Shown piece by piece: positions 1-43,250 of a stretch of 43,250 bases of DNA. The stretch covers positions 1 to 43,250 of the forward strand of contig JASEIO010000010.1 in NCBI GenBank assembly GCA_030017475.1, written 5' to 3'. The stretch's first letter is position 1. Each line of letters opens with the position of its first letter. Below the pieces are notes generated by a model. It saw only the letters and a program-made list of their open reading frames with translations. It had not been told where the DNA came from and made no database searches. This stretch comes from a bacterium. GTDB taxonomy: Bacteria; UBA9089; JASEIO01. Position numbers and translations under genes: made by a program.

Positions 1-1
1 A

Positions 2-157
2 TATGATTATGAGAGCTGGGCAAGGGTACGGATGGGATGGATAAGAGGAGGAAGGACTACGACATGGGTAAAGATAAATGGTAGAGAAAGTAGGTATGAG
101 GTAAGAGTACCGCGGTGGCGGTCAAGAACATACAGACATTACTTAGATGCATGGTGA
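2..157 (+). CDS. Possible 3' end of an unidentified gene (partial)
   Basis: A reading frame enters from the left edge and stays open for 51 codons to a TGA at 155-157. The peptide is rich in Arg, Trp and Tyr (for example RMGWIRGG near its start and YRHYLDAW at its end). I recognise no family. The bases are visibly more GC- and G-rich than the export operon that follows, so this could be the end of a different kind of gene or chance. It is on the same strand as the downstream operon but separated by about 90 bases containing a hairpin. Confidence 0.3.
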   Translation, partial: YDYESWARVRMGWIRGGRTTTWVKINGRESRYEVRVPRWRSRTYRHYLDAW

Positions 158-185
158 AACTGACTAAGAGGGGATTATAGAAAAA

Positions 186-216
186 ACAGGGAGGAGGGAG
201 GTGTCTCTCCCCCTGT
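186..216. other. Hairpin before the export operon
   Basis: ACAGGG at 186-191 pairs with CCCTGT at 211-216, and a second short GAG/CTC stem can form inside. A run of six A precedes it on the plus strand, so it would look like a terminator only for minus-strand transcription. I see no minus-strand gene that would need it. It may simply separate the left-edge gene from the operon. Confidence 0.35.
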
Positions 217-245
217 TGATAATTGAATAAAAGGAATTAAATGAA

Positions 246-1553
246 ATGATAAGCGATAGCCTTAAGTCTTTAAGTAGTGCTAAAAAGGGTATAGTTTTTC
301 TTTTACTCTCTATTTCTATAACCATATCTTGCATAATCTTTCTCTTTTCTATCCCAGCCACAGTAAAGAGGGAGATACTGATAGATATTGAGAATATGGG
401 AGCGAATATATTAAGTATATCCCCGTATTATCATGATAAAGAAGACTTACAAAAGGGATATATTACCTATGATGACCTTTTGAGGCTTAATCTTAAGGGA
501 AGGTGTAAAGGGATAAAGAGGATTGCCGTAACATTCCTACCCCGAGAGTGTCCTTTTGCATGTCCAGATATAAAGGTTGAAGGAGAAAAATATAGCTTCT
601 GTCCTACCAATGTGAGGTTGCTCTCTACTATACCAGAGTATAAGGAGGTAAGATGCTTAAAGGTGATTAGAGGAAGATTTATCAATAATTTAGATGTAAG
701 GCTGAAGAGGAGGGTCTGTGTTTTAGGAAATACCATCTCTCTTTTTTTAGGAGGCAAAAGGCTATTGGGAAAGAAGATAATCCTATTTCTTGAATATTAT
801 GATGAAAAAGATGGTACATGGAAAACATGGTCCTCATCCCCTCTTACAGTTATTGGTATATTGGCAAGGTATAACCCTTTTGCATTGCCTCTAAATCCTC
901 ATAGTGACTTTTGGTGGGGAGGATGGGAAGGACGTAATATTTCGGTAATTGTTCCATATTCAGTCTTTAAGGAAGATTTAGATCTTTCTTTGGATGATAT
1001 ATTTCTCCAAATAGCCACACGGAATTCTTCTGATATAAACAAGGAGATAAAAGGGATAGAAGAGGCGATAAAGGATATCTTGGCTGAAAGATATGGTAAA
1101 GATAAGATATTCTATGTAGAAAGAGAGTCTCAACGCCTCCTTGATGAATTACAATCCCAAACCCGTCAGGCAAATACCTTTATCTTAACCATTGGAACAG
1201 TTAGCCTTATTGGAAGCATTATCATAATATTAAGTATGATGCTTCTCTCAGTTAGTAAAAGAACGAGTGAGATTGGTCTAAGAAGGGCAATAGGTGCAAG
1301 AAAGAAGGATATATTCTTTCAGTTTTTAGTAGAGGCTTTGGTTATCACTGGAATAGGTGGAATATCTGGGATACTCTTTGGCATAATAGGTATAAAGATG
1401 TTCGGCTACTATGCCAGTTGGAAGATGGTGATTCCCCTTTATGGTATATTCATTGGCTTTGCAACATCTATACTTATAGGTGTAATTGGTGGTCTTTACC
1501 CCGCCTTAAAGGCATCCAAGATACTACCAGCAATAGCAGTGAAGTATGAATAA
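246..1553 (+). CDS. MacB/FtsX-type ABC transporter permease
   Basis: This 435-residue inner-membrane permease has the MacB architecture. One membrane helix lies at about 15-36, a large extracytoplasmic domain at about 40-305, and three closely spaced helices at about 311-335, 361-384 and 396-418. The cytoplasmic loop after helix two reads SEIGLRRAIGARKKDI, the coupling signature of MacB/LolC/FtsX permeases. It has no ATPase domain, unlike E. coli MacB; a separate ATPase lies three genes downstream. The stop overlaps the start of the TolC-like gene by 8 bases, so the two are translationally coupled. It probably moves a substrate from the inner leaflet or periplasm into the adaptor-TolC conduit. 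The periplasmic domain contains several cysteines (CPFACPD near residue 100). The substrate cannot be told from sequence. Confidence 0.88.
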   Translation: MISDSLKSLSSAKKGIVFLLLSISITISCIIFLFSIPATVKREILIDIENMGANILSISPYYHDKEDLQKGYITYDDLLRLNLKGRCKGIKRIAVTFLPRECPFACPDIKVEGEKYSFCPTNVRLLSTIPEYKEVRCLKVIRGRFINNLDVRLKRRVCVLGNTISLFLGGKRLLGKKIILFLEYYDEKDGTWKTWSSSPLTVIGILARYNPFALPLNPHSDFWWGGWEGRNISVIVPYSVFKEDLDLSLDDIFLQIATRNSSDINKEIKGIEEAIKDILAERYGKDKIFYVERESQRLLDELQSQTRQANTFILTIGTVSLIGSIIIILSMMLLSVSKRTSEIGLRRAIGARKKDIFFQFLVEALVITGIGGISGILFGIIGIKMFGYYASWKMVIPLYGIFIGFATSILIGVIGGLYPALKASKILPAIAVKYE

Positions 1554-2967
1554 AGGGCTTTTAGTTCTTATCCTTTTTGTTCTTTCCCTTCTTAATACAA
1601 TCCCTGTTTTAGGTTTAGACTTACACACCTCTATTGAGCTTGCCTTAGAGAATAACTTAGAGATAAGGTTAGAAAACCTCTCTTTGTCTAAAGAGGAGAT
1701 AGCCTTTAATATGGCAAAGAAGGAGAATCTTTATCCAAAGATAGAGGCAAAGATAACCCAAGGTAAAACTAAAGCAATAATCTGGGAAAAGGACGAAGAG
1801 GGTAAAGAGAGGAAGGTAATAACAAAGACTGGAGAGGAACCTTGTTTAGAGATAGACACCTCAGTTAGCCGACCCCATCCTTTAGGGGGAAGGTTTAAGT
1901 TATCGCTTAAAATAACAGAGGCCTTAGGGAGCAGTGATGATAGTTGGGAGGTAAGATTAGAGACAGAAGAGCCTCTATCAATCTATCAGAGAAGGGAAAT
2001 AAAAGAGCCACTGAAAGATGAAGAGCTAAATCTTAACCTGGCTAAGCTAAACAGAGAGGGTAGAATAAATGAGATAATATATGAGGTAATAGAGGCTTAT
2101 AGTGAGCTTTTAAGTCTTTTGGAAGATTTAAAGATAAAGGAAAAGGAGTTGAAAGACCTTCAGGATAGCCTGGAAATCTCTAAACTAAAGGTAGATAAGG
2201 GCATCATAGCAGCGATGGATATTATCCAGATAGAGCTTCAGATCTCAGGTGTGCTTCAAGAGATAGAGACCAAGAAGAAGGAGAGAATGGCTAAATTGGC
2301 CAGGTTTAGTAAGCTATTAGGAAAAGAAGGATTAGAGATTAAGGATGAGGAAAGATTAGTTGAGATAAAAGAAGATAGATTAGAGAGGGTAAAGGCTTTT
2401 GCTCTTTCTAATTTAGAAGACCTAAAAGGGCTTCCTCAGATAAGAAGGAAACAGATTGAGATGGAGCGAGCCCAAAGAGCCCTGTGTAAGGCAAGATCAA
2501 AAAACCTTCCTCTTCTTATTCCTTCCTACACTATATCCAAAGAAAAAGGGAAAAGAGAAGAAAGAGTAGGGCTTTCTCTTGCTTTTACCTTATACGATAA
2601 GGGGATAAAGAGAGAGGAGATAGAATTAGCAAAGGCAAATCTGTCTCAGGTAGAGATTGAGTTAAAGGACTTAATTGCTTCCATCAAGATAGAGCTGGCA
2701 GAAAGCCTTGATAATATAAATAATAGAAAGATGCGCCTTGAGGTATATCAAAAGGATATCTCCTTATCAGAAAAGCTTTATGAGATAGCCAAGGTAAAGT
2801 ATGAAAGAGGACTTATATCATCAAAAGACCTCTTAGAATATCAGAAAGATCTCTTTACCAAAGAGAGCAATCTCTTTTCTGCAAAGATAGAATTATTCCT
2901 TGAATATATCAAGCTCCTCAAGCTAACAGGGAGGCTGTATAATGCTTATCAAGAAGATATCATTTAA
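1546..2967 (+). CDS. TolC-family outer membrane efflux protein
   Basis: The 473-residue product starts with a signal peptide (hydrophobic to about residue 23, ending VLG before LDLHTSIELALENN). It then shows the two-fold repeated helical organisation of outer membrane efflux proteins: long charged coiled-coil stretches at about 175-260 and 360-460, with the typical IELALENNLEIRLE opening. TolC proteins form a trimeric outer membrane channel and periplasmic tunnel. Its place between a MacB-type permease and an adaptor (26-base overlap with the next gene) supports a dedicated tripartite exporter. Its presence implies an outer membrane. Family assignment is firm; the exported substrate is unknown. 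Confidence 0.87.
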   Translation: MNKGLLVLILFVLSLLNTIPVLGLDLHTSIELALENNLEIRLENLSLSKEEIAFNMAKKENLYPKIEAKITQGKTKAIIWEKDEEGKERKVITKTGEEPCLEIDTSVSRPHPLGGRFKLSLKITEALGSSDDSWEVRLETEEPLSIYQRREIKEPLKDEELNLNLAKLNREGRINEIIYEVIEAYSELLSLLEDLKIKEKELKDLQDSLEISKLKVDKGIIAAMDIIQIELQISGVLQEIETKKKERMAKLARFSKLLGKEGLEIKDEERLVEIKEDRLERVKAFALSNLEDLKGLPQIRRKQIEMERAQRALCKARSKNLPLLIPSYTISKEKGKREERVGLSLAFTLYDKGIKREEIELAKANLSQVEIELKDLIASIKIELAESLDNINNRKMRLEVYQKDISLSEKLYEIAKVKYERGLISSKDLLEYQKDLFTKESNLFSAKIELFLEYIKLLKLTGRLYNAYQEDII

Positions 2968-4195
2968 GGCAATCTATGTATTACCCTTTATTCTCCTGGG
3001 CTGGGTGCTATCCAATATCTATCATACCTTACAGAGGGAAAAGGAGATTCCTGAGGTAATTACTATAGAGGCAAGAAGAGCCAGGCTTCAAGAGAATATT
3101 AGTCTAAATACCAGGGTCTGTGAGAAGGAGGTAGTTAACATTACCTCTTCTATTGAAAAGGGGATAGTGGAGAGGGTATATGTAAAGACAGGAGACTATG
3201 TAGAAAAAGGAGAAATTCTTTTGACCTTACGAAGGGAAGAATTAGTTAATGCCTTAAAAAAGGAGGAGCTAAACTTAAGCCAGGCAAAGGAAAAGCAGGT
3301 CCAGCTAACAGATATTTCCAATCACCAGGAATATTTGGAAAAGGAGGCTGAGATAAAGAGATGCAACTGGAATCTTAGCCAGGCAGAGAAATCCTTAGAG
3401 GATGTAAAGGAGTTATACAGTAAGCAGGCTATTGGATATAGAGAGGTAGAAAGGCAAGAGCTGGAGGTAAAAGAACAGGTAATGAATTTAGAAAAGCTGT
3501 TAAGAGAGAAAGAGCATTTGGTAAAAAGACTGATAGAGCAGAAAATGGAGATAGAGGTAGAGATCCCAAGCATTTGCTATAGGATTGCTGATTTAAGGGA
3601 GCAGATTAAAAACTGTGTGGTGCTATCCCCTATCTCTGGGATAGTGAAAAAGGTAGCTATCGAGAAGAACAGTAAGGTAGAGTATGGGACATTGCTCCTT
3701 TCCATAGGGGATCAGAGTGAGTTGATTGCGAAAGGGACGGTGAAAGAGAGCCAATTCTTCTTGATTAAGCCTAAGCAAAAGGTAGAGCTAAGTTCTGATC
3801 TTTTAGGCAAGAGATTCTCTGGCGAGATATTGAAGATAATTCCTGCTACTGCTTCTAAGGATAAAGAAGAGAAGGGGGCAGGAGAATGGGAGATAATCTG
3901 TTCAATTGATAAGATAGAGGGCTTACAGATAGGGATGGAGCTATCTTGCAAGGTCATCGTTAGAGAGAAGAAGGAGGAGGCTATTGTTATTCCACCAGAG
4001 GCACTCTATGAAGAGAGTACGGTTTTAATAGTCAAAGATGGAAGGCTTGTGAAAAAAGAGATAGTGCTTGGTGAACAGACTCAAGACCAGATAGAGGTAA
4101 AAGAAGGGTTAAAGATAGGGGATAGAATTGTTGTCCAGTATCCTGAAGAGATAAAGGAAGGAATGAGGGTAAAAGAATTAAAGGCTGCACATTGA
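2942..4195 (+). CDS. MacA/HlyD-type periplasmic adaptor protein
   Basis: This 417-residue membrane fusion protein has an N-terminal membrane anchor at about 12-28. A first half-lipoyl/barrel segment follows (VERVYVKTGDYVEKGEILLTL, about 75-95). A long coiled-coil hairpin lies at about 100-220, then the second lipoyl half (LSPISGIVKKVAIEKN) and a C-terminal beta-barrel with IEVKEGLKIGDRIVVQYPEE, typical of RND/MacA adaptors. It would bridge the permeases to the TolC channel. The ATG is preceded by GGGAGG about 8 bases upstream, inside the end of the TolC-like gene. This is the third gene of a tightly packed five-gene operon. Confidence 0.88.
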   Translation: MLIKKISFKAIYVLPFILLGWVLSNIYHTLQREKEIPEVITIEARRARLQENISLNTRVCEKEVVNITSSIEKGIVERVYVKTGDYVEKGEILLTLRREELVNALKKEELNLSQAKEKQVQLTDISNHQEYLEKEAEIKRCNWNLSQAEKSLEDVKELYSKQAIGYREVERQELEVKEQVMNLEKLLREKEHLVKRLIEQKMEIEVEIPSICYRIADLREQIKNCVVLSPISGIVKKVAIEKNSKVEYGTLLLSIGDQSELIAKGTVKESQFFLIKPKQKVELSSDLLGKRFSGEILKIIPATASKDKEEKGAGEWEIICSIDKIEGLQIGMELSCKVIVREKKEEAIVIPPEALYEESTVLIVKDGRLVKKEIVLGEQTQDQIEVKEGLKIGDRIVVQYPEEIKEGMRVKELKAAH

Positions 4196-4211
4196 AAAAA
4201 GAGGTGATAAG

Positions 4212-4886
4212 ATGATTGAGATGACCAATATTAGCAAAGTATACCAGATGGGAGAGAAGAAGGTAGAGGCATTAAGAGAGGTTAGTATGAAGATTGAGCC
4301 AGGTGAATTTATAGCCATTATGGGGCCATCAGGCAGTGGCAAAAGTACCTTGCTTGCTATTATGGGCTGTTTGGAGATACCGACAAGTGGCAGATATCTT
4401 TTTGATAAGAAAGATGTATCTAACTTAACTGACGATGAACTTTCCTTACTTCGTAATGAAAAGATTGGGTTTGTTTTTCAGGCATTTCATCTATTGCCAA
4501 GATTCTCTGCCTTAGAGAATGTAGAACTTCCTTTAATCTACAAAAAGGTTGCTAAGGATGAACGAGAAGAAAGGGCAATTGCTTGTCTTAAACAGGTGGG
4601 ATTGGAACACAGAATTAAGCATGCCCCTACTCAACTATCTGGTGGTGAACAACAACGGGTGGCTATTGCCCGCGCATTAGTCAATTCACCCCGGATTATC
4701 TTAGCTGATGAACCTACAGGAAACTTAGATTCAACATCAGCCCAAGAGGTTATGGATATCCTCTCCCTCCTTAATCAGGATAAAAAGATTACGATTGCGG
4801 TGGTTACTCATAACCCTCTGATAGCAGAAAGGGCTAAGAAGGTTTATCACTTAAAAGATGGACAATTGGTAAATGAGGCTAAGTGA
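4212..4886 (+). CDS. ABC transporter ATPase, MacB/LolD type
   Basis: This 224-residue nucleotide-binding subunit has all ABC motifs: Walker [10 protein letters not shown] at 38-46, Q-loop Gln90, signature LSGGEQQRV at 142-150, Walker [14 protein letters not shown] at 161-173, and the switch His in VVTHNP near 199. The length and the DEPTGNLD sequence are typical of the LolD/MacB/FtsE group that powers MacB-fold permeases. A good ribosome binding site (GAGGTGATAAG) precedes the ATG. Its end overlaps the second permease by 14 bases. It probably serves both permeases of this operon, as no other ATPase is encoded here. Confidence 0.93.
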
Positions 4887-6018
4887 TTATCTTTATTTAG
4901 CCAAGAAGGATTTAACTAATTATAGATTAAGGAGCAGCCTAATAATTCTCTGTATTTGTGTGGGTATCTTAAGCTCTACCCTTAATCTCTATCATACCTC
5001 AAAAAGGGCGGAGGAACTTATCTCTTCCTTAGAAAACCTTGGGGGGCAAATGATCAGTATCTGGGTGCAGGATAAGGAGATACAATTAGAGGATCTGTTC
5101 TTCCTTTCATCATACTTCCCCTATACCTCTTATGAGGTATCTTACTGGCAAGATATAAGATCCTTCAGAAAAACTAAAATCTCAGTTAGTATAATAGCCA
5201 CTGTACCTGAATATCAACAGGTTCATTCTGTTAAGATTAAAGAGGGCAGGTTTATCTCCTCGGGTGATATTAACCACAGACGAAAGGTTTGTGTGGTTAA
5301 TACTTCTGTAGCTTCTATATTAAAGATAGGGGTAGGAAAGAAGATAAGGATTGGAGAGGATGAACTTCGGGTAATCGGTCTTAGCAAGGAGGAAGGGATG
5401 TCAGGGAGAGTGATTATTCCCTTGTCAATATCTAATGAAATCTTTGAGTCTGACTCAAGGAATCTTGAGGTAGTAATCTTAACATCTGGCAATCCTAAGG
5501 CAGTGAAAAAGGAGATAGAGCGGATGCTTAAGAAGAGATTTTCAGATAAAAAGGGAAAAACAAGGCAAGGATTTCTCTTTGAGAGAGGGTTTATAGTCTC
5601 AATTGCCGAAGGATTATTAGAGACAATTAAGAACCAAAGATTAACGAACAGGATGATAGTTTTAGGCATATGGGTAGTGACATTAATTTTGGCTGGGGGA
5701 GGGATAATAAATCTAATAATGTTATCTGTGCGTCAGAGGTATAAGGAGATAGGGGTAATGCGCGCCTATGGGGCTAAGAAAGAAGAGATATTCCATCTTT
5801 TTCTCTTAGAGGGGATATTACTTTCCGTTTATGGTTTATTGCTGGCTGGAGCAATAGGGGCAAGTTATGTATGTTTATTTGGTGGGTGTAAGTTCCTGAT
5901 ATTTTTAAGGGAGTTATTATGGTCAAGTATCGTCTGTATTGGGATAGGGATTTGTGGGTATTTTCCAGCCAGATTAGCGGCTGGTATCTCACCCTCTGAA
6001 GCCATAAGAAATGCGTAA
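4873..6018 (+). CDS. Second MacB/FtsX-type ABC permease
   Basis: The 381-residue product has one helix near residues 20-38, a periplasmic domain of about 220 residues and three helices in the last 120 residues. The coupling loop QRYKEIGVMRAYGAKKEEI follows helix two. It resembles the first gene of the operon in plan (both have VRRAYGA/LRRAIGA-type loops and an EGRFI/RGRFI segment in the periplasmic domain) but is shorter, mainly in the periplasmic domain. Two different permeases with one ATPase suggest a heterodimeric transporter, whereas E. coli MacB is a homodimer. It is the last gene of the operon; a hairpin lies about 70 bases after the stop. Confidence 0.86.
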   Translation: MRLSDYLYLAKKDLTNYRLRSSLIILCICVGILSSTLNLYHTSKRAEELISSLENLGGQMISIWVQDKEIQLEDLFFLSSYFPYTSYEVSYWQDIRSFRKTKISVSIIATVPEYQQVHSVKIKEGRFISSGDINHRRKVCVVNTSVASILKIGVGKKIRIGEDELRVIGLSKEEGMSGRVIIPLSISNEIFESDSRNLEVVILTSGNPKAVKKEIERMLKKRFSDKKGKTRQGFLFERGFIVSIAEGLLETIKNQRLTNRMIVLGIWVVTLILAGGGIINLIMLSVRQRYKEIGVMRAYGAKKEEIFHLFLLEGILLSVYGLLLAGAIGASYVCLFGGCKFLIFLRELLWSSIVCIGIGICGYFPARLAAGISPSEAIRNA

Positions 6019-6086
6019 CTATTTACCTAACTGAAGTAAAAACACTGAAAGACATTGAGTTCACGAAGAATTTCACTAGCAAATTA

Positions 6087-6109
6087 TAGCATTTCAAATT
6101 AAAATGCTA
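6087..6109. terminator. AT-rich hairpin between convergent genes
   Basis: TAGCATTT at 6087-6094 pairs perfectly with AAATGCTA at 6102-6109 around a 7-base loop, followed by a T-rich stretch. It sits between the convergent export operon and recG and may end transcription from one or both sides. The stem is AT-rich, so it would be a weak terminator. Confidence 0.4.
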
Positions 6110-6125
6110 AATTATATATTTTGTA

Positions 6126-6143
6126 TTTTTGGGGACGGTTCAC
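6126..6143. other. GGGGACGGTTCAC motif
   Basis: The stretch TTTTTGGGGACGGTTCAC lies in the convergent intergenic space. A GGGGACGGTTC motif is, to my knowledge, often seen next to REP-associated Y1 transposase genes in bacterial genomes. No transposase is present here, so at most this is a remnant. The rest of the 6019-6215 gap holds only AT-rich sequence and the hairpin at 6087-6109. Confidence 0.2.
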
Positions 6144-6215
6144 AATCCTCCAATTTTCTGTGAAACTTATAAGTCTTTGGCAATAATAAATGTTTTCCGA
6201 ATCATAGTGAAAATT

Positions 6216-8357
6216 TTAGCTGATGGCTGCCAATTCTAATCTTCCAACAAAGTAATAATCAAATGTCTTTTTCAATCCCTGATTTTTATCAAGATGGGGA
6301 TCTTCTTCCAAGATTGAAAATGCCTCTCGACGAGCATGTTCTAACAATTTAACATCCTTTATTATATCTGCAACAGAAAGGCGTAACCTACCATGTTGTT
6401 TTACTCCAAAGAGCTCCCCAGGTCCTCTTATCTGTAAATCCCGATCAGCAATTTGGAATCCATCCGCAGTTGAAACTATTGCCTGTAGTCGCTTTATTGC
6501 CTTCCGATTGGTATCTTCTTCAGTAATTAACTTAGAATTTACCAAATCAGATATCCCTTTTTTGGTAACCAGAATACAGTAAGAACGATAATCTCCTCTT
6601 CCAACACGACCTCGAAGTTGGTGAAGTTGAGCCAAACCAAATCGATGGGCATCTTCAATAAGCATGACCGTTGCATTTGGAAGATCAATACCAACTTCAA
6701 TAACAGTTGTTGAAACCAGAATGTCTATCTCTTTTTTGCGAAAGGACTTCATTATTTCATCCCTTTCCCAGGTCTTCATCCTACCATGGAGCAGAGCCAG
6801 TTTATAATCTTTAAAAATCCCTTTTTGCAATTTCCGTACCATCTCCTCTGCGGCCTTTAAGTCCAATTCTTCATGCCCTTCAATTGCCGGATAAACAATA
6901 TAGGCTTGTCTACCAGAGCGGATCTCCGATTTTAGAAACTCGTAAATCTTTGGAAGGTCTTCTTCCTGCCTACAAAAGGTGAGTACCTTTTTTCTTCCAG
7001 GTGGCAGTTCATCCAAACAAGATACATCTAAATCACCATAGATAGTTAAGGCTAAGGTTCTCGGAATTGGGGTGGCAGTCATAACCAAAATATCTGGCAC
7101 GCCTCCGCTTAAACCCTTTGCCTTCTCAATCAAGGCCCCACGCTGCATCACTCCAAATTTATGCTGTTCATCAATTATACATACCCCTAAGCGTCGGAAT
7201 GTCACACCTTCTTGAATAAGGGCATGGGTTCCAATAACAATCGAAATCTCTCCTCTTTCTATCTGGGTTAATATCTCTTCCCTTTCCTTTTTCTTTAAAT
7301 CACTGATCAAAAGGCCAATCTTTACAGGTAGCTTGCTTAACAAGTCTTTCAGTGCGAGAAAATGCTGCGAAGCCAATACCTCTGTTGGAGCCATAAATGC
7401 AACCTGGTAACCATTTTCTACAGAAATTAAACAAGCACAAATAGCCACTATTGTCTTTCCGCTCCCAACATCTCCATGAATAAGCCTATTCATAGGATAG
7501 GAGCTTTTCATATCCTGTTTAATCTCATCTATAACCCTCATTTGTGCTCGAGTCAGAGAGAATGGGAGTGAAGAAAGAAACCGTGGTACTAAGTTGCCAT
7601 CTATTCTATAAGCAATTCCCTTTTGCTTCCTCCTATCTTTTTTAGTAAGTCCTATACCAAGTTGTAATAGAAAAAGCTCATCAAATGCCAATCTATCACG
7701 AGCCTTTTTAAACGAAGGTTTATCGAGTGGAAAATGGATGTTTTGAATGGCAAAGGAGAGGTCGCAAAGGGCGTACCTTAAAAGAATGCTATTTGGCAAT
7801 GGATCACGTAAAACTGGTATATATTGTTCTAAGGCCTCTTTCATTATACCCCTAAGCATCCTTTGTCCTACTCTTTGTAAGTCACAAGTTACTGGATAAA
7901 TAGGGACGATTCTATTTGTGTGAATCTTCATCCTTTTATTAACAACTTCAAAGTCGAAATCATATATCTGAATTTCCCTACGGAACCTCCTAATCCTTCC
8001 AGTAACAAATAATTCACTACCTTTAGGTAAAAGCCTACTTATTCTTGGCTGATTGAAGAAAAGAAGACTCGCTTTTCCTAAGCCATCTGATATTATAACC
8101 TTCTGTAACCTTACCCCTTTTCTTGGAAAGTAGTTTTCTTTATATCCTATAACATGACCCTTTACTGTTTGACGTTCACCCGAGATAAGGCGAAAGATAG
8201 GCGTAGTGGAGGTTCTATCTTGATAAGCCCTTGGATAATACTGAAGAAGATCACACACAGTATTAATTCCAAGCTTCTTAAGAATGCATGCCTTTTTTGG
8301 ACCTACTCCTTTAACATATCGCACAGGAATATCTAATTCAATTAATAGCTTCTCCAT
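6216..8357 (-). CDS. recG: ATP-dependent DNA helicase RecG
   Basis: RecG remodels stalled replication forks and Holliday junctions. The 713-residue product is close to the usual family length. An N-terminal helix-hairpin-helix-like start ([20 protein letters not shown]) and an OB-fold wedge domain (about 60-150) precede the helicase core. The core has Walker A GDVGSGKT at 295-302, [11 protein letters not shown] near 322, DEQH at 396-399, [10 protein letters not shown] near 424 and the motif VI region [12 protein letters not shown]. The C-terminal part includes the RecG-specific segment [23 protein letters not shown] precedes the ATG. It is divergent from rpmB, and convergent with the export operon. 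Confidence 0.97.
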
Positions 8358-8391
8358 TCCACCCCTTTACTATTTCAGAAAATTCAACCAT

Positions 8392-8420
8392 CTATTAACA
8401 AAATACTTGCAAGATTGCAA
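8392..8420 (-). promoter_or_regulatory. Probable recG promoter
   Basis: On the minus strand TTGCAA (8420-8415), 17 bases, then TAATAG (8397-8392). This -35 box lies in the near-palindrome TTGCAAGATTGCAA, which also supplies the -35 of the divergent rpmB promoter. The -10 is a moderate match. Confidence 0.45.
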
Positions 8421-8435
8421 GATATATGTTATATT
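8407..8435 (+). promoter_or_regulatory. rpmB promoter, sigma-70 type
   Basis: TTGCAA at 8407-8412, a 17-base spacer and TATATT at 8430-8435 lie 26 bases before the rpmB start codon. The ribosome binding site AGGAGGTG follows. Fit to the housekeeping consensus is good. Confidence 0.65.
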
Positions 8436-8460
8436 GTTGAAGATTGACAGGAGGTGTAAG

Positions 8461-8652
8461 TTGGCTCGAATATGTGGAATATGTGGTAAAAAACCAATAA
8501 CAGGACACCGAGTAAGTCACTCTAACCGAAAGACAAAAAGAAGGTGGCTTCCAAACATTCACAAAACCCGCGTTTTGATCGATAAGACAATCAAATATAT
8601 ATATGTTTGTACAAGATGTTTACGCTCAGGGAAAGTACAGAAGGTAGTCTAA
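8461..8652 (+). CDS. rpmB: 50S ribosomal protein L28, zinc-binding form
   Basis: The 63-residue protein is encoded from a TTG start at 8461, chosen because AGGAGGTGTAAG lies directly upstream. An upstream in-frame ATG exists but would add about 59 unrelated residues. The sequence [25 protein letters not shown] is diagnostic of L28 (quoted here in outline: CGIC, then the [14 protein letters not shown] core). Two CxxC pairs (CGIC at 5-8, CTRC near 53-56) mark the zinc-binding form of the protein. It is a structural part of the large ribosomal subunit. It is monocistronic, convergent with glyA, and the two stop codons are only 4 bases apart. Confidence 0.95.
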
Positions 8653-8656
8653 GGAC

Positions 8657-9907
8657 TCATCTCTCTAAAAGTTCTTGATATAGAGGAAACCTATCACATA
8701 ATTCCTTTACCTCATGGCTAACCTCTTGAATAACCTCTTCTCTATCTATATTTTCTAAGACCCTCCCAATCATTTGAGCTATTTTTTCCATTTCTTTTTC
8801 TTTCATACCTCTGGTGGTTAAAGCTGGGGTACCTAAACGAATCCCTGATGTAACAAAAGGACTCCTTTTGTCATACGGAATAGTGTTTTTATTTACTATA
8901 ATTCCTGCTTTATCTAAAGCAATTTCTGCATCGAGCCCAGTTATCCCTTTATTACGGAGATCAACTAGTATTAGATGATTATCTGTTCCCCCTGATACCA
9001 ATGTAAATTCAAGATCTATCAGTGCCTTCGCCAAAGAGCGGGCATTCTTAACTACTTGAAGTTGATATTCCTTAAATTCCGAAGTTAAAGCCTCTCGGAA
9101 ACATACAGCCTTTGCAGCAATTACATGCATTAGAGGACCACCTTGTATACCAGGAAAAACCATTCTATCAATAAGCTTTGCATACTCCTTTTTACACATA
9201 ATCACTCCACCTCTTGGTCCACGTAAGGTCTTATGGGTAGTGGTAGTCGTAAAATCACAAAAGGGAATTGGCGATGGATGTAACCCCGAAACTATTAAGC
9301 CAGCAATATGAGCGATATCGGCTACTAAATATGCAGAGACTAAATCAGCCACTTCTTTAAACTTTTCAAAATCAATAATCCTAGGGTAAGCTGATGCCCC
9401 AGCAATAATCATCTTTGGTTTATATTTCTCAGTCAAGTCTTTCAGTTCCGAGAAATCAATAGTTTGGGTATCCTTACTCACTCCGTAAGAAATTACATTA
9501 AATAATCTTCCAGAAAAGTTAACTCGGGCACCATGGGTTAAATGTCCTCCATGAGATAGATCCATCCCCAAAATTGTGTCCCCTGGCTGTAAGACCGCTA
9601 AATAGACTGCCATATTTGCTTGGGTTCCAGAATGAGGTTGAACATTAACATGGACATCTCCAAATAACTCCTTTGCCCGTTCAATCGCCAAATTCTCTAC
9701 CTTATCTACATATGAACATCCACCATAATACCTCCTACCTGGATATCCCTCTGCATATTTATTAGTCATTACACATCCTTGGGCTTCTAAAACAGCAGTA
9801 CTTACGAAATTTTCTGAGGCAATCAACTCAAGTCTTCCTGCCTCTCTTTCTATCTCATTATAGATAGCCTCTGCTACCTCAGCATCAACCTCCCATAACC
9901 TTTTCAT
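8657..9907 (-). CDS. glyA: Serine hydroxymethyltransferase
   Basis: This PLP enzyme interconverts serine and glycine with tetrahydrofolate, feeding one-carbon units to purine, thymidylate and methionine synthesis. The 416-residue product has the usual family length. Visible signatures are ENFVS near residue 32, [13 protein letters not shown] at 51-63, and the PLP lysine in [15 protein letters not shown] (Lys226). The ATG at 9907 is preferred over an in-frame TTG five codons upstream because GAGGGG sits 8 bases before it. It is the last gene of the minus-strand block, 35 bases after the aminotransferase. In an organism with the Wood-Ljungdahl pathway the folate one-carbon pool links it to carbon fixation (inference). 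Confidence 0.97.
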
Positions 9908-9942
9908 ACCTAAACCCCTCAAGATCTTTTTTATAGGATGTT

Positions 9943-11109
9943 TTATTTCCTGTATCTTTTCACAAATCTATCCATTCTCGTCAACGCCTCTTCAATTAAC
10001 TGTTGCTCTACCGCATAAGAACAACGAATGTATCCTTCACCACATCTACCAAAAACTTCACCCGGAACAACCGCTACCTTTTCTTCTAAGAGCAACCTTT
10101 CTGCAAACTCTGAAGAGCTAAGTCTTGTATTCTCAATAGATGGGAAGGCGTAAAAGGCCCCTTTTGGCTCAAAACAAGGTAAACCAATCTCCCTCAATCC
10201 ATTCACTATTAACTGCCTTCTCCTATTATATTCATTCTTCATTTCATACATCCTGTCATTTCCTTTAGTAATTGCCTCTATAGCTGCTTTCTGAGCAATG
10301 ATTGAGGCACAGAGCGTAGTATACTGATGAATCTTAGTCATGGCTCGAATAACCTCAGGGATAGAACAGGCAAAACCAATTCGCCATCCAGTCATGGCAT
10401 AAGCCTTGGAAAATCCATCTAAAAATATAGTCCTTTCTTTCATATTAGGAATGGAAGGAAAAGGGGTATATGTATCATCGTAAGTCAACTGACCATATAT
10501 CTCATCAGAAATAACCACTAAATCATGGCGCTTAGCAACTTCAGCTATTTCCAATAATCCCTCCCTATCCATAGTAGCTCCTGTTGGATTATTAGGATAA
10601 GAGAGAAGTATTACCTTAGTTCTATCAGTTACCACCTTCTCTATCTCAGAGGAGGTAACCTTAAATCCATCTTTGAGATAGGTGGGCACAACTACAGGTA
10701 TACCACCTGAGAACAGTGTGCAAGGTTTATAAGAAACGTAACTTGGCTCTGGAATGATAACCTCATCTCCTGGGTTAATAATTGCTCTTAATGCTAAATC
10801 TAAGGCCTCTGAGACACCAACTGTAATCAATATCTCCTCCATTGGATCATAATTTAACCCGTAAGTATGATATAAATGATTGGATATCGCCTCCCGAAGT
10901 TTCAATAAACCTTGATTAGAGGTATAGGTAGTATATCCCTGTTCTAAGGAATAGATACCTGTTTCCCTAATCGTCCATGGGGTTGCAAAATCCGGCTCAC
11001 CCACTCCTAATGATATAACGCCTTCCATGGATAAAATTATGTCAAAAAATCTCCTAATTCCAGAAGGAGGAACAGATTCTACAATTTTTGATATTAAAGG
11101 TTTAGACAT
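9943..11109 (-). CDS. Class I/II PLP aminotransferase
   Basis: This 388-residue fold-type I aminotransferase resembles aspartate/aromatic or alanine transaminases. Features in order: the GVGEPDF substrate loop at 35-41, [14 protein letters not shown] near 62-75, [10 protein letters not shown] near 171-180, [10 protein letters not shown] near 201-210, and the PLP lysine in [17 protein letters not shown] (Lys235). A C-terminal IRCSYA supplies the substrate carboxylate-binding Arg. The amino-acid specificity cannot be read from these motifs. It follows an Lrp/AsnC regulator by 18 bases; such regulator-aminotransferase pairs suggest control by an amino acid. Confidence 0.9.
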
Positions 11110-11127
11110 ATACCTATTACCTATCCT

Positions 11128-11607
11128 TTATGGGGTTATTGGTAATCTTCTATCTTCCTCTTTTCCTTCCAAGATTACCCCATCAACCTTATACCTTTTT
11201 AAAACAAAATGAGTGGCTGTAGATTGAACCTGTTCTAAAGGGGCCAACTTCTCTGCCACAAAATAGGCTATCTCTTTCATAGACTTTCCTTCTATAACCA
11301 CAGATAGATCATAATCCCCAGCCATTAAATAAAGAGAATGAACCTCTGGAAAACGATAAATCCTACTTGCCACAGCATCAAATCCATGATCCCGCTCAGG
11401 AGTGACTTTTACCTCAATAAAGGCATAAACTACTTCCTCTCCAGCCTTTTCCCAATCCACAACTGTTCGGTACTTAATTATAGCCTTTTTCTTCTCTAAT
11501 TCCGAAATCTTCTCTTTCACTTCTTCAACTGATAACCCCACCATAGTAGCTATCTTCTCAGGGCTTACCTTAGCATCCTGTTCCAAAATCTTTAGAATCT
11601 CCTTCAT
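11128..11607 (-). CDS. Lrp/AsnC family transcriptional regulator
   Basis: The 159-residue product has an N-terminal winged helix-turn-helix (residues about 1-60, KILEQDAKVSPEKIATMVGLSVEEVKEKI in outline). A C-terminal RAM/effector domain follows (about 70-150), with VYAFIEVKVTPE and a GDYDLSVVIEG segment typical of AsnC ligand-binding domains. These proteins are octameric DNA-binding regulators sensing amino acids. An AGGAGG box precedes the ATG. It lies between a glycosyltransferase and the aminotransferase, which is its likely target, possibly with autoregulation (inference). Confidence 0.92.
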   Translation of the reverse strand: MKEILKILEQDAKVSPEKIATMVGLSVEEVKEKISELEKKKAIIKYRTVVDWEKAGEEVVYAFIEVKVTPERDHGFDAVASRIYRFPEVHSLYLMAGDYDLSVVIEGKSMKEIAYFVAEKLAPLEQVQSTATHFVLKRYKVDGVILEGKEEDRRLPITP

Positions 11608-11620
11608 ACGTTTCCTCCTT

Positions 11621-12733
11621 TCAGCCGTTTACTAAAACTCGAGCAATATCTAACGAAGAGCTGGGCTTGGCCAATTGCTGAATACAACATGCCATTTTCC
11701 CCAGCTTATTAGGACGAGATAAGAGATCAGTAATAGTTTCAGGTATCTGGCAAGCCTTCTCCACCTGAATAGCAACCCCAGCATTAACTAAAAAGCGTGT
11801 GCTTTTAACACCTTGACCCCTAATGGGCTTAAAGATAATAAGAGGTAAACCTTTTGATAAAGCCTCAGCGCCGCATGACCCAACCCCCCTTGTAACTACT
11901 ATATCAGAAACCTCCATCAAATCTTCCATATTGTTTACAAAACCAAATATCTTAACAGGTATCTTAAAAGACCTTACCTCTTTTTCAAGCTTGCTTTTCA
12001 CTCGGACATTCTTACCCGTTACAACTATCAATTGAATAGAATCAGTAGAGTTTTTAAAGGGTCTTACTAATTTATCAACTCCAAATCCGAATCCACCTCC
12101 TAAAACTAAGACAACAGGTTTATTGATTTCTAATCCTAAGTCCCTCTTTAATCCTTTTTTATCCTTCCATTCCTTAAATTTAGGATCTATTGGAATTCCA
12201 CAAGTTTTTATTTTATCACTACTTATTCCTTTATCCTCAAGATAATGCTTAAAATCTTCAGAAGGAACAATATATAAATCAACCATTTTATCTATTGAAT
12301 ATGGATGAATATCAAATTCAGTAGCTACAGATATTAAAGGGGCATTAATGACCCCTTTAGATTTAAGACTTGCTGCACCACAGGTTGCAAAGGCATGAGT
12401 ACAAACTACGACATCTGGTCTAAACCCATCTAAAACCTTTGCAATACTTCTTGCAAACTTCATCTGAGTAAACAACCGCACTGGGCTATATTTTGAAGAG
12501 ATTAACTTACTGTCATAAATAAATCCCCAAAAACCTGGAATGACTTTAATCATCCAAAGGTAGTAGTTATTGATAAAATTAGCAAACTTAGGATTAGTAT
12601 AAGCTAAGGGATCAAACAACCTTATTTCCGATTCTTGACATATTTCTGCTATCCCCTTTTTAATAGCCTCAGCAGACTGAAGATGTCCCATTCCCACTGA
12701 CATAGTCAACAAAAGAACCCTCTTCTTTAACAT
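11621..12733 (-). CDS. MGDG synthase/GT28-like glycosyltransferase
   Basis: This 370-residue GT-B fold enzyme starts KKRVLLLTMSVGMGHLQSAEAI, the N-terminal acceptor-domain signature of monogalactosyldiacylglycerol synthase-like proteins (quoted in outline). The C-terminal donor domain has VVLVLGGGFGFG, then VTGKN, and a TRGVGSCGAEALSKGLPLIIF segment that matches the sugar-nucleotide site of GT28/MurG-like enzymes. Family members make glycolipids such as glucosyl- or galactosyl-diacylglycerol from UDP-sugars at the inner membrane. I chose the ATG at 12733, 8 bases after the upstream stop; an in-frame ATG at 12766 overlaps the previous gene by 25 bases and has a poorer ribosome binding site. 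Confidence 0.83.
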   Translation of the reverse strand: MLKKRVLLLTMSVGMGHLQSAEAIKKGIAEICQESEIRLFDPLAYTNPKFANFINNYYLWMIKVIPGFWGFIYDSKLISSKYSPVRLFTQMKFARSIAKVLDGFRPDVVVCTHAFATCGAASLKSKGVINAPLISVATEFDIHPYSIDKMVDLYIVPSEDFKHYLEDKGISSDKIKTCGIPIDPKFKEWKDKKGLKRDLGLEINKPVVLVLGGGFGFGVDKLVRPFKNSTDSIQLIVVTGKNVRVKSKLEKEVRSFKIPVKIFGFVNNMEDLMEVSDIVVTRGVGSCGAEALSKGLPLIIFKPIRGQGVKSTRFLVNAGVAIQVEKACQIPETITDLLSRPNKLGKMACCIQQLAKPSSSLDIARVLVNG

Positions 12734-12741
12734 ACCTCTTA

Positions 12742-12906
12742 TTACTCCATATGGATAAATCTCCATCTTTCTTTTCTATTTTCATCCAAACAGGCTTTGA
12801 AATTACTACATTCAACACAACAAGCTGGCTCTATACCCTTTTCAGAAAACACCCATTTTCGCATACACTGGTGATAATGTGAGCATCTTTCACAACAAAT
12901 CAACAT
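12742..12906 (-). CDS. 54-residue Cys-rich protein with duplicated CC-x2-C-x5-C motif
   Basis: I do not recognise a family. Eight cysteines fall in two matching blocks: CCERCSHYHQC (residues 4-14) and CCVECSNFKAC (29-39). The spacing CC-x2-C-x5-C is identical in both, so this looks like an internal duplication forming one or two metal sites, zinc or iron-sulfur. The ATG at 12906 is preferred over an upstream GTG because it has GGGGG 7 bases before it. The gene overlaps the end of the radical SAM gene by 17 bases and abuts the glycosyltransferase, so it is expressed with them. A role as metal or cluster partner of the radical SAM enzyme is only inference. Confidence 0.72.
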   Translation of the reverse strand: MLICCERCSHYHQCMRKWVFSEKGIEPACCVECSNFKACLDENRKERWRFIHME

Positions 12907-13810
12907 TAGAAAACCCCCGATACAACCCACATTGCTTAGCAGTTTCTATTACCTCTCTATATTCAGAGATAGTAATTGGTCTATTTAATTCAGAGTATTC
13001 CGAAGCCTTGTACATAGGTCTATATTGATCCATAATATTTACATATGTATTTTTAGAAAGAGAGGCAATGAATTCCATAATCTTACTTGACCCAGCTAAG
13101 TTATTAGGAAGGACCAGGTGACGGACAAGCAACCCATGGCGAGCAATACCTTGTTCAATTATTAAATCTCCAACTTGACTATACATCTCCCGCAAGGCAT
13201 CTTCCATAACGAGCGGGTAATCCTCTGCCTTAGAATATCTCTTTGAAACTAAGGGATCAGAATATTTAGCATCTGGCATATATATATCCACTACTCCATT
13301 TAAGAGTCGCAAAGTTTCAACCTTTTCATAGCCACCACTATTATAAATTATAGGGATGTTTAAACCTCCTTCAACGGCAAAATATATAGCCTGAACTATT
13401 TGAGGTACAAAATGGGTAGGGGTAACAAGATTTATGTTATGACAACCAATATCTTGTAAATGTAGCATCTGTTTTGCCAATTCCTCTGTAGATACCTCTT
13501 CACCATAACCTAAATGTGAGATATCATAATTCTGACAATATATGCAAAGAAGATTGCAATTAGTAAGAAATATAGTTCCTGATCCATGTCTTCCTACAAG
13601 TTCTGGTTCTTCTCCAAAATGGGGTGAGACACTTGATATAATTGGGAACGCCCCAGATCTGCAAAAGCCTTTCTCCCCTTTTAATCTATCTACTCTACAG
13701 TTCCTCGGACATAAATCACACGATGCAAGTCTTTGGTATAATGCATCTACACGTTTCTTCAACTCCCTCCTTTCATACAATTCGACATAACCAGGATATC
13801 CCTTTCTCAT
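12890..13810 (-). CDS. PflX-like radical SAM protein (COG1313 type)
   Basis: This 306-residue radical SAM protein has the cluster motif CNLLCIYC (Cys85, Cys89, Cys92). An N-terminal Cys set CDLCPRNC plus a later Cys (31, 34, 38, 50), in CxxCPRNCxVdRlkGekGfC context, is typical of the PflX group of pyruvate-formate-lyase-activase homologues. The family has no firmly established substrate that I know of; generation of a glycyl or peptide radical is the usual guess. The ATG at 13810 overlaps the upstream TGA (ATGA), indicating coupling to the SLOG-family gene. A GTG-type upstream start would overlap that gene by about 40 bases and is less likely. Confidence 0.88.
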   Translation of the reverse strand: MRKGYPGYVELYERRELKKRVDALYQRLASCDLCPRNCRVDRLKGEKGFCRSGAFPIISSVSPHFGEEPELVGRHGSGTIFLTNCNLLCIYCQNYDISHLGYGEEVSTEELAKQMLHLQDIGCHNINLVTPTHFVPQIVQAIYFAVEGGLNIPIIYNSGGYEKVETLRLLNGVVDIYMPDAKYSDPLVSKRYSKAEDYPLVMEDALREMYSQVGDLIIEQGIARHGLLVRHLVLPNNLAGSSKIMEFIASLSKNTYVNIMDQYRPMYKASEYSELNRPITISEYREVIETAKQCGLYRGFSNVDLL

Positions 13811-14274
13811 TTCATACATGCCTCGACAGCCTTTTTCACTGCCTCCCAAGGAGTGTCCACTCTTATTATAGGAAGCTCTTTGTGGTTTTGACTTTTTAAC
13901 TCCCAGGTATTTAATCCAATTACTGGAACCCCCAAATTTAAGGCATAAGCAATTTCAGACAAGGTACCATAACCACCAGATATAGCAATTACTGCACACG
14001 ATGAACGAACCACAATGATATTTCGAGCATAACTCAATCCAGTTATTATCTTTATATCAACAAATGGGTTAGCATCTTCCTGTCTCGCCCCAGGGAGTAT
14101 ACCAATAGTCAAACCCCCGACTTCTTTTGCTCCACGACATGCTGCCTCCATAACCCCTCCTAACCCACCACAAATAAGAATCGCCTGAGCTTTGGCTATC
14201 TCTCTTCCTACCTGAAAAGCCAACTTGCCTATTTCATCACTACATGTACTTGCACCAATAACCCCTATTTGCAT
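13807..14274 (-). CDS. SLOG/LOG-like Rossmann protein (TIGR00725 type)
   Basis: The 155-residue protein has a Rossmann-like nucleotide-binding fold: MQIGVIGAST at the start, CGGLGGVMEAACRGA at about 35-49 and SGGYGTLSEIAYAL at about 99-112. These two glycine-rich loops are the signature of the LOG/DprA-like (SLOG) superfamily, and the short length matches the TIGR00725 group. LOG enzymes act as cytokinin riboside monophosphate hydrolases, while many SLOG proteins bind nucleotide-derived ligands; the real activity here is unknown. It lies right after tRNA-Pro and overlaps the radical SAM gene by 4 bases. Confidence 0.85.
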   Translation of the reverse strand: MQIGVIGASTCSDEIGKLAFQVGREIAKAQAILICGGLGGVMEAACRGAKEVGGLTIGILPGARQEDANPFVDIKIITGLSYARNIIVVRSSCAVIAISGGYGTLSEIAYALNLGVPVIGLNTWELKSQNHKELPIIRVDTPWEAVKKAVEACMK

Positions 14275-14300
14275 CTCTACACCAGTAATAACTAAATCAG

Positions 14301-14377
14301 TCGGGGCGACTGGATTTGAACCAGCAACCTCATCGTCCCGAACGATGCGCGCTAAAACCTGACTGCGCTACGCCCCG
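14301..14377 (-). tRNA. tRNA-Pro (anticodon CGG)
   Basis: On the minus strand CGGGGCG pairs with CGCCCCG (7 bp), followed by discriminator A. T8 and A9, a D arm, anticodon stem CATCG/CGATG with loop TTCGGGA (anticodon CGG) and T arm GCTGG-TTCAAAT-CCAGT (one G-T pair) are all present. CCA is not encoded. It sits inside the minus-strand gene block between the membrane protein gene and the SLOG gene, so it may be co-transcribed and cut out by RNase P and others. Confidence 0.95.
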
Positions 14378-14419
14378 ATAAGAAGATGTCAGAAAACAGA
14401 ATATAGATTAATCCTTGAT

Positions 14420-14917
14420 TCATATTATATTATAAACACCAAGACTTGCTAATGTGACAATTACACCAGCTAATAAAACACCTAAAATAATAGCTGGAAA
14501 GGCATATAGGAATCTTATTCCAAAAAGTATCGAAGCTACACACCCTGTCCAGGCACCAGTAATTGGTAAAGGGAGAGCCACAAATAAAATTAATCCCACA
14601 ACCTTTAGTTCTTCAACAATCCTTCCTTTCTTCCTTGTTCGAGTAAATAGCCAATTGAAGAATCTAGAAAATACATGGAATCGTGAAAGTCTCTCTGAAA
14701 CCCTTTCTAAAAACAATAAAATTGGCACAACAGGTAATAGATTGCCTAAAACAGCCAAAATATACACCTTAGCGGCTGGAAGACCAAAGGCAAATCCTGC
14801 GGGAATTCCACAACGTAGTTCAGATATCGGTAGTCCAGATATAATAACAACCACAAGTTCCGCAGATACTCCGATCTCTTTCAGATTGCTAACTAAATCT
14901 TGGATCATAAATCCCAC
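14420..14917 (-). CDS. Small multidrug export-type membrane protein (COG2426)
   Basis: The 165-residue integral membrane protein has about four hydrophobic segments (near 20-45, 50-70, 105-125 and 130-160). The sequence SGLPISELRCGIPAGFAFG and the later PLPITGAWTGCVASILFG match the putative small multidrug export protein family. The annotated export role of the family is weakly supported, so treat it as a membrane protein of unknown substrate. It overlaps the end of pcm by 13 bases and is followed by tRNA-Pro. Confidence 0.8.
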   Translation of the reverse strand: MGFMIQDLVSNLKEIGVSAELVVVIISGLPISELRCGIPAGFAFGLPAAKVYILAVLGNLLPVVPILLFLERVSERLSRFHVFSRFFNWLFTRTRKKGRIVEELKVVGLILFVALPLPITGAWTGCVASILFGIRFLYAFPAIILGVLLAGVIVTLASLGVYNII

Positions 14918-15582
14918 ACCTCATTTTCCTTCCACCCAAACTTACCAATCAAGGGAACAAACACACAACCTCCTTTTGAAGTAGTATAGATCTTTCCTCC
15001 CCTTTTTTCTACAATTAAAAGGTCTTGTGAAAACCGATCACCTTTTGGAATAACCACAATCCCAGAGTCCACAAGTTGTTCAAGTAAGACTTGCGGAATC
15101 GTAGGTGCCGCAGCAGTAACAATAATCCGGTCGAATGGTGCAAATTGAGGTAAACCTGCCGAGCCATCATTAACCATTACCACTATATTTTTATACCTTA
15201 GCTCTCTTAGCAACCTTTCAGCTCTATCTGCTAACTGCTTCACTCTTTCCACAGTAAATACCTTCTCTGCAAGTTCTGCTAAAATGGCAGTTTGATAACC
15301 AGATCCTGTACCTATCTCTAAAACCCTTTCTGTACCTTGCAAGCACAAACCTTCAGTCATTAAGGCAACCATATATGGTTGGGAGATGGTTTGAGAAAAT
15401 CCGATAGGTAAAGGATGGTCACCATAAGCCTGAGATTCAAGGGCCTCTTCTACAAATTTATGTCTCGGAACCTTTTTCATTGCTTCGATTAATCTTTCAT
15501 CTTTTATCCCTCGACCTATAATCTGTTCCCTTACCATCCTTTCTCTTTCTTTAAAAAACCTATCTTCTTTCGTCATCTTCAT
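14905..15582 (-). CDS. pcm: Protein-L-isoaspartate O-methyltransferase
   Basis: This enzyme uses S-adenosylmethionine to methylate abnormal isoaspartyl residues as a protein repair step. The 225-residue product matches family size. It shows QIIGRGIKDERLIEAMKKVPRH (in outline), the family motif GFSQTISQPYMVA, and SAM motif I VLEIGTGSGYQTA near residue 87-99, followed by DRIIVTAAAPTIPQVLLEQL. The first ATG lies 2 bases after the stop of the upstream secreted-protein gene and lacks a clear ribosome binding site, so translational coupling or a start at the internal Met (residue 16) is possible. Confidence 0.93.
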   Translation of the reverse strand: MKMTKEDRFFKERERMVREQIIGRGIKDERLIEAMKKVPRHKFVEEALESQAYGDHPLPIGFSQTISQPYMVALMTEGLCLQGTERVLEIGTGSGYQTAILAELAEKVFTVERVKQLADRAERLLRELRYKNIVVMVNDGSAGLPQFAPFDRIIVTAAAPTIPQVLLEQLVDSGIVVIPKGDRFSQDLLIVEKRGGKIYTTSKGGCVFVPLIGKFGWKENEVWDL

Positions 15583-15584
15583 AA

Positions 15585-17654
15585 CTATGGAACGAAATAT
15601 CCGTACCTATCTTCTCCATAAAGCCCAAAATATCCCACACAAATCCTTATATCTACCCATTCCCCACTCCATTTAGAGGTCTCGGATTCATAGAAAATGA
15701 GATATAGATTTTGCGTTTTCATATGATCTTTTATTTTTCGATAAAGACCCCCTAAATGTTTGGTAAGATAAAAAGAGAAATATAAACCCCAAGTTTCCGA
15801 GGCCAAATTTTGCAAAATGGGGGTTTTCCCTCCTTCTTTATAATCAATTACATATATAGGTATGTAATTATTCTTAGCATAATTCACACATTCCTTTAAT
15901 AGAGGACTCACTTCCCTTTTATAATCTGAGGTTATAAAAAGGATGGCCTTCTTAACCATTAGGTTTAAACCTATGGTTACTGCTTGCTCAAGTGCAGAAA
16001 ACACTACCTCATCTTCCGTTCTTTCTTTAAAATTATTTAGACTTTTAGATATAGCATTTTGAACCTGCAACCTGTTTAAGGAAGGAGTTTGCTCTACACG
16101 CACCTTGTCAGATACAGAAATAACTGCTCCTGCATCATGTCCTATTTGGAAATTTTCGGTAAAGCTACGCAATAAATCTTTAATCTCCTGTTTGTATCTT
16201 TGCATCACCTTTTTCTTGTCTATAACAAATATAAAAAGTGAATCTTCCTTATCTTGATAAGGGGTAGCTAACCCAATTCGAGGAATCTCAAGTCTGTCCT
16301 CAATTATGCGGAAATTTCCAACATTTAATCCAAGAAGAGGTCTCTTATCTTTTGTAGCAACAGTTGCCACGAGACATATTGTAGGAAAACGATCTATAAT
16401 TATCCTATCTATAATTAAATCAAAATCCGAAGAGTGAGAAGAAACTTCCATAGAGGGTTTAGACATATATATATCAATAGCTTTGCGATTGAAATCTGCT
16501 ATGTAAAAAGTACCATGCTTATCAACCTTTATATCCATCGGGCTAGAACCTTCTGCAAGTTTTAAGGTCTGCCAGGTGTTACTAATCGGATTAAACTCGT
16601 GTACATATCCATCTGCGTCAGAGATATAAAAGATGTGATCTTTAAAAGTCAACCCCCTAAGACTTGAACCTTTTCTTGGGGAAAATCTCCCTAAAAGGTT
16701 TCCAGAATTATCAAACCTCTTTAATCCCTCTTTATCGGTTACCCAGATATAACCCTCATTTAATATTATCCCTACTGGTTGTGTAAGCCCCTCAGAAAAC
16801 TCCATTAAAAAGTCGCCTGAAGATGTAAACTTTTGAATTCTATTATTTCCATTATCTACCACATAGATATTTCCCTCCCTATCACATGTTATACCTTCTG
16901 GACCTAAAAACTCCCCCTTTTTTCTCCCTTTTTTCCCAAATGAAAGTAAGGGCCTTCCTGTCTTATCAAATTTCTGAACACTATCCCCTGCAAAATCCGT
17001 CACATAGATATTTCCTTCTCTATCCACCCAAACTCCATAAGGTTTTTTAAGCCCTGCCTCTCCTTTTCCTCTTATCTTAAGAAGAGACGTGCCTGTAGGC
17101 GAAAGTTTTAGAACCCTTTCTTTACCAAAATCTACTAAAAAGATATCTCTATGCGAGTCTATAGCAATAGAGGTTGAGGCAGAACCTTTTTTAAAGCAGG
17201 CAATACGCCTATAGGTAGTTATAGAGCGTGCCTTTTTATCTTCTTTCTCTTGCTTATCCCCTAAATAGATATTCTGGAGTTCTTTATCCTTTTCACTTAA
17301 AGCAGAAAACTCACGAAAACAACTGTTTGCATTTTCAACCTGACCTAATTTATAATAAGCCCTTCCTAAAAAATACCACGCCTTTGCAAATTCTGGAAAT
17401 AGATCAATGGCCTCTTTATATTTAACAATGGCCTCTGGAAACTTGCATCGATTATATAACCTAAATCCCTCTTTGAAACACACCTTTGCTTGGGAATATC
17501 GAACATCGTATTTCCCATAAGAAACACCTACAAACAATAAAATAACCAATAGATTACCAATTATCCTCAACTTGAACATCCCTTCTAAGAAACTACTATT
17601 ATCATAAAATTTATCAATATCCACAAAACTCCTCGCTTTCGTAACCTTACGCAT
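15585..17654 (-). CDS. Secreted TPR - NHL beta-propeller - VWA-like protein
   Basis: The 689-residue product has a hydrophobic signal or anchor segment at about 29-47 (RIIGNLLVILLFVGVSYG). A TPR-type repeat pair follows (about 55-120, with AWYFLGRAYYKLGQ). Five or six NHL repeats of about 45 residues cover about 155-405 (PYGVWVDREGNIYVTDFAGD, GITCDREGNIYVVDNGNN). A VWA-related domain fills about 415-689. The domain set fits the acidobacterial/candidate-phylum VWFA-related proteins. The MIDAS Asp-x-Ser-x-Ser is not intact: the position reads FIFVIDKKKV. The first ATG has GAGGAAGAGGA upstream; an internal ATG at 17579 would give a shorter signal-peptide N-region. It heads the minus-strand block behind a consensus promoter. 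Confidence 0.82.
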   Translation of the reverse strand: MRKVTKARSFVDIDKFYDNSSFLEGMFKLRIIGNLLVILLFVGVSYGKYDVRYSQAKVCFKEGFRLYNRCKFPEAIVKYKEAIDLFPEFAKAWYFLGRAYYKLGQVENANSCFREFSALSEKDKELQNIYLGDKQEKEDKKARSITTYRRIACFKKGSASTSIAIDSHRDIFLVDFGKERVLKLSPTGTSLLKIRGKGEAGLKKPYGVWVDREGNIYVTDFAGDSVQKFDKTGRPLLSFGKKGRKKGEFLGPEGITCDREGNIYVVDNGNNRIQKFTSSGDFLMEFSEGLTQPVGIILNEGYIWVTDKEGLKRFDNSGNLLGRFSPRKGSSLRGLTFKDHIFYISDADGYVHEFNPISNTWQTLKLAEGSSPMDIKVDKHGTFYIADFNRKAIDIYMSKPSMEVSSHSSDFDLIIDRIIIDRFPTICLVATVATKDKRPLLGLNVGNFRIIEDRLEIPRIGLATPYQDKEDSLFIFVIDKKKVMQRYKQEIKDLLRSFTENFQIGHDAGAVISVSDKVRVEQTPSLNRLQVQNAISKSLNNFKERTEDEVVFSALEQAVTIGLNLMVKKAILFITSDYKREVSPLLKECVNYAKNNYIPIYVIDYKEGGKTPILQNLASETWGLYFSFYLTKHLGGLYRKIKDHMKTQNLYLIFYESETSKWSGEWVDIRICVGYFGLYGEDRYGYFVP

Positions 17655-17709
17655 TCCTCTTCCTCACAAGGAAGATCAGAGGAAAAGTGGCAAATCGTTT
17701 CTACTCTGT

Positions 17710-17738
17710 ATTATAAGGAGCTAAGTACATTTTGTCAA
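17710..17738 (-). promoter_or_regulatory. Consensus sigma-70 promoter of the minus-strand block
   Basis: On the minus strand TTGACA (17738-17733), exactly 17 bases, then TATAAT (17715-17710). Both boxes match the housekeeping consensus perfectly. It lies 56 bases before the start codon of the TPR/NHL/VWA-like gene and is likely the main promoter of the long minus-strand block down to glyA. Confidence 0.85.
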
Positions 17739-17743
17739 GGTTT

Positions 17744-17872
17744 TTCTATAAATCCGATATAAGAATCACCATACTAATTGCCAATCCTTATCCACCCGTT
17801 TCCAATGTTTTCACTCTCAATCTTAATTGAGGAACCTTTTTCTATGCCATTCTTATATTCGGATTTATAGAA
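17744..17872. repeat. 129-bp element with 23-bp inverted ends
   Basis: The left end TTCTATAAATCCGATATAAG and the following AAT (17744-17766) are matched in inverted orientation by 17849-17872, with one extra base in the right copy. The element sits exactly between two divergent promoters: the left end touches the -35 of the minus-strand promoter, and the right end is 8 bases from the -35 of the tRNA-Cys promoter. Its right third (17826-17869) recurs at 26163-26203. It has no ORF of note and looks like a MITE-like or palindromic intergenic repeat. Confidence 0.6.
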
Positions 17873-17879
17873 TTTTTTA

Positions 17880-17908
17880 TTGACAAATTGAAAATCTTTT
17901 GATAAACT
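17880..17908 (+). promoter_or_regulatory. tRNA-Cys promoter, sigma-70 type
   Basis: TTGACA at 17880-17885, a 17-base spacer and TAAACT at 17903-17908 lie 35 bases before tRNA-Cys. The -35 is perfect and the -10 is moderate. Confidence 0.65.
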
Positions 17909-17943
17909 CTATAACAAGATCGGAAAAGGTTGGTTGTTAATTT

Positions 17944-18016
17944 GGCGGCGTAGCCAAGTGGTGAAGGCGGAGGTCTGCAAAACCTCTATTCACTGGTTCG
18001 AATCCAGTCGCCGCCT
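17944..18016 (+). tRNA. tRNA-Cys (anticodon GCA)
   Basis: Acceptor GGCGGCG/CGCCGCC, T8 and A9, anticodon stem GAGGT/ACCTC with loop CTGCAAA (anticodon GCA), T arm ACTGG-TTCGAAT-CCAGT, and discriminator T, which is the identity base for cysteine tRNA. CCA is not encoded. Its last 18 bases are repeated perfectly 194 bases downstream. Confidence 0.97.
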
Positions 18017-18210
18017 CTAAATAATTTGTCCCATAAATAGGAGCAATTAGTTAAAATTAAGTACTCGCTGGGAAATAGAAGGATTCGAAGCCTCTTTTTC
18101 GCCGACCTTTGGGAGGAAAAGCGACCAGGAGGGGAGCGACAGAAAAAGAGGCCGGGTTGGAATGACGAAGCAGGAAGCTAAGGAATGGAAACCGAATCCA
18201 GTCGCCGCCT
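17999..18210 (+). mobile_element. Segment bounded by direct repeats of the tRNA-Cys 3' end
   Basis: CGAATCCAGTCGCCGCCT, the 3' end of tRNA-Cys, occurs at 17999-18016 and again, identically, at 18193-18210. The segment between has a more GC-rich half (about 18060-18192) than its surroundings. It contains a perfect 11-bp inverted repeat GCCTCTTTTTC (18090-18100) / GAAAAAGAGGC (18142-18152) around a 41-base purine-rich loop in which GCGAC occurs twice. No ORF or integrase is seen. The pattern is that of a tRNA-targeted insertion that left attachment-site repeats, or of a small RNA processed from a tRNA-linked transcript. The element's nature is inference; the repeats are observed. Confidence 0.5.
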
Positions 18211-18252
18211 TCAATTTAGTCATCAGTTGTTAAATCGGTGAAAGTGATTTGT

Positions 18253-18324
18253 AGGCACGTAGCTCAGGGGGAGAGCACTACCTTGACGCGGTAGGGGTCG
18301 GCGGTTCAAAACCGCCCGTGCCTA
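18253..18324 (+). tRNA. tRNA-Val (anticodon GAC)
   Basis: Acceptor AGGCACG/CGTGCCT with discriminator A, T8 and A9, D arm GCTC/GAGC, anticodon stem CTACC/GGTAG with loop TTGACGC (anticodon GAC), and T arm GGCGG-TTCAAAA-CCGCC. CCA is not encoded. It lies 58 bases before thrS on the same strand and may share its transcript. Confidence 0.95.
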
Positions 18325-18382
18325 CTATTTTTAGTAGTTAGAAAATAGGATACACATAAAAGCGATTTGAGGGTTTTAAGTT

Positions 18383-20293
18383 ATGGAGAAGATTACAATA
18401 ATTTTTCAAGACGGTTCAAAGAGAGAGTATGATAGAGGTGTTACTGTAAGGGAGGTAATATCTGATATTGGGGAACAACAGAAGGCCTTGGTTGCTAAGG
18501 TAAATGGAAAGCTTGTGGACTTGAGTTATCCTATACATGATGATGTGAAATTAAATGTTGTTACTTTTTTAGATGAAGAAGGGAAGGATGTATATAGACA
18601 TAGTACTTCTCATATTATGGCTCAAGCAGTTAAAGACTTATTTCCAGATGTGAAATTGGGAATTGGTCCATCCATTAAAGATGGTTTCTATTATGACTTT
18701 GATAAAGTAGAGCCTTTTTCTGAAAGTGATTTGGAAAGAATTGAAGAAAGAATGAGGGAGATTATTAAGGACGATCTATCTTTTGAAAGGATTGAAATGA
18801 AGAAAGAAGAGGCAAAAGAGATGCTTTTAAAAAATGGTGATATTTATAAATTAGAACTGTTAGAGGAACTTCCTACGGAAGAGGTGACGTTTTATAAACA
18901 GGGAAATTTTATTGACCTTTGTAAGGGACCCCATATTCCATCGACTGGTCATATTAATGCCTTCCGCCTCACTTCCATTGCTGGTGCCTATTGGCGGGGG
19001 GATGAGCGAAATAGGATGCTTAATAGAATCTATGGAACCTCTTTTGAAGAAGAGGATGATTTATTAAACTATCTATGTAAATTAGAAGAGGCTAAAAAAA
19101 GAGATCATAGAAGGCTTGGTCGCAGATTAGAAATCTTTAATACATATGAAGAGGCAGGGGGGGGATTAATCTTTTATCATCCGGATGGAGAGGTGATAAG
19201 ATCGGAAATTTGTAGCCTTTTGAAAAAAGAACATAGAAAAAGGGGCTATCTTGAGGTTACTACCCCACATATTGCAAAGATCGATTTATGGAGGAAATCT
19301 GGTCATTGTGAATTTTACAAAGAAAATATGTATTTTATAAATAAGGAAGGAGAGGAATATGTACTGAAACCTATGAATTGTCCAGGCCATATCCTAATCT
19401 ATCAATCAGAGCGAAGGAGTTATAAGGAACTCCCAATTAGATACTTTGAATTGGGTACAGTTTATAGATATGAAAGATCAGGTGTTCTACATGGACTACT
19501 TAGGGTTAGGGGATTTACCCAAGATGATGCCCATATATTTTGTATTCAAGATCAATTGAAAGATGAAATAAGAGGTGTAATAGAATTTGCATTTTATATG
19601 TTGAAAATATTTGGATTTTCAAGGTATGAGATATACCTGTCTACCCGTCCAGAGAAATATGTTGGCACTGAAGAAATCTGGGAAAAGGCCACATCTGCAC
19701 TTAGCTCTGCTTTAGAAGAGATGGGATTGGATTATGCAATTGATGAAGGCGCAGGTGTCTTTTATGGGCCAAAGATAGATATTAAACTCAAAGATGCCCT
19801 GGATAGATCCTGGCAAGGTCCAACCATACAAGTAGACTTTAATTTGCCTTCGCGGTTCAATGTTATCTACATAGGAGCGGATGGCAAGGAACACCGGCCA
19901 GTAATGATCCATCGGGTTGTTTTAGGAAGCTTAGAGCGATTTATTGGCACGTTAATTGAACATTATGGAGGGACATTTCCTACATGGTTAGCACCTACGC
20001 AGGCTGTGATTATGACTTTGGCCTCTCGTCACGAAGAATATGCCAGGCGTATTCAGTCTTATTTAATTGAAGGAAACATCAGATGCTCAGTTGATTCAAG
20101 ACCAGAAAAGCTCTCTTTTAAGATTCGAGAGGCACAATTGAAAAAGATCCCCTATATGCTAATTGTTGGAGATAGAGAAATAGAGACTGAAACAGTAGCT
20201 ATCAGAAAAAGAGATGGAAAGGATTTAGGAAGAATGGAGTTATCTCGCCTTAGGGAAGATATTACCACTGAAATAAATGAGAAAATAATTTGA
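18383..20293 (+). CDS. thrS: Threonine-tRNA ligase
   Basis: The enzyme charges tRNA-Thr. The 636-residue product is full length. It has an N-terminal TGS domain (about 1-62), the editing/SAD domain with HSTSHIMAQAVKDLFP near 74 and YYDFD near 106, and the class II catalytic core (about 240-535). The core has the zinc-site and motif residues in LKPMNCPGH, RGFTQDDAHIFC and the motif 3 region GSLERFIGTLIEHYGG. A C-terminal anticodon-binding domain fills about 540-636. GAGGG lies upstream of the ATG. It opens the thrS-infC-rpmI-rplT cluster, a conserved bacterial order. The 56-base gap from tRNA-Val is too short for a T-box leader. Confidence 0.97.
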   Translation: MEKITIIFQDGSKREYDRGVTVREVISDIGEQQKALVAKVNGKLVDLSYPIHDDVKLNVVTFLDEEGKDVYRHSTSHIMAQAVKDLFPDVKLGIGPSIKDGFYYDFDKVEPFSESDLERIEERMREIIKDDLSFERIEMKKEEAKEMLLKNGDIYKLELLEELPTEEVTFYKQGNFIDLCKGPHIPSTGHINAFRLTSIAGAYWRGDERNRMLNRIYGTSFEEEDDLLNYLCKLEEAKKRDHRRLGRRLEIFNTYEEAGGGLIFYHPDGEVIRSEICSLLKKEHRKRGYLEVTTPHIAKIDLWRKSGHCEFYKENMYFINKEGEEYVLKPMNCPGHILIYQSERRSYKELPIRYFELGTVYRYERSGVLHGLLRVRGFTQDDAHIFCIQDQLKDEIRGVIEFAFYMLKIFGFSRYEIYLSTRPEKYVGTEEIWEKATSALSSALEEMGLDYAIDEGAGVFYGPKIDIKLKDALDRSWQGPTIQVDFNLPSRFNVIYIGADGKEHRPVMIHRVVLGSLERFIGTLIEHYGGTFPTWLAPTQAVIMTLASRHEEYARRIQSYLIEGNIRCSVDSRPEKLSFKIREAQLKKIPYMLIVGDREIETETVAIRKRDGKDLGRMELSRLREDITTEINEKII

Positions 20294-20318
20294 CAAGTTT
20301 CTTGAATTATGATATATT
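20290..20318 (+). promoter_or_regulatory. infC promoter inside the thrS stop
   Basis: TTGACA (20290-20295) overlaps the thrS stop codon. A 17-base spacer and TATATT (20313-20318) follow. This strong sigma-70 promoter would give infC-rpmI-rplT their own transcript. A short CCGATGTCGG hairpin near the expected start site follows. Confidence 0.75.
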
Positions 20319-20366
20319 TACCGATGTCGGTTGAAGGTTTTCGGATAAAAAAAGGGGTGTGATAGC

Positions 20367-20870
20367 ATTAGAAAACCAAAGGTGAATGAAGAAATTAAGG
20401 CACGAGAGGTTCGATTAATTTCAGTAGATGGTGAACAAGTAGGGATTATGGATAAATGGACTGCATTGAAAAAAGCAGAGGATTGCGGTCTTGACTTAGT
20501 GGAAGTAGCTCCAGGTGCAAATCCTCCAGTTTGTCGAATCATGGATTATGGAAAGTATATGTATGAACAGAGAAAAAAGGAAAAGGCATCAAAGAAAAGG
20601 CAGCATATCTATCATGTGAAGGAGATAAAATTACGTCCAAAGATTGAAGAACACGATTATCAGTTTAAGGCAAAGCATGTAAAACGATTCTTAGAAGGTG
20701 GAGATAAGGTAAAAATAAGAATGTCTTTTCAGGGTCGACAGATGACTCATGTAGAATTTGGGCAAGATATCTTAAAAAGATTGATAAATGAACTCTCTGA
20801 GATTTCAGTGGTGGAGCAGGAACCAAAATTAGAAGGGAGAAGTATGGTGGTTGTTTTAGCACCAAGATAA
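20367..20870 (+). CDS. infC: Translation initiation factor IF-3, AUU start
   Basis: IF-3 binds the 30S subunit, prevents premature 50S joining and rejects non-standard start codons. I place the start at ATT (20367-20369): it is preceded by AAGGGGTG seven bases away, and translation from there gives [17 protein letters not shown], the usual IF-3 N-terminus. A GTG five codons later would cut into this. The AUU codon is the classical device by which IF-3 represses its own translation. The 167-residue product has both IF-3 domains, with [16 protein letters not shown] in the linker region and [14 protein letters not shown] in the C-terminal domain. Confidence 0.96.
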
Positions 20871-20877
20871 GCCAAAA

Positions 20878-21075
20878 ATGCCAAAGTTGAAAACAAAATC
20901 AGGGGCAAAAAAGAGATTTCGTATAACTTCATCTGGTAAGATAAAGAGAAAAAAGGCAAATCTATCTCATATATTGACTAAAAAGAAGACCTCTAGAAAG
21001 AGAAAATTGAGAAAGGCCATACTTATAAGTCAGATGGATAAAAAACGAATAAGAAAGATGATACCATACACCTAA
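20878..21075 (+). CDS. rpmI: 50S ribosomal protein L35
   Basis: The 65-residue very basic protein reads [20 protein letters not shown] at its start, the hallmark of L35. It lies 7 bases after infC in the conserved infC-rpmI-rplT order. There is no strong ribosome binding site, so translation is probably coupled to infC. Confidence 0.97.
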
Positions 21076-21128
21076 TTTAGTTGTTGGTTTTTAGTAGCTG
21101 AAAACAGACAGCTTGAGAACTAAATTAG
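21072..21128 (+). promoter_or_regulatory. Nested inverted repeats between rpmI and rplT
   Basis: CTAATTTAGTT (21072-21082) and AACTAAATTAG (21118-21128) form a perfect 11-bp stem. Inside it AGCTG (21096-21100) and CAGCT (21109-21113) form a second stem. The fold ends just before the rplT ribosome binding site. L20 represses its own operon by binding leader RNA in well-studied bacteria, so this could be an L20 site. The bases also resemble the AGTTTTTAG/CTGAAAACAG type of intergenic filler seen elsewhere in the window, so the function is uncertain. Confidence 0.4.
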
Positions 21129-21139
21129 AAGGGGATTAA

Positions 21140-21490
21140 ATGCCAAGAGTGACTCATGCTGTAGCAAGGAAGAGAAGAAAGAAGAGAATAATGAAGCAGG
21201 CTTCGGGATACTATGGAGGGAAGAGTAGATTATATAAAACTGCTAAGGAGGCAGTTATACGGGCTGGGGTTTATGCCTATAGAGATAGAAGGGTAAAAAA
21301 AAGGGAATTCCGTTCTTTGTGGATCGCAAGGATTAATGCGGCTTGTAGAAGGTGTGGCATCCACTATAGTAAATTTATTAATGGCTTAAAGAAAATAGGA
21401 ATTTCACTTAATAGAAAGATCTTATCTGACTTAGCTACAAATGATGAACATGCCTTTTCCTCCCTCGTGGAGATGGTAAAAAGCGAGTAA
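21140..21490 (+). CDS. rplT: 50S ribosomal protein L20
   Basis: The 116-residue basic protein has the family opening [20 protein letters not shown] and [19 protein letters not shown], and the conserved [20 protein letters not shown]-type region near 50-70 (here [20 protein letters not shown]). It is essential for early 50S assembly and often represses its own operon. AGAAGGGG precedes the ATG. Confidence 0.98.
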
Positions 21491-21501
21491 GAAGTAAAAA
21501 A

Positions 21502-22806
21502 GTGAATGAGAAACAAAGGGTGAGACTAAAACCGACTCAGGTTTTAGTCTTAAGTTTTATTATTACCATAATAGTCGGCACCATATTATTGAGTTTGCCT
21601 CAAAGTTCCAATGGATATGCCCTTCCGTGTGTGGATGCTTTATTCACTGCAACTTCTGCCACTTGTGTTACTGGTTTAATCGTTGTTCCAACAGGCGAAC
21701 AATTCACTTTATTTGGGCAACTAATTATCCTATCCCTGATTCAATTAGGTGGATTAGGGATAATGACATTCTCAAGTTTTTTTGCTGTTGTCTTGGGAAA
21801 GAGGATTACCTTAAAGGATAGGATTGTTATCCAAGAAAGCTTATCATCTGGAGCTACTGGTGAAATTCTTACCTTATTAAAATATGTTTTGATATTCACT
21901 ATCTCAGCTGAAGCCTTAGGGGCAACTCTTCTCTATTTTAGGTTTCATAATATATATCAGGCAATTTTCCATTCTGTGTCCGCTTTTTGTAATGCTGGAT
22001 TTTCTTTATGGCCTACCAGTTTGATCTCTTATAAAGAGGATTTTATTGTCAATTTTATTATTACCTCCTTAATAATTATTGGTGGAATTGGTTTTATTGT
22101 AGTGGCAGATTTAAAGGGGGCACTGAGAGGAAGAAAAAGTTCATTGCATACAAAGGTGACAATTTTAGTAAGCGTAGTTTTAATTTTATTCTCTACCGCT
22201 ATCATCTTTTTGTTAGAATATGGAAATACCTTAAAGTTTTTACCTTTGAAGACAAAGGTTCTTACATCCTATTTCCAAGCAGTTACACCTCGGACAGCAG
22301 GGTTTAATACCTTAGATATTGCCCAGTTGACAAAGGCAACCCTATTTTTTATAATAATTCTTATGTTTATTGGAGGTTCATCTGGTTCAACTGCTGGGGG
22401 GATAAAAACAGGTACCTTTTTAGTGTTAGCAGCTTCGGTTTCTTCCATGCTTAAAGGAAGGGAAGAGGTAGAGATATTTGGAAGAACGATTCCTAAGGAT
22501 ATTTCTCATAAGGCATTGTCAATAGTAATATTATCTTTGGTTTTAATTATGATCGGGGTCTTTTCCTTATTAATTATAGAGAAGAGGGGTTCATTTTTAC
22601 ATTTATTGTTTGAGGTAGTATCTGCCTTTGGGACAGTGGGTTTATCCACTGGAATTACTCCATACCTTTCTATATTAGGTAAAATAGTTATAACTATTAT
22701 TATGTTTGTTGGAAGGGTTGGTCCTTTGACTTTAGCATTAGCTGTTGGAGGGCAAAAGACTCTTGTTGCTTATAAATACCCAGAAGAAGAGGTCATAGTG
22801 GGATAG
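21502..22806 (+). CDS. TrkH/KtrB-type potassium uptake membrane subunit
   Basis: The 434-residue integral membrane protein has the four pore-loop repeats of the TrkH/KtrB superfamily. The filter-region signatures are TATSATCVTGL (about 47-57), SAFCNAGFSLW (about 158-168), TPRTAGFNTLD (about 259-269) and SAFGTVGLSTGI (about 373-384). The glycine in each supplies the potassium filter. It pairs with the regulatory subunit encoded next. The start is GTG, only 11 bases after the rplT stop, with a weak ribosome binding site. The length fits KtrB better than E. coli TrkH (483). Confidence 0.92.
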   Translation: MNEKQRVRLKPTQVLVLSFIITIIVGTILLSLPQSSNGYALPCVDALFTATSATCVTGLIVVPTGEQFTLFGQLIILSLIQLGGLGIMTFSSFFAVVLGKRITLKDRIVIQESLSSGATGEILTLLKYVLIFTISAEALGATLLYFRFHNIYQAIFHSVSAFCNAGFSLWPTSLISYKEDFIVNFIITSLIIIGGIGFIVVADLKGALRGRKSSLHTKVTILVSVVLILFSTAIIFLLEYGNTLKFLPLKTKVLTSYFQAVTPRTAGFNTLDIAQLTKATLFFIIILMFIGGSSGSTAGGIKTGTFLVLAASVSSMLKGREEVEIFGRTIPKDISHKALSIVILSLVLIMIGVFSLLIIEKRGSFLHLLFEVVSAFGTVGLSTGITPYLSILGKIVITIIMFVGRVGPLTLALAVGGQKTLVAYKYPEEEVIVG

Positions 22807-22854
22807 CGGGGGAGTATTGAGGGGATGCCCCTCAAAGAACCCAGGGAGGTTCTT

Positions 22855-23538
22855 ATGAGACAAATTGCAGTTATTGGTTTGGGACAGTTTGGAATTTCAG
22901 TAGCCAAAACCTTAGTTCAAGAAGGAGTTGAAGTAATTGCTATTGATCGCAAAGAAGAAAAGATTCAAGAAGTCCGTGATGTAGTTTCGCAGGCTGTAAA
23001 AATAGATGCTACAGATGAAAAGGCTCTAATTACCCTTGGTATACCAGAGGTAGATGTGGCTATTGTCTCCATTGGTCAAAATATTCAGCAAAGTATCTTG
23101 GTTACATTGCTATTAAAAGAAATAGGTGTTAAAGAGATCGTAGCTAAAGCTATTACGCCTTTGCACGGAAGGGTTTTAGAAAAAATAGGAGTAGATAAGA
23201 TTGTATCCCCAGAAATAGATACAGGAGTGAGAATTGCTCGTAGTTTAGCCTTCCCTAATATCTTGAGACAAATTGAGGTGAGTTCACGCCATTCAATTGT
23301 GGAAATTTTAGCTCCAGAGAGATTTGTAGGAAAGACATTGAAAGAGATAAATATAAGAGAAAGGTATGGAGTAAATATAATTGCCATAAAAAGGGAAATT
23401 ACCCATATTGACGATAAAGGAGATGTAACCCATGTTGATGAAGTGGATATTTCTCCTAAAGCAGATGATATGATTGCTAAAGGAGATATATTGATTGTAT
23501 TTGGCGATAATGAATCCATGAAAAAAATACGCGAATAG
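22855..23538 (+). CDS. TrkA/KtrA-type potassium uptake regulatory subunit
   Basis: This 227-residue cytoplasmic protein has an RCK N-terminal Rossmann domain (QIAVIGLGQFGISVAKTLV at residues 3-21 in outline, acidic Asp at the end of strand two in VIAIDRKEEK). An RCK C-terminal domain fills about 145-225. It gates the TrkH/KtrB pore according to bound nucleotide (ATP/ADP or NAD(H)). The ATG at 22855 is chosen because AGGGAGG lies 5 bases upstream; an in-frame ATG ten codons earlier lacks such a site. Confidence 0.93.
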   Translation: MRQIAVIGLGQFGISVAKTLVQEGVEVIAIDRKEEKIQEVRDVVSQAVKIDATDEKALITLGIPEVDVAIVSIGQNIQQSILVTLLLKEIGVKEIVAKAITPLHGRVLEKIGVDKIVSPEIDTGVRIARSLAFPNILRQIEVSSRHSIVEILAPERFVGKTLKEINIRERYGVNIIAIKREITHIDDKGDVTHVDEVDISPKADDMIAKGDILIVFGDNESMKKIRE

Positions 23539-23588
23539 GCATCCTATAAAGATAAGGATATCTGATTAGGTAAACCAAGAGGGTAGTG

Positions 23589-24602
23589 ATGCTTGGAGAA
23601 TTGGTGGTATTAAAAGAAGGGGTTTATGAAGAAATCAGACAGGCCCGGAGCCTGCATGAGTTAGAAGAGATAAGGATTAAATATTTAGGTAGGAAAGGTA
23701 TCTTCACTTCGGTTTTTAAGTGTTTGGTACGAATACCAAAGGAAGAAAGGAAAGAGATTGGGAGATTGGCTAATGAGATAAAGAATAAAGTGGAGGCTCT
23801 CATTAGCAAAAAAAAAACTAAGATTAAAAGGAGAGAAGAGGACTTTTTAAAAAGATCTTCAATTGATATTACATTGTCTCCCCCGTTACCAGATATAGCA
23901 AAAAAGCATCCTTTAACTAAAGTCCTTGATGAGATTATAGTCATTTTTGAAGGTTTGGGATTTCAGATTGAGGAGGGGCCCGAGGTTGAATCTTCCTATT
24001 ATAATTTTGATGCATTAAATATTCCAGCATCTCATCCTGCTCGTGATATGCATGATACATTCTATATAACAGACGAGGTGCTTCTTCGGACACATACCTC
24101 CCCAGTTCAAATTAGGGTAATGGAAAGAACGAAGCCACCAATTAGAATTATTGTTCCAGGGAAGGTCTATCGACGGGATGCTGACATTTCCCATTCACCT
24201 ATGTTTCATCAAGTAGAGGGATTATTGGTGGACGAGGATACATCATTTGCAGAGCTAAAAGGGGTTTTAACCTTATTTGTACATAGGATCTTTGGAGAAG
24301 AAACTCGCATCCGATTTAGACCTAGTTTTTTCCCTTTTACAGAACCATCAGCAGAAATAGATATTAGTTGTGTTATGTGCAAAGGTAATGGTTGTGGGGT
24401 ATGCAAAACAACTGGTTTTGTAGAGATCTTAGGGGCAGGGATGGTTGATCCAGAAGTTTTTAAAGCTGTAGGCTACGATCCAGAGAGGTTTTCCGGCTTT
24501 GCTTTTGGAATGGGGGTGGAGCGTATTGCCATGTTAAAATATGGAATCGATAATATTAGGTTGTTCTTTGAGAACGATCTAAGATTTTTAGAGCAGTTTT
24601 AA
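23589..24602 (+). CDS. pheS: Phenylalanine-tRNA ligase alpha subunit
   Basis: The catalytic alpha subunit of the (alpha-beta)2 enzyme. The 337-residue product has an N-terminal coiled coil (about 1-85). The class II core follows, with EEGPEVESSYYNFDALNIP, the motif 2 region PGKVYRRDADISHSPMFHQVEG (outline) and motif 3 FGMGVERIAMLKYGI near the end. ATG at 23589 is taken in preference to the GTG directly before it; GAGGG is 5 bases upstream. The beta subunit gene pheT, which normally follows, is not here: the next gene is a tiny membrane protein. Confidence 0.97.
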   Translation: MLGELVVLKEGVYEEIRQARSLHELEEIRIKYLGRKGIFTSVFKCLVRIPKEERKEIGRLANEIKNKVEALISKKKTKIKRREEDFLKRSSIDITLSPPLPDIAKKHPLTKVLDEIIVIFEGLGFQIEEGPEVESSYYNFDALNIPASHPARDMHDTFYITDEVLLRTHTSPVQIRVMERTKPPIRIIVPGKVYRRDADISHSPMFHQVEGLLVDEDTSFAELKGVLTLFVHRIFGEETRIRFRPSFFPFTEPSAEIDISCVMCKGNGCGVCKTTGFVEILGAGMVDPEVFKAVGYDPERFSGFAFGMGVERIAMLKYGIDNIRLFFENDLRFLEQF

Positions 24603-24630
24603 CCATGGATGAAATTAGAAGGAGGGAGAA

Positions 24631-24783
24631 ATGAAGAAGGCATTGAAAATCATTTTGGGAGTTGGTTTAATTGTCTTTGGTTTAGTATTGGCAATCCTTT
24701 GGTGGAAGTCGTTGTTAGTGATAATTAAGGGTTGCATTGGTATTGTTCTTATATTGGCTGGGATAATCTGTTTTATGATATGA
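24631..24783 (+). CDS. 50-residue membrane protein of unknown function
   Basis: A short ORF starts at ATG 24631 after the near-perfect ribosome binding site AAGGAGGG and ends at TGA 24781. Apart from an N-terminal MKKALK and a WWKS turn in the middle, it is hydrophobic, predicting two membrane helices (about 7-23 and 27-48). I recognise no family. It lies 28 bases after pheS where pheT would be expected, and is probably co-transcribed with pheS. The strong ribosome binding site is the main reason to believe it is real. Confidence 0.65.
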   Translation: MKKALKIILGVGLIVFGLVLAILWWKSLLVIIKGCIGIVLILAGIICFMI

Positions 24784-24913
24784 ACCCTGAAGAAATGATG
24801 AACATACATTTACCCGGAAGCTAGGAAGGTGTGCACCACAGAGATCGCAGAGAACGCAGAGAATTTTGGAATAATTATTCGATAGGATTATTTGAAAAGG
24901 AGAGGAGGAGAAT
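24784..24913 (+). other. Gap with degenerate 'cacagaga' filler
   Basis: The gap before the IMP dehydrogenase-like gene contains CACCACAGAGATCGCAGAGA and a following AACGCAGAG. Similar CACAGAG-type filler is widespread between genes in several anaerobic lineages, to my knowledge. No gene or terminator is seen. Confidence 0.25.
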
Positions 24914-26074
24914 ATGGGAGTGTTTGTCGGCAAAGGAAGGAAGGCAAGGAGGTGCTATGGTTTTGATGAAATAGCTTTGGTTCCAGGAAGAGTTACTATT
25001 GATCCAATAGAGGTAGATATAAGATGGAGATTGAAAGAATTAGAATTTGAGATTCCTATAATTGCTGCTGCCATGGATGGAGTAACAGACGTTCGGTTTG
25101 CCATTGAAATGGGTCGCCTCGGTGGGTTTGCTGTTTTAAACTTGGAGGGGATTCAGACTCGTTATGAAAATCCTCAATCAATTATAGACGAGATTATTAA
25201 TGCAAGTTCAGAAGAGGCAACAAATATTTTGCAAAGGATGTATAGAGAACCTGTGAAGGAGGATTTAATAGGAAAAAGAATAGAGGAGATTAAGAAAGAA
25301 GGAGTTACTGCTTGCGTTTCCTGTACCCCACAAAATGCAGTTCGCTTTGGTCATCTTGCACAGGAGGCAGGTGTCGATCTATTTGTTGTCCAAGGAACAG
25401 TTGTTACTACTCGTTATATCTCCTCTAAGTTCAAAGGACTGGATTTTACCATGTTTTGTAAAGATATAAAAATACCTGTTATTGTTGGGAATTGTGTTAC
25501 CTATGAGGTAGCATTGGAACTTATGGAAACCGGGATTACAGCACTTCTTGTTGGTGTTGGACCAGGTACTGCTTGTACAACCCGAGGTGTTTTAGGAATT
25601 GGTGTTCCTCAAGTTACTGCTACTATTGATTGTGCTATGGCACGGGACTTTTATTATAAGAAAACAGGTAGATACGTACCAATTATAACAGATGGTGGAA
25701 TGAGAGTAGGGGGAGATATCTGTAAGGCATTTGCATCGGGTGCAGATTGTGTAATGATTGGGAGTGCATTTGCTAAAGCTCGGGAAGCACCAGGCAAAGG
25801 TTATCATTGGGGAATGGCTACACCTCATCAATATTTACCAAGGGGCACAAGGATTCATGTAGGAACTACAGGAACCTTAGAAGAGATATTATACGGACCA
25901 GCCCATTTAGATGATGGTTCCCAAAATCTAGTCGGAGCGCTTCGTGTTGCTATGGGAATGTGTGGGGCAAAGAATATCAGGGAGATGCAGATGACAGAAC
26001 TAATTATTGCCCCAGCTATTCAAACCGAAGGGAAGATATTCCAAAGGACACAAAGGATTGGGATGGGTAAATAA
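24914..26074 (+). CDS. GuaB3-type IMP dehydrogenase family protein
   Basis: The 386-residue TIM-barrel protein belongs to the IMP dehydrogenase/GMP reductase superfamily. The catalytic loop reads VGPGTACTTRG with the likely nucleophile Cys221, compared with GSICTTR in E. coli GuaB. The phosphate-binding region follows in ITDGGMRVGGDICKAFASGADCVMIGSAFA (outline). There is no CBS-domain insert: the barrel runs straight through, as in the GuaB3 family (TIGR01304). That group carries an IMPDH-related annotation but its in-vivo role is less certain. AGGAGGAG precedes the ATG. Purine salvage genes ade and hpt lie 3 kb downstream. Confidence 0.85.
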   Translation: MGVFVGKGRKARRCYGFDEIALVPGRVTIDPIEVDIRWRLKELEFEIPIIAAAMDGVTDVRFAIEMGRLGGFAVLNLEGIQTRYENPQSIIDEIINASSEEATNILQRMYREPVKEDLIGKRIEEIKKEGVTACVSCTPQNAVRFGHLAQEAGVDLFVVQGTVVTTRYISSKFKGLDFTMFCKDIKIPVIVGNCVTYEVALELMETGITALLVGVGPGTACTTRGVLGIGVPQVTATIDCAMARDFYYKKTGRYVPIITDGGMRVGGDICKAFASGADCVMIGSAFAKAREAPGKGYHWGMATPHQYLPRGTRIHVGTTGTLEEILYGPAHLDDGSQNLVGALRVAMGMCGAKNIREMQMTELIIAPAIQTEGKIFQRTQRIGMGK

Positions 26075-26117
26075 TGTCCACAATAAATTTTTTTAAAAAC
26101 CTGCATCTTACTGGACA
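26075..26117. repeat. Short segment bounded by TGTCCA/TGGACA
   Basis: Directly after the IMP dehydrogenase-like stop codon, TGTCCA (26075-26080) and TGGACA (26112-26117) are inverted copies around a 31-base AT-rich core. It may be a weak terminator or part of the adjoining intergenic repeat. No coding capacity. Confidence 0.3.
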
Positions 26118-26162
26118 CGTTTCCTTTTCTAATTCCTCAAATGTTTCTACTCCCAAATTTTG

Positions 26163-26203
26163 ATTGAGGAACCTTTCTATGCCATCCTTATATCGGAGTT
26201 ATA
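26163..26203. repeat. Partial second copy of the 17.8-kb intergenic repeat
   Basis: ATTGAGGAACCTTTCTATGC and the bases to 26203 match 17826-17869 with a few substitutions and small gaps. Weaker similarity extends some 25 bases upstream. The matching inverted left end seen in the first copy is missing here, so this copy appears truncated. The 26118-26259 gap otherwise holds nothing I can name. Confidence 0.55.
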
Positions 26204-26259
26204 ACTGACAGATAATAACTATTTATAATTAGCTAACTGGCTACCTTTTGAGTAATTAA

Positions 26260-26661
26260 ATGGTGAAATATAGGAATCCAATACCAACAGTTGATATTAT
26301 TATTGAGTTAGAAGAGGGGATTGTGTTGATTAAAAGGAAGAATCCACCCTATGGATGGGCGATTCCTGGTGGATTTGTCGATTATGGGGAGTCATTAGAA
26401 GAGGCAGCAAAGCGTGAAGCAAAAGAGGAGACAGGATTGGATATAAGATTAATTACTCAACTTCATACCTATTCTGACCCCAAAAGGGATCCTCGATTCC
26501 ATACCATTTCCACGGTTTTTATTGCTAAAGCGAATGGTGTACCTATGGCTTCATCAGATGCAAAAGAAGTAAAAGTATTTGATCTAAGTAACCTTCCAAA
26601 ACGCCTTGCCTTTGATCACAAAAATATCCTTCAAGATTATCTAAGATATAAATTTGGCTAA
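26260..26661 (+). CDS. Nudix hydrolase
   Basis: This 133-residue single-domain protein carries a complete Nudix box, [22 protein letters not shown] (positions about 38-60; pattern Gx5Ex7REUxEExGU satisfied), which binds the metal that activates water for nucleoside diphosphate-X cleavage. The small size and [16 protein letters not shown] sequence suggest an ADP-ribose or NUDT1-like pyrophosphatase, but the substrate cannot be fixed. There is no clear ribosome binding site. Its stop codon is part of the -35 region of the next promoter. Confidence 0.9.
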
Positions 26662-26686
26662 AGTTGGGAAATAAATTTGTCGATAT
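26659..26686 (+). promoter_or_regulatory. Sigma-28-like promoter of the first FlgM-like gene
   Basis: TAAA at 26659-26662, 16 bases, then GTCGATAT at 26679-26686. The sigma-28/sigma-D consensus is TAAA-N15-GCCGATAA (or -GATAT), so seven of eight -10 bases match the sigma-D form. The same arrangement, with the same extended GCTAAAG and the same spacing, stands before the second FlgM-like gene. Confidence 0.65.
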
Positions 26687-26746
26687 TTATAATAGAGACA
26701 TAAATCTTCTTTTACAAAAGAAAAGGGCTATAGGGGTGGTGAATAA

Positions 26747-27199
26747 ATGGAGTTAGTGAGAGATGTTGGGGATCAGATAAGGTCATATGAACCTTTTCAT
26801 AAGGATAAAGAACCTAAAGAAAAACCAGTTGTTCCATTTGAAAAGGTGTTTTTAAAACCTGGAAGGGTAGAAAGAAAGGGTGTAACTTCTGAAGCTGAAA
26901 TAGAGGTTTTAAGGGGTCAAGATATCGATTCGGTAACTATTTCTCGGGAAGCAAAGGTTGCCTATGAGTTTGAAAGGATAGTTAGAATTATAAGAAGAAC
27001 CCCTGATGTTCGACATGAAAGATTGGCGCAACTAAGGGAGAAGATGAAAGATGGCACCTTAGTTATAAAAAAGGTGATTGAGGCAGTTGCTGAGAGGTTG
27101 AGAAATAGATTAATGGACAAAAAGGAAGAGAGTGGTATGGACCTTTTAATACCACCTGAATCTACTGCAAATGCAATTGCTGATTGGCTAGTAGGATAA
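26747..27199 (+). CDS. FlgM-like anti-sigma-28 factor, long form
   Basis: The 150-residue protein contains, from about residue 60 to 120, a match to the FlgM pattern: DSVTISREA, a helix, then TPDVRHERLAQLREKMKDGT and a final helix with AVAERL. FlgM proteins bind and inhibit the flagellar sigma factor sigma-28. The first 55 residues (proline- and charge-rich, probably disordered) and the last 30 are extra compared with a usual FlgM of about 90-100 residues. It is preceded by a sigma-28-like promoter, as are many flgM genes. No flagellar gene is nearby. Family assignment is by pattern, so moderate. Confidence 0.7.
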   Translation: MELVRDVGDQIRSYEPFHKDKEPKEKPVVPFEKVFLKPGRVERKGVTSEAEIEVLRGQDIDSVTISREAKVAYEFERIVRIIRRTPDVRHERLAQLREKMKDGTLVIKKVIEAVAERLRNRLMDKKEESGMDLLIPPESTANAIADWLVG

Positions 27200-27215
27200 A
27201 GTAAATAATTTTTGC

Positions 27216-27243
27216 TAAAGTTTTTTTGATATTTTGTCGATAT
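27216..27243 (+). promoter_or_regulatory. Sigma-28-like promoter of the second FlgM-like gene
   Basis: TAAA at 27216-27219, 16 bases, then GTCGATAT at 27236-27243. It shares GCTAAAG, spacing and -10 box with the promoter at 26659, while the spacer sequences differ, which argues that the boxes are conserved for function. Confidence 0.65.
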
Positions 27244-27266
27244 ATTAATAATGGAGATAATGGAAA

Positions 27267-27554
27267 ATGGTAATTAGGCCGATTTCAGAAATAGCAAACT
27301 CCTTAAATCCACAGAATGTAGCAAAAAGAGAAAAGGTAAAGGGAGAAAGTGTTGGAAGGGATAAGGTAGATATCTCTTCAGAAGGAAGGATATTACATCA
27401 GGTTCAACAAGCCTCAAATATTGTTTCCGAGGCTCCTGATATTAGAGTAGAAAAGGTCGAAGAAGCAAGAGAAAGGCTAACCACAAGTTATTATTTACAG
27501 CGACAAATAGTTGAGCGTATTGCGGAGCGTATTGCTAAGGCTTTAGGTTTCTGA
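27267..27554 (+). CDS. FlgM-like anti-sigma-28 factor, short form
   Basis: The 95-residue protein has the usual FlgM size. It shows the family order: N-terminal IRPISEIAN, a linker, DKVDISSEGR at about 33-42, a helix, APDIRVEKVEEARERL at about 56-71 and a C-terminal helix VERIAERIAKAL. It is a paralogue of the gene just upstream (same motif order, low identity). The usual glycine after the EEARERL helix is replaced by TTSYYLQRQ. It probably binds a sigma-28-type factor encoded elsewhere. A strong terminator follows. Confidence 0.72.
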   Translation: MVIRPISEIANSLNPQNVAKREKVKGESVGRDKVDISSEGRILHQVQQASNIVSEAPDIRVEKVEEARERLTTSYYLQRQIVERIAERIAKALGF

Positions 27555-27580
27555 TAATTTTATAGGGTATATAGATTTTT

Positions 27581-27622
27581 AAAGGGGTAAAGTAAGTGTG
27601 TAACTTTACCCCTTTTTATTTT
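27581..27622 (+). terminator. Strong rho-independent terminator
   Basis: AAAGGGGTAAAGT (27581-27593) pairs perfectly over 13 bp with ACTTTACCCCTTT (27603-27615) around a 9-base loop, followed by a T-rich tail. It ends the FlgM-like transcript and insulates rpoD. Confidence 0.92.
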
Positions 27623-27626
27623 CCCC

Positions 27627-27656
27627 TTGAATAGGACATCTTAAATATGATATAAT
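27627..27656 (+). promoter_or_regulatory. rpoD promoter, sigma-70 type
   Basis: TTGAAT (27627-27632), 18 bases, then the perfect -10 TATAAT (27651-27656). It lies about 100 bases before the rpoD start. Confidence 0.65.
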
Positions 27657-27758
27657 CTAACAAATTACAGAAAATACGAAATTCTAAACAAACTCAAAAC
27701 AAAAACTCAAAGTACACGCCTTTTTATTTGCCATCTGTGCTCAAAGAGGAGAAGTGAT

Positions 27759-28985
27759 ATGGAAAAAAGAAGGGAACCAAGCCTTGAGGAAATTGAGGCA
27801 CTTATAGAAAAAGGGAAAGAGGAAGGATTTGTTACCTATTCTGAAATTGAGGAGATATTTACTCCTCTATCCATATGGCATCCACATTTAGAAGATCTAT
27901 TTTCAAGACTTGAAGAGAGAAATATTGAAGTTATTGAAGAAGAGCCTATAGGAAAGGTAATTGAAGGAAAAGAAGTGGTTAAGGACTCAGTTAGGGCTTA
28001 TTTAGAAGAAATTGGACAAATCCCTTTGTTAACTCATGAACAAGAGGTAGAGATAGCTAAAAAGATAGAAAGATTACAATCAAAAATTAGAGATATAGAA
28101 GTAAAGTTTGGGGTTTCTACGAGTAAATTAAAACGGTTATTCAAAGGATGGAGAGATAAAAATATAAAAAAGGAAGCTTTTCCCAAGGCTTTACAAGGCA
28201 TTACGGAAGAGGAAATTCAACATATTATTCAGGAAATTGATCGCTTGCATGATGAAGTTTCGAAAAATAAGCAACGCTTTGTGGAGGCAAATCTAAGATT
28301 AGTAATTAAGGTAGCCAAAAAGTATGCAAATCAAGGGCTTCCCTTCTTAGACTTAATTAATGAAGGAAATATAGGACTAATGAGGGCTGTAGATAAATTT
28401 GACTACAAACAGGGTTATAAATTTTCAACCTATGCGATTTGGTGGATTAAACATGCTATAACCCGTGCAATAGCTGAAAAGGCAAGGACTATTCGGGTGC
28501 CAGTATATATATTAGAAGTAATAAGTAAGTTTATAAAGATTACGCGAAACCTGGTTCAGGAATTAGGAAGAGAGCCTCGCCTTTCTGAAATTGCAGAAAG
28601 GATGAAGATGGATGTTGCTAAAATTATTGAGATCGCTAATGTGGTTAAGGAACCTGATTCCTTAGAATCACCTGTTGGAGAAGAAGGAAATATTCAACTT
28701 GGGGATTTAATTGAGGATAAAAAAATCTTATCTCCTGGTGAAATAACCTTTTTAACAATACTTAAGGAACAGATAAGTAAACTGTTAGACAGATTAAGGG
28801 AAAATGAGAAAGAGGTAATAAGATTGCGGTATGGGATAGATGGGGCTTTGCCACATACCTTAGAAGAGGTAGGAAAGGTGATGGGGCTTACCCGTGAAAG
28901 AGTGAGACAGATAGAAAGAGATGCCTTGAAAAAGCTTCGTTCTTTTAAGATTAGTAAAGAATTACATGATTTTTTGATTGAGTAG
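27759..28985 (+). CDS. rpoD: Primary RNA polymerase sigma factor (sigma-70)
   Basis: The 408-residue protein has region 1.1 (about 8-60, EIEALIEKGKEEGFVTYSEI), region 1.2 (DSVRAYLEEIGQIPLLTHEQE, about 76-96), and region 2 with NLRLVIKVAKKYANQGLPFLDLINEGNIGLMRAVDKFDY and KFSTYAIWWIKHAITRAIAEKART. It continues with region 3 and region 4 (TLEEVGKVMGLTRERVRQIERDALKKLR). All sequences are quoted in outline. The non-conserved insert between 1.2 and 2 is short, as in Gram-positive SigA. It directs housekeeping transcription; the TTGACA/TATAAT promoters in this window fit it. AGAGGAG precedes the ATG. Confidence 0.96.
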   Translation: MEKRREPSLEEIEALIEKGKEEGFVTYSEIEEIFTPLSIWHPHLEDLFSRLEERNIEVIEEEPIGKVIEGKEVVKDSVRAYLEEIGQIPLLTHEQEVEIAKKIERLQSKIRDIEVKFGVSTSKLKRLFKGWRDKNIKKEAFPKALQGITEEEIQHIIQEIDRLHDEVSKNKQRFVEANLRLVIKVAKKYANQGLPFLDLINEGNIGLMRAVDKFDYKQGYKFSTYAIWWIKHAITRAIAEKARTIRVPVYILEVISKFIKITRNLVQELGREPRLSEIAERMKMDVAKIIEIANVVKEPDSLESPVGEEGNIQLGDLIEDKKILSPGEITFLTILKEQISKLLDRLRENEKEVIRLRYGIDGALPHTLEEVGKVMGLTRERVRQIERDALKKLRSFKISKELHDFLIE

Positions 28986-29047
28986 TAAAGTAGTTATCAG
29001 TTTTTAGTTGTTGTCAGATAAGATATACGGATAGAGGAGTAAAATAG

Positions 29048-30802
29048 ATGAGAGATGATGATAACGAACCGATGGAGTTGAAGATTAAAAGGATTGATGT
29101 AGCCAGAGGGAAAGCGAAAGGAGACGTGTTACTTAAGAATGCACGCCTTGTAAATGTCTTTTCAGGGGAGATATATAGAACAAATGTGGTATTAAGTGAT
29201 GGTATGATTGCAGGTATAGGACAGGAATATGATTCTTCGAAAGAGGTGTATGATTTAGACGGTAAATACTTAACCCCTGGTCTTTTTGATGCACATGTTC
29301 ACCTGGAGAGCTCCTTAATTAGTCCTTCGGAGTATGCTAAAGCCGTTATTCCGCATGGTACTACCTCTGTAATTATTGATCCACATGAGATAGCTAACGT
29401 ATTAGGATTGAAAGGCATCGAATATATGTTGAATTCAACCTCCACACTTCCACTTACGGTATATATTATGGTTCCAAGTTGTGTTCCAGCAACTAACTTG
29501 GAAACTGGAGGTGCCACATTGACTTCGCAGGAGATATGTAAAATTTTAAAAGATTCGAGGGTACTTGGTTTAGCAGAACTTATGAATGTTCCTGGGGTAT
29601 TAAACAAAATCCCACAAGTTTTACGAAAAGTGATTGTAACACAAAAGAGTGGAAAGATAATTGATGGACATTCCCCGCTACTTACAGGTCGTGATCTAAA
29701 TGCCTATACTTGTGTAGGCATTACTTCAGACCACGAATGTACTGAAGTTTCTGAAGCGCGGGAGAAGATACGACTTGGTATGAGGATTATGATAAGAGAA
29801 GGCGGGGCAGCTAAAAATTTAGAGGCGCTTCTTCCTATGGTTACTGATTTAAATTACAGATGGTGTATGTTTGTATCAGATGACTTACATCCAGAAGAGA
29901 TGGTATCAAGCGGTCATATGGACAGGATCTTAAGAAAGGCTGTAGCTCTGGGTGTTAGTCCTATAAAGGCTGTCCAGATGGCTACTATAAACCCTTGTGA
30001 ATATTTTGGAATAAAAAGGAAGGGCGGAGTGGCGCCAGGCTACATAGCTGATTTATGTATCTTTGAAGATCTAAGACGCTTTAGAGTAAAAATGGTGTTC
30101 AAAGAAGGTAGATTAGTGGCAAAGGATGGAGAGATGGTTAAAGAGGTGTCTTCCTATGAAGATAATTCGGTTTTAAACACAGTCCACATTCCTCACCTTA
30201 CACTTGACAGGTTAAAAATTAGAGGGGATACAGGGAAGGCACGTGTTATCGGCTTAATTCCAGATCAAATCGTCACTAAAAAACTTGAAATGGAGGTTAA
30301 AATAGAAGATGGCTATGTTGTATCTTCGGTAAAAAGAGATATCTTAAAGTTGGTAGTGATTGAAAGACATAAAGGGAAAGGTGCGATCGGATTAGGTTTA
30401 GTCCATGGATTTGGTTTGAAAAAGGGTGCCCTTGCCTCATCCGTTGCCCATGATTCACATAATCTTATTATAGTAGGTACGAATGATCAAGATATGTTGT
30501 TTGCCGCGCGCAAAGTGGCTGAGATGGGTGGTGGATATGTTGTTGTAGAGCGGGAAAGGGTACTTGCCGATTTACCATTACCTATCGCTGGACTAATGTC
30601 CTCCCTCACACTTTTAGAGGTTCAAGATAAGCTAAATACACTTCTTCGAACTACCCATGCATTAGGAGTAAAGGTGGAGAATCCTTTCATTACCCTTTCA
30701 TTTTTAGCCCTACCAGTAATTCCAGAATTACGACTTACTGACCAAGGTTTGATTGATGTGAATGAGTTTAAGGTTGTGCCTTTATTTAGAGAGGCGAGAT
30801 GA
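29048..30802 (+). CDS. ade: Adenine deaminase
   Basis: This amidohydrolase converts adenine to hypoxanthine and ammonia. The 584-residue product has the metal ligands in DAHVHLESS (His83, His85), then DPHEIANVLG, a GHSPLLTGRDLNAY segment, TSDHECTE and the catalytic SDDLHPEEM. The C-terminal adenine-deaminase domain includes SSVAHDSHNLIIVGTND. The start has GAGGAG 8 bases upstream. Its stop overlaps the hpt start (ATGA), so the product hypoxanthine can be recycled directly by the next enzyme. Confidence 0.96.
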   Translation: MRDDDNEPMELKIKRIDVARGKAKGDVLLKNARLVNVFSGEIYRTNVVLSDGMIAGIGQEYDSSKEVYDLDGKYLTPGLFDAHVHLESSLISPSEYAKAVIPHGTTSVIIDPHEIANVLGLKGIEYMLNSTSTLPLTVYIMVPSCVPATNLETGGATLTSQEICKILKDSRVLGLAELMNVPGVLNKIPQVLRKVIVTQKSGKIIDGHSPLLTGRDLNAYTCVGITSDHECTEVSEAREKIRLGMRIMIREGGAAKNLEALLPMVTDLNYRWCMFVSDDLHPEEMVSSGHMDRILRKAVALGVSPIKAVQMATINPCEYFGIKRKGGVAPGYIADLCIFEDLRRFRVKMVFKEGRLVAKDGEMVKEVSSYEDNSVLNTVHIPHLTLDRLKIRGDTGKARVIGLIPDQIVTKKLEMEVKIEDGYVVSSVKRDILKLVVIERHKGKGAIGLGLVHGFGLKKGALASSVAHDSHNLIIVGTNDQDMLFAARKVAEMGGGYVVVERERVLADLPLPIAGLMSSLTLLEVQDKLNTLLRTTHALGVKVENPFITLSFLALPVIPELRLTDQGLIDVNEFKVVPLFREAR

Positions 30803-31329
30803 AAAGGGAGCCTGTATTGTTAATCTCTAAAGAGGATATCCAAAAAAGGGTTCAAGAATTAGCCAGAGAGATATCCAAAGATTACCGGGATAAGAAGCCT
30901 TTTGTTATATGCATCCTTAAGGGGGCATGGATGTTTATGGCTGATTTGGTGAGAGAACTTAAAGTGCCTGTAGAATGTGACTTTTTAGCAGTATCAAGTT
31001 ATGGAGGAGAGACCGAAAGTTCTGGGGTAGTAAAGATCATGGCTGATTTGACTCGCCCTATAGAAGGGAAGGACGTTTTGATAGTGGAGGATATTGTAGA
31101 TACCGGCCTTACTCTAAGATATCTTAAGGAGATTTTACTATCTCGAGCCCCAAAAAGTCTAAAAATTTGTACCCTTTTGGACAAACCTTCAAGACGTCAA
31201 GTGAAGATTAAATTGGATTATGTAGGATTTGAGGTTCCTGATAGATTCGTGGTAGGATATGGACTTGATTGCCAAGAGCACTTTAGGAATTTGCCATACA
31301 TTGCCTACGTAGAACCAACGAATAGATAG
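30799..31329 (+). CDS. hpt: Hypoxanthine phosphoribosyltransferase
   Basis: The enzyme converts hypoxanthine (and usually guanine) plus PRPP to IMP or GMP. The 176-residue product has the PRPP-binding motif VLIVEDIVDTGLTL near residue 94-107, ILKGAWMFMADLVREL near 40, and the purine-binding VGFEVPDRFVVGYGLD near 141-156. It is translationally coupled to ade, giving a two-step adenine to IMP salvage unit. IMP could then feed the IMP dehydrogenase-like enzyme upstream. Confidence 0.95.
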   Translation: MKREPVLLISKEDIQKRVQELAREISKDYRDKKPFVICILKGAWMFMADLVRELKVPVECDFLAVSSYGGETESSGVVKIMADLTRPIEGKDVLIVEDIVDTGLTLRYLKEILLSRAPKSLKICTLLDKPSRRQVKIKLDYVGFEVPDRFVVGYGLDCQEHFRNLPYIAYVEPTNR

Positions 31330-31392
31330 GATATAAGGATACGTTTTACTACGTCCCTAATTAGATTAACTAAAAACCGGTGTAAAGATTAA

Positions 31393-32025
31393 TCATTTCC
31401 TATTTAGGTTTAATGCTACAGCAGCACATCCTATACCAAAAGCCAAAAATTGATAATAGCCCTTCTCTTTCTTTAGTTCAATGGTCTCCTCTTTAACCTC
31501 TCTTATCTCACGACCTATCTCATCTATTTGGGTTTTTATTATGGTTTCTTTCTGTTCAATGAGTTTATCCCTTTCAGCCACCTCTCTCTGTAATTCCCTT
31601 ACCTCATTTTGAAGTCTTGCTATCTCCTCTTCCTTTTCTCTAATAAGTGCCTCTTTGACATCCTTTAAAGTATCCAAGCTCGCTCTTAGATTTTTTACCT
31701 CTTCCTCTAGTTTAATAATTAACTCTTCCTTTTTCTTTAGAACCTCTCTTTTTACCATAATTGGTTCTGATGAAGGGATTACTAATTTCCTCCCAGGACA
31801 AATGTAGTTAGGATTTCTAATATACGTATTTCCATCATATAACCATAGCTTTGGCCAAAGCATTGGATCATGCAAAAATTTCTTTGCTAATTTGGCCAAG
31901 GAATCTCCTTTTTTTATGGTATAGATAAAATCTTCTTCATCAACTTCTAAGGCATAGGCAAAGGAAGTACTGAGGAAACTACTGATGAACATTCCTATAA
32001 TTACTAATGAGATAAATTTTCGCAT
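31393..32025 (-). CDS. Secreted LysM protein with coiled coil and C-terminal membrane segment
   Basis: The 210-residue product starts at ATG 32025, preceded by AGGAGG; the extra 11 upstream codons are rejected. A signal peptide covers about 1-25. A single LysM domain follows at about 31-83 (YTIKKGDSLAKLAKKFLHDP ... NPNYICPGRKLVIP), a peptidoglycan-binding fold. A long charged coiled coil runs from about 90 to 185, and a hydrophobic segment lies at the C-terminus (FLAFGIGCAAVALNL). It could tether the cell wall to a membrane. It is the last gene of the three-gene set with the PorV-like and Ig-repeat proteins. Confidence 0.8.
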   Translation of the reverse strand: MRKFISLVIIGMFISSFLSTSFAYALEVDEEDFIYTIKKGDSLAKLAKKFLHDPMLWPKLWLYDGNTYIRNPNYICPGRKLVIPSSEPIMVKREVLKKKEELIIKLEEEVKNLRASLDTLKDVKEALIREKEEEIARLQNEVRELQREVAERDKLIEQKETIIKTQIDEIGREIREVKEETIELKKEKGYYQFLAFGIGCAAVALNLNRK

Positions 32026-32090
32026 ATACCCCACCTCCTCTCTAACCACTGATTCCACTGACCTTTAATCATTCTGTATAATCTATAGTT

Positions 32091-32933
32091 CTAAAATTTG
32101 AATGTTGCAGATATATAATGATTATTTGGAAGGTCTTTATTTAACCTTCCAAAGGCATAGTCTAATTGCCATATCTTTTGCTTGAATCCTGTACCTACGC
32201 ATAAACCTCCATCCTTAATAGCACCAATCCTTAACGCAACCATTCCATTCCAAACATATTCTGCACCCATTCGATAGGTAATTTTAGAATCACTATCTTT
32301 ATATTTCTCTTTATTACCTATGTCTAAATCTACAATTATTTCATCATTTATCTTATAGGCACATCCCATAGTAATCGAAGTAGGTACCTTTTCATCTCTA
32401 ACCTTTGCATCTATATTTCTAATCATTAGAGCTAAGGTTAAATCCTCCAGGAAATCCGTTATTGCTCCTAAATCTAAGCCAACTCCCCAATCACTCCCTA
32501 AGGCAGAATCTAAATTTAGAAATGTTAGGTTTACCCCAATAACTGCTTTAGGATGAACTCGTTTGGCATAGGATATAGCATATATAGTCTCGTCTATATT
32601 GGTCTTCTTCGTAGGTCCAGCACCAATTCCAATTGACCCCGCCTCTAATTCAGCACCTTGATTAACTGAGGATAAACCCATATTCTTTTGAGCTAAGGCA
32701 ATATAATTAACATCAATTACCCCAAACTTATTCGCCCGCATAAATGTTCCTTCCATCTGCTTCAGGCGGAATAAACCAGCTGGATTATAATAGGTAGCGT
32801 TAACATCATCGCATACAGCAGTAAATGCACCACCCATACCAATAGCTCTTGCACCAACCCCTTCAAACTTAAATCCTGCATAAGAGGTACTGCTTAAGAC
32901 TAATAAAATAGTAATTATAAGTGCCCTTTTCAT
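32091..32933 (-). CDS. PorV/PorQ-like outer membrane beta-barrel protein
   Basis: The 280-residue product has a signal peptide (1-19, cut after SYA) and begins KFEGVGARAIGMGGAFTAV. This is followed by DDVNATYYNPAGL, the signature N-terminus of the PorV/PorQ family (related to FadL-type barrels). Alternating short beta strands run to the C-terminal aromatic residue (ATFKF), as expected for an outer membrane barrel. In Bacteroidota PorV is a type IX secretion component that escorts cargo at the outer membrane. It lies 61 bases after a giant secreted protein that carries a FlgD/T9SS-like C-terminal domain, which suggests a partner role (inference). Confidence 0.83.
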   Translation of the reverse strand: MKRALIITILLVLSSTSYAGFKFEGVGARAIGMGGAFTAVCDDVNATYYNPAGLFRLKQMEGTFMRANKFGVIDVNYIALAQKNMGLSSVNQGAELEAGSIGIGAGPTKKTNIDETIYAISYAKRVHPKAVIGVNLTFLNLDSALGSDWGVGLDLGAITDFLEDLTLALMIRNIDAKVRDEKVPTSITMGCAYKINDEIIVDLDIGNKEKYKDSDSKITYRMGAEYVWNGMVALRIGAIKDGGLCVGTGFKQKIWQLDYAFGRLNKDLPNNHYISATFKF

Positions 32934-32994
32934 AATTCCACCCCTCTTATTTAGTTGTCAGTTATTATCTAACAACCAAAAGCTAACAACTCTT

Positions 32995-35900
32995 TTATTT
33001 TACAATTCCAATAGCCTTTACCTTTGTTGCCTCCTCATTCCCTGCCACAATCTTTACCTGATATACATAGATTCCATTATCTACTATATCCCCTCGTTCG
33101 TCTTTTCCATCCCAGGAAATTTCAACGGTTCCTGGTTGTGTTGATGAAAATTTATTGATCCTTTCCCACACTAAATGTCCAATAGAGTCATATATCCGAA
33201 CCTCCATCCTTCCTTCAAGTGCTGAAGTTCGACACTGGATTGACACAAGATTCTGTCCATTAGGAGAAAATGGATTCTCTGTACAGATCACATCCGTTAG
33301 TAGTTCATCTGGATCCCTTACATCAATACCTAAGGTATATTTTGTAAAATGATCGATTTCCGCTATAACCATATCTTTCTCTTTATCTACCTTGCTTGGT
33401 ATCTTCAACCATCCATATCCATCATAGAAGAATATACCAATCTGTGACTCATCTTTAATCCCTGCCTGTTTAAACTCATCACTTTCTGGATTGTATTCCA
33501 TGGTCAATCTTACTGGTTTGCGGAAAAGTAATCCTTTTGGGGCTAATTCAAAGGTACCACCAATCGTCTTAAATCCTGTAATCTCTGGTTTATCAGTCGG
33601 TTTAACTGTAATATTAGTCTGCTTCGATAGTGCCCCTTCCGGTATCTCTAAGGTCAAACCACCATTCTTGATTGTACCACCATCTGGTCCAATTGACTTT
33701 CTCACCTCTCTTAATTGTACCAAAATCTTCTTATCCTTTATCTCCTTATTCTTGTTTCCTGCCTTATCTGTAACTATAACCGAGTATGTAATTGGCTCAG
33801 TTTGATTTAGTGGGATATCAATTACGTATGTAGCAATACCTTTTTCGATAACTCCATCTCCTGGATCCTCATCTATATCCTCAATCTCCATAGTAACTAA
33901 ATGCTCACCCTCTCTATCCTTATATCTTAAGGTTGCATCTTCAACAGAAACATTATCCGAAACCTCCACACTTATCTTTATTTGGTCACCTGCTATAGCC
34001 GTTGTTGGATTAATAAATGGTAAAGAAGATATATCAGATTCGGTTAATCTTACGGTTGGTTTATCGTTATCTGTAACACTTATATTATATAAGCGACTCA
34101 TTGATACATTACCAGCTATATCCTCTGCCTCGATATAATAATCTATTACCCCTGTATAATCCGAAGCCACCTTTAATCCCACTTCATACTGCCCTTTCCC
34201 TTTATTATAGGTCAAGTACACTGGTTGTTTTGTATCCTCTATTGCCTTATCAGGTTCATAATATAACCTAACATCCTTTACTCCATCCGAAATATTGTCC
34301 GAAACCTTACAGGTTACCACTACCTCATCTCCAGTTGTTCCAGATATGTTATACAAACCTGAAATAACTGGTGGTTCTTTATCTACGACCTTAATCTTAT
34401 AGTTTCCACTTGTTGACTCATTCTTAGATAGATCGCTTGCCCTAACATAATAATCTATATCTCCAACATAATCACTCGCTATACCTAAAGTTACCTCATA
34501 CCTTTTGGTATCAGGATTATAAACCATTGAGACTGGTGAATTGGGTGTTGCCTTATCCTTTGGTGAATATTCTAATGTGACCTTATCTATATCTCCAGTG
34601 ATATTATCAGTAACTTTTGCTTCAACTACTACCTCTTTCCCAGCTTCTACCTCTAAATCTTTTAGTTCTGTAATCTCAGGTGAAATTGTATCACCAATCG
34701 AAATCGTATGCCTTCCATCTCCAGTTGGCTCCCTTCTTTTATTCCCTGCCAAGTCCTCTGCCTCCACCCAATATCTTAAATCCCCTTTAAAATTCTTGGA
34801 GATGGTTAAATCAACCCTACCATCTCGGAATTCGACTGGGGATACAGGCTTCTCTATAGCATCACTGGGTTCATATCTCAAAACCGACTTTTTAACCCCT
34901 ATGTTATCAGTTATTGTGGCACGTATGGTTATAGTATCCCCTGTATCTGCCTTTAATGGATTATCCGAATTTAGGATTATAATAGGCTTATCATCATCCC
35001 TAACCTCTATCTCATATTCCCCTTCACCATAAGGATCCCTTATCTCATTTCCTGCCTTATCACTTGCTTTTAGATAGTAGGTTATCTTCCCAACCTTATC
35101 CTTTGCAATAGGGATCGTAGTCTTTGTCCCTCCACCCTTTTTCCCTGGAAGTTTAATCTTGACCTCAACCTCTTCTCCATCGATCGGTTTATAATAAAGG
35201 TTTGCACTCTCAAGTTCTACATTATCAGTTATCGTAGCCCGAAGTTCCACTGGATCTCCTGTTGTTGCCTCTTTAATCTCAGTAACTTTGATTATAGGTG
35301 GATCATCATCCTTAACCGAAATTTTGTAGGTTCCATCCTTTGGATCACGTGCCTCATTTTCATCCTTATCCACTGCTACGATATAATACTCTACCTCTCC
35401 TTCCTTATCCTCCATTTCTATTGTCTTTGAATATACATCATCACCCACCTTATCCATAACCAAAACAGTCTCACCGACTGCTCCTATCTTGTAATAATGT
35501 AAGGTAACCCCCTCCTCTTTTAATTCTACATTGTCTTTGACTGTAGCCTCAATCTTTACTGGATCACCAGTTGTCCCTTCGGTATCCCCCGTTGCCTTTT
35601 CTATCGTAGGTGGGGTATTATCTGAAACAATAATCTCTCTACTTTCTCTAACTGAATTGTTTGCCTCGTCCTTAACGGTTATCTCGTATTTTATCTTACC
35701 AATGAAATCCTTGGAAATCTCTAATTCAACAGTCCCCTTCATAAAATCAACTGGTTCTGGTGGAGAAACTATTGCCTCATCTGGCTCATATTGTAATGTA
35801 GCTTCCGTAATCTCTATATTGTCTTCCATAACTTGAGTAGCGATAGTAATTATATCCCCTGCCTTAGCAGTCTTTGGATTCTCATTACTCAATATCAAGG

Positions 35901-38900
35901 TAGGTTGGTCATTATCCGTAACCTTAATCTTATAGGTTCCATCTCCTGTTGGTAATCTTACCTTATTTCCACTTTCATCCTCTGCCTGGAGATAATATTC
36001 AATGGTACCCACCTTGTCCCTTGCTACTGGAATCATTATCTCTGTATTTCCATTTTGATCTAAGGTCAATGGAAGTTCCTTTTCAGTCCCATCAATGGGT
36101 GTATAAAAAAGGCTTGCCTTTTTTACCTTGATATTATCAATTATCTTAGCCGTAACCTTTTTGTCTTCACCAGTAGTCGATGATGTGTCCCCTCCACCAG
36201 TAATGATTGGTGGGTCATCATCCGTTATAGTAATAGTATATGTACCATCCTTTGGATCACGTGCCTCTTTTCCAGCCACATCTTCTGCTATGATATAATA
36301 ATTGGCCTTTCCTACCTTATCCTTATCCAATTGAATTGTTGCCTTGTAGACATCCCCTCCACTAGTAGTCATCTCTACTTTGTCTTCTTCTTTACCTATA
36401 TTGGTCCAATACAAGGTTACATTTTCTACCTCTGTATTGTCAGTAACTGTAGCCTCAATCTGTACTGGATCACCAGTTGTCCCTTCGGTATCCCCTGTTA
36501 CCTTTTCTATCGTAGGTGGTTCTGTGTCAGATACAAAAATCTCTCCTTCCTTTTCTTCTTTATTATTAGATGTATCTATAGCCACCACCTTATAATCGAT
36601 CCTTCCTCTAAAATCATCCTTTATCTTTAAATCCGCTGTACCATCCATAAAATCAACAGGTGATGCTGGTGAAACAATTCCCCCTGGAGGTCTTGTGGTA
36701 TATTCTAACCATGCCTCTTTTACCGAGATATTATCTATAAGATCGGCTTCAATAGTCACTGTACCTCCGGATTCAGCATTTGTTGGATTATTCGGAGATA
36801 AGACTATTACAGGTGGTTCATTATCATTGACTGTAACCTCATAATATCCATCACCCTTTGGAACCCTTGTCTCATTCCCTTTCAAATCTTTCACCTTTAT
36901 ATAATAAGGTATCTTTCCAATCTTATCTCGAGCTACCGAAATAGTAGCAGTAGCAGGTGAACCGAATCTAAAAGATACCTTCTCCTCTCTTCCATCAATT
37001 GGGGTATAATATAAATCTGCACCCTTTATACCGATATTATCATCTAATCTTATCTCAATCTCTACATCCTTTCCAGTATTTGTAGAAATATCTCCAGGAA
37101 CATCCTGGACCGTAGGTGGATCATTATCAGTTACCGTTATCTTATATTCACCGGATAAAGGCTCCCTTCGCTCATTATCTAATGTATCGAAAATAATTAT
37201 ATAATAAGGGATTATACCAACCTTATCAGGCGCCATTTTAATTGTCCAGGCATAAACATCATCGCCCTCTCTCTCCATCTCCTTTACAGTATCAATCTCA
37301 GCACCGATCTCCCTATAATAGATATTAACCTTTTTAATCCCAACATTATCCGTAACAGTAATACCTATCTTTACTGACTCACCTGTTGTACCAGAGGTAT
37401 CTCCAGTAACACTGGCTACCTTAGGAGGTGTTACATCAGATACGGTAATGGTCCCCTTCGCAGTCCCTATATTTCCAGCTTCATCCTTAACCGTCAATAA
37501 ATAAGTAAATTTACCTTTAAAACCGTCCTTTATCTTCAATTCGGCTGATTTCCCCATAAAATCGATCTTTCCATCCGCATCACTGACTGCATCATTATCC
37601 CAGGTTAATACCGAAGATGTAACCCCGATATTATCTGAAAAATCTCCTCTTATAGTAACCTTTTCACCAGTTCCTGCCTGAGTTGGATTAGTATCTTCAA
37701 ACCATGCCCTTGGTTCCTCATCATCTACTACATTCACTACATAATATCCGCTGCCTTTTGGATCCCTCGTTATATTACCAGCCTTATCCTTTGCCTTAAT
37801 GTAATAGGTTATTGTGCCAACCTTGTCGTTAGCAACGGGTAAGGTTGCCTTTGCAGAGGTTCCAAAGGTAAATGGTGTAGTAGTCTCTGGTTTATCAATT
37901 GGTGTATAGTGCAAGGTAGCTGTATCCAATTCAACATTATCTGTGATTTCGCAAGTTATCTCTATATCATTTCCAGTTCCAGTTGATGGAACGTCCCCTG
38001 GTTGAACATTTGTAATCTGTGGTGGGTCATTATCCGTAACCTTTATCCCATAAGACCCTTCTTTGGGTTTCCTTGCTGTAAGACCTGAATTATCTTCAGC
38101 AACTACATAATAACTAACTATCCCAACCTTATCTTCAGGCATTTCAAGCCTTATCTCGTAATAATCGCCTGAATCATTTGGCATCGTAACGATTGTCTCA
38201 TCAACCTCTCCTATCTTTTTATAATGCAGACTAACCTTTTTCACACTCATATTATCTGTAACGGTTGCACCAATCGTAATCAAATCACCTGTAGTACCCG
38301 ATATATCACCAGTTACATTCTTTATCTCAGGTGGTGTATCATCACCAATAGCAATTGTTGCAGATTCTGATGCACTATTTCCAGTGGCGTCTTCCACCTC
38401 TACTTGGTAATTAATTATCCCACTGTAATCTTTAGTTATAGTTAGATCAACTGACTTATTCATGAAATCGACAGGTGAATCTGGAAAACTTATAGCCCTA
38501 GAAGGACTCCATGTAAGACGAGCCTTCGTAACTAAAATATTATCTGAAAAGTCACCCCTTATAGTTATCTTATCCCCTGCCTGAGCAGAGGTTGGATTAG
38601 AGTCTGATAAGGAAACCTCTGGTGGAGTATTATCAGAAACCTCTATTTTATAGCTCCCAATTTTAGGATTTCTTTTCTCATTTCCACTTTCATCCCTTGC
38701 CTTCACATAATAAGTAATTACTCCAACCTTATCCTTTTTAATAGGAATATCTGCTTGCCATATATCTGATCCTTGATCCTTGGTTAAAGACAATTCAATT
38801 TCTGCTTCACCAATTGGTGTATAGAATATTGAAGCAGAATATATCCCTAAATTGTCGGTTATCGTGGCTGTAACTTTCTTGTAATCATCTTCTGTCCCGG

Positions 38901-40593
38901 CTAATATGTCCCCAGTCACATTAGTTATCTCTGGTGGGTCATTATCCTTTACTGTAATCTTATAGGTACTATCAGCAGGGTCTCTTGTCTTATTACCGGA
39001 TGTATCCTCCGCAATGATATAGTATTCCACCTCTCCAATCCTTTTGTCCTCCATAATTAAGGATTTGCTGTATACATCCCCATCTCCTTTATTTTCCATT
39101 TGAGGTACAGCCTTTTTATACTCCGTGTCTCCTATCCTCTTATACCATAAGTCAACCGAAGCTACTCTTACATTATCCGTGACTGTTGCAGATATCTCTA
39201 TAGGATCACCTGTTGTTGCCTTTGTATTACCAGTTGCATTTGAGATAACAGGGGATGTTCTATCAGCTACCACAACAGTATTATCAGTCTCTGATATCGA
39301 ATTTCCAGCGGCATCTCTAACGGTTAAGGTGTATTGAAAAGACCCAGTAAAATCATCCCTTATCTTTAATATAGCTGATTTCCCCTTGAAATCTATCCAA
39401 TCATCCGGCGCATCTATTGCATCATTTGTCCAGGTTAATATAGCCTCTGTAACTCCAATATTATCTCCAAAATCCCCTTTTATCTTTATTCTCTCTCCTG
39501 ACTCAGCCTTTGTTGGATTATCATCTGATAAAGAGACAAATGGTGGATCATTATCCGTAACCGTAACATTATATACACCATTTCCAGTTGGTAATCTTCT
39601 CTCATTACCAGCACTATCCTTTGCCTTGATATAGTAGGTGATTGTACCTACCTTATCCTTTGCTACAGGTAAAATAGCATTCCATGTGTCTCCCCCTACC
39701 CTTTTAACAAAATCTGTCTCTTTTTCTGTACCACCAATAGGTGTATAGCATAGGATAGCTCTATCTACCCCTATATTATCAGTTATAGTAGCAGAAATCT
39801 CTTCATCTTCACCAGTTGTTGCTGTTATAATATCCCCTGTTGCACCTGAGATCTTTGGTGGGTCATCATCCTTTACAGTTATCTTATATGTTTCAGTAGG
39901 TGGATCTATCGTCTCATTCCCGGCAGCATCACAAGCAATGATATAATAAGGTATCTCCCCTTCTTTATCAAATCTTGAACCTGCTAATATTAATACCCAA
40001 ACATCATCTCCTTGATCTCTCATAGGTAAATCTACATACGAAGCACCACCAATAGGAAGATAATAAACCCGAACCTCCGAAACCTTTACATTATCCTTTA
40101 TCTTTGCCCAAATCTCTAATGGATCACCAGTTGTAGCCTCAACATCACCTGTTGCCTCAGTTATAGTAGGTGGTTCATCATCATCAATGATAGTCACGGT
40201 TTGACTACAATCTTCCCAACCTGCACTCGGTGATTCAGAAACGGTAATCGTATATTCACCTATTGTAGTGTCTTTATAGTGGAAACTTATTTGGGATTCA
40301 CCACCAGCTATAGTTACAGTAGTTACTGGTGTCCATGGGTCAACACCTAAAGAAAATTCCCCGGTTTTAGAAGTCGTAGTTAAGGCAATTTTGGTATCTT
40401 TCGTAACATTAACTGGATTATTAGCTGCATCTTGAGTTTGCACAATAATATCAAAGGTTGGCTGGTTTATACAAGCGGTTCTTTGAGGTGTTATGATAGA
40501 TAGGTGATGAATCTGCGCCAATGCTATTCCCTCTATTCCCAAAACAATCCCTAAACCTAAAAATAAGGCTAAAAACTTTTTCATCATTCTCAC
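32995..40593 (-). CDS. Giant 2532-residue secreted Ig-repeat protein
   Basis: A signal peptide (1-27, ending IALAQ) is followed by an Ig-like start domain (28-142). Residues 143-1972 hold 18 Ig-like domains of about 96-105 residues. These domains form six A-B-C triads of about 305 residues. A and B types open with variants of TGDxxxTTGD, C types with SxxNPTxAxxG; all have the TDNxxV and YYIxAxDxxGN cores and DNDPP linkers. Two related domains (1973-2179) and a longer one (2180-2299) follow. Next come a ZU5-like segment (2300-2434, with GPDGGTI and IPEGALS) and a FlgD/T9SS-like C-terminal domain (2435-2532, ENPFSPNGQ ... DNGIYVYQVKI). It is likely a surface stalk or adhesin. Most domains are rich in Asp and probably bind calcium (inference). 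Confidence 0.9.
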   Translation of the reverse strand: MRMMKKFLALFLGLGIVLGIEGIALAQIHHLSIITPQRTACINQPTFDIIVQTQDAANNPVNVTKDTKIALTTTSKTGEFSLGVDPWTPVTTVTIAGGESQISFHYKDTTIGEYTITVSESPSAGWEDCSQTVTIIDDDEPPTITEATGDVEATTGDPLEIWAKIKDNVKVSEVRVYYLPIGGASYVDLPMRDQGDDVWVLILAGSRFDKEGEIPYYIIACDAAGNETIDPPTETYKITVKDDDPPKISGATGDIITATTGEDEEISATITDNIGVDRAILCYTPIGGTEKETDFVKRVGGDTWNAILPVAKDKVGTITYYIKAKDSAGNERRLPTGNGVYNVTVTDNDPPFVSLSDDNPTKAESGERIKIKGDFGDNIGVTEAILTWTNDAIDAPDDWIDFKGKSAILKIRDDFTGSFQYTLTVRDAAGNSISETDNTVVVADRTSPVISNATGNTKATTGDPIEISATVTDNVRVASVDLWYKRIGDTEYKKAVPQMENKGDGDVYSKSLIMEDKRIGEVEYYIIAEDTSGNKTRDPADSTYKITVKDNDPPEITNVTGDILAGTEDDYKKVTATITDNLGIYSASIFYTPIGEAEIELSLTKDQGSDIWQADIPIKKDKVGVITYYVKARDESGNEKRNPKIGSYKIEVSDNTPPEVSLSDSNPTSAQAGDKITIRGDFSDNILVTKARLTWSPSRAISFPDSPVDFMNKSVDLTITKDYSGIINYQVEVEDATGNSASESATIAIGDDTPPEIKNVTGDISGTTGDLITIGATVTDNMSVKKVSLHYKKIGEVDETIVTMPNDSGDYYEIRLEMPEDKVGIVSYYVVAEDNSGLTARKPKEGSYGIKVTDNDPPQITNVQPGDVPSTGTGNDIEITCEITDNVELDTATLHYTPIDKPETTTPFTFGTSAKATLPVANDKVGTITYYIKAKDKAGNITRDPKGSGYYVVNVVDDEEPRAWFEDTNPTQAGTGEKVTIRGDFSDNIGVTSSVLTWDNDAVSDADGKIDFMGKSAELKIKDGFKGKFTYLLTVKDEAGNIGTAKGTITVSDVTPPKVASVTGDTSGTTGESVKIGITVTDNVGIKKVNIYYREIGAEIDTVKEMEREGDDVYAWTIKMAPDKVGIIPYYIIIFDTLDNERREPLSGEYKITVTDNDPPTVQDVPGDISTNTGKDVEIEIRLDDNIGIKGADLYYTPIDGREEKVSFRFGSPATATISVARDKIGKIPYYIKVKDLKGNETRVPKGDGYYEVTVNDNEPPVIVLSPNNPTNAESGGTVTIEADLIDNISVKEAWLEYTTRPPGGIVSPASPVDFMDGTADLKIKDDFRGRIDYKVVAIDTSNNKEEKEGEIFVSDTEPPTIEKVTGDTEGTTGDPVQIEATVTDNTEVENVTLYWTNIGKEEDKVEMTTSGGDVYKATIQLDKDKVGKANYYIIAEDVAGKEARDPKDGTYTITITDDDPPIITGGGDTSSTTGEDKKVTAKIIDNIKVKKASLFYTPIDGTEKELPLTLDQNGNTEIMIPVARDKVGTIEYYLQAEDESGNKVRLPTGDGTYKIKVTDNDQPTLILSNENPKTAKAGDIITIATQVMEDNIEITEATLQYEPDEAIVSPPEPVDFMKGTVELEISKDFIGKIKYEITVKDEANNSVRESREIIVSDNTPPTIEKATGDTEGTTGDPVKIEATVKDNVELKEEGVTLHYYKIGAVGETVLVMDKVGDDVYSKTIEMEDKEGEVEYYIVAVDKDENEARDPKDGTYKISVKDDDPPIIKVTEIKEATTGDPVELRATITDNVELESANLYYKPIDGEEVEVKIKLPGKKGGGTKTTIPIAKDKVGKITYYLKASDKAGNEIRDPYGEGEYEIEVRDDDKPIIILNSDNPLKADTGDTITIRATITDNIGVKKSVLRYEPSDAIEKPVSPVEFRDGRVDLTISKNFKGDLRYWVEAEDLAGNKRREPTGDGRHTISIGDTISPEITELKDLEVEAGKEVVVEAKVTDNITGDIDKVTLEYSPKDKATPNSPVSMVYNPDTKRYEVTLGIASDYVGDIDYYVRASDLSKNESTSGNYKIKVVDKEPPVISGLYNISGTTGDEVVVTCKVSDNISDGVKDVRLYYEPDKAIEDTKQPVYLTYNKGKGQYEVGLKVASDYTGVIDYYIEAEDIAGNVSMSRLYNISVTDNDKPTVRLTESDISSLPFINPTTAIAGDQIKISVEVSDNVSVEDATLRYKDREGEHLVTMEIEDIDEDPGDGVIEKGIATYVIDIPLNQTEPITYSVIVTDKAGNKNKEIKDKKILVQLREVRKSIGPDGGTIKNGGLTLEIPEGALSKQTNITVKPTDKPEITGFKTIGGTFELAPKGLLFRKPVRLTMEYNPESDEFKQAGIKDESQIGIFFYDGYGWLKIPSKVDKEKDMVIAEIDHFTKYTLGIDVRDPDELLTDVICTENPFSPNGQNLVSIQCRTSALEGRMEVRIYDSIGHLVWERINKFSSTQPGTVEISWDGKDERGDIVDNGIYVYQVKIVAGNEEATKVKAIGIVK
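34678..40167 (-). repeat. Six tandem A-B-C domain triads inside the giant gene
   Basis: The encoded residues 143-1972 repeat with a period of one domain (about 100 residues) and a stronger period of three domains (about 305 residues, about 915 bp). The triad order is never broken across six units. DNA identity is high between some units, for example 35541-35613 against 36447-36519. Confidence 0.85.
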
Positions 40594-40638
40594 TCTCCCA
40601 TTCTTTAATTTTGCTGATTGATATCAACCAATAAAAAT

Positions 40639-40754
40639 AGCTACGTTACACACACGATTATTCTCCCCTCCCAAAACTCCGCCTGTGCCTTCCTTGGCTC
40701 TTAATCCTATAGTCCAGCACAACGAATTCGGAGGAATTCGTGCTAAACGTAGCT
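40639..40754 (-). promoter_or_regulatory. Structured 5' leader of the giant-protein operon
   Basis: AGCTACGTT (40639-40647) and AACGTAGCT (40746-40754) form a perfect 9-bp stem closing a 116-base domain. Within it ACGAATTC (40722-40729) and GAATTCGT (40734-40741) form an 8-bp hairpin with a 4-base loop, extended by AGC/GCT past a 3-base bulge. On the transcribed (minus) strand the closing stem is followed by ATTTTTATT. A purine-rich unpaired stretch (GGAGTTTTGGGAGGGGAG) lies in between. It could be a riboswitch-like or attenuator RNA. It matches no riboswitch class I know by eye. Confidence 0.5.
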
Positions 40755-40781
40755 TACCTATAGACTTTCTCTTTACTTTCT

Positions 40782-40808
40782 TTATCGGCTAAAATCTGAA
40801 TAAACTTA
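40782..40808 (-). promoter_or_regulatory. Sigma-28-like promoter of the giant-protein operon
   Basis: On the minus strand TAAG (40808-40805), exactly 15 bases, then GCCGATAA (40789-40782). The -10 box and the spacing match the FliA consensus TAAA-N15-GCCGATAA, with one mismatch in the -35. It would give a leader of about 180 bases that includes the structured element. The rest of the 40594-40913 gap is AT-rich and non-coding. Confidence 0.6.
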
Positions 40809-40913
40809 AGGATAAATTACAAAAAATCCAAAAATTTTTGAAAAAAATTTCTACCTGTTTATTAGCACACCCACATTTGAAAGGTAGATGTAAACCAGTT
40901 GCAGGATACTGAA

Positions 40914-41051
40914 ATGGAATGTATGAACTGCGGAAAGAAAGGTACAATTTCATACATATTAAGGGTATGTTTGGATTGCATAAGGCGAGATTTTACGAAG
41001 GTCATTTTTCATATAAAAGAGATTCATAAGGAAACCCGGGATTGCCTATAA
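40914..41051 (+). CDS. 45-residue zinc-ribbon-like protein or gene remnant
   Basis: An ORF starting MECMNCGKKGTISYILRVCL has two CxxC knuckles (Cys3/Cys6 and Cys19/Cys22), suggesting one zinc or iron site. It ends KETRDCL. A similar Cys-knuckle segment, as I recall it, forms the N-terminus of some longer radical SAM proteins, ahead of their cluster motif. Here the frame stops after 45 codons and the next gene is on the other strand, so this may be a truncated remnant. AGGA lies 7 bases before the ATG. It is alone on the plus strand between two minus-strand units. Confidence 0.5.
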   Translation: MECMNCGKKGTISYILRVCLDCIRRDFTKVIFHIKEIHKETRDCL

Positions 41052-41056
41052 AAAGA

Positions 41057-41755
41057 TTATTTCCCCCGGTAGGAGGAATTCCTTACATATTTACTTACTA
41101 CCTTTAGGATCTTCCCCATCTCTTCTTTGTTATAAGGCTTTATCCCCCTCAGTCCTTCATCCATTGCATTTTCTGGTAAAAATTGTTGTAAGACATATCT
41201 TTTTGCACCACTAATCTGTTTTGCTATCTCTTCCATAGCATCAACAGTCAATAAGGTTGGAACAACCGTTGTCCTAAATTCATAATCAATTCCACTATTC
41301 ATCAAGATATCGATACTCCTTTTTATATCTCCTATATCTACTTTGGAATTTGTAACCTTCCTATACCTTTCATTAAGAGGGGCCTTTATATCCACAGCTA
41401 CATAATCAATCAATTTCTTATCAATCATCTCTTTTAAACTCCTTGGATTTGTCCCATTTGTATCAATCTTTACTAAAAATCCTAAATCCTTAATCTCCTT
41501 TATAAGGCCTTGAAGCCCTGAATGGATTAGTGGTTCTCCACCAGTCACCACAACCCCATCAATCCAATCCCTTTTTTCTTTTAGATAAGAGGCTATGCGA
41601 GAAAAAGGGATTGAATCTATCTCCTCTGGATGGAATATCAATGGATGATTATAACAAAATGGACATCTTAGATTGCAATTTGGTAAGAAGATCACACACG
41701 TTATCTTCCCATCCCAATCAACTAATGAACTCTCAATAAAACCCTTTATTTCCAC
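41057..41755 (-). CDS. Anaerobic ribonucleotide reductase activase-type radical SAM protein
   Basis: The 232-residue protein has the radical SAM motif CNLRCPFC (Cys27, Cys31, Cys34), the VVVTGGEPLI segment near 68-77, DTNGTNP and VAVDIKAPL. The N-terminus MEIKGFIESSLVDWDGKITC is characteristic of the NrdG2 type (TIGR02495), which uses SAM to install the glycyl radical in class III ribonucleotide reductase. The start is GTG, overlapping the upstream thioredoxin-like gene by 10 bases. The reductase NrdD is not in the window, so an alternative glycyl-radical target is possible. Confidence 0.88.
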   Translation of the reverse strand: MEIKGFIESSLVDWDGKITCVIFLPNCNLRCPFCYNHPLIFHPEEIDSIPFSRIASYLKEKRDWIDGVVVTGGEPLIHSGLQGLIKEIKDLGFLVKIDTNGTNPRSLKEMIDKKLIDYVAVDIKAPLNERYRKVTNSKVDIGDIKRSIDILMNSGIDYEFRTTVVPTLLTVDAMEEIAKQISGAKRYVLQQFLPENAMDEGLRGIKPYNKEEMGKILKVVSKYVRNSSYRGK

Positions 41756-42006
41756 TTTAAATATTTCTCAAAATCTGAAGGCAATTCTCCGTCAAATCTC
41801 CAGAGTACTTTATCATTATTCAAGATCAAAATTGTTGGAACATGCTGGACCTCATAAAAACTTCCTTCAGCCAGTCCATCGACTGTATCTAAATCATAAT
41901 AATTGAATTTAACCTTTGGATCGACATGCTCAATAAGGGATAAAATCCTCTCCTTTGCAACCTTACATCCATGACACATCTCTTTACCAAATAACTTAAT
42001 CTCCAT
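41746..42006 (-). CDS. Thioredoxin/glutaredoxin-like protein
   Basis: The 86-residue protein has the redox motif CHGC (Cys11, Cys14) and a downstream HVPT cis-proline loop. The order and size fit a glutaredoxin/thioredoxin-fold thiol oxidoreductase. The ATG at 42006 is preferred over one four codons earlier because GGAGG lies 5 bases before it. It overlaps the NrdG-type gene, so it may supply electrons to the same ribonucleotide reductase (formate or thiol-driven class III enzymes exist), which is inference. Confidence 0.85.
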   Translation of the reverse strand: MEIKLFGKEMCHGCKVAKERILSLIEHVDPKVKFNYYDLDTVDGLAEGSFYEVQHVPTILILNNDKVLWRFDGELPSDFEKYLKWK

Positions 42007-42130
42007 CTTCTCCTCCATTTCCGTTTTGAGAGTTTTTACAACCTATATCCAAAGCCACTTTAATAAAACACAGAAGATAGACCTTCTAAGGAAAACAATA
42101 CGAAACGCCTTTTACTACCTTCAAACTTTC

Positions 42131-42153
42131 AAGGGAACGGAAAGTATTCCCTT
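42131..42153 (-). terminator. Hairpin at the end of the corrinoid protein gene
   Basis: AAGGGAA (42131-42137) pairs perfectly with TTCCCTT (42147-42153), overlapping the stop codon. No T-run follows on the minus strand, so termination would be weak or rho-assisted. The T-rich side faces the plus strand, where no gene ends. The 42019-42130 gap holds nothing else clear. Confidence 0.4.
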
Positions 42154-43102
42154 AATTTTCTTTCTTTTCTATACCTAAGAGTTCATCTATTATCTCTTTG
42201 ACTAAAGCGGCTGACTCTGGATGACGCATTACTAAAATATTTGCTCCAGCCAAACAAAGGGAGATGGCAGTTATTGCCTCCCAAATAATCCCTCTTTTTT
42301 TAATATCTCCGAAATTCGGATCTTCTATTCTTACCTCCTTTACCTTCCATGCTTCTCTTCCTAAATTACAAATCATAGGCATCTGCATCTTTTGATCCCC
42401 TTGGATTAGGGCAGCCAACCTGCCTCTTTCCATAACAGAATAAGTGTATTCTAAACCGTAGCCCAACCCACCGGTTGTGGGATCAATAACAATTCGATCA
42501 TCCTGTACCCCTAAGTTTCCAAGTAGAATATTTAGCTGCTTGCATAAATTCACATCGATTGGGGTTAAGGCAGATACTAAATGTTTATAACCAATAGCAG
42601 AAGCCCCAATTACCTTGTAATTTTCTTCTTTTGCAGGACCAAGTAAGATATTTTTCCCTTCACATGTCGAAGATACACTTTTAAGTACCTCTCCATCCTT
42701 CTCTACATTTCCAGATCCATAGACAATTACTGGAACTGGAACAGCATCTGTAACCTTCTTTGCTATTTCAGCTGCCTCTTCTGCGGATCTATTCTCTCCG
42801 GTTGGATCGGTTGAGACAAGTTGTAAACAGACGAGCTCTGCTTTATATTCCTCTACACATTTCTTCGCCCAAGCCACTGGATCATCCAAAACATCTCGGA
42901 AAGGCTCTAAACATGCAGGTGCCCAATCCACTGGTTTTATATCATAGACCTCTAACGCAATCTTAGGTGGATTAGGGATTTCTCCTTCAAAGGTATGAAA
43001 AGGAAGAGCAGTTTCTCCACCTATTTTAATAGCATTTTCTCCAACTCCAATTACCTCTTCCCTAATCCTTCCGTTATACTTACATTTTGGTAATTCAATC
43101 AT
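42152..43102 (-). CDS. cdhD: CO dehydrogenase/acetyl-CoA synthase corrinoid protein, small (delta) subunit
   Basis: The 316-residue TIM-barrel protein matches the small subunit of the corrinoid iron-sulfur protein (called CdhD or AcsD). This subunit carries the methyl group from methyltetrahydrofolate to acetyl-CoA synthase with its large partner. Family landmarks include ETALPFHTFEGEIPNPPKIALEVYDIKP near the start, VCLQLVSTDP, VYGSGNVEKDGEVL, LLGPAKEENYK, and DPTTGGLGYGLEYTYSVMERGRLAAL, all in outline. AGGGA precedes the ATG. It is monocistronic or heads the short unit with the thioredoxin-like gene; the large subunit and AcsB are not in the window. It shows the Wood-Ljungdahl pathway is present. 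Confidence 0.94.
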   Translation of the reverse strand: MIELPKCKYNGRIREEVIGVGENAIKIGGETALPFHTFEGEIPNPPKIALEVYDIKPVDWAPACLEPFRDVLDDPVAWAKKCVEEYKAELVCLQLVSTDPTGENRSAEEAAEIAKKVTDAVPVPVIVYGSGNVEKDGEVLKSVSSTCEGKNILLGPAKEENYKVIGASAIGYKHLVSALTPIDVNLCKQLNILLGNLGVQDDRIVIDPTTGGLGYGLEYTYSVMERGRLAALIQGDQKMQMPMICNLGREAWKVKEVRIEDPNFGDIKKRGIIWEAITAISLCLAGANILVMRHPESAALVKEIIDELLGIEKKEN

Positions 43103-43132
43103 TCTGCATCCCTGGTATATTTTTGATCTCTA

Positions 43133-43161
43133 ATAATATACCTTAAACGAGAAAAATGCAA
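43133..43161 (-). promoter_or_regulatory. Promoter of the corrinoid protein gene
   Basis: On the minus strand TTGCAT (43161-43156), 17 bases, then TATTAT (43138-43133), about 30 bases before the start codon. It is a reasonable sigma-70 match. The remaining bases to the right edge hold no feature I can name. Confidence 0.55.
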
Positions 43162-43250
43162 GAAAAAGTCAACTGAAACTTACCCACATCTTAGGACAAG
43201 ATTGTACAGAAAAGAGTATCTTCTATCTTAAAAATGTATTCAGATGAGTT

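Follow-up and report, generated by a model that had tools for sequence, protein, structure and literature searches.

The site at 40782..40809 on the minus strand of the window, i.e., the whole stretch of 43,250 nucleotides analysed here, is, to judge by its sequence, a genuine sigma-28-type promoter rather than a chance match. We consider it probable that this box, located before the gene of a giant secreted protein, works as a sigma-28 (FliA)-type promoter, and that a normal FliA/FlgM regulon may thereby have been extended to a subset of the cargo of the type IX secretion system (T9SS). Points against this explanation include the absence of FliA from the assembly, one mismatch in the -35 element, and a long leader.

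The first-pass annotation had described the site at 40782-40808 (minus strand) as TAAG-N15 followed by a perfect -10 element at the right spacing, and TAAGTTTATTCAGATTTTAGCCGATAA is indeed found there, 188 nt upstream of the GTG of the 2532-codon open reading frame. While this is the same site, the register given was one base off, given that the box is better written as TTAAGTTT-N12-GCCGATAA, with the -35 element at 40802-40809 and the -10 element at 40782-40789. The consensus derived genome-wide for the host is TAAAGTTT-N12-GCCGATAW, from which the giant-gene box differs by a single mismatch, in the -35 element; its -10 is, as had been claimed, a perfect match to GCCGATAW, and its spacer of 12 nt is that of the other boxes of the host. 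The TAATAG-like stretch that often trails flagellar boxes is absent from this site.

The exact box pattern is expected by chance 0.01 times per window, and when up to two mismatches to AAAGTTT-N12-GCCGATAW are allowed, three sites are found in the window against 0.31 expected, a number reached in none of 100 shuffles. These three sites are the giant-gene box and one box upstream of each of two FlgM-like genes. The giant-gene box scores 21.7 with a matrix built from 13 flagellar boxes of other genomes only, and 21.1 when 20 flagellar boxes are used for the matrix, which ranks it among the flgE, fliD, and flgM boxes, the host’s own flagellar boxes scoring between 18.6 and 27.9. The genome-wide counts were obtained by pattern search with a reversed control, together with simulated sequence, and at the score of the giant-gene box 0.00 random matches are expected per 3.28 Mb (from 15 Mb of simulated sequence). 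At three mismatches, the genome-wide counts present no clear excess over the reversed control, and such loose lists are uninformative in the host genome.

The gene behind the box (32995..40593, minus strand) encodes a predicted secreted protein of 2532 aa with a signal-like N-terminus, tandem Ig-like repeats, which suggest an adhesin, and a C-terminal FlgD_ig/CHU_C sorting-type domain. It is followed on the same strand by the envelope partners that had been proposed for it, in one operon, i.e., a PorV/PorQ-family-like outer-membrane protein of 280 aa (32091..32933; NF033709, 83.1 bits against a cut-off of 90) and a LysM-domain protein of 221 aa recognized by domain search (31393..32058). On the other side, the box is intergenic, correctly oriented, and directly behind the terminator-like hairpin (41061..41078, minus strand) with which the upstream gene nrdG2 (41057-41755) closes. 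The 5' leader predicted for the giant-gene transcript (40594..40775, minus strand) contains a long-range stem formed by GCTACGTT (40746-40753) and AACGTAGC (40640-40647) and folds more stably than its shuffles (z -3.7). It matches nothing in Rfam and is present in a single copy, which rules it out as a dispersed repeat. As a terminator precedes the box, no intrinsic terminator was found between the box and the open reading frame, and the upstream region has no sigma-70-like site above chance level, the box is the best candidate to drive the giant surface protein operon, as first proposed.

The giant protein is a likely T9SS cargo, given its C-terminus, its PorV-family-like neighbour, which remains below its cut-off, and the presence of a SprA-like protein in the genome. 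The CHU_C match reaches 30.6 bits (cut-off 27), and FlgD_ig was found with 26.7 bits in one search (cut-off 27) and above the cut-off, with 34.4 bits, in another. The SprA-like protein (a 1748-aa frame on contig C20) has 80 bits against a curated NCBI cut-off of 200, and proteins of this kind, likewise below the cut-off, are found in 19 of 19 genomes of the phylum and in none of 14 controls.

The genome-wide scan that had been suggested was run on the host genome (G000; 1.64 Mb, 111 contigs, 98.5% complete), where it returned 15 sites within one mismatch of the host consensus. Several of these boxes precede genes whose products Pfam identifies as FliS, FliD, FlgE, and an MptE/Maf-like protein, and a hook-type gene on contig C23 lies farther from its box, which carries the TTAAGTTT variant of the -35 element. 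In the window, the first FlgM-like gene (26747..27199, plus strand; 150 aa, PF04316 28.2 bits) has the box TAAAGTTGGGAAATAAATTTGTCGATAT (26659..26686) 60 nt upstream, and the second (27267..27554, plus strand; 95 aa, 29.9 bits), which also exceeds the cut-off of 25, has the box TAAAGTTTTTTTGATATTTTGTCGATAT (27216..27243) 23 nt upstream. The link drawn at first between the giant gene and the two FlgM-like genes is thus well founded, since each of them has a box of its own and would belong to the same regulon. Because boxes precede fliS, fliD, flgE, the Maf-like gene, and both FlgM-like genes, the host is predicted to carry an ordinary sigma-28/FlgM regulon, mostly flagellar, in which the anti-sigma and late flagellar genes (flgM, fliS, fliD, and flgE) stand behind the same type of box.

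The check for fliC, flhA, and fliA had a mixed outcome, given that flagellin is present, FlhA is present by half, and FliA is absent from the assembly. Together with FliS, FliD, and FlgE, the flagellin and the half of FlhA mark the host, an uncultured bacterium, as flagellated. The flagellin gene, identified by reading its sequence (619 aa; L322:1204-3400, contig C67, minus strand), is preceded by a sigma-70-like promoter (TTGACA / TATAAT) and lacks a sigma-28 box. Of FlhA, just the C-terminal half was found, as a separate frame 25 nt behind nrdD (L145:202-1206, contig C76), which may be a stand-alone domain or a misassembly. The claim that the regulon controls the giant protein rather than only flagella holds in that the giant-gene operon would be included, but most of the genes are flagellar, and what had been read as a new regulatory system is instead an extension of the normal sigma-28 regulon in a flagellated genome.

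The upstream regions were also compared in relatives, which are members of the phylum only, none of them of the host’s genus or family, so that any footprint is drawn from distant homologues. All of the 19 phylum genomes contain the exact box, which precedes FlgM-, FliD-, FlgD-, and FlgF/G-type genes, assigned by reading their N-termini. In G006, an 8363-aa homologue of the giant protein has TTAAGTTT-N12-GCCGATTA (TTAAGTTTGATCATTATTTTGCCGATTA) on its coding strand, 556 nt upstream, whereas no box was found upstream of the giant genes of G013 and G018. The upstream ends of the giant genes of G001 (contig C18), G010, G016, and G017 lie off their contigs and these genes were outside the comparison. 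The genes of G006 (L129, contig C831; 8363 codons) and G001 (L130, contig C18; at least 4063 codons) have the same Ig-like repeats, and their predicted products are among the largest bacterial proteins that these genomes encode.

Other cargo genes present the same arrangement. In the host, a second box on contig C39 is followed by a gene for a 132-aa lipoprotein-like protein and then by a smaller Ig/PEGA relative of the giant protein, and in the relatives boxes precede cargo proteins of 1423 aa (G001, contig C6; L197:14749-14776) and 1422 aa (G006, contig C886; L198:931-958), as well as, in G005 and G011, proteins with NHL repeats that exceed 2000 aa and run off the contig at the C-terminus. 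Similar cargo proteins of 1934 aa (G012, contig C55) and 1333 aa (G002, contig C70), from two families, have a box 11 nt before the ATG. Among 90 other FlgD_ig genes, which were not picked by box, five sense-strand boxes were found at a score of at least 16, with none antisense and none reversed, against about 0.14 expected from the random rate, calculated for two spacings over 82.6 kb. Three of these five boxes are weaker cases, since in two a terminator-like hairpin follows the box and the third lies in another frame. Most FlgD_ig genes have no box, and the predicted box-cargo link is recurrent in the phylum but limited to a minority of the cargo genes. A box before a 1732-aa gene of G009, at one time counted as a cargo promoter, was withdrawn because it belongs to a small RNA (sRNA) with its own terminator.

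This sRNA is part of a family found behind sigma-28-type boxes. On contig C15 of the host (L138:2770-3065, minus strand), two exact boxes precede no open reading frame, but two tandem predicted RNAs of ~110-120 nt, whose loop TTTTCCCCTCCCAG is conserved and rich in C and whose terminators are strong, and the same element is found behind a box in G005, G006, G009 (twice), G011, and G015 (further loci L080, L099, L150, L151, L162, and L202, in three families of the phylum). The core of the loop, TAG-TTTTCCCCTCCCAGTTT-CTA, hardly varies, and the pairing of the stem is kept through two-sided changes in 6 of 18 pairs, with a covariation score of 0.349 against 0.201 in shuffled alignments, none of 500 being as high. 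No Rfam family matched these loci at its gathering score except a neighbouring tRNA. Given the clear covariation and the complementarity of the loop to the flagellin ribosome-binding site GGGAGGGGTAAAAATG, a strong predicted target, the element is a candidate for a new sRNA family. A second possible sRNA lies on contig C67 (L140:4650-4843, minus strand), where a sigma-28-type box is followed ~186 nt on by a strong terminator, with no open reading frame.

The loop is also complementary to TGGGAGGGGA in the giant-gene leader (40664..40673, minus strand), at -27.6 kcal/mol, which is the best value of 121 leaders, the sRNA’s own antisense locus aside. This pairing is speculative and only a lead, because purine-rich leaders make such matches common; a general enrichment of complementarity in the sigma-28 leaders was not upheld, being modest only (at -20 kcal/mol or lower, 8 where 3.8 would be expected). 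The leaders behind the boxes of the G001 (contig C6) and G006 (contig C886) cargo genes carry GGAGGG(GG)AAAA, which is complementary to the loop.

The existence of these RNAs gives rise to another reading of the giant-gene box, which might drive a structured non-coding RNA of ~140 nt ending near AACGTAGC-TATTTTTATT, with the giant gene under another promoter and only by coincidence nearby. The leader is structured, a T-rich stretch follows its closing stem, and other exact boxes in the host and its relatives drive predicted short RNAs without an open reading frame, but the best hairpin here has only -6.1 kcal/mol and is not shaped like a terminator, while the terminator hairpins of the sRNA loci have -17 to -20 kcal/mol, and no alternative promoter-like site rises above chance, which makes this reading unlikely. 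That the box is a chance match is very improbable: although the -35 mismatch and the three-mismatch counts, barely above the reversed control, would fit it, no random match is expected per genome at the real score, the site is intergenic, correctly oriented, and directly behind a terminator, and the same TTAAGTTT variant precedes both the hook-type gene on C23 and the 8363-aa homologue.

The sigma factor that would read the boxes must also be considered, given that no FliA was found in the host assembly, where only two sigma-70-family proteins are present. One of them, an RpoD-like sigma of 408 aa with regions 1.1 to 4 (27759-28985, plus strand), adjoins both FlgM-like genes and has a His in place of the Gln of RpoD in region 2.4 (WWIKHAIT), from which it might be proposed that the host has no FliA and that this protein reads the boxes instead. 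On the other hand, its region 4.2 is RpoD-like (RERVRQIE), from which a TTGACA-type -35 would be expected, true FliA is found above the cut-off in 16 of 18 relatives of the phylum (in several directly after a FlhG-like gene), and similar sigmas of 385-438 aa in the relatives mostly have Gln and no FlgM neighbours, which makes a substitution of FliA by this protein quite improbable. The missing FliA is most likely an assembly gap, the simplest reading given that G012 and G013 have no FliA while genomes of the same genus carry it, which points to such gaps being common.

If the giant-gene box is indeed a FliA-type promoter, the course of events may be outlined by analogy with other bacteria, in which FlgM would be exported once the hook is complete, and FliA would then transcribe the late flagellar genes. 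From the giant-gene box, FliA would transcribe the structured leader of ~180 nt and the operon of the giant Ig-repeat protein, the PorV-like protein, and the LysM protein, after which the giant protein would be exported by Sec and the T9SS and retained at the cell surface. We infer in this way the transcription of the giant-gene system, its dependence on FliA, its secretion, and a role in adhesion or gliding. The extension of the sigma-28 regulon to some T9SS cargo would couple motility with surface display, such that the cell probably turns on flagellar assembly and the display of certain surface proteins at the same time. A broader proposal, which is possible and held only tentatively, is that in this phylum one switch, the flagellar sigma-28 checkpoint, serves both swimming and the T9SS display of giant surface proteins, with the tandem C-rich-loop sRNAs tuning flagellin and the giant protein post-transcriptionally; the loop would cover ribosome-binding sites, and the giant protein would be adjusted through its structured leader.

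If true, a flagellar sigma factor acting on T9SS cargo would join two machineries that are rarely studied together, and would provide a testable rule for uncultured bacteria, in which surface proteins behind a GCCGATAW box would be made when flagella are made. No precedent for T9SS cargo in a sigma-28 regulon was found in the open-access papers searched; the two that name both sigma-28 and type IX secretion do this a single time each, and to judge by their abstracts they do not deal with such a link.

One of the closest known systems is the sigma-28 (FliA) regulon of E. coli, with its TAAAGTTT and GCCGATAA elements, FlgM, and late flagellar genes, all of which it shares with the host. However, a spacer of 12 nt dominates here, in contrast to 11 nt in the E. 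coli consensus, and the host regulon would include a T9SS cargo operon, unlike that of E. coli. In Clostridioides difficile, the SigD consensus is TAAA-N13-16-GCCGATAW, FlgM is under its own SigD promoter, and non-flagellar surface proteins, the cbpA adhesin and CD0514, fall in a sigD mutant (PMC3865298). The host resembles this system in the consensus of the flagellar-type box, the FlgM-like genes behind boxes of their own, and the predicted non-flagellar surface targets, but C. difficile is Gram-positive and has no T9SS, whereas the host has an outer membrane and targets of the T9SS cargo type. In the open-access papers found, control of T9SS genes is described for Bacteroidota only, through PorXY-SigP, a system of Porphyromonas in which a sigma factor controls T9SS-related genes (PMC7712824). 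There the sigma, SigP, is of the ECF type and acts on components of the T9SS, while in the host a flagellar-type promoter stands before the cargo genes.

Finally, short RNAs from sigma-28-type promoters, like those of the host, are represented by the paralogues CjNC1 and CjNC4 of Campylobacter, in which the pairing region is conserved and a rho-independent terminator is present (PMC4626219), and by UhpU, MotR, FliX, and FlgO of E. coli (PMC10578931). This likeness is one of description, the host sRNAs being a tandem pair with the C-rich loop UUUUCCCCUCCCAG in a phylum unrelated to Campylobacter and E. coli. Given that extra-flagellar SigD targets and sigma-28-dependent sRNAs have already been described and that the mechanism is the known one of FliA and FlgM, the novelty lies in the T9SS cargo targets and not in a new regulatory system.
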